Notes under the pieces: model-generated | What the model was told of the DNA's origin: nothing | Database searches by the model: none | The model's input: the letters and a program-made list of their open reading frames with translations, nothing else | Source: an uncultured Pelagibacteraceae bacterium | GTDB taxonomy: Bacteria; Pseudomonadota; Alphaproteobacteria; Pelagibacterales; Pelagibacteraceae | Assembly: GCA_902591025.1 (NCBI GenBank) | Contig: CACIZB010000006.1 | Span: 1 to 41,179 of the forward strand | DNA length: 41,179 nt | Direction: 5' to 3' | In this document: positions 1 to 41,179 of the stretch, piece by piece | Numbering within the stretch: position 1 is the first letter of the stretch | Layout of the letters: every line of letters starts with the position of its first letter | Program-made: the position numbers and the translations under genes

Positions 1-256
1 TATTTTTTTGGGTTTTTTAGCTGGTTTTTTTCAATTAGGATTTGGATTTATCCTAATTACTATTGGTGCAAGATCAACACCGTCTGCTTTTGTTGGGATA
101 ATAATGTTAACAGAAGCAGTTTTAGGACCTCTTTGGGCATGGATTTTCGTAAATGAAAATCTCTCATTTGAAGTATTAGTTGGGGGATCAATAGTAATAA
201 CTGCAGTTGTTTTGCAATTTTTTAATATATATTACGCAAAAAAACAGGAACTTTAA
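1..256 (+). CDS. DMT (EamA) family transporter, C-terminal fragment
   Basis: This is the end of a drug/metabolite-type inner-membrane transporter; its start lies left of the window. The visible 84 residues hold hydrophobic helices, the typical second-last segment (LTEAVLGPLWAW), a GG turn (LVGGSIVI) leading into the last helix, and a short basic tail. The same ending pattern occurs in the two complete DMT genes at 20662 and 25695, so these are paralogues. The substrate cannot be read from sequence. The stop lies 8 bases before a hairpin and about 40 bases before the glycine riboswitch. A glycine-linked cargo is possible from position alone, but unproven. Confidence 0.85.
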   Translation, partial: IFLGFLAGFFQLGFGFILITIGARSTPSAFVGIIMLTEAVLGPLWAWIFVNENLSFEVLVGGSIVITAVVLQFFNIYYAKKQEL

Positions 257-264
257 TTATTTAA

Positions 265-298
265 GTAAGCAAAAAATTATGCTAATAATTAAGCTTAC
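265..298 (+). other. Imperfect hairpin between the DMT stop and the riboswitch
   Basis: GTAAGC (265-270) pairs with GCTTAC (293-298), and AATTAT (275-280) pairs with ATAATT (285-290), across a small internal loop and a GCTA tetraloop. No T-run follows, so it is not a textbook terminator. The same stretch contains AATAAT (284-289), a plausible -10 box that would start transcription near 296, where the first aptamer begins. It may therefore be the end signal of the DMT mRNA, the gcv promoter, or both. The pairing is visible; the function is inferred. Confidence 0.45.
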
Positions 299-449
299 GG
301 GAGAGACTACTTAATGTAGCGCCGAAGGAGCAACCACCCAGGAATCTCTCAGGCAAAAGGACCGTACATATTAACTCTGGAAAGAGATTAAATTCTCGCC
401 GAAGGAGCAAAACTCTCAGGCAAATATACAGATGGGTAAAAAGAGTTAA
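296..449 (+). promoter_or_regulatory. Tandem glycine riboswitch (two aptamers) upstream of gcvT
   Basis: Both aptamers show the conserved glycine-riboswitch cores: CGCCGAAGGAGCAA followed by CTCTCAGGCAAA, seen at about 319-355 and 397-423. Aptamer 1 is closed by TACGG (296-300) with CCGTA (362-366), has P2 GAGAGA (301-306) with TCTCTC (345-350), and a side hairpin at 307-319. A four-base linker leads to aptamer 2, whose closing helix is TTAACTCT (371-378) with AGAGTTAA (442-449), a perfect 8 bp. The gcvT ATG is at 451, so this helix includes the only SD-like bases (AAGAG, 441-445). Glycine binding should change translation, or transcription, of the glycine cleavage genes. The class is certain; the sign of regulation is not. 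Confidence 0.96.
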
Positions 450-450
450 T

Positions 451-1554
451 ATGGATATAAAAAAAACACCGCTTTACCAACTGCACCAAGATTGCAAGGC
501 AAAATTTGTAGAATTTGCTGGTTATCAAATGCCAATACAATATTCAGAAGGTATTGTTGAAGAACACAAATTCACAAGAAATCACTCTGGTATATTCGAT
601 GTTTCTCACATGGGCCAATTATTTATTTATGGTGGTGAAGAACTAACCCAAGATTTAGAAAAAATTTTCCCTTTGAATTTAAAAAATTTAAAATTAAATC
701 ATTCAAAATATAGTTTCTTAATGAATGAGGATGCTGGCATTCACGACGACTTGATAATTACAAAGATTAATGAAGGTTTTTTAATTATTCTTAATGCAGC
801 ATGTAAAGAAAGTGATTTTGATATTTTAAAGAATTTTTTAAAAGGCAAATACAAAATGATTTTGGATGATAATAGATCCTTAATTGCGATACAAGGACCA
901 AAGTCTTCAAATATACTTAATGATGTTATTGACGGAGTAAAAGATTTAAATTTTATGTCTGGAAACTGGTTTTCTTTTGAAAATCAAAAAATTTATATTA
1001 CACGATCTGGTTATACAGGTGAAGATGGTTTTGAGATATCAATACTAAATAGTTTTGCAGATAAATTAACAAGAGAACTAATTAAAAAAGGTTCTAAGTT
1101 AATAGGTTTAGGAGCGAGGGATACTCTAAGATTAGAAGCTGGCTTATGTTTATACGGTCATGACCTTGATAAAGATAAAACTCCAGTAGAAGCAAATTTA
1201 AAGTGGGCAATTTCAAAAGAAAGAATATCTAAAGGAGATTTTATAGGGTCTGACATTATCATAAAACAAATAAATAATGGTGTCAGTAAAATCAGAGTTG
1301 GTATAAAACCCGAGGGAAGAATAATCGCTAGAGAAAAAACAAAAATTTTTAATCAATCAGATGTTCATATTGGAGAAATAACTAGTGGAACATTTGGGCC
1401 AAGCGTGAATGGACCTGTGGCAATGGGTTATGTTGAAAACCAATTTTCAAAGAAAAATACTAGAGTATATTTAGAAGTAAGAGGTAAAAAACATCCAGCC
1501 AGTATTTGTAGTTTGCCATTTTACAAAAAAAGTTATGTCAAAGGAGCAAATTAA
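451..1554 (+). CDS. gcvT: Aminomethyltransferase (glycine cleavage T protein)
   Basis: T protein takes the aminomethyl group from lipoylated H protein, releases ammonia and passes the one-carbon unit to tetrahydrofolate as methylene-THF. The 367-residue length is normal. The N-terminus shows the family signature (KKTPLYQLH, then [10 protein letters not shown]), DVSHMGQL near residue 50, and the catalytic aspartate in GIHDDL (D100, matching E. coli D101). [10 protein letters not shown] and [11 protein letters not shown] are folate-domain hallmarks. The ATG at 451 sits directly behind the riboswitch. The stop TAA shares its last base with the gcvH ATG (TAATG), so the two are probably translationally coupled. 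Confidence 0.98.
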
Positions 1555-1934
1555 TGAGTGAAGTAAAATATTCGAAAGAACATGAATGGATAAAGTTAGA
1601 GGGTGATGTAGCAACAGTTGGCATTACTAAGCACGCAACTGAAATGTTAGGAGATATAGTTTTCGCAGAACTTCCTGAAAAAGGTTCTAATGTTGAAAAA
1701 GATGGAACAGCTGGAGTTGTAGAGTCAACAAAAGCTGCTAGTGACGTATATACCCCTGTAAGTGGCGAGGTGGTTGATACGAACCAAGCTATAGTCGATG
1801 ATCCTTCAAAAATTAATCAAGATCCAGAAAACTCAGCTTGGTTTTTTAAACTAAAAATAAAAGATCCATCAGAAATGGATGCTTTAATGAATAGAGAAGA
1901 TTACGACAAATTTGCAAAGGAGACATCATCATAA
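1554..1934 (+). CDS. gcvH: Glycine cleavage system H protein
   Basis: H protein is the lipoylated shuttle that carries the aminomethyl intermediate between P, T and L proteins in the cytoplasm. At 126 residues it has the usual size. The lipoyl-attachment lysine is K60 within [12 protein letters not shown], and the domain begins with the typical EHEWIK. An AAGGAG ribosome site at 1541-1546 precedes the ATG, one of the better ones in this window. The gene overlaps gcvT by one base, and its stop shares one base with the gcvP start, so the three are clearly one operon. The L protein (dihydrolipoamide dehydrogenase) is not here and is normally shared with the 2-oxoacid dehydrogenases. Confidence 0.98.
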
Positions 1935-4801
1935 TGTTACCCAATTCAGAGAAAGATTTTTTAAAAAGACACATTGGACCTTCTGAGGAAGATCAATCAA
2001 AAATGTTAAAAGAATTAAATTATCAATCGCTTGACGATTTAATTGATAACACTGTTCCAGAAAAAATAAAGTTTAAGGGTGAGTTAAATATTGGTGAGTC
2101 GAACTCAGAATATGAAGCATTGAGAAAATTAAGAGTAATGTCAAAAAAAAATCAAGTTTTTTCAAATTTTATTGGTATGGGTTATTATGGAACTTATACA
2201 CCATATGTAATTTTGAGAAATATATTAGAAAATCCAGGTTGGTACACTTCATATACCCCTTATCAACCAGAGGTGGCTCAAGGAAGACTTGAGATGTTAT
2301 TAAACTTCCAGCAAATGATTGTTGACTTTACTGGAATGGACATTGCTAACGCTTCTTTATTAGATGAAGGCACAGCAGCCGCCGAAGCTATGGGTCTTAG
2401 TCACAGATTAAATAAAAAAGATAGTAATTTAGTTTTTGTATCTGAGGATTGTCATCCTCAAACAATTAATGTAATTCAAACAAGAGCTGAACCGATGGGC
2501 TTAAAAGTTTTGGTTGGTAAAGATGAAGTTTTAGATCAATTAAAAGAAGATTTAGTTTGTGGAATTATACAATATCCTGGGACTTTAGGGGATATAAAAG
2601 ACCCAAGTGAAGCAATTAGTAAAATTCATAAAAAAAACGGAAAGGCAGTGTTAGCTTGTGACCTATTGGCATTAGCAAAATTAAAAACACCTAGAGAACT
2701 TGGTGCTGATATAGCAGTTGGAAGTTCCCAAAGATTTGGTATCCCAATGGGATATGGAGGTCCACATGCAGCATTTTTTGCAACAAAAGATGAGTATAAA
2801 AGATCAATGCCTGGAAGAATTGTCGGTGTATCAGTTGATAGACATGGCAATAAAGCATATAGATTATCCTTACAAACTAGAGAGCAGCACATCCGAAGAG
2901 ATAAGGCGACAAGTAATATTTGCACTGCTCAAGCTTTATTAGCGATTGTATCAGCAGCATACGCTATTTATCATGGTCCAGATGGAATTAAAAATATTTC
3001 TGAAAGAGTCTCTCAATTGGCAAAAAATTTTGCTGATAAGATAAAACAATCTGGATACGAATTATATTCAAATTACTTTTTTGACACAGTTACAATTATT
3101 ACCAAAGAAAAGACTGATCAAATTTATACGAATGCTTTAAATCAAAAAGTCAACATACGTAAAGTAAATTCTGAAATGCTTGCTGTTTCTTTTGATGAAA
3201 GAAAAAATGTTTATAGAGTTAATCAATTATTAAAAATCTTTAATGTGGCAGAGTCAATTAAAAAAGAGGATCCCTCAGTAAGTTTACCCAATTTACCAAA
3301 AAATTTATTAAGAGTTTCAAAATATTTAAAGCATCCAGTTTTTAATTCATATCACTCAGAAACTGAAATGTTACGATATCTAAAAAGGTTGGAAGATAAA
3401 GATATAGCATTGAATAGAACGATGATAGCGCTTGGCTCATGCACAATGAAATTAAATGCAGCCGCTGAAATGATTCCTATTTCATGGAGAGAATTTGCTG
3501 AGCCTCATCCATTTGTTCCAATTGAGCAAATGGAAGGTTTTAGAGATTTATTTACCGATCTAAAAAATTGGCTGCGATCTATAACTGGTTTTTCAGGTGT
3601 TTCTCTGCAACCTAATGCAGGTGCTCAAGGGGAATATGCAGGTTTAATGGTTATCAGAAAGTATCACTTAGATAGAGGTGAACCTAATCGAAACATATGC
3701 TTAATTCCAAGCTCAGCACATGGCACTAATCCAGCAAGTGCACAAATGGTTGGCATGAAAGTAGTTGTAGTTAATTGTGATAAAGAGGGAAATGTTGATT
3801 TTGATGATTTAAAGAAAAAGGCTGAGCAACATTCTGAAAACCTCGGCGCATTAATGGTGACCTATCCATCAACTCATGGAGTATTTGAGGAAAAAATAAC
3901 TGATATTTGCGAATTAATTCATAAAAATGGAGGCCAGGTCTACATGGATGGAGCAAATTTAAACGCACTAGTTGGAGTTGCGAAACCTGGAAATTTTGGT
4001 CCAGACGTTTGTCATATTAATTTACATAAAACATTTTGTATTCCTCACGGCGGTGGAGGACCTGGAATGGGACCTATTGCTTGTAAAAGACACTTACAAG
4101 TTTATTTACCTAACCACCCAGTGATAAAAGATTGTGGACCAACAACTGGAATTGGTGCAGTATCCGCAGCACCTTGGGGTAGTTCAAGTATTTTATCCAT
4201 CTCTTGGATGTATATAAAAATGATGGGATCAGCAGGATTAAAATTTGCTACGCAAGTTGCAATATTAAACGCAAATTATATTGCTCATAGATTAAAAGAT
4301 CATTTTCCAATTTTATACAAAGGCTCAAATGGTAATGTTGCACATGAATGTATTATTGATATAAGAAATATAAAGTCAGAAACTGGGGTTACTGAGGAGG
4401 ATATCGCAAAAAGATTAATTGATTTTGGATTTCATGCACCAACTATGTCATGGCCTGTAGCTGGAACAATGATGATTGAACCAACTGAAAGTGAAGGTTT
4501 GTCAGAACTTGATAGATTTTGTGACACTCTAATTAAAATTAAACAGGAAATTGAAAAAATTAAATCAGGAGAATTTGATAAAATAGACAATCCAATAAAA
4601 AATGCTCCACATACTGATAGTGAACTAGCTTCAGATAATTGGACTCATAAATATTCAAGAGCGGAGGCTGCTTATCCAGCAAAATTCTTAAGAACTAATA
4701 AATTCTGGCCACCAGTTGCAAGAGTAGACAATGTTTACGGTGATAAAAATATATTCTGCACTTGTCCAAGCATAGATGAATTCAAAGAAGATGCAGCTTA
4801 A
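1934..4801 (+). CDS. gcvP: Glycine dehydrogenase (decarboxylating), P protein
   Basis: P protein is the PLP enzyme that decarboxylates glycine and loads the remaining aminomethyl group on H protein. It is the single-chain form (955 residues), with the two homologous halves that other bacteria split into gcvPA and gcvPB. The PLP lysine is K699 in HINLHKTF, followed by the glycine-rich loop HGGGGPGMGP. The N-terminus carries the family motif FLKRHIGPSEEDQ. The start overlaps the gcvH stop by one base. Six bases after its stop the next gene begins on the same strand, with no terminator visible between them. Confidence 0.98.
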   Translation: MLPNSEKDFLKRHIGPSEEDQSKMLKELNYQSLDDLIDNTVPEKIKFKGELNIGESNSEYEALRKLRVMSKKNQVFSNFIGMGYYGTYTPYVILRNILENPGWYTSYTPYQPEVAQGRLEMLLNFQQMIVDFTGMDIANASLLDEGTAAAEAMGLSHRLNKKDSNLVFVSEDCHPQTINVIQTRAEPMGLKVLVGKDEVLDQLKEDLVCGIIQYPGTLGDIKDPSEAISKIHKKNGKAVLACDLLALAKLKTPRELGADIAVGSSQRFGIPMGYGGPHAAFFATKDEYKRSMPGRIVGVSVDRHGNKAYRLSLQTREQHIRRDKATSNICTAQALLAIVSAAYAIYHGPDGIKNISERVSQLAKNFADKIKQSGYELYSNYFFDTVTIITKEKTDQIYTNALNQKVNIRKVNSEMLAVSFDERKNVYRVNQLLKIFNVAESIKKEDPSVSLPNLPKNLLRVSKYLKHPVFNSYHSETEMLRYLKRLEDKDIALNRTMIALGSCTMKLNAAAEMIPISWREFAEPHPFVPIEQMEGFRDLFTDLKNWLRSITGFSGVSLQPNAGAQGEYAGLMVIRKYHLDRGEPNRNICLIPSSAHGTNPASAQMVGMKVVVVNCDKEGNVDFDDLKKKAEQHSENLGALMVTYPSTHGVFEEKITDICELIHKNGGQVYMDGANLNALVGVAKPGNFGPDVCHINLHKTFCIPHGGGGPGMGPIACKRHLQVYLPNHPVIKDCGPTTGIGAVSAAPWGSSSILSISWMYIKMMGSAGLKFATQVAILNANYIAHRLKDHFPILYKGSNGNVAHECIIDIRNIKSETGVTEEDIAKRLIDFGFHAPTMSWPVAGTMMIEPTESEGLSELDRFCDTLIKIKQEIEKIKSGEFDKIDNPIKNAPHTDSELASDNWTHKYSRAEAAYPAKFLRTNKFWPPVARVDNVYGDKNIFCTCPSIDEFKEDAA

Positions 4802-4807
4802 TAATTA

Positions 4808-6046
4808 ATGAAAATTGCTGTTGTTGGCTCAGGCATTTCAGGATTGAGTGCCGCATATTATTTATCAAAAAAACATCATGTAGACCTTTTTGAAAAGGAG
4901 GATCATTTTGGAGGCCATTCTCACACCATAGATTTATCTTTCGGAAAAAAAAAAATTCCAGTGGACATAGGATTTATAGTATTTAATTTTGCCACATATC
5001 CTAACTTAATAAATTTTTTTGAGGAAAATAAAATTGCAATTGAGAAAAGTGATATGTCATTTTCTGTGTCAGTAGAAAAATCGTCCTTTGAGTATTGTGG
5101 CAGAGGATTAGATGGAATTTTTTCAAATAGAATAAATTTTTTCAACTTAAAATTTCTCAGAATGTTCTTTGATATAATTAAGTTTTATAAAAAATGTGAT
5201 AATACAAAAAGTATTCATGAGGAAATCACTCTTGGTGATTATTTGAAAAAAGAAAATCTCTCAATAGAGTTTATTAACTATCATTTAATACCAATGGTTT
5301 CTGCCATATGGTCAATGCCACCCAGCGCCGTTAGTCAAATGCCATTAAGTTTTTTTTTGAAGTTTTTTCAGAATCATGGTTTGTTTAAATTAAAAAATAG
5401 ACCTCAGTGGTATACTGTTTCAAACCGAAGCAGAACTTATGTTGAAAACATTCTTTCAAAAATTAGTGGAGAATATTTTAAGAATTATCCAATTAAAAAA
5501 ATAAAAGTTAAAACTTCAGGTATAGATTTATATTATGGTGGAGAAAATGAATTTTTTGATTATGATAAAGTTGTTCTAGCAACACATGCAGATGAAGCTC
5601 TTTCAATAATTGATAAACCCACAGATGATGAAAAAAATATTTTATCGAATTACAAATATAAAGAAAATATTGCATATATTCATACAGATATTATAGCTAT
5701 GCCTAAAAACAAAAAGGCCTGGTGTTCATGGAATTCCTCAATAAAAAAAAATGAGTTAGAAAAAAATTCAATAACGTATTGGCTTAACTTATTACAAAAC
5801 CTAAGGTGTGAGGAAAATGTTTTTTTAACTTTAAATCCTTATTTTGATATTGATGAGTCCAAAATATTAAAAAAAGTAAGATTTAGACACCCATACTTCG
5901 ATCAATCTGCTCTAAAATATCAAAGTCAACTAACAAATTTACAAAATAAAAGAAATATTCTTTTTTGCGGAAGTTATTTTGGTTACGGTTTTCATGAAGA
6001 TGGAATAAAATCATCCATTGAAATGCTTAGAAACCTCAATGACTAG
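4808..6046 (+). CDS. FAD-dependent amine-oxidase-like protein (COG2907 type)
   Basis: This is a flavoprotein of the amine oxidase/phytoene desaturase fold. A dinucleotide-binding motif GSGISGLSAAYYLS begins at residue 7, followed by the acidic strand end (DLFEKEDHFGGHSHT). The C-terminus has the second FAD contact (FCGSYFGYGFHEDGI). The length of 412 residues suits COG2907. The substrate is unknown. In many proteobacteria this gene travels with DUF1365, a cfa-like methyltransferase and DUF3833, exactly as here, which suggests a role in fatty-acyl modification or desaturation. No clear SD precedes the ATG at 4808. Translation may depend on ribosomes arriving from gcvP, or the start could lie elsewhere. 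The 3' end overlaps the next gene by 29 bases. Confidence 0.85.
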   Translation: MKIAVVGSGISGLSAAYYLSKKHHVDLFEKEDHFGGHSHTIDLSFGKKKIPVDIGFIVFNFATYPNLINFFEENKIAIEKSDMSFSVSVEKSSFEYCGRGLDGIFSNRINFFNLKFLRMFFDIIKFYKKCDNTKSIHEEITLGDYLKKENLSIEFINYHLIPMVSAIWSMPPSAVSQMPLSFFLKFFQNHGLFKLKNRPQWYTVSNRSRTYVENILSKISGEYFKNYPIKKIKVKTSGIDLYYGGENEFFDYDKVVLATHADEALSIIDKPTDDEKNILSNYKYKENIAYIHTDIIAMPKNKKAWCSWNSSIKKNELEKNSITYWLNLLQNLRCEENVFLTLNPYFDIDESKILKKVRFRHPYFDQSALKYQSQLTNLQNKRNILFCGSYFGYGFHEDGIKSSIEMLRNLND

Positions 6047-6797
6047 TTGTATTTATAACGGAACTGTAATTCATAAAAGATTTAAACCAAAAATACATTT
6101 TTTTAAGTATAAAGTATTTTCACTTTTAATTGACCTTTCTGAACTTAATAATTTAGACGAAAAGATTGGTTTTTTTTCATACAATAAATTTAATCTAATA
6201 AGTTTTTTTGATAAAGATCACGGTGACAGAGATGGTTCATCAATAATTAATTGGGTAAAAAAAAATCTCAAAGAAAATGATGTAAATTGTGAAAATATTA
6301 GAATTAAACTCTTATGTTATCCAAGAATTTTCGGATATGTTTTTAATCCTTTAAGCATTTTCTATGTTTATGATAAAAATGACAAATTAATATCACTACT
6401 ATATGAAGTTAAAAATACTTTCGGTGAGCAACATACATATATTTTTAAAATAAAAGAAAACAATCTACTTAAACATAATTGTGAAAAAAAATTTCATGTC
6501 TCACCATTTATTGAAATGAATTGTAGTTATTTTTTTAGGACTCTAAAACCAGCTGACAAGATTTCAATTATAATAGATCAATATCAATTAAATGAAAAAA
6601 TATTATATGCATCTCAAGATGGCAAAAGAACAGACTTTACAACTTCAGAGTTAATCAAATCTTATTTAAAGCATCCATTAATGACCTTTAAAGTTATTGC
6701 AGCGATACATTTTGAAGCGTTTAAATTATGGACTAAAGGGATAAAATTTATTCAGAAAAAATTTAAAATTAAAAATAATATATCTATTGAAAACTAA
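6018..6797 (+). CDS. DUF1365 family protein
   Basis: A 259-residue protein of the DUF1365 (COG3496) family. The evidence is the N-terminal YNGTVIHKRFKPK segment, the LLCYPRIFGYVFNPLSIFYVYD block near residue 105, and EVKNTFGEQHTY shortly after, all typical of this family. No biochemical activity is firmly assigned. Its fixed company (COG2907 flavoprotein before, Cfa-type methyltransferase after) points to lipid chemistry. It overlaps the upstream gene by 29 bases and shares one base of its stop with the cfa start, so it is embedded in an operon. The start ATG at 6018 lies inside the previous gene; no nearer in-frame ATG would keep the conserved N-terminus. Confidence 0.88.
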   Translation: MKCLETSMTSCIYNGTVIHKRFKPKIHFFKYKVFSLLIDLSELNNLDEKIGFFSYNKFNLISFFDKDHGDRDGSSIINWVKKNLKENDVNCENIRIKLLCYPRIFGYVFNPLSIFYVYDKNDKLISLLYEVKNTFGEQHTYIFKIKENNLLKHNCEKKFHVSPFIEMNCSYFFRTLKPADKISIIIDQYQLNEKILYASQDGKRTDFTTSELIKSYLKHPLMTFKVIAAIHFEAFKLWTKGIKFIQKKFKIKNNISIEN

Positions 6798-7975
6798 TGT
6801 TACTGCATAAACTTTCTGATAAAGTTGTTTTTAATACTCTATCTGGGATCAAAGTTGGATATTTAGAAATTACAAGTTATCAAGGAGAAACATTCAGATT
6901 AGGCAATCCTAAAGATAATTTAAAGGCAAAATTAATAATTAAAAAACCTAATTTTTCTTTTAATTTAATAAGAGGAGGTAGTATTGGTTTTGCTGAGTCT
7001 TATATGAGAGGAGAATTTGAAACAGATAATTTATCTGATTTAATCGAGATCACCGCAAGAAATATTAAAATTATTTATAAATTTTCGGGTTTACTTGATT
7101 TTACAATCGTGAATTTTTTGAAGAATATATTTATAAAAAACACAAAAAATAGAAGCAAAGAAAATATTGCAAAACATTATGACTTAGGGAATGAATTTTT
7201 TTCATTATGGTTAGATGAAACCTTGACCTATTCAAGTGGAATTTTTGATGAAACTATTAAAGATCTTTCTGAAGCACAAAATAACAAATATCAAAAAATG
7301 ATTGATTTAATAAGACCAAATAATGGAGATAAGGTTTTAGAAATAGGATGTGGCTGGGGTGGATTTGCAGAATATTTAGGAAAAAAATATGATGTAAAAT
7401 TAGATTGTATTACAATCTCAAAAAAACAATATGAGTATGCAAAAGAGAGAATTTTTAAATGTGGTTTAAATGAAAAAGTAAATATAGAAATTAAAGATTA
7501 TAGAGATTTGAAAAATAAATATAATTCAATCGCTTCAATTGAAATGATAGAGGCGGTGGGAAAAAATTACTTGGAAAGCTACTTTAAAACTATTAAGAAC
7601 AATTTATCGCCCGATGGAAGGGCAGCCATTCAAGCTATTACAATTGATGATAGTTTATTTGGAAGATATAAAACCAAACAAGATTTTATTCAAAAATATA
7701 TTTTCCCAGGAGGTTTTTTACCAAGCAAAAATAGCTTAAATAAACATGTTTCAGAGAATGGTTTAACGATTAAGTCTTACGATTCTTATGCTGATCATTA
7801 TGCAAATACATTAGGTATATGGAAAAATGAGTTTAATAAAAAATGGGATTTAATTAAAAAACAAGGATTTGATTTAACATTTAAACGAATGTGGGAATTT
7901 TACCTCTCTTATTGTGAAGCAGGATTTAAATCAAAAAATATTGATCTGATACAATTTTCAATTCAAAATAAATAG
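6797..7975 (+). CDS. cfa: Cyclopropane-fatty-acyl-phospholipid synthase family methyltransferase
   Basis: A SAM-dependent enzyme that transfers a methylene or methyl group to the double bond of unsaturated acyl chains in membrane phospholipids. The N-terminal lipid-binding part contains FAESYMRGEFE. The methyltransferase core has the SAM motif VLEIGCGWGG (from residue 180) and IEMIEAVG. The late block YIFPGGFLPS and the conserved cysteine of SYCEAGF (C373, matching E. coli Cfa C354) are present. At 392 residues the length is normal. Context with COG2907, DUF1365 and DUF3833 resembles the alphaproteobacterial CfaA cluster rather than a lone stress-induced cfa, so the product could be a modified acyl chain other than a simple cyclopropane. 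Confidence 0.92.
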   Translation: MLLHKLSDKVVFNTLSGIKVGYLEITSYQGETFRLGNPKDNLKAKLIIKKPNFSFNLIRGGSIGFAESYMRGEFETDNLSDLIEITARNIKIIYKFSGLLDFTIVNFLKNIFIKNTKNRSKENIAKHYDLGNEFFSLWLDETLTYSSGIFDETIKDLSEAQNNKYQKMIDLIRPNNGDKVLEIGCGWGGFAEYLGKKYDVKLDCITISKKQYEYAKERIFKCGLNEKVNIEIKDYRDLKNKYNSIASIEMIEAVGKNYLESYFKTIKNNLSPDGRAAIQAITIDDSLFGRYKTKQDFIQKYIFPGGFLPSKNSLNKHVSENGLTIKSYDSYADHYANTLGIWKNEFNKKWDLIKKQGFDLTFKRMWEFYLSYCEAGFKSKNIDLIQFSIQNK

Positions 7976-7989
7976 AATATAGAGGACTT

Positions 7990-8538
7990 ATGTGTAAGAT
8001 AAAAAACTTTAAATCAATTTTATTGATAATCTCTCTATTCTTAATTACAAACTGCTCAAACAATAGCGATATGAAACCAGAGGATTTTAAAGGTAAAGAG
8101 CCTAAGCTAATTATAGAAAATTATTTATCAGGTAATGTTAAAGCTTGGGGTGTTCTTCAAAATAGATCAGGCAAAGTTATAAGACAATTTTCTGCTGATC
8201 TAAATGGTAAATGGGATGGAACTAAATTAATTCTGGATGAAAAATTTAATTGGGATGACGGCGAAATTCAAAACAGACAATGGCAAATTACTAAAATTGA
8301 TGAAAATAATTACGAAGGAACAGCAGGTGATGTTGTAGGTAGAGCTAAAGGTTATTCCTATGGACCAGCATTTAAATTTGAATATGTTTTATTGGTTCCT
8401 GTTAAAGGAAAAGAAATAAAGATTACTTTTGATGACTGGATTTTTAAACAAGACGAACGTGTAGCCATCAATAAAGCCACAATGACTAAATTTGGTTTTA
8501 AAGTTGCTGAACTGACAGTCGTATTTGTTAAAGATTAA
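7990..8538 (+). CDS. DUF3833 family lipoprotein
   Basis: A small probable lipoprotein: basic N-terminus, one hydrophobic stretch, then LITNC with the acceptor cysteine at residue 22 (asparagine at -1 is an unusual lipobox). The rest follows the DUF3833 pattern: DFKG, YLSGNVKAWGVLQNRSGK, FNWDDGEIQNRQW, GRAKGYSYGPAF, FDDWIFK and MTKFGFKVAELT. The family has no established activity; it recurs beside Cfa/DUF1365/COG2907 genes and probably acts at the membrane on the lipids they change. AGAGGA at 7981-7986 is a good ribosome site. The stop codon overlaps the stop codon of the converging SDR gene. Confidence 0.87.
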   Translation: MCKIKNFKSILLIISLFLITNCSNNSDMKPEDFKGKEPKLIIENYLSGNVKAWGVLQNRSGKVIRQFSADLNGKWDGTKLILDEKFNWDDGEIQNRQWQITKIDENNYEGTAGDVVGRAKGYSYGPAFKFEYVLLVPVKGKEIKITFDDWIFKQDERVAINKATMTKFGFKVAELTVVFVKD

Positions 8539-9296
8539 TTTTTTTTTTGATATTTAGTCATTTTACCAACCAATCCAAAATAAATTTTACTCGGTAAAAA
8601 ACTTAAAAACTTAAGTATTAGAGTAAGTGTTTTAGGAAAATGAATCTCAAAGATTTTCTTATTAATTAGACCATCATAAATTTTTTCTGCTGCATAGTCT
8701 GTAGATTTCAAAAAGGGCATTTTAAAGTCATTTTTATCTGTCATTGGTGTTTTAATAAATCCAGGTGCCACCAAACAAATTCGAACATTTGATCTTTTAA
8801 AGTCAAAATATAAACTTTCTGCTAAATTATTTAGAGCTGATTTTGATGGGCCGTATCCAGTTGAATTTGGTAGTCCCCTATATCCAGCAATAGAGGAAAC
8901 AATCGTAATGATCCCACTTTTTTTGTCTTTAAAATATTGTTCAACAGCTTTAATACTGTTTAGAGTTCCAAAAAAATTTACTTTAAAAACATCCTCTATT
9001 TGTTCGACGTCAATATCCCTTTCTTTTTTAGGATTCCAAGTACCAGTAGAAAAAAAACATATCTCAATATTTTGAAACTTGTTTTTAATTTCCATAAAGA
9101 CTTCTTCACATTTTTTTTTATCGGTAACATCCAGTGGAAAACTGTAAATATTTTCATTGGCATCAGAAATTTCCTTCAAGAGGTTTTCTCTTCTTGCAGA
9201 TATAGCAACGTTCCAACCCATACTAGCAAATTTAATTGCTAAAGCTTTTCCGATACCCGTGCTTCCACCGGTTATCCAAATAGTTTTTTTATTCAT
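8535..9296 (-). CDS. Short-chain dehydrogenase/reductase
   Basis: A classical-type SDR of 253 residues. The NAD(P)-binding motif is TGGSTGIGKA (residues 9-18), with catalytic YGPSK (YxxxK) further on and a typical VAPGFIKTPMT segment. The basic residues after the second strand (SARREN) favour NADPH. The C-terminus is hydrophobic and basic (about residues 220-253), which may bring it to the membrane. The substrate is unknown. SDRs of this type accompany COG2907/DUF1365/cfa clusters, so an oxidised acyl or membrane lipid is one guess. The gene converges on DUF3833 with a 4-base overlap and diverges from tspO across only a few bases. Confidence 0.88.
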   Translation of the reverse strand: MNKKTIWITGGSTGIGKALAIKFASMGWNVAISARRENLLKEISDANENIYSFPLDVTDKKKCEEVFMEIKNKFQNIEICFFSTGTWNPKKERDIDVEQIEDVFKVNFFGTLNSIKAVEQYFKDKKSGIITIVSSIAGYRGLPNSTGYGPSKSALNNLAESLYFDFKRSNVRICLVAPGFIKTPMTDKNDFKMPFLKSTDYAAEKIYDGLINKKIFEIHFPKTLTLILKFLSFLPSKIYFGLVGKMTKYQKKN

Positions 9297-9320
9297 TCTA
9301 CATTGATGTATAATACTAAT
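9297..9320. promoter_or_regulatory. Shared divergent promoter between SDR and tspO
   Basis: The start codons of the SDR (9296, leftward) and of tspO are almost back to back. TATAAT at 9309-9314 lies 6 bases before the ATG at 9321, the spacing for a leaderless mRNA. Read leftward, TATTAT at 9316-9311 is a -10 box that would give a leader of about 8 bases to the SDR. The core GTATAATAC is nearly palindromic, so one melted region could serve both directions. No convincing -35 element was found on either side. Confidence 0.45.
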
Positions 9321-9788
9321 ATGTTAAAAAATAAAATATTATCATTTACTCTCTTTCTACTAATTACATATTCAGCTTCTTTTATTGGAGGATTAGTAAC
9401 TATAAATTTTAAAGAGCCTTGGTATTCAGAATTAGTTAGATCAAGCTTTAGTCCACCCGATTGGATTTTCGCTCCTGTATGGACAACATTATATTTCATG
9501 ATGACACTCGCAATTTGGTTTTTTTGGCATAGTGAAAATAGAGATATGAATACCGTTTACATTTATTTTATTCATATATTATTTAATACAACTTGGAGTA
9601 TAGTTTTTTTTGGCTTACATAATATTCTATTTGCTTTCATTAATTTATTAATCTTAATTTTTTTAATCATTGTACTAACTCTCAGATTTAGACGTATAAA
9701 TTTAATAAGTACATATTTGATGATTCCCTATTTACTTTGGAGTTGCTATGCATTATTTCTGAATTTCAACTTGTTAATTCTAAATTAA
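9321..9788 (+). CDS. tspO: TspO/MBR family tryptophan-rich sensory protein
   Basis: A five-helix inner-membrane protein of the TspO/peripheral benzodiazepine receptor family, which binds tetrapyrroles and affects porphyrin levels and oxidative-stress responses. Family marks are the early SASFIGG, the block SFSPPDWIFAPVWTTLYFMM, WFFWHS, NTTWSIVFFGLHN, and the late YLLWSCYALFLN. I prefer the ATG at 9321 (155 residues) because a TATAAT lies just upstream of it. An ATG at 9306 and a TTG at 9303 are in frame but would put the -10 box inside the coding region. The next gene starts 2 bases after the stop. TspO next to SDR and cfa-cluster genes fits a light or oxygen response, which is inference. Confidence 0.93.
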   Translation: MLKNKILSFTLFLLITYSASFIGGLVTINFKEPWYSELVRSSFSPPDWIFAPVWTTLYFMMTLAIWFFWHSENRDMNTVYIYFIHILFNTTWSIVFFGLHNILFAFINLLILIFLIIVLTLRFRRINLISTYLMIPYLLWSCYALFLNFNLLILN

Positions 9789-9790
9789 AT

Positions 9791-10894
9791 ATGGATGATG
9801 TAGTTATAGTTGGTGGTGGAATAATTGGAACAGCAACAGCATATTTTCTATCTAAAGAGGGCAGAAAAGTAAAAGTTATTGAGAGAGATCCAACTTATAA
9901 GACTGCCTCTTTTCCACTTTCTTTGGGAGGTTTCAGAAGGCAGTTTTTTCAAACTGAGAATATTTTACTGGGTAAGTTTGCTAGAGAATTTATATTTCAG
10001 ATACCAGAGTTACTAAAAACTGAAAAAAATCCTAAACCAACAGCAAGTATGGTAACAAACGGATATCTTTTAATGTTTGGTCCTGAGCATGCACAAGAAC
10101 AATATAAAGCTTTAGAAAACCATAAAGCTTGTGAAGCAGGCACCAAAAATATCAAAGGGTCAGAATTAAAAAATTTTTTTCCTTATATAAACAATGATGG
10201 AATAGAAACTGCAACGTTTACAGATAATCAAAGTGAAGGATGGATTGATCCTTTCATGTTTCATGGGGCTTTAAAAAGTAAAGCAATTGAACTAGGTGCT
10301 GAATTTATTAAAGGAGAAGTTAAAACACTTTCAGAAATTAAGGCGAAAACAATCATATCTGCAGCTGGTTGTTGGACAAAAGAACTTCTAGAAGATATTC
10401 CAGTTGAACCACAAAAACACACTGTATTCAGAGTTAAATGCCCAAAGCATATACCAGAAATGCCATTAACAGGAGATTTGACAACTGGAGTTTACTGGAG
10501 ACCTGAAGGAAAAGAATATTTAGCGGGATCTCCCAAATCAGTTTTTGACGCAAAGGATCTTGAGCCTGCATGGAATGATTTCGAAGAGCTTGTTTGGCCA
10601 GCTTTAGCTCATAGAGTACCCGCCATGGAAGAACTAAAATTGACAGGTGGATGGGCTGGATACTATGACTGCAATAGACTTGATAATAATGCAGTAGTTG
10701 GAAAACATCCAAAGTATGAGAATGTTTATTTAGCTACTGGTTTCACAGGTAGAGGATTAATGCAAGCTCCGGGTATTGGTAGGGCCTTAACTGAACTAAT
10801 AACCACTGGCGCTTACCAATCAATTGATATCTCAAATATGGCAGTTGAGCGGGTCTTAGGGAAAAAAGCTAGAACAGAGCCTTACGTGCTATAA
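9791..10894 (+). CDS. FOXRED1-like FAD-dependent oxidoreductase (DadA/sarcosine-oxidase superfamily)
   Basis: A flavoprotein of 367 residues with the N-terminal FAD motif VIVGGGIIGTATAYFLSK. The C-terminal part (DNNAVVGKHP, YLATGFTGRGLMQAPGIGRA, then a DISNM-like end) matches, from memory, the human complex I assembly factor FOXRED1 more closely than DadA or SoxB. SLGGFRRQF near residue 50 and EGWIDPF also fit. Biochemically these proteins oxidise amines or amino acids with FAD; the substrate here is unknown. I choose the ATG at 9791, right before the FAD motif and 2 bases after the tspO stop, over an upstream ATG at 9737 inside tspO. Its stop lies 3 bases from the converging selO stop. Confidence 0.88.
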   Translation: MDDVVIVGGGIIGTATAYFLSKEGRKVKVIERDPTYKTASFPLSLGGFRRQFFQTENILLGKFAREFIFQIPELLKTEKNPKPTASMVTNGYLLMFGPEHAQEQYKALENHKACEAGTKNIKGSELKNFFPYINNDGIETATFTDNQSEGWIDPFMFHGALKSKAIELGAEFIKGEVKTLSEIKAKTIISAAGCWTKELLEDIPVEPQKHTVFRVKCPKHIPEMPLTGDLTTGVYWRPEGKEYLAGSPKSVFDAKDLEPAWNDFEELVWPALAHRVPAMEELKLTGGWAGYYDCNRLDNNAVVGKHPKYENVYLATGFTGRGLMQAPGIGRALTELITTGAYQSIDISNMAVERVLGKKARTEPYVL

Positions 10895-10926
10895 AACTTA
10901 AGTTCCACAAAAAGTTTTATATTTTT
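10890..10926 (+). terminator. Hairpin terminator at the converging FAD oxidoreductase/selO junction
   Basis: TATAAAACTT (10890-10899) pairs perfectly with AAGTTTTATA (10912-10921), followed by five T residues on the + strand. The left arm contains the whole stop codon of the oxidoreductase (10892-10894) and two bases of the selO stop (10898-10900). It looks like an intrinsic terminator for the rightward tspO-oxidoreductase transcript; the leftward direction lacks a T-run. Confidence 0.6.
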
Positions 10927-12352
10927 CATTTGAATTAGATAAAGTTTGATAATCTCTTAAACCTTCTCTAGAAGAGTAGGGTTTTTTTAAAATCTCTAAT
11001 AATCTAAGGTACGGTTTTAGATTATCTTCCTGAGCTGCCTTTAAAACCTCCTCTATTTTATGGTTTCTTGGAATGACGATAGGATTATTTTTTTTCATTA
11101 ATTCTATTGATTTTTCTTGAATATTTTTTTCTTTTTTTAGTCTTTCCTGCCACCTATTTTTCCAAATTTTAAAATGATAATCAGTATATATCTTATCATT
11201 TTGTATTTTTTCATTCATTAAATAACAAAAGGTATTTGTATAATCAGCTTTATGTTGATGCATCCAAGTTAATAAATCCAAGATTAAAAACTTGTCTTTT
11301 TCATCTAATATCGATAATCCAAGTTTATGTCTCATCATTTCCATCCATTTTTCTTCATATTTTTTTTCAAAAGAATTAATAATGTCTGTAGCTAATTCAA
11401 TTGACTTGTTTTGATTAGTATCAATTAATGGTATTAAACATTCCGCTAATCTTGCTAAATTCCACTTTGTAATAATAGGCTGATTACAATATGCGTATCT
11501 TCCCATTTTATCTATAGAACTAAACACAGTTTGTGGGTCATAAGTATCCATAAAAGCACAAGGGCCGTAGTCAATGGTCTCACCTGAAATGCTCATATTG
11601 TCAGTATTCATTACCCCATGCACAAAACTAACCCTCATCCAATTTACCACAAGGTCAATCTGTTTATCTAAAACAGCTTTTAAAAATTCCAAGGCTATAT
11701 TTTCAAAATCTTTTAAATGTGGATAATGTCTATTAATAACATAATCAAAAAATATTTTTAATTCACTTTCGTGTTCTCGAGCAGCAATATACTGAAATGT
11801 GCCAACTCTAATATGACTAGAGGCAACTCTTGTTAATATAGCTCCGGGTAAGGGAATTTCTCTAAAAACTTGTTCACCAGTTTTTACTACGGCGAGGCCT
11901 CTGGTTGTGGGTATATTAAGATAATTTATTGCCTCACTAATTATATATTCCCTAAGCATGGGACCTAAGGCAGCTCTACCATCACCATTTCTTGAAAAAC
12001 TAGTTTTGCCTGAACCCTTAAATTGAATATCATATCTCTTTTTTTTATTTGTCAAATGCTCTCCAAGTAATGTTGCTCGGCCATCTCCCAGCATCGTAAA
12101 ATGGCCAAATTGATGTCCAGCATATGCCTGAGCTATAGAGTTACTACCTTTAGGCAAAACATTTCCTGCAAATATTTCAGATAGTTCATCCTTAGTTATA
12201 TTTTCAAAGTTAAGATTTAGGTCCGAAGCTAATTTTTCATTGAGCAACAATAATTCAGGATTTTTGACTGAAACTGGTTTTATGTTTTCTTTAAATGCAT
12301 TTGGAAGTCTTGAATAAGAATTATCAAAATTCCAATTTATATTTCTATTCAT
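10898..12352 (-). CDS. selO: Protein adenylyltransferase SelO (YdiU/UPF0061)
   Basis: SelO is a pseudokinase-fold enzyme that binds ATP in flipped orientation and transfers AMP to Ser/Thr/Tyr of target proteins; in E. coli and mitochondria it is linked to redox homeostasis. The 484-residue protein shows the family hallmark AQAYAGHQFGHF followed by LGDGRA, then FKGSGKTSFSRNGDGRAALGPMLREY. The metal/ATP motifs are HGVMNTDNMS and DYGPCAFMD. The C-terminal selenocysteine-like region ends in CGT, with an ordinary Cys third from the end. It lies 6 bases downstream of msrA and probably shares its transcript, so both fit a response to oxidised proteins. Confidence 0.95.
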   Translation of the reverse strand: MNRNINWNFDNSYSRLPNAFKENIKPVSVKNPELLLLNEKLASDLNLNFENITKDELSEIFAGNVLPKGSNSIAQAYAGHQFGHFTMLGDGRATLLGEHLTNKKKRYDIQFKGSGKTSFSRNGDGRAALGPMLREYIISEAINYLNIPTTRGLAVVKTGEQVFREIPLPGAILTRVASSHIRVGTFQYIAAREHESELKIFFDYVINRHYPHLKDFENIALEFLKAVLDKQIDLVVNWMRVSFVHGVMNTDNMSISGETIDYGPCAFMDTYDPQTVFSSIDKMGRYAYCNQPIITKWNLARLAECLIPLIDTNQNKSIELATDIINSFEKKYEEKWMEMMRHKLGLSILDEKDKFLILDLLTWMHQHKADYTNTFCYLMNEKIQNDKIYTDYHFKIWKNRWQERLKKEKNIQEKSIELMKKNNPIVIPRNHKIEEVLKAAQEDNLKPYLRLLEILKKPYSSREGLRDYQTLSNSNEKYKTFCGT

Positions 12353-12358
12353 TATTTA

Positions 12359-12934
12359 TTACTGACCCCAAATATTATTTAAAGATTGTTCTCTTTTGCA
12401 AGCATTTTTATATCTAATATATTTTTGAAATTTAATTTTATAGAAATCTTGATGATAATCTTCAGCTTTAAAAAATTTAGAAAACTTTCTTACATAGGTC
12501 ACAATTTTTTTATTAAATTTTTTTTCAAGATCTTTTATGTCTCTTTCAATAAGTTTTTTTTCGTTACTATTTTGAAAAAAAGCTACAGATCTATAACTAT
12601 AGCCTTTATCACAAAATTGACCATAGGCATCAAACGGATCTATATTGAGCCAAAAATTTTTTAGCAATTCCTCATAAGTAATAATTTCTTTATTATAAAT
12701 TACCTCAACAACTTCAAAATGACCTGTCTTACCATAAGTAACCTCTTTATAGGTTGGGTTTTCAGTTGTACCTCCTGAATAACCAGAAATTACTTCTTCA
12801 ACGCCATTAAGTTTTTCAAAAGATTCCTCTACACACCAAAAACAACCTCCTGCAAAATAAGCTTTTTCTTTTTGACTAGCAAATGCAGAAAAGTTTATTA
12901 AAAGACCAATAACTATAATGATTAATTTTCTCAT
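12359..12934 (-). CDS. msrA: Peptide-methionine (S)-S-oxide reductase, exported
   Basis: MsrA reduces the S form of methionine sulfoxide in proteins. The catalytic motif GGCFWC begins at residue 29 with the nucleophile C31, and GYSGG, GKTGHFEVVEV and FDAYGQFCDKG are typical. Possible resolving cysteines are in FCDKG and near the C-terminus (NACKRE). An N-terminal signal peptide is clear: MRK, a hydrophobic core, and a likely cleavage after SAFA (residue 19), so this copy should work in the periplasm. No msrB is adjacent. It is the first gene of a leftward pair with selO. Confidence 0.95.
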   Translation of the reverse strand: MRKLIIIVIGLLINFSAFASQKEKAYFAGGCFWCVEESFEKLNGVEEVISGYSGGTTENPTYKEVTYGKTGHFEVVEVIYNKEIITYEELLKNFWLNIDPFDAYGQFCDKGYSYRSVAFFQNSNEKKLIERDIKDLEKKFNKKIVTYVRKFSKFFKAEDYHQDFYKIKFQKYIRYKNACKREQSLNNIWGQ

Positions 12935-12971
12935 TACCCATCATATACAAAAACAATAAAATGAGTCCATG

Positions 12972-13012
12972 TTATTAAAGGTAGCTATAAAAAAATAGCT
13001 TACCTTTAATAA
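12972..13012 (-). terminator. Hairpin between fdh and msrA
   Basis: An inverted repeat of about 17 bp with one bulged base: TTATTAAAGGTA plus GCTAT (12972-12988) against ATAGC plus TACCTTTAATAA (12995-13012), with a six-base loop. It begins 11 bases after the fdh stop in the leftward direction. No long T-run follows, so it may end or protect the fdh mRNA rather than act as a perfect intrinsic terminator. The msrA promoter must lie in or just after it. Confidence 0.55.
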
Positions 13013-13023
13013 TCTAAATATAT

Positions 13024-14223
13024 TTATTTCTTTTTATATTTTGCTGCTTCCTCAGAACCACCTGTTGCTGATCCTTTACTGTATGAGTGAGCACCCATAC
13101 CAGCTAACTGTCCGTCTTTAACAATCAAGTATTGATTTCTAATTTCTTTACCTTCAAAGAAACATTCCAAGATCTCCCTAACACCATCTGCATATCTTGA
13201 TTGGGCAGTCAATGAAGTTCCTGAAGTGTGTGGTGTCATTCCGTGGTTTGGCATAGTTCTCCATACATGATCATTTGGAGCTGGTTGAGGAAACCATACA
13301 TCTCCTGCGTAACCGCTTAATTGGCCACTTTTAAGTGCTTTTGCGATTGCCTCTCGATTACAAATTTTACCTCTTGCAGTATTAACAATGTATGCTCCTT
13401 TTTTCATTTTACTTATCATGGCGTCATCGAATAAGTTTTCTGTTTCTGGATGTAATGGACAATTAATTGTAACTACATCACAAACCTTTACCATTGACTC
13501 TACCGATTCATGAAATGTTAGATTTAATTCTTTTTCAACACTGTCAGGCAATTTGTGTCTATCAAAATAATGTAAGTGTACATCGAATGGTTTCATTTTT
13601 CTTAGAGCATCTAGACCAATTCTTCCAGCAGCAACAGTTCCAATATGCATACCTTCGACATCATAAGATCTTTGAACAGCATCAGCGATATTCCAACCAC
13701 CTTCATTAACAATTCTATGTTGATTATGATAATCTCTTACCATTGAAACTATCATCATTACAATGTGCTCAGCAACAGATCTTGAGTTGCAAAAAGTAAC
13801 CTCAACTACATCAATTTTATTGTCCATTGCAGCTTGTAAATCAACATGGTCTGAACCAATACCCGCAGTGATTGCCATTTTAAGATTTTTAGCTTTTGCA
13901 ATCCTTTCTTTAGTCAAATAGTAAGGAAAGAATGGCTGAGAAATAACTATATCAGCATCAACTATATGTTTATCAGCTTCACACCCGTCTCCATCTTTAC
14001 TGTTAGTCACAATCAATTCATGACCGTTGCTTTCTAAAAATTTTCTTAAACCTAGTTCACCCGATACACAACCAAGTAGTTGTCCTGGAGTATAGTCTCT
14101 ACCTTTTGGTGTAGGTAAACTCATTCCATCAGGATATTTCTCTATTTTTGGTAATTTTCCAAGAGGATAAGATTTTGGCATTCCTCCTTTTGGATCATCG
14201 TATAAAATGCATAGTACTTTCAT
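13024..14223 (-). CDS. fdh: NAD-dependent formate dehydrogenase (single-subunit, metal-free)
   Basis: A D-2-hydroxyacid-dehydrogenase-fold enzyme that oxidises formate to CO2 and yields NADH in the cytoplasm. The whole length (399 residues) follows the Pseudomonas sp. 101/plant FDH pattern: MKVLCILYDDPKGG, FTPGQLLG-like YTPGQLLG, TAGIGSDHVDLQ, the formate-binding asparagine in CNSRSVAEH, AAGRIG of the NAD site, YFDRHKLP (aspartate selecting NAD), NTARGK (catalytic Arg), FPQPAP, the catalytic His in MTPHTSGT, and the C-terminal GAHSYSKGSATGG. It probably finishes one-carbon oxidation, giving reducing power from methyl groups or glycine-derived C1 units. It has no close operon partner. Confidence 0.96.
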   Translation of the reverse strand: MKVLCILYDDPKGGMPKSYPLGKLPKIEKYPDGMSLPTPKGRDYTPGQLLGCVSGELGLRKFLESNGHELIVTNSKDGDGCEADKHIVDADIVISQPFFPYYLTKERIAKAKNLKMAITAGIGSDHVDLQAAMDNKIDVVEVTFCNSRSVAEHIVMMIVSMVRDYHNQHRIVNEGGWNIADAVQRSYDVEGMHIGTVAAGRIGLDALRKMKPFDVHLHYFDRHKLPDSVEKELNLTFHESVESMVKVCDVVTINCPLHPETENLFDDAMISKMKKGAYIVNTARGKICNREAIAKALKSGQLSGYAGDVWFPQPAPNDHVWRTMPNHGMTPHTSGTSLTAQSRYADGVREILECFFEGKEIRNQYLIVKDGQLAGMGAHSYSKGSATGGSEEAAKYKKK

Positions 14224-14284
14224 TTAATCTCCTGTATATTTTTTTTGCTAATCTAACACCATTTTGAGACTGCTAGCAAATGAA

Positions 14285-14755
14285 TTATTTTTGATTAGGG
14301 TATTTTTTTTTAAGAATTAAACGATTAATCACTATCGCAAATATTATAATTATTATTGAACCAGTTATTACAGGTGTCAAAATATAGTCTAGTGAAACAC
14401 TGCCTATAATTACAATTATCGGATTTCCTCCTGCTGGTGGATGAGTTACATTTAATAAGATCATTAAACCTACACCAAACCCAACGGCTAAGGGAATAAC
14501 TATAAATAAAGGTAATGGAATAAAGTTTAAAAAAAATAAACCAACGGTAGCTGTTATCAAATGACCAAAAAAAACATTTTTAGGTTGGGCAAAAGGACTT
14601 TCAGGATAACCGTAAAGTAAAACCATTGATGAACCAAAAGATGCTAATAAAAATATCCCAAATTCAGTTTTGTAAGTTAAAAAAGTTAAAACTCCAATTG
14701 TAATTAATGAAAATATTCCCGCAGATATTGATTTTTTAAATTCTAAATTTTGCAT
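14285..14755 (-). CDS. HPP family integral membrane protein
   Basis: A small multi-helix membrane protein carrying the diagnostic motif LNVTHPPAGGNP, with hydrophobic segments before and after it (about four to five helices). A cyanobacterial/chloroplast HPP protein has been reported to move nitrite, but most members are uncharacterised, so transport of a small anion is only a guess. I choose the start at 14755 (MQNLEFKKS, 156 residues); an ATG at 14776 would add seven residues. The stop lies 61 bases upstream of the fdh start on the same strand. A shared transcript is possible, and with it a formate or nitrite role, but nothing in the protein shows this. Confidence 0.8.
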   Translation of the reverse strand: MQNLEFKKSISAGIFSLITIGVLTFLTYKTEFGIFLLASFGSSMVLLYGYPESPFAQPKNVFFGHLITATVGLFFLNFIPLPLFIVIPLAVGFGVGLMILLNVTHPPAGGNPIIVIIGSVSLDYILTPVITGSIIIIIFAIVINRLILKKKYPNQK

Positions 14756-14776
14756 AAGACAAAGACTATGTATCAC

Positions 14777-14954
14777 AGCGAATAGAAAAAAAGATTAATT
14801 TTGATAAGTTCTACAATCTTAAGTTGTTTTAGAATTTGTAAGGTAGAAAAATAGGGGGCTTTTTACAATGATTATTATTTGCAGAAACCTACACCCTATG
14901 ATTAGAATATTAGGATAAAATAATGTTTAACATAATAATAAAAAAGGAGGAGAG
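14777..14954. promoter_or_regulatory. Divergent intergenic region of HPP gene and ABC importer operon
   Basis: 178 bases without a gene. It should hold promoters for both directions. TAGAAT (14903-14908) and TAAAAT (14916-14921) are the best -10 candidates for the rightward operon, but no -35 box with good spacing supports either. No hairpin or riboswitch core was seen. Just before the binding-protein ATG is AAGGAGGAG (14944-14952), a near-perfect Shine-Dalgarno sequence and the strongest in the window, consistent with very high expression of the binding protein. Confidence 0.5.
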
Positions 14955-16295
14955 ATGTTAGCAAAAATGTTTAAAAGGCTAACTTCTACTTTAACAGTAG
15001 TTGTAGCTTTATTTTCTTCACTCGTATTACCTCAGAAAGTGTTTGGAGCTGAAACTCAATACTTTCCAATAGCAAGTAGCCGAGTCGGCCCTTATTCAGC
15101 AATGGGAACCGGTTATTACGGTGCTCAAATTGATTACTTAAATTATGTCAATATGACAGGTGGGGTGAATGGTGTCATGCTTACATGGCAAGAATGTGAA
15201 ACAGAATACAATGCTGTAAAAACAGTTGAGTGTTACCAAAGACTACTTGAAAAAGATGGTCAAAGAATAGTTGTATTTGATACTTTAGGAACACCTGGAG
15301 CATATGCAGTTATTAACCGTATGGCAAAAGACAATGTTGTTTTAGCTCAATATGGTTATGGAAGAACTGACGGTGCTGATGGAAGAGTGTGGCCTTGGGT
15401 ATTTAATGCTGCAAGTCACTACTGGTCACAAATAGCTGTTAAATTAAAATTTATGGCACAGATTGAAGGTGGAATCGATAAGATGAAAGGTAAAAAAATC
15501 GTTCATTTACACATTGACTCTGCTTACGGAAGAGAGCCATTACCAGCAATGAGAAAAATAACTTCTGACTGGGGAATGAAATTAGTTGAAATTTCAATTC
15601 CACCCCCTGGTCTAGAACAACAATCTCAGTGGCTGCAAATCAGAAAAGAAAAACCTGATTGGGTAACTTTCTGGGGAGCAGGTTCTGGAATGAATTCAAC
15701 AGCAATGACTAATGCTGCTAGAATTAATTTCCCAAGAGATAGAATGATGTATGTAACATTTGGTGCTGCCGAAGAGGATATGTATCCAGCAGGTGATGCA
15801 GCTAAGGGAACTTATGCTGTAGCAAATGCTTTACCTGGAGAATATCCATTAGTTAAAGCTATCAAAGATAAAGTATATGGTTCTGGAAAAGGAAATTTAG
15901 CTGATCCAAACAGGATTGGTTCAGTTTACTGGAATAGGGGACTAGGTGCTGCTGTTATGTGGATTGAAGCATTGAAAAATGCTCAAAAGATGCATAACAA
16001 AGTTGGTAAAGCAGTAACTGGTGCTGAGTTTAGAGATGGTTATGAGGCTTTAAACATGACTGAAGCTAAACTTAAAGAACTTGGTGTTGGTGGTATGCTT
16101 GCACCATTCGCTATTTCATGTGCGAACCATGAAGGTGCGGGTAAATTTGCTGTCATGCAGTGGGATGGAGATAAATTCAATCAGGTAACTGGTTGGGAAG
16201 CTCCAGGCGATCCTGCATTTATTAGAGGTCTAGTTGAGGCATCTGCAGCTAAGTTTGCTAAAGAGAACAACATTACACCAAAAAAATGCGGTTAA
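14955..16295 (+). CDS. Periplasmic substrate-binding protein of a Liv-type ABC importer
   Basis: A type I periplasmic binding protein (Peripla_BP_6, COG0683) of 446 residues. A Sec signal peptide is visible: MLAKMFKRL, hydrophobic core, likely cleavage after VFG (residue 31); there is no lipobox cysteine. Domain signs are GAQIDYLNYVNMTGGVNG, then VEAYQRLL-like VECYQRLL and DSAYGREPL. The length exceeds classical LivJ/LivK (about 345 mature), so the ligand may be something other than Leu/Ile/Val; the broader family takes amino acids, urea, amides and aromatic or short acids. A strong ribosome site precedes it and a strong hairpin follows it, so it should be the most abundant product of the operon. 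Confidence 0.92.
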   Translation: MLAKMFKRLTSTLTVVVALFSSLVLPQKVFGAETQYFPIASSRVGPYSAMGTGYYGAQIDYLNYVNMTGGVNGVMLTWQECETEYNAVKTVECYQRLLEKDGQRIVVFDTLGTPGAYAVINRMAKDNVVLAQYGYGRTDGADGRVWPWVFNAASHYWSQIAVKLKFMAQIEGGIDKMKGKKIVHLHIDSAYGREPLPAMRKITSDWGMKLVEISIPPPGLEQQSQWLQIRKEKPDWVTFWGAGSGMNSTAMTNAARINFPRDRMMYVTFGAAEEDMYPAGDAAKGTYAVANALPGEYPLVKAIKDKVYGSGKGNLADPNRIGSVYWNRGLGAAVMWIEALKNAQKMHNKVGKAVTGAEFRDGYEALNMTEAKLKELGVGGMLAPFAISCANHEGAGKFAVMQWDGDKFNQVTGWEAPGDPAFIRGLVEASAAKFAKENNITPKKCG

Positions 16296-16323
16296 TTAAT
16301 TTAGAGATAAATTAATACCAATC

Positions 16324-16364
16324 AAAAGGGGAGTTTAAATTATTAATTTTTAAACTCCCCTTTT
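16324..16364 (+). terminator. 16-bp perfect hairpin after the binding-protein gene
   Basis: AAAAGGGGAGTTTAAA (16324-16339) and its exact complement (16349-16364) flank a 9-base loop. The G/C-rich core GGGGAG with CTCCCC makes it very stable for this genome, and the right arm ends in four Ts. It lies between the binding-protein gene and the ATPase genes. The likely role is partial termination, or protection of the upstream mRNA, so that far more binding protein than membrane complex is made. Confidence 0.85.
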
Positions 16365-16399
16365 AAATAAAATTTAATTTAGTATAAAAAGAAAGCTTA

Positions 16400-17218
16400 A
16401 TGAATAACACTTCAGCCAACATTCTAGACATAAAGAATATTGAAGTCAGATATGACAATGTTATTTTGGCTTTACACGACGTATCTTTAAAAGTTCCTAA
16501 AGGAAAAGTAGTTGCGTTATTAGGAGCAAACGGTGCAGGTAAAAGCACTACTCTAAAAGCAGTTTCAACTATGTTAGCTTCAGAAAGAGGCAAGGTCACA
16601 AACGGTTCAATTGAGTATGATGGAAACGCGATAGATAAACAAACTCCTTCGCAAATGGTTGGGTTAGGAATGGTCCAAGTGCTAGAAGGTAGAAGATGTT
16701 TTGGTCACCTTACTGTAGAAGAAAATATAATCTCAGGAGCATATTCAAGAAAATTATCCAAAGGTGATATTAATCAAGAATTAGAGAAAATTTATACTTA
16801 TTTCATAAGACTTAAAGAAAGAAGAAAAAGTCAAGCAGCATTTACCTCGGGTGGAGAGCAACAAATGATAGCAGTGGCAAGAGCGATGATGGCTAAACCT
16901 AAAATGTTATTATTAGATGAGCCAACAATGGGTCTTGCACCTCAATTAGTTGCTGAGATTTTTAATATTGTAAAAGAATTAAATACCAAAGAGGGTGTGA
17001 GTATTTTACTTGCTGAACAAAACACTAACGTTGCACTTAAAAATTCAGATTACGGCTATATCATTGAAACAGGGAGAGTTATGTTAGATGGGACCGCAGA
17101 AAGTTTATTAAATGATGATAAAGTAAAAGAATTATATTTAGGAATTTCAAAGAAAGGTAGAAAAAATTTTAGAGATGTTCTTAAAGAAGAGAGTTTAACA
17201 AAAAAAAGAAGCAACTAA
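16400..17218 (+). CDS. livF: ABC importer ATPase, LivF type
   Basis: One of the two ATP-binding subunits that power the importer on the cytoplasmic face. Walker A is GANGAGKST (residues 42-50), the signature region is TSGGEQQMIAVARAMM and Walker B is MLLLDEPTMGLAP; LAEQNTNVAL is the H-loop region with Q in place of the usual H (LAEQN), as in LivF proteins. At 272 residues it is about 35 longer than typical LivF, with a basic C-terminal tail (KKGRKNFRDVLKEE). It is placed before the LivG-type gene, with 6 bases between them. The symbol marks the family, not a proven substrate. Confidence 0.93.
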   Translation: MNNTSANILDIKNIEVRYDNVILALHDVSLKVPKGKVVALLGANGAGKSTTLKAVSTMLASERGKVTNGSIEYDGNAIDKQTPSQMVGLGMVQVLEGRRCFGHLTVEENIISGAYSRKLSKGDINQELEKIYTYFIRLKERRKSQAAFTSGGEQQMIAVARAMMAKPKMLLLDEPTMGLAPQLVAEIFNIVKELNTKEGVSILLAEQNTNVALKNSDYGYIIETGRVMLDGTAESLLNDDKVKELYLGISKKGRKNFRDVLKEESLTKKRSN

Positions 17219-17224
17219 AAAAAG

Positions 17225-18019
17225 ATGGCATACGAAAGAAAATTTAAGATAGGAAAACCAATATTAGAGGTAAATAATATATCTCTCTCTTTTGGTGGTG
17301 TTAAGGCAATAACAGATACCTCTTTTAATGTACTTGAGCACGAAGTTAGAGCAATTATTGGACCTAATGGAGCTGGAAAAAGCTCAATGTTAAATTGCAT
17401 TAATGGAATTTATAAACCTCAACAAGGAACTGTTTCGTTTAGGGGACAACAAATACCAAATATCACGCCAAATATTATGGCTCAAATGGGTTTATCTAGA
17501 ACTTTTCAAAACTTAGCTCTTTTTAAAAGAATGTCTGTTTTAGATAACATTTTAGTTGGCAGAAAACTTCACACAAAAACAAATTTTCTTGAGGTCGCTT
17601 TACAACTTCCGAAAGTAAAAAAAGAGGAAAAAATTAACAGAGAGAGATCTGAAGAGATAATCAGTTTTTTAGAGATTGAAGATATTAAAGATACACCAGT
17701 TGGAAAACTTCCTTATGGACTACAAAAAAAAGTTGAATTAGGTCGTGCTCTTGCAACAGACTCTACAATAATTTTATTAGATGAGCCTATGGCTGGTATG
17801 AATGTTGAAGAAAAAAGAGACATGTGTAGATTTATTTTAAAAGTAAATGATGAATTAGGTACAACGATGGTTCTTATTGAACATGATATGGGAGTAGTTA
17901 TGGATATATCGGATAGAGTTGTTGTGCTTGATTATGGTAAAGTTATTGGCGATGGCACACCTGATGAAGTTAGATCAAATCAAAAAGTAATAGACGCTTA
18001 TTTAGGAGTAGAACACTAG
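17225..18019 (+). CDS. livG: ABC importer ATPase, LivG type
   Basis: The second ATP-binding subunit of the importer. Walker A is GPNGAGKSS (residues 46-54), then the LivG-typical GLSRTFQNLALFKRMSVLDN; the signature region is LPYGLQKKVELGRAL, Walker B is IILLDEPMAGMN, and the H-loop is LIEHDMGVVMD. The ending DEVRSNQKVIDAYLGVEH is a LivG hallmark. At 264 residues it has normal size. It sits 6 bases after the LivF-type gene and 10 before the first permease, so it is clearly cotranscribed with both. Confidence 0.94.
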   Translation: MAYERKFKIGKPILEVNNISLSFGGVKAITDTSFNVLEHEVRAIIGPNGAGKSSMLNCINGIYKPQQGTVSFRGQQIPNITPNIMAQMGLSRTFQNLALFKRMSVLDNILVGRKLHTKTNFLEVALQLPKVKKEEKINRERSEEIISFLEIEDIKDTPVGKLPYGLQKKVELGRALATDSTIILLDEPMAGMNVEEKRDMCRFILKVNDELGTTMVLIEHDMGVVMDISDRVVVLDYGKVIGDGTPDEVRSNQKVIDAYLGVEH

Positions 18020-18029
18020 GATCAAAGAT

Positions 18030-18938
18030 ATGGTTGAAGAATTACTATTTTTTATGGAAGTTTTAGTCGGTGGTTTGCTTGCTGGCACAATGTACTCTCT
18101 AGTTGCTTTAGGATTCGTTCTAATTTTTAAAGCTTCAGCAACTTTTAACTTCTCACAAGGAGCTATGGTTTTTTTCTCAGTTCTTGCTTTTTGTGGTTTT
18201 ATGCAAGATTTTAACATACCTTTTGTACCTGCATTTATTTTGGCAGCTCTTTTGATGGTAGTAGTTGGTTTGTGTACTGAAAGATTAGTTTTAAGACCAC
18301 TTATGAATGCTAGTGAGGACACTGTATTAATGGCCACTATTGGTCTTGGTTACGTTTTAGAGGGATTAGCCCAAGCAGCATGGGGAGTTGAAGTAAGAAG
18401 ATTAGATTTAGGTATAGGAGATTTTCCAGTGCCGTGGATCGCTGATAACTTAAAATTATTTATTAGTGCCCTTGATATCACAGCTGGATTAGTTGCAGCT
18501 ATAATGATTATCGGTTTGTTTTTATTATTCAAATATACAAAAATTGGACTAGGCTTGAGAGCTGTTGCAGATGATCCAGGAGCCGCGAGCTCAATAGGAA
18601 TTCCTCTAAAACATATAATGTTATTGGTTTGGTCTGCGGCAGGGGTTGTAGCATTAGTTGCAGGATGTATGTGGGGTGCAAGAGCCGGTGTTCAATTTGC
18701 TCTTGTTGATCTTGCATTAAAAGCTTTGCCAGTTTTAATTATAGGTGGTTTCTCATCTATCCCAGGAGCCATTATTGGAGGCTTAATTATTGGTGCAGTA
18801 GAGAAGGTATTAGAGGTATACATTGGACCGTTTTTTGGTGGCGCCATTGAAGGTTGGGCTCCTTACGTATTAGCAATATTCTTTTTATTATATAGACCGG
18901 AAGGTTTATTTGGAGAAAAAATTATTAGGAGAGTTTAA
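18030..18938 (+). CDS. livH: ABC importer permease, LivH type
   Basis: First inner-membrane permease of the importer, about eight hydrophobic helices in 302 residues. The opening segment GGLLAGTMYSLVALGFVLIFKAS and the later YTKIGLGLRAVADDPGAASSIGI (the loop that docks on the ATPase) are characteristic of LivH. The last part GALIVGAVE-like GLIIGAVEKVLEVY and YRPEGLFGE also fit. It starts 10 bases after livG and stops 3 bases before livM. Pairing with the LivM-type subunit forms the translocation path. Confidence 0.94.
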   Translation: MVEELLFFMEVLVGGLLAGTMYSLVALGFVLIFKASATFNFSQGAMVFFSVLAFCGFMQDFNIPFVPAFILAALLMVVVGLCTERLVLRPLMNASEDTVLMATIGLGYVLEGLAQAAWGVEVRRLDLGIGDFPVPWIADNLKLFISALDITAGLVAAIMIIGLFLLFKYTKIGLGLRAVADDPGAASSIGIPLKHIMLLVWSAAGVVALVAGCMWGARAGVQFALVDLALKALPVLIIGGFSSIPGAIIGGLIIGAVEKVLEVYIGPFFGGAIEGWAPYVLAIFFLLYRPEGLFGEKIIRRV

Positions 18939-18941
18939 TTT

Positions 18942-20006
18942 ATGAAACCAGTTTTTATGACTTACACAAAAAAAGATTTAATCAACTTAGCTGTTTGTAT
19001 GATTTTGAGTGTATTAATAATACCGACGTTTATTAAAACAGAATATTGGTATACTTCCATATTAATTCCTTGGCTTTGCTTGGCTTTAGCTACTATTGGA
19101 CAACAAATTGTAATGGGTTACACAGGGCAATTAGCTTTGGGTGCCGCTGGTTTTATGGCTGCAGGAGCTTTCGCTATGTTCAATCTTATTTTACGAGTGC
19201 CAGATCTTGGTTTTGTAGGCTCACTTATAGTTTCAGGTTTAATTGCTGCAGCTTTTGGAATTTTGTTCGGTCTACCTAGTTTAAAAGTAAGAGGAATTTA
19301 TCTTATGGTAGCAACATTAGCTTCACAGTTTTTTATTATATGGATGATAGATAAATTTGGTTGGTTCAAAAACTATGATTCATCAGGGATCATAACTGCA
19401 CAAGATATAGTTATCCTAGGAAAACCATTTACAACTCCATTAGCAATGTATTTTGTATGTTTAGCTGTTACCACAATTTTAACCTTATTAGCCATGAACA
19501 TGGCTAGAGGTAGTACTGGTAGAAACTGGATGGCAGTTAGAGATATGGACATTGCAGCAGAGTCTATGGGCGTTTCATTATTAAGAACCAAAGTTCAGGC
19601 ATTTGCTATCAGTGCTTTCTATTGTGGTGTAGCCGGAGCTCTTTTTGCATTTTGCTATTTAAAGTCTCTAGAGCCTGTTGCCTTTGATATCAAATTATCT
19701 TTTAAAATCTTATTTATGTGCATTCTTGGAGGACTTGGTACTATTAATGGTGCTTTTATAGGAGCAGCATTCATTTTGCTTTTTCCAGTTCTGTTAAATG
19801 CTATTGGAAACAATGTATTTCATGGAGCTATTGATGCCACAATTATTTCGTCAATTGAACAGGTAATATTTGGTTTATTAATGATAATCTTTATGATTTA
19901 TGAACCATTAGGAATGGCTAAACTTTGGGAAAACTTAAAACAAATAATAAAATTTAAATTATCATCTTCAAATATAAAAAAATTTAAATCTTTAAAGAAA
20001 ACTTAA
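18942..20006 (+). CDS. livM: ABC importer permease, LivM type
   Basis: Second inner-membrane permease, 354 residues. Family marks are the early GYTGQLALGAAGFMAAGAF and GLPSLKVRGIYLMVATLASQF, the cytoplasmic coupling loop RDMDIAAESMGVSLLRTKVQAFAI (split here by eye), and FKILFMCILGGLGTINGAFIGA. After the final helix comes a basic, lysine-rich tail of about 30 residues (LWENLKQIIKFK and on), longer than usual. Last large gene of the five-gene operon; two bases after its stop a very short GTG-started frame begins. Confidence 0.93.
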   Translation: MKPVFMTYTKKDLINLAVCMILSVLIIPTFIKTEYWYTSILIPWLCLALATIGQQIVMGYTGQLALGAAGFMAAGAFAMFNLILRVPDLGFVGSLIVSGLIAAAFGILFGLPSLKVRGIYLMVATLASQFFIIWMIDKFGWFKNYDSSGIITAQDIVILGKPFTTPLAMYFVCLAVTTILTLLAMNMARGSTGRNWMAVRDMDIAAESMGVSLLRTKVQAFAISAFYCGVAGALFAFCYLKSLEPVAFDIKLSFKILFMCILGGLGTINGAFIGAAFILLFPVLLNAIGNNVFHGAIDATIISSIEQVIFGLLMIIFMIYEPLGMAKLWENLKQIIKFKLSSSNIKKFKSLKKT

Positions 20007-20008
20007 AA

Positions 20009-20092
20009 GTGAACAAAAAGAAAATTATTTTTGCACTAATAATAGGTATATTGATAGGTCTGCTTGTTGAAAATAATTTTATTTTATCGTAA
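20009..20092 (+). CDS. Possible 27-residue single-helix membrane peptide
   Basis: A GTG-started frame follows the livM stop by 2 bases and encodes 27 residues: a basic start (NKKK), one hydrophobic helix with glycine-spaced pattern (IIGILIGLLVE), and a polar end (NNFILS). This is the layout of small membrane proteins that sit beside transporters. No ribosome site is seen, so it would rely on coupling to livM. It could equally be a chance frame in the 3' end of the mRNA. Conservation would decide. Confidence 0.35.
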   Translation: MNKKKIIFALIIGILIGLLVENNFILS

Positions 20093-20117
20093 TTTTCACA
20101 TTTGTTAGATACAAAAA

Positions 20118-20522
20118 TTATTTAAAACTTTTTTTTATTTTTTTAAAAGTTTTAAAGGGTAATAAAATACATTCTTTTCTTGGAAAGTTTTCTTTTTTAA
20201 ATAATTTTTTTAATTTACTAAAATTTTTTCCCACTAAATCTTTATCATCTTTAAAAAACAAATTAGCATTATTACATAACTCATCTATCTTAAGTTTTTT
20301 TTGATTTATGGATACTTCAGAAAGCAAACTTGCTGATGCCTGGCAATAAATACAACTTTTCCCTTCGTAACCAAAGCTTATTATTTTATCATTTTTAATT
20401 ATCAAACTTATATGTATTTCATCTCCACACAAATGATTTTTCTGTTTTGAAAAATGAGTGTGATTCTTGATAGGCCTATTATTAACACTTTTCTCAGCTA
20501 TCTTAATAATTTCTAAATCCAT
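20118..20522 (-). CDS. SufU/IscU-like iron-sulfur scaffold family protein
   Basis: A 134-residue protein of the NifU-N/SufU fold. The three canonical cysteines are present: C32 in LCGDE (with the metal-binding D34), C57 in the KSCIYCQASASLL block, and C118 in RKECILLPF. An extra C60 makes a CxxC that typical SufU and IscU lack, and C83 is additional. The SufU insertion is absent. It may assemble or transfer Fe-S clusters, or act as a zinc-dependent sulfur acceptor. No suf or isc gene is adjacent, so the partner is unknown. A TATAAT at 20533-20528 lies so close to the ATG that a leaderless mRNA is likely. Confidence 0.82.
   Translation of the reverse strand: MDLEIIKIAEKSVNNRPIKNHTHFSKQKNHLCGDEIHISLIIKNDKIISFGYEGKSCIYCQASASLLSEVSINQKKLKIDELCNNANLFFKDDKDLVGKNFSKLKKLFKKENFPRKECILLPFKTFKKIKKSFK
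20121..20156 (-). terminator. Hairpin inside the 3' end of the SufU-like gene
   Basis: TTTAAAACTTTT (20121-20132) pairs perfectly with AAAAGTTTTAAA (20145-20156) around a T-rich 12-base loop. It covers the last codons of the SufU-like gene, just before its stop (20118-20120). In the leftward direction it is followed by the stop codon and then TTTTTG, so it could end that transcript. It also faces the rightward importer operon, for which it lacks a T-run. AT-rich, so stability is modest. Confidence 0.45.
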
Positions 20523-20540
20523 AATTGATTATAATGTTAT
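20523..20540 (-). promoter_or_regulatory. Probable -10 box of the SufU-like gene, leaderless
   Basis: Reading leftward, TATAAT occupies 20533-20528 and the ATG starts at 20522, so transcription would begin at or within a base of the start codon. There is no ribosome site and no room for one. The sequence ATTATAAT is near-palindromic, so a rightward -10 (20530-20535) also exists. No good -35 was found. Confidence 0.4.
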
Positions 20541-20604
20541 TCAAAATTTAAATAAATGCAAAAAGATGAATATTTTTTCATCAAATAGTCAAATAAAATT
20601 TTAA

Positions 20605-20610
20605 TATAAT
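20605..20610 (+). promoter_or_regulatory. Candidate -10 box for the DMT-amidinotransferase pair
   Basis: TATAAT at 20605-20610 stands 51 bases before the DMT ATG (20662) in a 139-base divergent gap, giving a leader of about 45 bases. A weak -35 candidate is TAGTCA (20586-20591), but the spacing of 13 bases is too short, so only the -10 is proposed. Confidence 0.35.
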
Positions 20611-20661
20611 AGATTTAATTTTTGTTGTAGTTCAAAGTAATTACAATTAAATATTAAGGTT

Positions 20662-21567
20662 ATGATTGAGCTTAAAAATGAAAAAATAGCTATTCCAATT
20701 GTTTTACTTGCTGGTTTATTGTGGTCATTTGGCCCTTTGGTAGTAAGATATATGGACGACCCTCACATGGTACCTTGGCAATATATTTTTGGCCGAGGAC
20801 TTACCATTTTTATAATCTTAAACTTATATTTATATTTTGAGGAGGGAATAAACTTTTATAAAAATTATAAAAAAGTTGGTAGATCAGGCATAATAGGTGG
20901 ATGTGGACTTGGTATTGCTATGGTTTCGTTTATTTACTCCATAACAAATACGAGTGCTGCAATTACGCTTTTATGTTTAGCAGCAATGCCTTTTTTTACA
21001 GCAATTTTGGCTTATTTATTTCTTAAGGAAAAAATCTCATTAAATGTTTGGATTTCTATTTTTTTAGCCACAATTGGCATAATAATTATGGCTATTGGAA
21101 ACACAGAAAAGAATTCTTTAATAGGATTTCTTTTTGGCGTTACATCCTCAATCGGTTTTTCAATATTTTCAGTAACATTACGATGGAGAAAAGAAACACC
21201 AAAGTTCACAACTGTTGCTTTAGCAGGATTATTTTGCTTTGTTTTTGCTGGATTAATGATCTTAATTACCCAACAACCTTTTTTCTCATCAAGTTATAAT
21301 GGATCATTATTCTCTTTACATGGAACTCTAGTATGCCTTGGATTGATTTTATATTCAATAGGATCTAAAGCTATACCAGCAGCAGAATTAACTTTACTGT
21401 CTTTAACAGAGGTGATTGGTGGAATTTTTTGGGTTTGGCTACCACTTTTCGGAATAAATGAAATTCCATCAACAAATACTGTAATCGGTGGTTTTTTTCT
21501 GTTTGTGTCATTAATTTATTACAGTCTTATTATGAGATGGAACAAGAGATTTATTGCATTAAATTAA
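20662..21567 (+). CDS. DMT (EamA) family transporter
   Basis: A ten-helix inner-membrane transporter of the drug/metabolite superfamily, 301 residues, with two EamA repeats. Typical signs are GLLWSFGPLVVRYM at the first helix, TSAAITLLCLAAMPFFTAILAYLFLKEKIS closing the first repeat (interrupted here by eye), and ALTLLSLTEVIGGIFWVW-like sequence in the second. Most such proteins export amino acids or metabolites. It starts 25 bases before an amidinotransferase gene on the same strand and probably shares its transcript, so an arginine, ornithine or guanidino compound is a reasonable, unproven cargo. Confidence 0.9.
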   Translation: MIELKNEKIAIPIVLLAGLLWSFGPLVVRYMDDPHMVPWQYIFGRGLTIFIILNLYLYFEEGINFYKNYKKVGRSGIIGGCGLGIAMVSFIYSITNTSAAITLLCLAAMPFFTAILAYLFLKEKISLNVWISIFLATIGIIIMAIGNTEKNSLIGFLFGVTSSIGFSIFSVTLRWRKETPKFTTVALAGLFCFVFAGLMILITQQPFFSSSYNGSLFSLHGTLVCLGLILYSIGSKAIPAAELTLLSLTEVIGGIFWVWLPLFGINEIPSTNTVIGGFFLFVSLIYYSLIMRWNKRFIALN

Positions 21568-21592
21568 AAATATTTTTGAAGTAAAGTGTCAA

Positions 21593-22708
21593 ATGAATAA
21601 TAATAAGACCATTGTAAATAGTTGGAATGAATGGGATCCACTTAAACATGTTATTGTCGGTAAAGCTGATGGATCTTGCATTCCAGCCCCAGAGCCTGCA
21701 TTAGATGCAAAAGTCCCTGAAGACTCAGATATGAAAGGTCAGTTTGGTCCAAGAACAAAAGATACTGTTGATAAAGCAAATCAGTTATTAGATGATTTTT
21801 CAAATATTTTAATTAAACAAGGAATTAAAGTAGACAGGCCTACACCCATAGATTTTAATCAAAAAATTTCTACCCCAGACTGGGAAGCTAAAACTATGTT
21901 TGGTTGCATGCCCCCACGCGACGTTTTACTTACAGTAGGTAATGAAATTTTAGAAGCAACTATGAGTTATCGTTGTAGATGGTTCGAGTATCTTTGTTAT
22001 AGACCATTATTAAAAGAATATTATGAGACTGACCCTAACATGAGGCATGAGTCAGCACCTAAACCACGACTTACTGATGCCGATTATCGAAATGATTATT
22101 TATCAGATAAAATTGGTATAGAAAAAAGATTGAAATGGACTGAGGATAAATATTTTGTGACAACTGAAGAAGAACCTTTATTTGATGCAGCAGATATTTT
22201 AAGATTTGGAAAAGATTTAATTGTTCAACATGGCTTTACAACAAATCTGAAAGGAATTGATTGGCTAAAAAGACACTACAAAGATCATAGAATTCATGCA
22301 GTAAATTTTCCAGGAGATCCTTATCCTATACATATTGATGCAACTTTTACACCAATTAAAGAAGGATTGATAATAAATAACCCTCAAAGAAAACTTCCAA
22401 AAGAACAAAGAAAACTATTTGAGAGAAATGGCTGGGAAATAATTGATGCTGCTCAACCAGCACATAATCAGCCACCTCCACTTTGTTATTCATCTGTTTG
22501 GTTATCTATGAATATTTTAGTGATAGATTCAAAAAGAGTTTGTGTTGAAAAAAGTGAAAAATATCAAGCCGACCAATTAGATAAATTAGGTTTGGAAGTT
22601 ATTCCGGTTGAATTAAGAGACGCTTATGCATTTGGTGGAGGCCTTCATTGTTGTACAGCAGACATTTATAGAGAAGGTACTTTAAAAGATTATTTTCCAA
22701 AACAATAA
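21593..22708 (+). CDS. Glycine amidinotransferase-like enzyme (AGAT family)
   Basis: A member of the arginine:glycine amidinotransferase family, which moves the amidino group of arginine to an amine acceptor through a cysteine intermediate. The catalytic triad is visible: D201 in DAADILR, H247 in IHIDATFTP, and C353 in GGGLHCCTADIYREGTL; human AGAT has D254, H303 and C407 in the same settings. The opening SWNEWDPLKHVIVGKADG is also typical. At 371 residues it is of normal size without a targeting peptide. The acceptor could be glycine, giving guanidinoacetate and ornithine, but related bacterial enzymes use other amines. It directly follows a DMT transporter gene. Confidence 0.92.
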   Translation: MNNNKTIVNSWNEWDPLKHVIVGKADGSCIPAPEPALDAKVPEDSDMKGQFGPRTKDTVDKANQLLDDFSNILIKQGIKVDRPTPIDFNQKISTPDWEAKTMFGCMPPRDVLLTVGNEILEATMSYRCRWFEYLCYRPLLKEYYETDPNMRHESAPKPRLTDADYRNDYLSDKIGIEKRLKWTEDKYFVTTEEEPLFDAADILRFGKDLIVQHGFTTNLKGIDWLKRHYKDHRIHAVNFPGDPYPIHIDATFTPIKEGLIINNPQRKLPKEQRKLFERNGWEIIDAAQPAHNQPPPLCYSSVWLSMNILVIDSKRVCVEKSEKYQADQLDKLGLEVIPVELRDAYAFGGGLHCCTADIYREGTLKDYFPKQ

Positions 22709-22745
22709 GAGATTAAAGAATAGTTAAATTTTTCTTAAATTGATA

Positions 22746-23498
22746 TTAATTTTCTTTAGTTTTATCTACATCAAACTTTTCTAATCCTGACGAATATTTT
22801 TTATTTATAATATTTTCTTCTTCTTCAAAAGCTTTCAGCTTTTCTAATTCTTTTTGTCTTAATCTCTGGTCCCTTAAATTTTCTTTGTGCTCTTTAGCTT
22901 TTTGTTCTCTATCAAATTTTTCTTCCCACTCTTTAATTTTAATATTTTCCAACTCTTTTTGTTTTTCCTCTTCTTCTTTAATTAATTTTAAAAGTCTTTC
23001 TTTTTTTCTTTTTTCTTTTAACTGAATATTTTTATGTTCTTCCTCTCTTACCTTAAGATCAATGTCTTTTCTGCTTTGTTCCTCTTCTTTTAATTTAAGA
23101 TTTTTATCCTTATTTCTTAAATCATTTGCTACTAAAACTAAATTTTCATCTTTTTTAATTAATCTTTCATTTTCAACCTTTAAAAGATCTTCTTTAGATC
23201 TTATTTCTTTCTCTCTTTGCCTTAGTTCATCTTCTTTTTGTCGTAATTTATTATCTTCTTTTTTTAATTTCTCTTCCCAAAGCCTAAGTTCTTTTTTTTC
23301 TTTTAAGATTTCGTTATTTTCTTGAAGTTTTTTTAATTTTATCTCTTTTATTTTATTTTGTTCCTGTTTTTTTTTGAAATTTGCATAGGCACTACTTAAA
23401 GATTTGGTTGTTATTGTAGCTAGTTTTGAAAGTCCACTGCTACTATTTTTATATGCAGTCTTTTTTAATTTAGATTTTGTTTTTTTCTTTTTAATCAT
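22746..23498 (-). CDS. Highly charged heptad-repeat coiled-coil protein, unknown function
   Basis: Not recognised as a known family. 250 residues, almost entirely Lys, Glu, Asp, Arg, Leu and Asn. After a basic, Ser/Thr-rich N-terminus (KKKKTKSKLKK, then SSSGLSKLATITTKSLSSAY) a long helix runs from about residue 40 to 235. Between about 80 and 155 it is a regular series of seven-residue units of the form xxLRxKE (KLRQKED, ELRQREK, EIRSKED, DLRNKDK, NLKLKEE, DLKVREE). There is no signal peptide and no membrane helix. The basic N-terminus could bind nucleic acid or membrane, and the rod could be a spacer or filament. It converges with the amidinotransferase gene and diverges from cmk. Confidence 0.75.
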   Translation of the reverse strand: MIKKKKTKSKLKKTAYKNSSSGLSKLATITTKSLSSAYANFKKKQEQNKIKEIKLKKLQENNEILKEKKELRLWEEKLKKEDNKLRQKEDELRQREKEIRSKEDLLKVENERLIKKDENLVLVANDLRNKDKNLKLKEEEQSRKDIDLKVREEEHKNIQLKEKRKKERLLKLIKEEEEKQKELENIKIKEWEEKFDREQKAKEHKENLRDQRLRQKELEKLKAFEEEENIINKKYSSGLEKFDVDKTKEN

Positions 23499-23671
23499 TT
23501 TTTTTAATAAACCTATTTGAGCAAATAATTAAGATTGTTTCAATACTTTCTATTTAAAATAAAATTTTAACTGTTTATTTTGAGTTTCAACCTATAAGTG
23601 ATTATTTTCTTTAACGTATTAGTTAAATATTTTTTTTGCATTAAACTGGTCAAAATATTATTAATTTTTCA
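23499..23671. other. Divergent gap between the coiled-coil gene and cmk
   Basis: 173 very AT-rich bases. Promoters for both genes must lie here. TATTAT (23656-23661) is a -10 candidate for cmk, 10 bases before its ATG, which would leave almost no leader; TTGCAT (23636-23641) is 14 bases upstream of it, too close for a standard -35. No hairpin, small gene or RNA gene was recognised. Confidence 0.35.
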
Positions 23672-24307
23672 ATGAATAAATTTAAAAAATTAATAATTGC
23701 TTGTGATGGTGAGTCCGCAAGTGGCAAGAGCACTGCTGCTAAACTGATCTCGAAAAAATATGGATTATTATTGATCAATTCTGGATTATTTTACAGATAT
23801 GGGTCCAAATTATTAATTCAAAATAAACCAAAAAATATAATTTCATTTTTAGAAAAGAAATTTAAAAATGTTTCCTACAAAAGTATTGCTAATAAAAATT
23901 TGCATAGTGAGGAAATAAGTAATCATGTGGCTCAGTTAGCTAAAAATAAAAGATTTAGAGAAATAGTAAACAGATGCCAAAAAAAGATTATTAAGAATAA
24001 TAAGAAAATTTGTGTAGAAGGTAGAGACATAGCTAGTAAAATTTTATCAAAGAATCCAAAATATGATTTAGCTTTTTATTTTAAATGCAATGTTAATATA
24101 GCTGGTTATAGAAGATGGCTTGATTTAAAAAAAAAAGTCTCTTTAAGAAAAGTAAAAAAAGCTTTGTATCAAAGAACTCAAATAGATAAAAAAAGAAAAA
24201 ATAGTCCTCTTATAAAAGTAAAAGATGCAATCTTAATTAGAACAGATAAATTATCGAAAAAACAAGTTTTGGCTAAAATGTCTAAATTTATTGAAAAATT
24301 AAATTAA
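23672..24307 (+). CDS. cmk: (d)CMP kinase
   Basis: Phosphorylates CMP and dCMP with ATP in pyrimidine nucleotide salvage and RNA turnover. The P-loop is DGESASGKST (residues 12-21). SGLFYRYG corresponds to the usual TGAMYR, CVEGRDIAS is the CMP-binding block, and RTQIDKKRKNSPL is the lid motif (normally RDxxDxxRxxSPL). At 211 residues it is slightly shorter than E. coli Cmk (227), and the sequence is divergent and lysine-rich. In many bacteria cmk precedes rpsA; here it stands alone and converges with the MFS gene, 2 bases between the stop codons. Confidence 0.9.
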   Translation: MNKFKKLIIACDGESASGKSTAAKLISKKYGLLLINSGLFYRYGSKLLIQNKPKNIISFLEKKFKNVSYKSIANKNLHSEEISNHVAQLAKNKRFREIVNRCQKKIIKNNKKICVEGRDIASKILSKNPKYDLAFYFKCNVNIAGYRRWLDLKKKVSLRKVKKALYQRTQIDKKRKNSPLIKVKDAILIRTDKLSKKQVLAKMSKFIEKLN

Positions 24308-24309
24308 TT

Positions 24310-25638
24310 TTATATTTGTTCCTTTTTATATTTAACTCCTTTTCTCTCCAATATTTCTTTTACTTTATCTGAATAAGGTTCTTCAATATGTTCTGTAGTT
24401 GGATTAAGTTCTATCCCAGCAGGAGTTATAGTTTGAGGCATTGCAACAAATTGTGAGTCTGGATTATCTACGGTTTGTCTTGATTTCATTCTATAAATTC
24501 CAAAAAAACCAATTAATGTATGGAAGAAAAATAAAAATATAAAAAATCCATTTGGACCTACGAGGTCCATAAAAATTGAACATAAAAAGGGACCACTTAT
24601 TGCACCAAGTCCAAATGCGAATTGAAGTCCTGCTCCTGCTGCTACAAATTTATCTTTTGATATATAGTCATTTGTATGAGCTAAAATTAAAGAAAACATA
24701 GGTAAACTACAAAATGAAAATAAAATAAAAAAGATATAAAACCAAGTTTTACTAGTTGCAAGATCTCCAGGTAAATACATTTGTCCAGAAACAATAATTG
24801 CCATTATTGAAAAAATTGCTGCACCAAATGTACTAAAAACTGTTACTTTTCTTCTATCATATAAATCAGATATTTTTCCTATTGGAAATTGAGCGATAGC
24901 ACCTGAAACAGCTAATAGAAAAGTTACAATTGATATTTCTAATATAGAAAAATTCATTGAACTTGCATAAACTGCTAAGAGTGTGAATAAAGCAGATTGA
25001 ATAGTTCCATAAAAAAGAGAGCTGATCATTCCAAAAGGAGATGCATTATAAAGCTCTTTTAGTTTCATTGCCTTAATACTTTTAAAAGTTGGTGGTTTTT
25101 TTTTAGTTAATAAAATCGGTATCAAAGCTGCCGAAGTTATTACAGAAACTAGTATAAATGGTTGAAAGTTTTTTGGAGTACTAAAATTTAGAAAAAACAT
25201 ACCAATACCTAAAGAACCATAAAGTATCACCATGTAAACAGATAGAACACTTCCTCTATTTTTGTTACTAGATCTATCGTTTAACCAACTTTCAGCAACA
25301 GTATAAATACAAACCATACTTAAACCAGTTAATACTCTTAACAAAAACCATACGAAAGGACTAATAATTATTGAGTGAATTAAAATTACTAAAGATGCTA
25401 AAGATGCAAATGCAGCAAAAACTCTTATATGTCCGACTCGAGAGATTATCATCGGAATTGTAGCTGCACCGATGAAGTAGCCAACAAAATATCCAGACAT
25501 CATAAAGCCAGTGGAAGTTAAAGAGAATTCTTCTTGGACCGCTCTCACTCCAAGTAGAGAGCCTTGAAATCCATAAGCCATCATTATAAAGCTCATTCCA
25601 AGGAATAGTGCCCAAGAATTTTTTAAAACTTTGTTCAT
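24310..25638 (-). CDS. MFS transporter (YcaD-like)
   Basis: A 12-helix major facilitator of 442 residues. The layout suits the YcaD/COG0477 group: FQGSLLGVRAVQEEF at the start, SGYFVGYFIGAA in helix 2, CIYTVAESWLNDRSS after helix 4 and PIGKISDLYDRRKV between helices 8 and 9 (the MFS loop motif). After helix 12 a soluble tail of about 60 residues follows (MPQTITPAGIELNPTT and on, ending ERKGVKYKKEQ). The substrate is unknown. It has its own promoter candidate in the 56-base gap before it, so it need not be cotranscribed with gshAB. Confidence 0.88.
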   Translation of the reverse strand: MNKVLKNSWALFLGMSFIMMAYGFQGSLLGVRAVQEEFSLTSTGFMMSGYFVGYFIGAATIPMIISRVGHIRVFAAFASLASLVILIHSIIISPFVWFLLRVLTGLSMVCIYTVAESWLNDRSSNKNRGSVLSVYMVILYGSLGIGMFFLNFSTPKNFQPFILVSVITSAALIPILLTKKKPPTFKSIKAMKLKELYNASPFGMISSLFYGTIQSALFTLLAVYASSMNFSILEISIVTFLLAVSGAIAQFPIGKISDLYDRRKVTVFSTFGAAIFSIMAIIVSGQMYLPGDLATSKTWFYIFFILFSFCSLPMFSLILAHTNDYISKDKFVAAGAGLQFAFGLGAISGPFLCSIFMDLVGPNGFFIFLFFFHTLIGFFGIYRMKSRQTVDNPDSQFVAMPQTITPAGIELNPTTEHIEEPYSDKVKEILERKGVKYKKEQI

Positions 25639-25664
25639 AAAATTGCAGTAACTATTTGCGATCT

Positions 25665-25693
25665 ATTATTAAATCAAGTCTTAATTGTGACAA
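25665..25693 (-). promoter_or_regulatory. Promoter candidate for the MFS gene
   Basis: Reading leftward, TTGTCA (25693-25688) and AATAAT (25670-25665) are each one base off the sigma-70 consensus and are separated by 17 bases. Transcription would start near 25658, about 20 bases before the MFS ATG at 25638. This is the best-spaced promoter I found in the window. Confidence 0.6.
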
Positions 25694-25694
25694 G

Positions 25695-26573
25695 TTAAGA
25701 GTTTTTAAGCTTTAGAAATGAGTGAACTCCTATAGTTGTAATTATAATAATACCTCCAACAAGCGTCTCTACGCTTGGCTGTTCTTTTATAAAATACCAG
25801 ACCCAAATTGGACCTATTATCGTTTCTAACAGGAAAAATAAATTTACTTCTGCAGCAGTTATAAATCTTGGTGCAATAGTTACTAAAACAAAAGGTATTG
25901 CAACGCAAATTACACACATTAGTGGGACGATATAAATATCTGTTCCCACAAGTATGAAGCTTTCAATAAAAAATAAAGCAAATAATGCAACAAATAACTT
26001 ACCAACTACTGCAGCTGGTACTAAATTTTTAGCTTTACCCGACCTAATCGTTATAGCACCAACTGCTAAACCTGTTGCGGTGATAAAACCTAAAATATCT
26101 CCGAAAAAATTTCCTACACTTATAGAGTCAAAAAAAATAAAGATAACAGCTAAAAAAGTTATTAAAATTGATATCCAAGTTTTATTATCAGGGGGTTCTT
26201 TTAGAAAAATTGCACCTAAGACTGCCGATAACATTGGAGCAGTGGCTACCATTATGAGAGTGTTAGAAACATTAGTATTTTGAATAGAAACTACAAAGGT
26301 AACATTAGTAATACTAAATGTAATAATATAAATTATTCCATGTAACCCACTAGCAAATAAAATTTTAAAAAAATTTAGTTTATAAATAACAAGCATTCCA
26401 AAAAAAACTGTAAAAAAGGGTATGATACCTCGATAAAAAACTAATCCCCATGTATCAATATAGGACAATCTAATAAATAAAGAATCTGGCGTAATAAACA
26501 TTACTGCAACAAAAGCAAGTAAAGAACCTTTTTGTTGATCAGTTAAATTATTCAAGCTTTTAAATCTTTCCAA
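25695..26573 (-). CDS. DMT (EamA) family transporter in the glutathione operon
   Basis: A ten-helix DMT protein of 292 residues. The first repeat ends in TNVSNTLIMVATAPMLSAVLGAIFLKEPPD (shown in part) and the second in FLLETIIGPIWVWYFIKEQPS followed by LVGGIIIITT, much like the fragment at the left edge of the window. The start lies inside the end of gshB (22-base overlap), so it is almost certainly translated from the gshA-gshB mRNA. Export of glutathione, gamma-glutamylcysteine or a conjugate is a sensible guess from this coupling, but DMT proteins are varied and nothing in the sequence shows the cargo. Confidence 0.9.
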   Translation of the reverse strand: MERFKSLNNLTDQQKGSLLAFVAVMFITPDSLFIRLSYIDTWGLVFYRGIIPFFTVFFGMLVIYKLNFFKILFASGLHGIIYIITFSITNVTFVVSIQNTNVSNTLIMVATAPMLSAVLGAIFLKEPPDNKTWISILITFLAVIFIFFDSISVGNFFGDILGFITATGLAVGAITIRSGKAKNLVPAAVVGKLFVALFALFFIESFILVGTDIYIVPLMCVICVAIPFVLVTIAPRFITAAEVNLFFLLETIIGPIWVWYFIKEQPSVETLVGGIIIITTIGVHSFLKLKNS

Positions 26574-27478
26574 AAAGTTTTAGCAAGGTTTATATTTGAC
26601 AAATCGTAAAAAGTTTTTAGTCCAGTTGGCGAGGTAACATTGATATCACCATTAAGTTTTTGACCAATAAAATCAATACCTGCAAAAAAAATTTTTTTTT
26701 GTTTAAGATCTTTTGCGATATAATTAGATATTCTAGTCTCTTTTTTGGTTAATTTAGTAATAATAGGTTTTGCACCCTTGCTCATATTACTTAAAAAAGA
26801 ATTCTTTCTTGGAATTCTTGAGATAGCGCCTCTTACTTTACCATTTATGATAAAAACCCTTTTATCACCTTTTCTTATATCAGGTAAAAATTTTTGACAC
26901 ATAATGTGATCATATTTTCTAATAAACTTATTAATAAGATTAAATTTGAACTTATCTAACAAATAAATATCATTTCCACCAAAGCTATGAATAGGTTTTA
27001 TAACTACTCTTTTACATCTTTTAAAAAAATTTTTAATTTCAGAAATATTCTGCGTAAAGATAGTAGGTGGCATAAATTTTAGAAACTTAGCAGAATAAAA
27101 TTTCTCTGATATGTTTCTTATTGATGTTGGATCATTAATAATTTTTACCTTATTTTTGATATTCTCTAATATGAATGTAGTTGAAATATATTCAAGATTA
27201 AATGGAGGATCTTGTCTTATAAGTATAAACTTACATTTAATGAGATCTAATTTTTGACTTTTGATTATTTTATAAAAATTTTTATTAGTATAACTAAATT
27301 TAACAAAAGAGCCTTTGGCAACTACCTTTTTATTAATAATTGATAAGTTTTTTGGAGTAAAATAAAATAATTTATAATTTTTATTTTGAATTTCGTTAGC
27401 CAAAAAAATAGTCGTATCAGTTTTTGGGTTTAATTGAGAAGGATGATTTCCTTGAATTGCAATAATTTTATTTGTCAT
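26552..27478 (-). CDS. gshB: Glutathione synthetase
   Basis: An ATP-grasp ligase joining glycine to gamma-glutamylcysteine to make glutathione. The proteobacterial GshB pattern is visible: LIRQDPPFNLEYISTTFILE, INDPTSIRNISEKFYSAKF, then VIKPIHSFGGNDI, KGDKRVFIINGKVRGAISR and FAGIDFIGQKLNGDINVTSPTG (in parts). At 308 residues it is of normal length. The usual RxPxxxD-type loop is RIPRKNSFLSN. The start overlaps gshA by 11 bases. Because it uses glycine, its flux is tied to the same pool sensed by the gcv riboswitch. Confidence 0.93.
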   Translation of the reverse strand: MTNKIIAIQGNHPSQLNPKTDTTIFLANEIQNKNYKLFYFTPKNLSIINKKVVAKGSFVKFSYTNKNFYKIIKSQKLDLIKCKFILIRQDPPFNLEYISTTFILENIKNKVKIINDPTSIRNISEKFYSAKFLKFMPPTIFTQNISEIKNFFKRCKRVVIKPIHSFGGNDIYLLDKFKFNLINKFIRKYDHIMCQKFLPDIRKGDKRVFIINGKVRGAISRIPRKNSFLSNMSKGAKPIITKLTKKETRISNYIAKDLKQKKIFFAGIDFIGQKLNGDINVTSPTGLKTFYDLSNINLAKTFWKDLKA

Positions 27479-28763
27479 ATAATTCTTTTAAATTTTCATT
27501 TTTTGAAAATTTATTCATCATATGTTCAGCATTTGTAATCTTATTATCTATTATCTTTTGTAAATGATTTAAAAATATAGTTTCATTTTTTCCTGATTTA
27601 TTTAATACATCTCTATTCTCCAGACCTTTTTTTGAAAGATCTAATAGAATTGACGACCAGTATAGAAGATCTTTACCCATTAACTGGGTATTAAAACCTT
27701 TGTATGGTGCTTCCAAATACGCATTAATTATTTTGTCTTTATCCCAAGAAGAAATTAAATCATAAACTTCGTCCAAATTTCCGTATAATATTCCAACAAA
27801 AAAAGCAGGCCCAGCACATAAACAATCCCAGCCACATGTATCCATAGATCTAACTTCAATATATTTCTTTAATCTATTTTCTGTAAAAATTGTGCTCAAG
27901 TGATTAGATAAATCAATTTCATCTGGAATTCTATTATCAATCTCTTTTATTTTTCCATCCATAAAATCTTTAAAAGTATACTTATTTCCAGAGATATATT
28001 TTTCGTCTTTCATGATAAATAACAGTCGTTGTTTCATTATATAATCAGCGTATTTTTCAAAATCTAATTTTTCTAAAAATAGTTTTGGTAAACCACCTCT
28101 AGAAGTATTTTGCCAGACTTTAGATCGGTATGAAAGATATTTACTATTTTTTTTCTCAACAATTGATGAATTTGCAAATAAACTAATAGTAAGCGGAACT
28201 ATTGAATTTGCTATTTGAAATTTTTTTAAAAAATCATCTTCAGACTCATAATCAATATTTAGCTGTGTTCCACAAGTTCGGTACATCATATCTAAACTTA
28301 GTCTGCCATTTTTTGGCATATCTTTTGTCATTATTTTGTATCTTTGCTTAGGATTATTCGGAATTTCGTCTAACTTTGATATGGGATCAAAACCAGCACT
28401 AACAATATTTATGTTTAATTTTTTTGTTACTTGTTTTAATTCAAAAAGATAATCATAGGATTCAGCACATCCTTCATGAATATTATTTAATTTATCACCA
28501 GACAATTCAATTTGATTTCCGGGCTCTAAAGTAATATTTTTACCATCTTTGTTAAGACCAATAATATTCTTTTCTTCTAAAATCGGATTCCATCCAAACT
28601 CCAGCAGAGCTTCAAACATTTTTTTTATTTTTGAATAATTAACTCTTGAATTATCTTGACTATTGAATAAAAATTTTTCGTGTTCAATACCTATTTTAAA
28701 ATCTTTAGTTTTTTTAATGCCTGAATTAAAATATTCAATTATATGCTCTTTGGAAATGATCAT
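27468..28763 (-). CDS. gshA: Glutamate-cysteine ligase (plant/alphaproteobacterial type)
   Basis: Makes gamma-glutamylcysteine from glutamate and cysteine with ATP, the first step to glutathione. At 431 residues it belongs to the GCS2-like class of plants and alphaproteobacteria. Signs are FKIGIEHEKFLF near the N-terminus, LEPGNQIELSG (the glutamate/metal site), DMMYRTCGTQLNIDYESE, and the late YIEVRSMDTCGWDCLCAGPAFFVGILYG region with its several cysteines. It starts 31 bases after the HD-domain gene and overlaps gshB by 11 bases. Redox control through the cysteines, as known for the plant enzyme, is possible but not shown. Confidence 0.93.
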   Translation of the reverse strand: MIISKEHIIEYFNSGIKKTKDFKIGIEHEKFLFNSQDNSRVNYSKIKKMFEALLEFGWNPILEEKNIIGLNKDGKNITLEPGNQIELSGDKLNNIHEGCAESYDYLFELKQVTKKLNINIVSAGFDPISKLDEIPNNPKQRYKIMTKDMPKNGRLSLDMMYRTCGTQLNIDYESEDDFLKKFQIANSIVPLTISLFANSSIVEKKNSKYLSYRSKVWQNTSRGGLPKLFLEKLDFEKYADYIMKQRLLFIMKDEKYISGNKYTFKDFMDGKIKEIDNRIPDEIDLSNHLSTIFTENRLKKYIEVRSMDTCGWDCLCAGPAFFVGILYGNLDEVYDLISSWDKDKIINAYLEAPYKGFNTQLMGKDLLYWSSILLDLSKKGLENRDVLNKSGKNETIFLNHLQKIIDNKITNAEHMMNKFSKNENLKELYDK

Positions 28764-28794
28764 AAGACAACTAATAATACTTTATTGGTAAATT

Positions 28795-29352
28795 TTAAAT
28801 AACAGAATACGGCTTTCTTGAAAAAATTTTTATTACCATAGGTTTAAAGAAATCTAATGGAAATGATATGTAATTTGGGTCAAAAGAATTTTGATCGTAA
28901 TTTTCACAAAAATTAATAGTGTCTTTATAATATTTATGATCTTTATATTTATCTCTCCTATTTTTATCTCCACCTAAATGATGAGCGTAATAAAACATCT
29001 GGAATTCACCATGTTTTTCAATTATCCAGTGTGTCCTCTCAGAAACATAGGGTTTAAGAATTGATGCTGCATATTCTGAATGATTCATTGGGGCTAATTC
29101 ATCACCAATATCATGCAACAAAGCTGCAACCACCATTTCTTCATTTTCATTTGCTTTATACGCTCTTGTGGCACTCTGCAATGAATGTTCTAATCTAGAG
29201 ATTTGATAACCTTCTAGTGTGTCGGTAAGACTAGATAAAAATTTTAATATCCTTTCGGCAGTTTTACTAGCAAAATCTTTTTCGTTTTTATCTAACAAAA
29301 GATAATCCTCTTTAGTTCCATTTTTCATTTCTGTAAAACTTACTTTTTTCAT
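28795..29352 (-). CDS. HD-domain protein, possible mixed-valent di-iron oxygenase of the PhnZ/TmpB group
   Basis: A 185-residue single-domain HD protein. Metal-ligand candidates occur in the order known for PhnZ-like HD oxygenases: H56 in RLEHSLQSATRA, H80-D81 in ALLHDIGD, H91 in MNHSEYAA, H114 in IEKHGEFQ, and D153 or D158 near the end. Six such ligands and the EHSLQ-ATRA segment resemble this oxygenase group more than ordinary HD phosphohydrolases. The YxxE pair I recall as phosphonate-specific in PhnZ is not seen, so the substrate is unknown. It starts 3 bases after the purF stop, and gshA follows 31 bases downstream, so expression is tied to both. Confidence 0.78.
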   Translation of the reverse strand: MKKVSFTEMKNGTKEDYLLLDKNEKDFASKTAERILKFLSSLTDTLEGYQISRLEHSLQSATRAYKANENEEMVVAALLHDIGDELAPMNHSEYAASILKPYVSERTHWIIEKHGEFQMFYYAHHLGGDKNRRDKYKDHKYYKDTINFCENYDQNSFDPNYISFPLDFFKPMVIKIFSRKPYSVI

Positions 29353-29355
29353 TAT

Positions 29356-30837
29356 TTAATTATATGTAGCCGTGCTTAATAACGATAGTTGAGTGATTTT
29401 ACTGTCACCAAGTTCATCGACAGGTTTTACAGGATAGTCGCCAGTGAAATAGTGATCTGTTAGTTGAGGATAGGTCTCATTCCTTCTATCAAAACCAATA
29501 GCTTTATATAAACCATTGATCGATAAAAATTTTAGAGATTTTGCACCAATATATTCACATATTTCATCATTAGATTTATTTGCTGCTAGCAATTCTTTTT
29601 TTGTAGGAGTATCTACTCCATAAAAATCTGGAAATTTTATTTCTGGACAAGCTATCATTACGTGAACCTCTTTTGCTCCAGCATCATATAACATTTTAAC
29701 AATTTTATGTGATGTAGTCCCTCTAACAAGAGAGTCATCAATAAGAATAATCTTTTTATTTTTTATTGTTGTTTCATTTGCATTTAACTTTAACTTTACA
29801 CCCAAACTTCTTATTTTTTGGCTTGGTTCGATAAAGGTTCGACCAACATAATGATTTCTTATTAAACCATGTTCAAAATTTATCTTAAGTTCCTGAGAAA
29901 AGCCAAGCGCAGCTGCATTTCCAGAATCAGGTACCGGTACTACAATATCAGCATTAATATTATTCTCTTTTGCTAGTTCTTTTCCCAAATTTTTTCTATG
30001 TTCATAAGCAGTTTTGTTATCTAGTAGACTATCTGGCCTTGAAAAGTAAATATATTCAAAAACACAAGGGCGCACTTTTTTTGGTGGGAAGGGTTTAATA
30101 CTGATCAATTTATTATTTTCTATTAACACAATTTCTCCATTTTCTACTTCTCTTAAAAATTTGGCACCAATTATATCTAACGCACAAGTTTCTGAGGCTA
30201 GTACATAACTATTTCCTAATTTACCTATTACCAAAGGTCTTATTCCATAAGGATCCCTTACTCCAATTAAAGAATTTTGAGTAAGCATCACCAATGCATA
30301 TCCTCCCTGAATTTGAAAAATAGCATCAACAACTTTATCTATTGTTTTTGATCTCTTAGATTTTGCAATTAGTTGAACAATAGTTTCTGTGTCAGATGTA
30401 GTATAAAAGATAGCACCTTCTTCAACGAGTTTATTTCTTAATGAAATTGAGTTTGTTAAATTTCCATTATGGGCAACCCCAATTCCTCCAGCATTTGTAT
30501 CAGCAAAAAAAGGCTGAATATTTCTTAAAGTATTATTTCCAGTCGTGCTGTATCGATTGTGGCCTATAGCATAATTGCCTTTAAGATTATTTAGAACCTT
30601 TTCCTTATTAAAATTATCACCCACTAATCCAAATCTTTTTTCAGAAAAATACTTCTTACCATCAAATGATACAATTCCACATCCTTCTTGACCTCTGTGC
30701 TGTAATGCATGAAGACCTAGAGCTGTTAAGGCCGATGCATCTTTGGCGTTACTTATACCAAATACTCCACACTCTTCACCCAATTTAGGATTATAGATCT
30801 TTAATTTTCTCTTTTGAATTTTGATATGTTTTTTCAT
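29356..30837 (-). CDS. purF: Amidophosphoribosyltransferase
   Basis: First committed enzyme of purine synthesis: moves ammonia from glutamine to PRPP. It has an N-terminal Ntn-glutaminase domain whose nucleophile would be C23 (GEECGVFGI) after removal of a 22-residue propeptide, then HRGQEGCGI, HNRYSTTG and the loop TSDTETIVQLI. The C-terminal phosphoribosyltransferase domain has the PRPP motif IILIDDSLVRGTTS. At 493 residues it is of normal size. The ATG at 30837 lies 47 bases inside cvpA; no later ATG precedes C23, though a non-ATG start inside the propeptide is possible. Confidence 0.96.
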   Translation of the reverse strand: MKKHIKIQKRKLKIYNPKLGEECGVFGISNAKDASALTALGLHALQHRGQEGCGIVSFDGKKYFSEKRFGLVGDNFNKEKVLNNLKGNYAIGHNRYSTTGNNTLRNIQPFFADTNAGGIGVAHNGNLTNSISLRNKLVEEGAIFYTTSDTETIVQLIAKSKRSKTIDKVVDAIFQIQGGYALVMLTQNSLIGVRDPYGIRPLVIGKLGNSYVLASETCALDIIGAKFLREVENGEIVLIENNKLISIKPFPPKKVRPCVFEYIYFSRPDSLLDNKTAYEHRKNLGKELAKENNINADIVVPVPDSGNAAALGFSQELKINFEHGLIRNHYVGRTFIEPSQKIRSLGVKLKLNANETTIKNKKIILIDDSLVRGTTSHKIVKMLYDAGAKEVHVMIACPEIKFPDFYGVDTPTKKELLAANKSNDEICEYIGAKSLKFLSINGLYKAIGFDRRNETYPQLTDHYFTGDYPVKPVDELGDSKITQLSLLSTATYN

Positions 30838-31351
30838 TAGGAAGTTCTTTTAATAAGTAATTACTACCTTTTTCTAAATATGGGAAGACGTATGATTTAT
30901 CTAAATTTATCGGCCATTTATCGTAATTATACACTATATGAACTCCTGAAAATATGAAGATACAGATAATATAAGCCCTAATAAATCCAAAAAAGAATCC
31001 AAACAGTGTATCTAAACTTCCGATTCCAGTGTAGCTTATTGCTTTACTGATGCCCCTATTTATCATCAGCACAATAAATATTACAATAATAAAAATTGTA
31101 ATTCCAAGCCCAATATCAAGAACATATTCATTATCAATGACACCCTTAAAATAAGGTTTTATCAAAGGGAATATTATTAAGGTTATTACATAAGCTAATA
31201 GCCATTTAGCCATAGACAAAATACTCAAAACAAAACCTTTTTTATAACATTTTACTAAAGATAAAATCGTGATGATTAAATAGATGAGATCAATAGAGGA
31301 GATGAAATCATAAAATTCTTTAAATACACCTTGCATTTGATTATTTTTCAA
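30791..31351 (-). CDS. cvpA: CvpA family membrane protein
   Basis: An inner-membrane protein with about four helices, 186 residues. The CvpA family is linked to envelope integrity and sits upstream of purF in most proteobacteria, as it does here. Visible marks are the first segment DLIYLIITILSLVKCYKKGFVLS, and the later GIGSLDTLFGFFFGFIRAYI, which matches the family's G-x-x-D-x-x-x-G-x-x-F-G pattern. It overlaps the RND gene before it by 11 bases and purF after it by 47 bases. Confidence 0.88.
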   Translation of the reverse strand: MKNNQMQGVFKEFYDFISSIDLIYLIITILSLVKCYKKGFVLSILSMAKWLLAYVITLIIFPLIKPYFKGVIDNEYVLDIGLGITIFIIVIFIVLMINRGISKAISYTGIGSLDTLFGFFFGFIRAYIICIFIFSGVHIVYNYDKWPINLDKSYVFPYLEKGSNYLLKELPNEKTYQNSKEKIKDL

Positions 31352-33725
31352 AAGGCTTTATTAGCAATATTAAAGATGGAAGCAGCGTAAGAACAGATAC
31401 CATTGCTAGTAACATTGCAAGACCAGTAAAAATACCAAAATATATTGTAGGAATAAATTTCGACAAAACTAAAATTGAAAAACCAAAAACAATTGTTATA
31501 GATGTGTTCAAAATTGCCTTACCAACAGTTGCGTGACATAGTTCAAGAGTTTTCTTATAATCTCCCAAATCTTTAAACTCCTCTTTAAACCTGTAAATAT
31601 AATGAATACTATTGTCAACGGCAATTCCTATAGTAATCGCAGCGATCGTAATAGTCATCATATCTAGCGGGATACCAAGTAACCCTATAATTCCTAAAAT
31701 AAAAAAGGCAGCAATAAAATTTGGAACTATACCAATGAGAGATAATCTAATATTTTTAAAAAGGATTAAAAACATTAAGAATATTCCCACCATTACAAAA
31801 CCCAAAGTAAGAATTTGTGATTTAAAAAGACTTTGAAGTAAATTATTGAATAATATTAAGACACCAGCAAGCTTGAACTCATCATCTTTGAGTTTTAATT
31901 TTTCTTTCAAGTCATATCTAATTTTATTAATTAAGTCATTTCTTCTTAAATTTTCTTGGGAGTCTATTATTCTTAAACTTATTCTAGCCTCATTATTTTC
32001 AATAGAAATATAAGGATCTATTATTTCATTTTTAATAGAGGGAGGTATTTTTGAATATAATACTCCCATCTCTAAAGTACCCAACGGTTTATTATTGTTA
32101 AGCATAGTAGCAACATCGATGATTGATGAAAATGATAAAACTTTCCCCACTTGTGGCAGATTATCAAGATAATTATGTACAGAAGCTATTTTGTCAATTT
32201 TATTTTTAGTAAACCAATACTTTTCATCATCTTTCTCGCCTTCATCACCCCAATCCTCGAATTCATCTTCTTCATCTATCTCCTTTTTTTCTTTTTTAGA
32301 AAATTTTAAGATTACTTCAAGTGGTGTTGTACCGCCTAACTTGTCATCAATGAGTTTCATTCCTTTATAAATCTCAGTTTTTTTACTGAAATAATTTATA
32401 AAACTATTTTCAACTTCAAGACGACTGATACCCACAAAGCTTAAAATGATTATTATTCCAGTAATAGAAAAAATTATTTTGTAATGATATTGAGATATTT
32501 TCGAAAAATAAGATGTAATTATTGAGCTTTCTTTTTTTAGAGAAATATTTTCTTTAGGCACAAAGTTTATAAGAGTAGGTAGTAATGTAAATGTTATTAA
32601 AAAAGATACAATTAATCCCATTGTCATCATCCACCCAAAATCAATAATAGGTTTTATTTCACTAAAAATTAAAGATAGAAATGCAATAATTGTAGTCAGA
32701 ACAGTATATAAAATTGGCCAAAACATTTTAGAAGTTGTAAGCGTTAATAAATCTAAAATGTTCTTATTTGGGTAATTTTCCCTGAGTTGTAAAAATCTAG
32801 TGCTCATGTGAATATTCATTGCCATAGTTAGAATGAGCATGAGCGCTATAAAGTTTGAGGAAATTACAGTTACTTTCCATCCTAAAATACCAAGAATGCC
32901 CATCATGATTATTACTGAAAAAAAACAACTACTTATTGGTACAATTATCCAAATAATTCGTCGAAAAACAAACCAAAGGGTTGCAATAATAAATAAAAAA
33001 ACTCCGATACCAAAAACAATAATATCGCTTTTTATGAAAGTCATCATATCATCTGCTATCATTGGTATACCGCCCAAGTGTATTATACCAACATCATCAT
33101 AACTTTTGATTACATCACGTATTTCTAGAATATTTTGATGATTTTGTTTTTTAATTTTTTCCTTGAATTCTTCAATTTCCTTTTGTGTCTTGTTATTAAT
33201 ATCAATTAATTCATCATTTTTTTTAATATTAACGATTATTCCGCTAGTCTTACCGTCCTCACTAATAACAAAATTTCTAAATACTGGACTACTAATAATT
33301 TCATTGAACCCTCTATCTTTATCAATATCGTCATCTTTAAGAGTTTTAAAATTTTGAAGTCTTTCTTGAAGTGGGGTGTCAGAATTATTTAATAATGGAA
33401 CATCTAATAATGTAATTACACTATGTACCCAATTTAAGCTTTGAATTTTGTATTTCAGGCTTAAAAGATTGTTAATTGAAATATTTGAAACCATACTTTC
33501 ATTTGGAGTATAAGTTAAAATCAAAAAGTCTTTAGAACCATATCTCTTTGATATTTCTTGAAGATATTTAAGATCTGGGTCTCCATCAATTAGTAGAGTT
33601 TCAGATGAAGCATCCAACTTGAAATTTTTTGAATGATAACCAAAACTTAATAAAGTTATTAGAAGTATTACAAATATTAACTTAGGATATCTTAAAATAA
33701 AATTCTGATAAAATTGGCTTATCAT
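31341..33725 (-). CDS. RND-superfamily exporter (MMPL/COG1033 type)
   Basis: A 794-residue inner-membrane protein with two similar halves, each one helix, a large periplasmic domain, then five helices. GIAVDNSIHYIYRFKEEF is the hallmark in the second half, and the matching place in the first half reads LTMAMNIHMSTRFLQL. Such proteins move lipids or hydrophobic molecules by proton motive force; the cargo is unknown, and no membrane-fusion or outer-membrane partner is nearby. The second periplasmic domain has a strongly acidic stretch at about residues 478-501 (DEEDEFEDWGDEGEKDD). The gene lies 21 bases after dnaB, where many alphaproteobacteria carry alr and radA. Confidence 0.88.
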   Translation of the reverse strand: MISQFYQNFILRYPKLIFVILLITLLSFGYHSKNFKLDASSETLLIDGDPDLKYLQEISKRYGSKDFLILTYTPNESMVSNISINNLLSLKYKIQSLNWVHSVITLLDVPLLNNSDTPLQERLQNFKTLKDDDIDKDRGFNEIISSPVFRNFVISEDGKTSGIIVNIKKNDELIDINNKTQKEIEEFKEKIKKQNHQNILEIRDVIKSYDDVGIIHLGGIPMIADDMMTFIKSDIIVFGIGVFLFIIATLWFVFRRIIWIIVPISSCFFSVIIMMGILGILGWKVTVISSNFIALMLILTMAMNIHMSTRFLQLRENYPNKNILDLLTLTTSKMFWPILYTVLTTIIAFLSLIFSEIKPIIDFGWMMTMGLIVSFLITFTLLPTLINFVPKENISLKKESSIITSYFSKISQYHYKIIFSITGIIIILSFVGISRLEVENSFINYFSKKTEIYKGMKLIDDKLGGTTPLEVILKFSKKEKKEIDEEDEFEDWGDEGEKDDEKYWFTKNKIDKIASVHNYLDNLPQVGKVLSFSSIIDVATMLNNNKPLGTLEMGVLYSKIPPSIKNEIIDPYISIENNEARISLRIIDSQENLRRNDLINKIRYDLKEKLKLKDDEFKLAGVLILFNNLLQSLFKSQILTLGFVMVGIFLMFLILFKNIRLSLIGIVPNFIAAFFILGIIGLLGIPLDMMTITIAAITIGIAVDNSIHYIYRFKEEFKDLGDYKKTLELCHATVGKAILNTSITIVFGFSILVLSKFIPTIYFGIFTGLAMLLAMVSVLTLLPSLILLIKPFEK

Positions 33726-33746
33726 TTTATCCTTTTATAAGGGAAT

Positions 33747-35168
33747 TTAGTTGTTTTGAGTATCCTTAAATTTGGTGAACATTGCCTCAAACTCTAAAAA
33801 TACATTTCCAGTAGGACCATGTCTCTGTTTACCTATAATCAATTCAGCTAAATTTGAAACTTCATTCATTTTTGCTTGCCATTCAGCATGTTCGACAGTA
33901 GCAGGTTTTGGCTCTTTGTTTTCCAAATAATAAGACTCTCTGTAAACGAACATTACAACATCTGCATCTTGCTCTATAGAGCCAGATTCCCTTAAGTCAG
34001 ATAATTGTGGTTTTTTATTATCTCTTTGTTCAACTTGTCTCGAAAGTTGGGAAAGTGCTACTACTGGAATAGATAACTCTTTTGCAATAGCCTTAAGACC
34101 TTGAGTAATTTCTGAGACTTCTTGGACTCTTCCATCTTTATAATTTAAAGTTCCTCTCATCAATTGAATATAATCAACTATAATCATGTCAAGCCCATAT
34201 ATTCTTTTTATTCTTCTCGCTCTATTGCTCATTGCTGCAATAGTAATAGCTGGGGTTTCGTCTATAAATAAAGGTAATTCGGAGATATTTTTTGATGTTT
34301 CTAAAAATTTATCGAATTGTTCATCTGAAATTCTACCACGTCTAATATCATTTGATTTAATTTTGGATTGTTCAGCTAAAATTCTCGTGGACAATTGTTC
34401 AGATGACATTTCTAAAGAAAAAAAAGCTATTGAAGACTTTCTTCCACTATCTTGTAATTTTTGAGCAGCATTAAATGCAATGTTAGTTGCCAAAGCAGTT
34501 TTACCCATTCCAGGTCTACCTGCAATTATTATAAGATCTGATTTATGTAATCCTCCAAGCCTATCATCCAAATCTCTTAATCCAGTTGGAACACCAACGA
34601 TACCTTCTTCATTTTTATAAGCTGCTGATGCCATATCGATTGTTTGTTTCATCGCCTCATCAAATTTAATTAGTGAGGAATTAAAAGAACCTTTTTCGGC
34701 CAAATCAAATAAAAGTTTTTCAGAATTTTCTATAATAGTTTGACCATTAATATTTAGGTCGTTTACTTTTGCTGTATCAATTGTTTGTTCAGAAATTTTT
34801 ATTAATTCTCTTCTAACAAACATATCATATATAATCTTAGAATATTCAGTTGCCTGTCTAGTAGATGTTGAGAATTTCGTAACTTTAATCAAATATTCTG
34901 GTACATTTAGATCATCTTTTTCATCTTCAAAATAATTTTTTAATGTAATCGGATTAGCAAGCATTCCTCTATAAATAAGTTTCTCAATAGCAGAAAATAT
35001 TTTTTGATGCATAGGATCGTAAAAGTTGTTGCTTGAAATTATAGTATTTATTTCGTCAAAAATTTCATTCGTGACAAGTATAGATCCTATCACCGCTTGT
35101 TCAGCTTCTATATTATTTGGTAATTCTTTAAATTTATCTTTGACAACATTTAAAATGTTATTTTCCAT
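33747..35168 (-). CDS. dnaB: Replicative DNA helicase
   Basis: The hexameric 5'-3' helicase that unwinds DNA at the replication fork. The N-terminal domain opens with LPNNIEAEQAVIGSILV. The RecA-like motor has Walker A GRPGMGKTA, FFSLEMSSEQLSTRIL, Walker B IIVDYIQLM and the C-terminal LSDLRESGSIEQDADVVMFVYR. At 473 residues there is no intein or insertion. It is preceded by rplI with a 66-base gap and belongs to the rpsF-rpsR-rplI-dnaB order found across alphaproteobacteria. Confidence 0.98.
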   Translation of the reverse strand: MENNILNVVKDKFKELPNNIEAEQAVIGSILVTNEIFDEINTIISSNNFYDPMHQKIFSAIEKLIYRGMLANPITLKNYFEDEKDDLNVPEYLIKVTKFSTSTRQATEYSKIIYDMFVRRELIKISEQTIDTAKVNDLNINGQTIIENSEKLLFDLAEKGSFNSSLIKFDEAMKQTIDMASAAYKNEEGIVGVPTGLRDLDDRLGGLHKSDLIIIAGRPGMGKTALATNIAFNAAQKLQDSGRKSSIAFFSLEMSSEQLSTRILAEQSKIKSNDIRRGRISDEQFDKFLETSKNISELPLFIDETPAITIAAMSNRARRIKRIYGLDMIIVDYIQLMRGTLNYKDGRVQEVSEITQGLKAIAKELSIPVVALSQLSRQVEQRDNKKPQLSDLRESGSIEQDADVVMFVYRESYYLENKEPKPATVEHAEWQAKMNEVSNLAELIIGKQRHGPTGNVFLEFEAMFTKFKDTQNN

Positions 35169-35234
35169 GACTAATGTTACAAGAAAAACAAATACAGAAA
35201 AATTAAAAAAAAAGCTGGGGAAAAAATTGTATAA

Positions 35235-35693
35235 TTATTGAATACTTTCCTCTGACTGGACGTTAATAAATATTTCTGCGTCAACTTCAGAGTGTAAAAA
35301 TATTTTGACTTTAAATTTACCTAACGATTTTATTTCATATATTGGTTGTATCATTGAGGGTTTGATATCTATCTTATTCTTATCATAAATTAATTTTGAA
35401 ATTTCTGTAGGTTTAACCGATCCATAAAGTTCATTATTTTCAGTACTCAATTTTTTAACAATAAATTCTTTTTTATCGATTTTTTCTAAAATTTTTATTG
35501 CTGATTTCTTTTTTTCATTGTCTTTTTTTGAAAGATCATTTTTTATCTTTTGGACTTGAGCAATATTTTCTTTTGAGGCATATAAGGCTTTTTTATTAGC
35601 TATTAAAAAGTTTCTACCAAATCCTCTTTTGACTTCAATTACTTGACCTATAGACCCAACTTTTTTAAGATTTTCTAAAAGGATGACTTTCAT
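35235..35693 (-). CDS. rplI: Large-subunit ribosomal protein bL9
   Basis: L9 binds 23S rRNA near the L1 stalk and helps hold the reading frame. The N-terminal signature is complete: MKVILLENLKKVGSIGQVIEVKRGFGRN (seen in parts), with the long connecting helix from about residue 40 rich in Lys and Glu. At 152 residues it is of normal length. It starts 1 base after the rpsR stop, so it is translationally linked with S18 and S6. Confidence 0.97.
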   Translation of the reverse strand: MKVILLENLKKVGSIGQVIEVKRGFGRNFLIANKKALYASKENIAQVQKIKNDLSKKDNEKKKSAIKILEKIDKKEFIVKKLSTENNELYGSVKPTEISKLIYDKNKIDIKPSMIQPIYEIKSLGKFKVKIFLHSEVDAEIFINVQSEESIQ

Positions 35694-35694
35694 T

Positions 35695-35967
35695 CTATAT
35701 TAAAGCTAAATTTCTAGCCCTTTTTATTGATAATGATAGTTCTCTCTGTTTTTTTTGACTAACATTTGTAATTCTAGATGGCAAAATTTTACCATTTTCA
35801 GACACATATCTTTTTAATAGTTTTATATTCTTATAATCTATTTCAGGGGCACCTTTAACAGATAATGGGCAATTTTTTTTAAACTTGTATTTATTTGGTT
35901 GAAAAATACTTAGTTTTGCAAAATTACTTTGAGAATTTCTTCTATTTGCTTTTTGTCTTTTAGGCAT
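35695..35967 (-). CDS. rpsR: Small-subunit ribosomal protein bS18
   Basis: S18 joins S6 on the platform of the 30S subunit. Signs are the stretch [35 protein letters not shown] (seen in parts) and the [18 protein letters not shown] ending, both characteristic. The 90-residue length is slightly longer than E. coli S18 (75) because of an N-terminal basic extension ([16 protein letters not shown]), usual in alphaproteobacteria. It lies 2 bases after rpsF and 1 base before rplI. Confidence 0.97.
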
Positions 35968-35969
35968 AT

Positions 35970-36323
35970 CTATTTTTTCATGTCCTCTTTTTTGCCAATT
36001 TCATCTTTTTTTGAAAAGAAATTTGTATTTAAATCAAATTTTTTAACTTTAACAGTTAGAAACCTCAGTAATTTTTTATCCAATAATTCACTTTTTTCTA
36101 ATTCGTTTATAATTTTTCCATTACCTTTTAATTTAAAATGAATATAGCTGCCTTTTTTATTTTTTTTGATGAGGTATGAAAGATTAATCAGTCCCCAATT
36201 TTCTGTTTTAACAATCTCACCATCATTTTTTTCCACAATTTTCGAATATTTTTCTGTTAATTGCTTGATTTCACTTGGTGAAGTATCTTGTCTTGCTATA
36301 ATAGTGTGCTCGTATAAATTCAT
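35970..36323 (-). CDS. rpsF: Small-subunit ribosomal protein bS6
   Basis: S6 pairs with S18 on the 30S platform. The N-terminus ([18 protein letters not shown]) and the middle block [25 protein letters not shown] are typical; the tail is Lys/Glu-rich as in other alphaproteobacteria. 117 residues. No Shine-Dalgarno-like bases lie in the short leader. It is the first gene of a leftward ribosomal/replication run and diverges from fabD across 87 bases, a conserved arrangement. Confidence 0.96.
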
Positions 36324-36355
36324 TTAAGTTATTTAATAAAAAATGAGGATATACT

Positions 36356-36383
36356 ATTATAAATCTTCAATTACAATAGTAAA
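36356..36383 (-). promoter_or_regulatory. Promoter candidate of the rpsF operon
   Basis: Reading leftward, TTTACT (36383-36378) and a perfect TATAAT (36361-36356) are 16 bases apart; transcription would start near 36349, 26 bases before rpsF. The two boxes lie within the inverted repeat TACTATT (36352-36358) and AATAGTA (36375-36381). Rightward, TACAAT (36372-36377) is a possible -10 for fabD, so the region may act in both directions. Confidence 0.5.
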
Positions 36384-36410
36384 AAGGGCAAAAAAATAGG
36401 TTTTTTTTAT

Positions 36411-37337
36411 ATGTTTTCTGTAATTTTTCCGGGACAAGGTTCACAAGTTATAGGGATGGGAAAAGAGTTTTACGATAAGTTTCAATTAGTTAAAGATTTA
36501 TTTAACAAGGCTGATGAAGTTTTAGGAATACCTTTGACAAAAATGATTTTAGAAGGACCAAAAGATAAATTAGATCTTACAATAAATACGCAACCAGCAA
36601 TATTTCTTGTCAGTTACTCTATATTCACTATAGCTACAAAAGAGTATAATGTTGATTTAGGAAAAGCAAAATATTTTGCTGGGCACTCACTAGGTGAGTA
36701 TTCAGCTTTATCATCTGCTGGTTACTTAAATTTTTCTGACACAATTAAACTTTTGTACATTAGAGGTAATGCAATGCAAAATGCTGTGAGTGAGGGCGAG
36801 GGAGGAATGCTTGCAATATTGGGATCTCAAATAAAAACTATAGAAAAAATTTTGGAAGCTAACAAAGATAAGATAAATGTCCAGATAGCTAATGATAATT
36901 CAGAAGGTCAGATTGTGATTAGTGGAAAAAACAAAGATTTAATAGAGTTGACAGATATCTTGAAATTAAAAAAAATAAAAAACATCAAACTACCTGTGAG
37001 TGCACCTTTTCATTGTAACTTAATGAGTAAAGCTACCAAGATAATGGAAGAACAAATTAAAAAAATAAAATTTGAAGACTCAAGTATGAAATTAATATCT
37101 AATGTAACAGCTGAAGAGATATCACATAAGGGGGAATTGAAAAAGTTGTTAGTAGATCAAATTGAGAACAGAGTAAGATGGAGAGAAAGTATAATAAATA
37201 TGATTGATAACGGTGTTAATCATTTTATAGAGATAGGTCCTGGAAAAGTTCTTTCTGGACTTGTTAAAAGAATAAATAAAGATGTAAAAATTGATACAAT
37301 TAATAGCGAGAGTGATATAAATAATTTAAAAATATGA
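36411..37337 (+). CDS. fabD: Malonyl-CoA:ACP transacylase
   Basis: Moves malonyl from CoA to acyl carrier protein, feeding fatty-acid elongation. Motifs: PGQGSQVIGMG at residues 7-17, the nucleophile S93 in GHSLGEYSAL, the arginine-bearing RGNAMQNA, the catalytic histidine in SAPFHCNLM, and EIGPGKVLSGL near the end. At 308 residues it has the normal size. It overlaps fabG by 4 bases, is transcribed with fabG and acpP, and diverges from rpsF. Confidence 0.97.
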   Translation: MFSVIFPGQGSQVIGMGKEFYDKFQLVKDLFNKADEVLGIPLTKMILEGPKDKLDLTINTQPAIFLVSYSIFTIATKEYNVDLGKAKYFAGHSLGEYSALSSAGYLNFSDTIKLLYIRGNAMQNAVSEGEGGMLAILGSQIKTIEKILEANKDKINVQIANDNSEGQIVISGKNKDLIELTDILKLKKIKNIKLPVSAPFHCNLMSKATKIMEEQIKKIKFEDSSMKLISNVTAEEISHKGELKKLLVDQIENRVRWRESIINMIDNGVNHFIEIGPGKVLSGLVKRINKDVKIDTINSESDINNLKI

Positions 37338-38071
37338 AAGATCTAAATAATAAAAAAATTATTGTTACCGGTGCAACAGGTGGGATTGGTAGATCAATTG
37401 TTAAAAGTTTGATTGAAAACGGAGCACTGGTGCTTGCCACAGGTACAAAAAATGAAAAACTTGATAAGTTAAAAGCAGAATTTAGAAATATTGAGATACT
37501 TAAATTTGATATCTCTGATACAGCTAAAGTTGAAGAATTTATTGAAAATGCTTTTAATAAACTTGGTGGAAATTTAGATTGTTTGGTCAATAATGCAGGT
37601 ATTACACAAGATAACTTAGCAATAAGAATGAATTTAGATGAGTGGAAAAAAGTTATAGATATTAATCTGACCTCTACATTTTTATTAAGTAAATTTGGAA
37701 TCAAAAAAATGTTAAAGAATAAATCTGGCAAGATAATAAATATAACTTCTGTTGTTGGTCACACTGGCAACTTAGGTCAAGCTAACTATACTGCATCGAA
37801 AGCAGGTATTATTGCAATGTCAAAAAGCCTTGCAATTGAATATGCAAAAAAGAATATTAATATTAATTGCATCTCCCCAGGATTTATACAAACTAGTATG
37901 ACTGAAAAAATTGATTCCAAATTCAAAGAAATTATAATTTCAAAAATACCGTCTGCCAGATTAGGAGACCCACAGGACGTTGCAAATGCTGTTCTTTTTT
38001 TAGCCTCTTCTCAATCAGATTATATTAATGGTGAAACTCTACATGTTAATGGAGGCCTGTATATGGCTTGA
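37334..38071 (+). CDS. fabG: 3-oxoacyl-ACP reductase
   Basis: NADPH-dependent SDR that reduces 3-oxoacyl-ACP in each elongation round. TGATGGIGRS is the cofactor motif (from residue 12), NNAG at about residue 86, the catalytic Ser in NITSVVG, and YTASK holds the catalytic Tyr and Lys. The ending INGETLHVNGGLYM is diagnostic for FabG, as is its place between fabD and acpP. 245 residues. The start overlaps the fabD stop (ATGA). The next gene follows after 53 bases. Confidence 0.96.
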   Translation: MKDLNNKKIIVTGATGGIGRSIVKSLIENGALVLATGTKNEKLDKLKAEFRNIEILKFDISDTAKVEEFIENAFNKLGGNLDCLVNNAGITQDNLAIRMNLDEWKKVIDINLTSTFLLSKFGIKKMLKNKSGKIINITSVVGHTGNLGQANYTASKAGIIAMSKSLAIEYAKKNININCISPGFIQTSMTEKIDSKFKEIIISKIPSARLGDPQDVANAVLFLASSQSDYINGETLHVNGGLYMA

Positions 38072-38124
38072 CAAAACAAGTAATTAAACTAATAAGAATT
38101 TAAACTAAATAAATAAGGATTATT

Positions 38125-38364
38125 ATGTCAGATGATATTTCAAGCAAAGTTAAAAAAATTGTAGCTGATCATCTCGGAATTGACGAAGCTAAGGTCACAG
38201 AGGACTCAAGTTTCATAGATGATTTGGGCGCTGATAGCTTAGACACTGTTGAATTGGTAATGGCTTTCGAGGAAGAATTCGGTTCAGAAATTTCTGATAC
38301 TGAGGCTGAAAAAATATTAACAGTCGGTGATGCAGTCAAGTTTATAGAAAGTAAAAGTAATTAA
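38125..38364 (+). CDS. acpP: Acyl carrier protein
   Basis: The small acidic carrier of growing acyl chains. The phosphopantetheine serine is S38 in [18 protein letters not shown], the classical motif. 79 residues, very acidic, with the four-helix pattern. The ribosome site AAGGA lies 5 bases before the ATG, better than at the neighbouring genes, as expected for an abundant protein. The gene directly downstream is gmk (9-base gap), not fabF as in most alphaproteobacteria. Confidence 0.98.
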
Positions 38365-38373
38365 AAAGTTTTA

Positions 38374-39006
38374 ATGCCTCAAAACAAAGGTGGGATTATG
38401 GTTATTTTATCATCCCCATCTGGAGCAGGCAAAACAACCTTAGTTAAATTACTTTCAGAAAAAAATAATTTTTTTATTTCTACTTCACATACTACTAGGA
38501 AACCCCGACCAAATGAGATTAATGGTAAAGATTATTTTTTTGTTAGTGACAAAGAATTTAAAAGATTAATTAAAAATGATGAATTCTTGGAATACGCTAT
38601 GGTTTTCAAAAATTTTTATGGTACCTCAAGAACCCCAGTAATCCAAAATTTGGAAAAGAATAAAAATGTAATTTTTGATATTGATTGGCAAGGGGCGGAT
38701 CAAATAAAGAATAAAAAATTAAATTATAAATTAATTACTTTTTTTATATTACCCCCCAGTAAAAAAGTTTTATTTGAAAGACTTTCTAATAGAGACATGA
38801 AAGATAAGTTGATAGCTGAAGAAAGAATGAAGCAATTTGATAGAGATGTTCTTCATTGGATAAATTATGACTACGTTGTAATTAATGATAGTTTAGAGGA
38901 ATGTTTTTTAAAAATACAAACATTAATAAACGCTGAAATCAACAATGGATCTAGAGATTATGATAGAGAGTTCGTAAAAAAACATATTGAAAATTTAATT
39001 TCTTAA
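38374..39006 (+). CDS. gmk: Guanylate kinase
   Basis: Phosphorylates GMP to GDP with ATP. P-loop SPSGAGKTT (residues 14-22), [19 protein letters not shown] (GMP-binding), [15 protein letters not shown] and [11 protein letters not shown] are all standard. 210 residues. I use the ATG at 38374; an ATG eight codons later (38398) would still leave the P-loop and is an alternative. Converges with rsmA, with a 12-base coding overlap that lies in an inverted repeat. Confidence 0.96.
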
Positions 39007-39012
39007 ATTTTC
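38989..39012. terminator. Inverted repeat spanning the overlapping stop codons of gmk and rsmA
   Basis: GAAAATTTAA (38989-38998) and TTAAATTTTC (39003-39012) are exact complements around a TTTC loop. Both stop codons (gmk 39004-39006, rsmA 38997-38995) fall inside. Because of the symmetry both proteins end with Glu-Asn-Leu plus one or two residues and a variable end (ENLIS and ENLRN). A bidirectional terminator is plausible, but the stem is nearly all A/T and no T-run follows, so this is uncertain. Confidence 0.45.
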
Positions 39013-39783
39013 AAATTCTTTTGCAATTAAATAATAATCTTCATAATCTAAATTTTGTGGTCTAAGATTTAGATTAATTTGAAGTTTTTCTGCGACTAGA
39101 TCAGCATTATTAAACAAAAGATTAAATGATTTTTTTATTTTTTTTCTTTTTTGGTTAAAGAATATTCTCGTTATTTTTTCAATTGTTTTTGGACTATCCA
39201 AATTAAAAAATTTTTCTTTCGGTGTAAAAATTAATAGAGAGCTATCAACCTTGGGCTTAGGCTTAAAAGAGTTTGGCTTAATATCAATTATCTTCTTTAT
39301 ATTTAGTCTCCAATTACACATTATCGAAAGTCTTCCATAAGTTGAGGTATTGAATTTACTTATTATTCTATCCGCAACTTCTTTTTGAAACATAAGTATT
39401 AATTTTTCAAACCATACTTTACTGCCAAGATTTAAAATCCATTTTATTAAAATTTCAGTTGAAATGTTGTATGGCAGATTTCCAAATACTACCAACTTTT
39501 CTTTGGATAAAAAGTTTTCGTTTATTTTTAAGACATCTTTATTAATAAATGTAATATTCTCTGTATATTTTTTTTTTAGTAAATCTAATAACTTAGTATC
39601 TTTTTCAATTAACAAAATTTTTTTTGGTTTTTTTCTAATAATTTCTTTTGTCAGATTTCCTGTACCAGGTCCAATTTCTAAAATATTTTTATTTTCAATT
39701 TTTGTACAATCTGTAATTATCTTTATAATATTTTTATCAAACAAAAAATTTTGTCCAAGACTTTTTTTTGCAATAATTTTCAC
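38995..39783 (-). CDS. rsmA: 16S rRNA (adenine(1518)-N6/adenine(1519)-N6)-dimethyltransferase
   Basis: KsgA/RsmA dimethylates two adjacent adenines in the last hairpin of 16S rRNA and acts as a late checkpoint in 30S assembly. Motifs: [11 protein letters not shown] at the N-terminus, the SAM loop [11 protein letters not shown] (residues 35-45), the acidic LLIEKDTKL, and the catalytic NLPYNIST. The C-terminal domain (RRKKIKKSF-like KRKKIKKSF) is basic. 262 residues. The start overlaps pdxA by 4 bases (ATGA). Order surA-pdxA-rsmA is standard. Confidence 0.97.
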
Positions 39784-40751
39784 TTAACTGTATCTAAAAA
39801 TTTGATAGCTTCTAAAAGGCTTTGAGGATTAGATTTATTTTTATCAATCATTGCGTGATTAGGACCGTGGTCTGGTGATATTCTAAGAAATGGAAGGCCT
39901 AAAGTAATATTAATAGCATTGAAACCTTTTAAAGCTTTTAAGGGAGCAAGCACCTGGTCATGATACATACCAATTACCACATCAAATTTTTTATAATTTT
40001 GTTCAAGAAATATGGTATCAGCTGGAAAAGGACCATATACTTTTATTTTCTTTTTTTTTAAGATTTTAATTGCTGGTTTGATGATATTTATTTCCTCACT
40101 TTTGCCCAAAAAATTTTCACAATGAGGATTTAAACCTGTTATTGCAATGTTAGGTTTTTTAAAAAATTTATTTTTGAAAAAATTTGATATTAAAATAGAT
40201 TTAAGAATTATATCTTTTGTTTTTATTTCCTTTGAAACTTTTCTGATAGGTAAATGAGTTGTGATAGGAGAAACTGAAAGTGATTTATTATAAATTAGCA
40301 TTGCATAATTTTTTCTTACACCAAGTCTTGATGATATATATTCTGTTATACCCTTGTATTTTCCCATAAGAAAAAATTCTTTGGAAATAGGTCCATTTAT
40401 AAGACCACTAACTCTATTTTTTTTAATAATATTAAGAGCTTTATCGAAACATCCTTTAATGTATTTTTTAGATTTAAGAGAAATTTTTTCAAAAGGTTGA
40501 TTAAAATCGTAATCCACATTTACAATATTAACTTGATTATTTTTAAGATTTTTAAGTTGATTAGTTTCTAATTTGAGTAAGTTAAGCTTCAAATTAAAAC
40601 CTAATCTTTTTAATTGAGCCTCAATTAAATCAATTGACCCAATTAAAATAATTGGTTTTTTATTTTTATATTTATTATAAGACTTTGCAAATAATTCTGT
40701 AAAAATACTATTTGGCTCTCCACAGATAATTATTATTGGTTTATAGTTCAT
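39780..40751 (-). CDS. pdxA: 4-hydroxythreonine-4-phosphate dehydrogenase
   Basis: NAD-dependent oxidation and decarboxylation of 4-phosphohydroxy-threonine in the DXP-dependent route to pyridoxal phosphate. Visible metal-site histidines are in TTHLPIRKV, MYHDQVLAPLKAL and SPDHGPNHA; GLNPHCENFLGKSEE and GPFPADTIF are characteristic. At 323 residues it is normal. The last His motif differs from E. coli (SVDHGTALDLAG), which is unusual but occurs in the SAR11 type as far as I can judge. PLP made here is needed by GcvP. Overlaps surA before it by 11 bases and rsmA after it by 4. Confidence 0.94.
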   Translation of the reverse strand: MNYKPIIIICGEPNSIFTELFAKSYNKYKNKKPIILIGSIDLIEAQLKRLGFNLKLNLLKLETNQLKNLKNNQVNIVNVDYDFNQPFEKISLKSKKYIKGCFDKALNIIKKNRVSGLINGPISKEFFLMGKYKGITEYISSRLGVRKNYAMLIYNKSLSVSPITTHLPIRKVSKEIKTKDIILKSILISNFFKNKFFKKPNIAITGLNPHCENFLGKSEEINIIKPAIKILKKKKIKVYGPFPADTIFLEQNYKKFDVVIGMYHDQVLAPLKALKGFNAINITLGLPFLRISPDHGPNHAMIDKNKSNPQSLLEAIKFLDTVK

Positions 40752-41179
40752 TGATTTGAGAATTTAATTTTATTTTATTGTAATAAATTAATGAAAAATT
40801 TTCGTATTGTCTTTTTCTCTCAATTTCAACCATTTTTTTAATTATTTCGTTCTCATCCAATTTTAAATCGACCAGTTTCTTTTCATTAATTTTTATAATC
40901 ATAAAATTGTTTCCTACGTTTATAGTTTTAGTATACTCACCAGAATTGATTTTTTTTAATTCATCTTTAACTAACTGAGATAACTGGTTTTCATTTACTT
41001 TTCCTATGTTACCACCAAAATTTGCAGTATCAGAAATACTAAATTTATTAGCAGCAGTCTCAAAGCTTATGTTTTCAATGATTTTTTTAATCTGTTCTTT
41101 TTTTAAAACTAGTTCCTTTTTATTCTTAGCTGAAAAAACTATTTCTGATAAATCATATTCAATGAGATTTTTATAATTT
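40741..41179 (-). CDS. surA: SurA-like periplasmic peptidyl-prolyl isomerase, C-terminal part
   Basis: The C-terminal 145 or so residues of a parvulin-type chaperone that helps outer-membrane proteins fold; the start lies right of the window. My translation of the open leftward frame reads KFSISDTANFGGNIGKVNENQLS, followed by an INSGEYTKTINVGNNF segment: the typical parvulin order of a GG-x-x-G turn, a Leu/Gln region and a Gly-rich strand. No signal peptide can be seen because the N-terminus is missing. The stop lies 11 bases inside pdxA. Position next to pdxA and rsmA supports surA over other parvulins. Confidence 0.85.
   Translation of the reverse strand, partial: NYKNLIEYDLSEIVFSAKNKKELVLKKEQIKKIIENISFETAANKFSISDTANFGGNIGKVNENQLSQLVKDELKKINSGEYTKTINVGNNFMIIKINEKKLVDLKLDENEIIKKMVEIERKRQYENFSLIYYNKIKLNSQINEL

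Follow-up and report, generated by a model that had tools for sequence, protein, structure and literature searches.

Gene neighborhood of the HD-domain gene

The window analyzed here, a 41,179-nucleotide stretch of a contig from an uncultured Pelagibacteraceae bacterium, codes on its minus strand for a 185-residue HD-domain protein, whose ORF opens with an ATG and lies, as the first-pass annotation had placed it, between purF and a gshA-like gene that scores below its model cutoff (Table 1). A gap of 3 bp separates purF from the HD gene. At E 1e-3 the window's genome (86% complete) has no second match of this kind.

Table 1. Genes and conserved codons at the HD-domain locus, in window coordinates
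Feature	Position	Strand	Detail
HD-domain protein, candidate di-iron oxygenase	28795..29352	-	185 aa
purF, upstream neighbor (context only)	29356..30837	-	TIGR01134 492 bits, cutoff 350
Glutamate-cysteine-ligase-like (gshA-like) gene	27468-28763		TIGR01436 380 bits, below cutoff 463
Glutathione synthase, beyond gshA-like gene	26552-27478		NF003573 281 bits, cutoff 272
H56 codon, predicted metal ligand (PhnZ H34)	29185..29187	-	92/92 rows; PhnZ alignment
H80 and D81 codons, HD dyad (PhnZ H58, D59)	29110..29115	-	92/92 rows
H91 codon, predicted metal ligand (PhnZ H80 by position)	29080..29082	-	92/92 rows; His in 9/9 TmpB-type rows
H114 codon, predicted metal ligand (PhnZ H104)	29011..29013	-	92/92 rows
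D153 codon, predicted sixth ligand (PhnZ D161)	28894..28896	-	92/92 rows; alignment
Y49 codon, at Glu site of YxxE	29206..29208	-	Y 55 and F 26 of 92 rows; E in 9/9 TmpB-type rows
D84 codon, replaces PhnZ His62	29101..29103	-	Asp 89/92 rows; His 8/9 TmpB-type rows
Q118 codon, at TmpB-type pocket Lys site	28999..29001	-	Q 91/92 rows; K 9/9 TmpB-type rows

With genes in the fetched loci called by a simple script rather than a trained gene finder, purF was found directly upstream of the HD gene in 72 of 80 SAR11 loci (L061-L140), and the gene downstream was gshA in 37, an unmatched same-strand gene in 25, and an EamA-like transporter in six. Frequent among these unmatched genes is a family of about 650 residues, by eye of the thioredoxin-domain type; for one example, NCBIfam gave no match at 1e-10. 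A purF homolog occurs within 8 kb of the HD gene in only one of 60 loci from the wider class, and because of this we dropped a functional tie to purF or the glutathione genes.

Predicted metal site, fold, and phyletic spread

Pfam recognizes the protein as an HD domain (31.9 bits, cutoff 22). Its best NCBIfam models are those of phosphonate-directed HD oxygenases, all far under their cutoffs: PhnZ (TIGR03276, 37 bits against 214.6), TmpB (NF049941, 29 against 300), and the separate PhnZ1 model that NCBIfam also holds (NF052439, 26 against 300). PDB sequence searches at E < 0.01 recovered PhnZ and TmpB only, with no significant match to MIOX.

The first-pass annotation had listed H56, H80, D81, H91, H114, and either D153 or D158 as candidate metal ligands. 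The first five, along with D153, do not vary across the 92 family rows, and the same residues occupy the six columns in nine TmpB-type rows, except for one Glu in place of the last Asp. D158 is also kept, in 91 of 92 rows; nevertheless, the alignment identifies D153 as the likely sixth ligand, because it is the residue that aligns with the metal-binding D161 of PhnZ and is Asp in eight of the nine TmpB-type rows. The resulting H...HD...H...H...D set is that of the HD-type di-iron oxygenases MIOX, PhnZ, and TmpB. This pattern alone is not decisive, since the available text of a 2020 review attributes it also to the di-iron Ap4A hydrolase YqeK (PMC8177086). The fold is closer to the oxygenases than to the HD hydrolases: a fold comparison of an AlphaFold model (pLDDT 95.7, pTM 0.90), in the spirit of the check that had been suggested, matched PhnZ, TmpB, and MIOX with Z 17.7, 17.2, and 11.5, respectively, followed by PPX/GppA at 8.2, with all other listed entries at or below that value. 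YqeK itself matches weakly (Z 6.3-6.6), with membership among the HD phosphohydrolases being possible at that level.

Matches at E 1e-3 were found in 47 of 61 near genomes, the window's own included (near full length in 45), and in 94 of 289 genomes of the class. We drew the family line at 100 bits, which 82 of these 94 exceed and 12 do not. Among 299 genomes of the phylum, 40 have a match at 1e-15, and 12 of these 40 do not belong to the class. Close orthologs are present in named Pelagibacteraceae (SAR11) genomes, with a top identity of 88% among the best 80 of 582 matches. Relatives also occur on fifteen plasmid records, labeled, where annotated, as HD domain-containing protein, phosphohydrolase, hypothetical protein, or, in one instance, inositol oxygenase family protein; phages yielded two weak partial matches. 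In a FastTree analysis of 101 rows, which has some long branches, a single 38-row set (support 97) gathers the window and SAR11 proteins, all 15 HD proteins adjacent to the dioxygenase TauD2 described below, three linked to PhyH-type genes, one beside a fatty-acid hydroxylase, and nine rows without a named partner; the TmpB-type rows fall outside it (support 100). The review cited above counts, in its available text, three HD-domain oxygenases (PMC8177086), and a literature search that covered few subscription papers found no paper describing this family. Judging from the searchable literature, we regard it as a new subfamily of the HD di-iron oxygenases.

A remodeled substrate pocket

As a reference we used nine dioxygenases scoring 254-309 bits on A2, a profile built from seven dioxygenases directly adjacent to HD relatives; these nine adjoin HD proteins that score 37-53 bits on A1 and form the TmpB-type rows. 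Six of the nine HD proteins were scanned: four pass the TmpB cutoff, one reaches 257 of the required 300, and the sixth, nearest to TIGR03276, is fused in one ORF with its dioxygenase. A natural fusion of both steps is seen at L229:6781-8577 (G223:C67), where a single 599-residue ORF combines a TmpA-type dioxygenase with a PhnZ/TmpB-type HD domain.

The first-pass annotation was right that the window protein lacks the YxxE pair: all nine TmpB-type rows have Y..E where it has L46..Y49. The first of these places is variable across the 92 family rows (L 31, F 15, K 8, H 8, Y 7), and the second, the Glu site, is aromatic in 81 (Y 55, F 26). The positively charged pocket of the TmpB-type proteins, with Lys, Arg, and Lys in nine of nine rows each and His in eight, is occupied in the family by Q118 (91/92), E150 (61/92), F157 (92/92), and D84 (89/92), the last at the place of the substrate-contacting His62 of PhnZ, as described in the available text of PMC7916636. 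By these residues the family is distinct from TmpB.

The partner dioxygenase TauD2

The same annotation saw no TmpA- or PhnY-like partner, which is correct for the window but not for the genome. In the search for a 2OG-dioxygenase partner that it had proposed, profile A2 at E 1e-3 returned a single match of 526 bits, G000:C3:20209-21300, on contig C3 and thus on another contig than the window (C6); we call this TmpA-like 2OG dioxygenase TauD2. Its best NCBIfam model is TmpA (NF049936), on which it scores 348 bits, six of the seven A2 dioxygenases, as scanned, 334-353, and another TauD2 343, all under the cutoff of 400. On the TMLD/TMLH model (TIGR02410, cutoff 268.3), the window genome's protein scores 195 bits, six TauD2 proteins 168-193, and another 183.

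TauD2 differs from TmpA at the N187 position. There, Asp is found in 27 of 27 distinct TauD2 proteins, while Asn is found in nine of nine TmpB-paired dioxygenases. According to the available text of PMC9296572, N187 of TmpA binds the phosphonate and is equivalent to N191 of BBOX; that of PMC7764450 places D231 of TMLH at the same position, as the presumed binding residue for the alpha-ammonium of trimethyllysine. Thus, TauD2 has the D231-type Asp in place of the TmpA Asn. At the R288 position Arg (or Lys) is kept in 27 of 27, and the two aromatic cage positions that were checked are still aromatic. The TauD2 line was drawn at 420 bits, below which one protein with the Asp falls (L219, 335 bits).

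Co-occurrence and adjacency of the two genes

The co-occurrence counts come from a single search per gene, with a protein query for HD and a profile for TauD2. In the sister family f2, HD is present in 21 of 24 genomes and TauD2 in the same 21, in each of which TauD2 lies directly upstream of HD on the same strand, with gaps of -10 to +1. In the class sample, HD occurs in 10 of 11 genomes with TauD2 and in 72 of the 278 others (Fisher p 1.9e-5, relatedness ignored), such that 72 of the 82 HD genomes are without TauD2; the two genes are adjacent in five genomes (G319, G323, G165, G108, G233). In the window's own family f1, whose 37 genomes are in many cases incomplete, both genes were found in 18, HD only in six, TauD2 only in eight, and neither in five, a non-significant association (p 0.31), and the genes were unlinked in the f1 genomes seen. 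The eight f1 genomes that are at least 90% complete (G004, G009, G012, G022, G029, G033, G158, G267) comprise five with both, two with neither, and one with TauD2 only. Adjacency is kept in three SAR11 loci (L108, L131, L136), whose HD proteins belong to the same clade as the window protein.

Other partners and genomic context

PhnY, the hydroxylase partner of PhnZ, is of the PhyH type. A PhyH-type gene lies directly upstream of HD in L175, L152, and L180 (12, 15, and 98 bp by the script), loci that have no TauD2 there, and such a hydroxylase appears from this arrangement to be an alternative HD partner. In L201, an HD relative without TauD2 adjoins a 2OG oxygenase. A scan of operonic genes (58 of 82), which left out TauD2 genes, genes under 190 residues, and a few others, recovered four PhyH, two 2OG-type, two Rieske, and two fatty-acid hydroxylase members; in a control set of 58 distal genes, drawn from these loci of the class, the 25 families listed of 91 included none of these four kinds, and one TauD. 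A LysR gene is divergent from the pair in L142 (annotated) and in L151 and L184 (clustered with that of L142), and a LysR-like gene is likewise divergent, by eye, in L152, L175, and L180. On a Pseudomonas aeruginosa plasmid, an HD relative of 55% identity begins 1 bp downstream of a TauD/TfdA dioxygenase; next come genes for a choline-binding protein (458 bits, cutoff 379), a choline-dehydrogenase-type protein, and an aldehyde dehydrogenase.

In the f2 locus L232, TauD2 and HD are accompanied by genes for an aldehyde dehydrogenase and an acetoacetate-CoA ligase (839 bits, cutoff 639), and the divergent genes code for BKACE-like (245, cutoff 382), carnitine-dehydrogenase-like (371, cutoff 414), and gamma-butyrobetaine-dioxygenase-like (313, cutoff 415) proteins, and further for the DMSP lyase DddP (L232:1196-2563; 788 bits, cutoff 600) and a homocysteine-methyltransferase-like protein. 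Locus L231 has a choline-type permease (429 bits, cutoff 363), and L108 two ProX genes (344 and 348 bits, cutoff 215) with a ProW-like gene. The context of these three loci points to the catabolism of betaines, carnitine, and DMSP. A coupling to carnitine, strong in the f2 loci, was dropped as a general explanation: at E 1e-30 the window's genome and many f1 genomes have no carnitine-dehydrogenase-like or BKACE-like gene, so that these genes do not define the substrate there, and both are present in two genomes that lack the HD-TauD2 pair (G038, G039).

Proposed function and alternatives

The HD family can be placed against three known systems. With 2-trimethylaminoethylphosphonate hydroxylase/oxygenase (TmpA/TmpB; TmpB structure 6NPA) it shares the hydroxylase gene directly upstream in paired loci, the six ligands, and a closely matching fold, but differs in its low score on the TmpB model, the missing YxxE, the replaced Lys/Arg/Lys/His pocket, and the TauD2 Asp for Asn187. 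PhnZ (4MLM, 4MLN, 4N6W, 4N71) is the best fold match, and some HD relatives have a PhyH-type gene directly upstream, as in PhnY/PhnZ, whereas the score on TIGR03276 is far under its cutoff and E27 and H62 of PhnZ are replaced by Y49 and D84. MIOX has the six-ligand di-iron oxygenase fold in common with the family, but as a weaker match than PhnZ or TmpB. As for TauD2, it shares with TMLH the Asp at the D231 position (PMC7764450, available text), yet its 168-195 bits on the TMLD model are below its TmpA scores.

We posit, with reasonable though not full confidence, that the HD protein belongs with PhnZ, TmpB, and MIOX among the non-heme di-iron oxygenases, forming a separate subfamily with a remodeled pocket and catalyzing the second step of a two-enzyme module for onium (betaine-type) compounds. 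Here the first-pass proposal of an oxygenase related to PhnZ and TmpB with another substrate is supported by the fold, the ligand set, and the gene pairing, which, like the pocket differences, were computed in this study; the presence of iron, the use of O2, and the cleavage chemistry are what we infer from them. A mononuclear iron/2OG hydroxylase, TauD2 in SAR11, would hydroxylate a carbon of an onium compound (a trimethylammonium or possibly a sulfonium). By analogy with PhnZ, as set out in the available text of PMC7916636, the HD enzyme would then hold the hydroxylated product on one iron and activate O2 on the other, and the resulting superoxo would abstract the hydrogen of the carbinol carbon, upon which the neighboring C-X bond would break and the carbinol carbon would become a carboxylate. 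In this scheme the onium group may be contacted by Y49 (or Phe), and an amine by D84. A betaine is the likely product, for example glycine betaine or gamma-butyrobetaine. Substrates considered include 3-hydroxy-trimethyllysine (giving gamma-butyrobetaine), a shorter amino-onium acid or a compound of the S-methylmethionine type, carnitine, and compounds of the beta-alanine betaine or DMSP type (giving glycine betaine or its sulfonium analog).

One alternative is that the HD protein, as a divergent enzyme, cleaves a C-P bond and so provides a second TmpB-like route, with an onium or amino phosphonate as its substrate. PhnZ and TmpB are indeed the closest characterized enzymes by both sequence and fold, TauD2 is nearest to TmpA, and the Arg (or Lys) at the R288 position is universal in TauD2. 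Nevertheless, the Lys, Arg, Lys, and His (8/9) of the TmpB-type pocket have given way to Gln, mostly Glu, Phe, and Asp, and the phosphonate-binding Asn187 of TmpA (PMC9296572, available text) to Asp. This loss of positive pocket residues, together with the gain of an Asp in both enzymes, disfavors a phosphonate and favors a substrate whose amino group lies close to the cleavage site. Moreover, no phosphonate gene was named beside the HD-TauD2 pair in the loci scanned, where L151 has a PstS-like gene downstream. The substrate of the pair is, therefore, probably no phosphonate, and we hold C-P cleavage to be very unlikely.

A hydrolytic reading, in which the protein is a phosphohydrolase of the HD type, tied to its neighbor purF and with a nucleotide or a purine intermediate as substrate, would account for the recurrent purF adjacency in SAR11 (72/80) and for the ligand pattern shared with YqeK (PMC8177086, available text). 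It sits poorly with the fold (Z 6.3-6.6 for YqeK versus 17.7 for PhnZ), with the single class locus in 60 that has purF within 8 kb, and with the hydroxylases that are the recurring neighbors of HD, and we give it little credence. One might also suppose that in SAR11 f1 the HD protein left the TauD2 pair, now stands with purF, and acts on another substrate, given the lack of linkage between the two genes in the window's genome and their non-significant co-occurrence in f1. The ligands and pocket residues are, however, unchanged, adjacency persists in three SAR11 loci of the same clade, and the most complete f1 genomes have both genes in five of eight cases, with HD alone in none; such a departure seems to us highly doubtful.

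Within the favored onium module, a more specific and rather unlikely version casts TauD2 as a bacterial trimethyllysine-type hydroxylase and has the HD enzyme cleave C2-C3 of 3-hydroxy-trimethyllysine, or a similar amino-onium acid, to gamma-butyrobetaine, glyoxylate, and ammonia. If so, the HD step would replace two enzymes of carnitine biosynthesis, the aldolase and the aldehyde dehydrogenase, and SAR11 and other Alphaproteobacteria would have an HD oxygenase whose substrate is an amino acid. The broader proposal, if true, adds an HD oxygenase subfamily with another substrate class, present in 82 of 289 sampled class genomes and in SAR11. As there is a partner gene with linked residue changes, the substrate is directly testable with one hydroxylase, one oxygenase, and a few onium compounds.

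Variant loci

Some dioxygenases near HD-family genes depart from the Asp: a divergent TauD with Asn is 321 bp away in L165, one with Asn is 1.2 kb away in L220, and one with Ser is 22 bp from an HD-family gene in two pieces in L221. By their residues, these cases speak against a strict Asp code for HD partners. The two-piece gene that follows the non-Asp TauD (L221:9777-10110; G341:C29) is probably a decayed copy. Genome G090 has TauD2 without HD, and at the place that HD takes after TauD2 in the related G319, with neighbors otherwise shared, it has a gene (L214:10365-11510) with weak matches to enolase-superfamily dehydratases; it is possible that this dehydratase-like gene replaces the second step.
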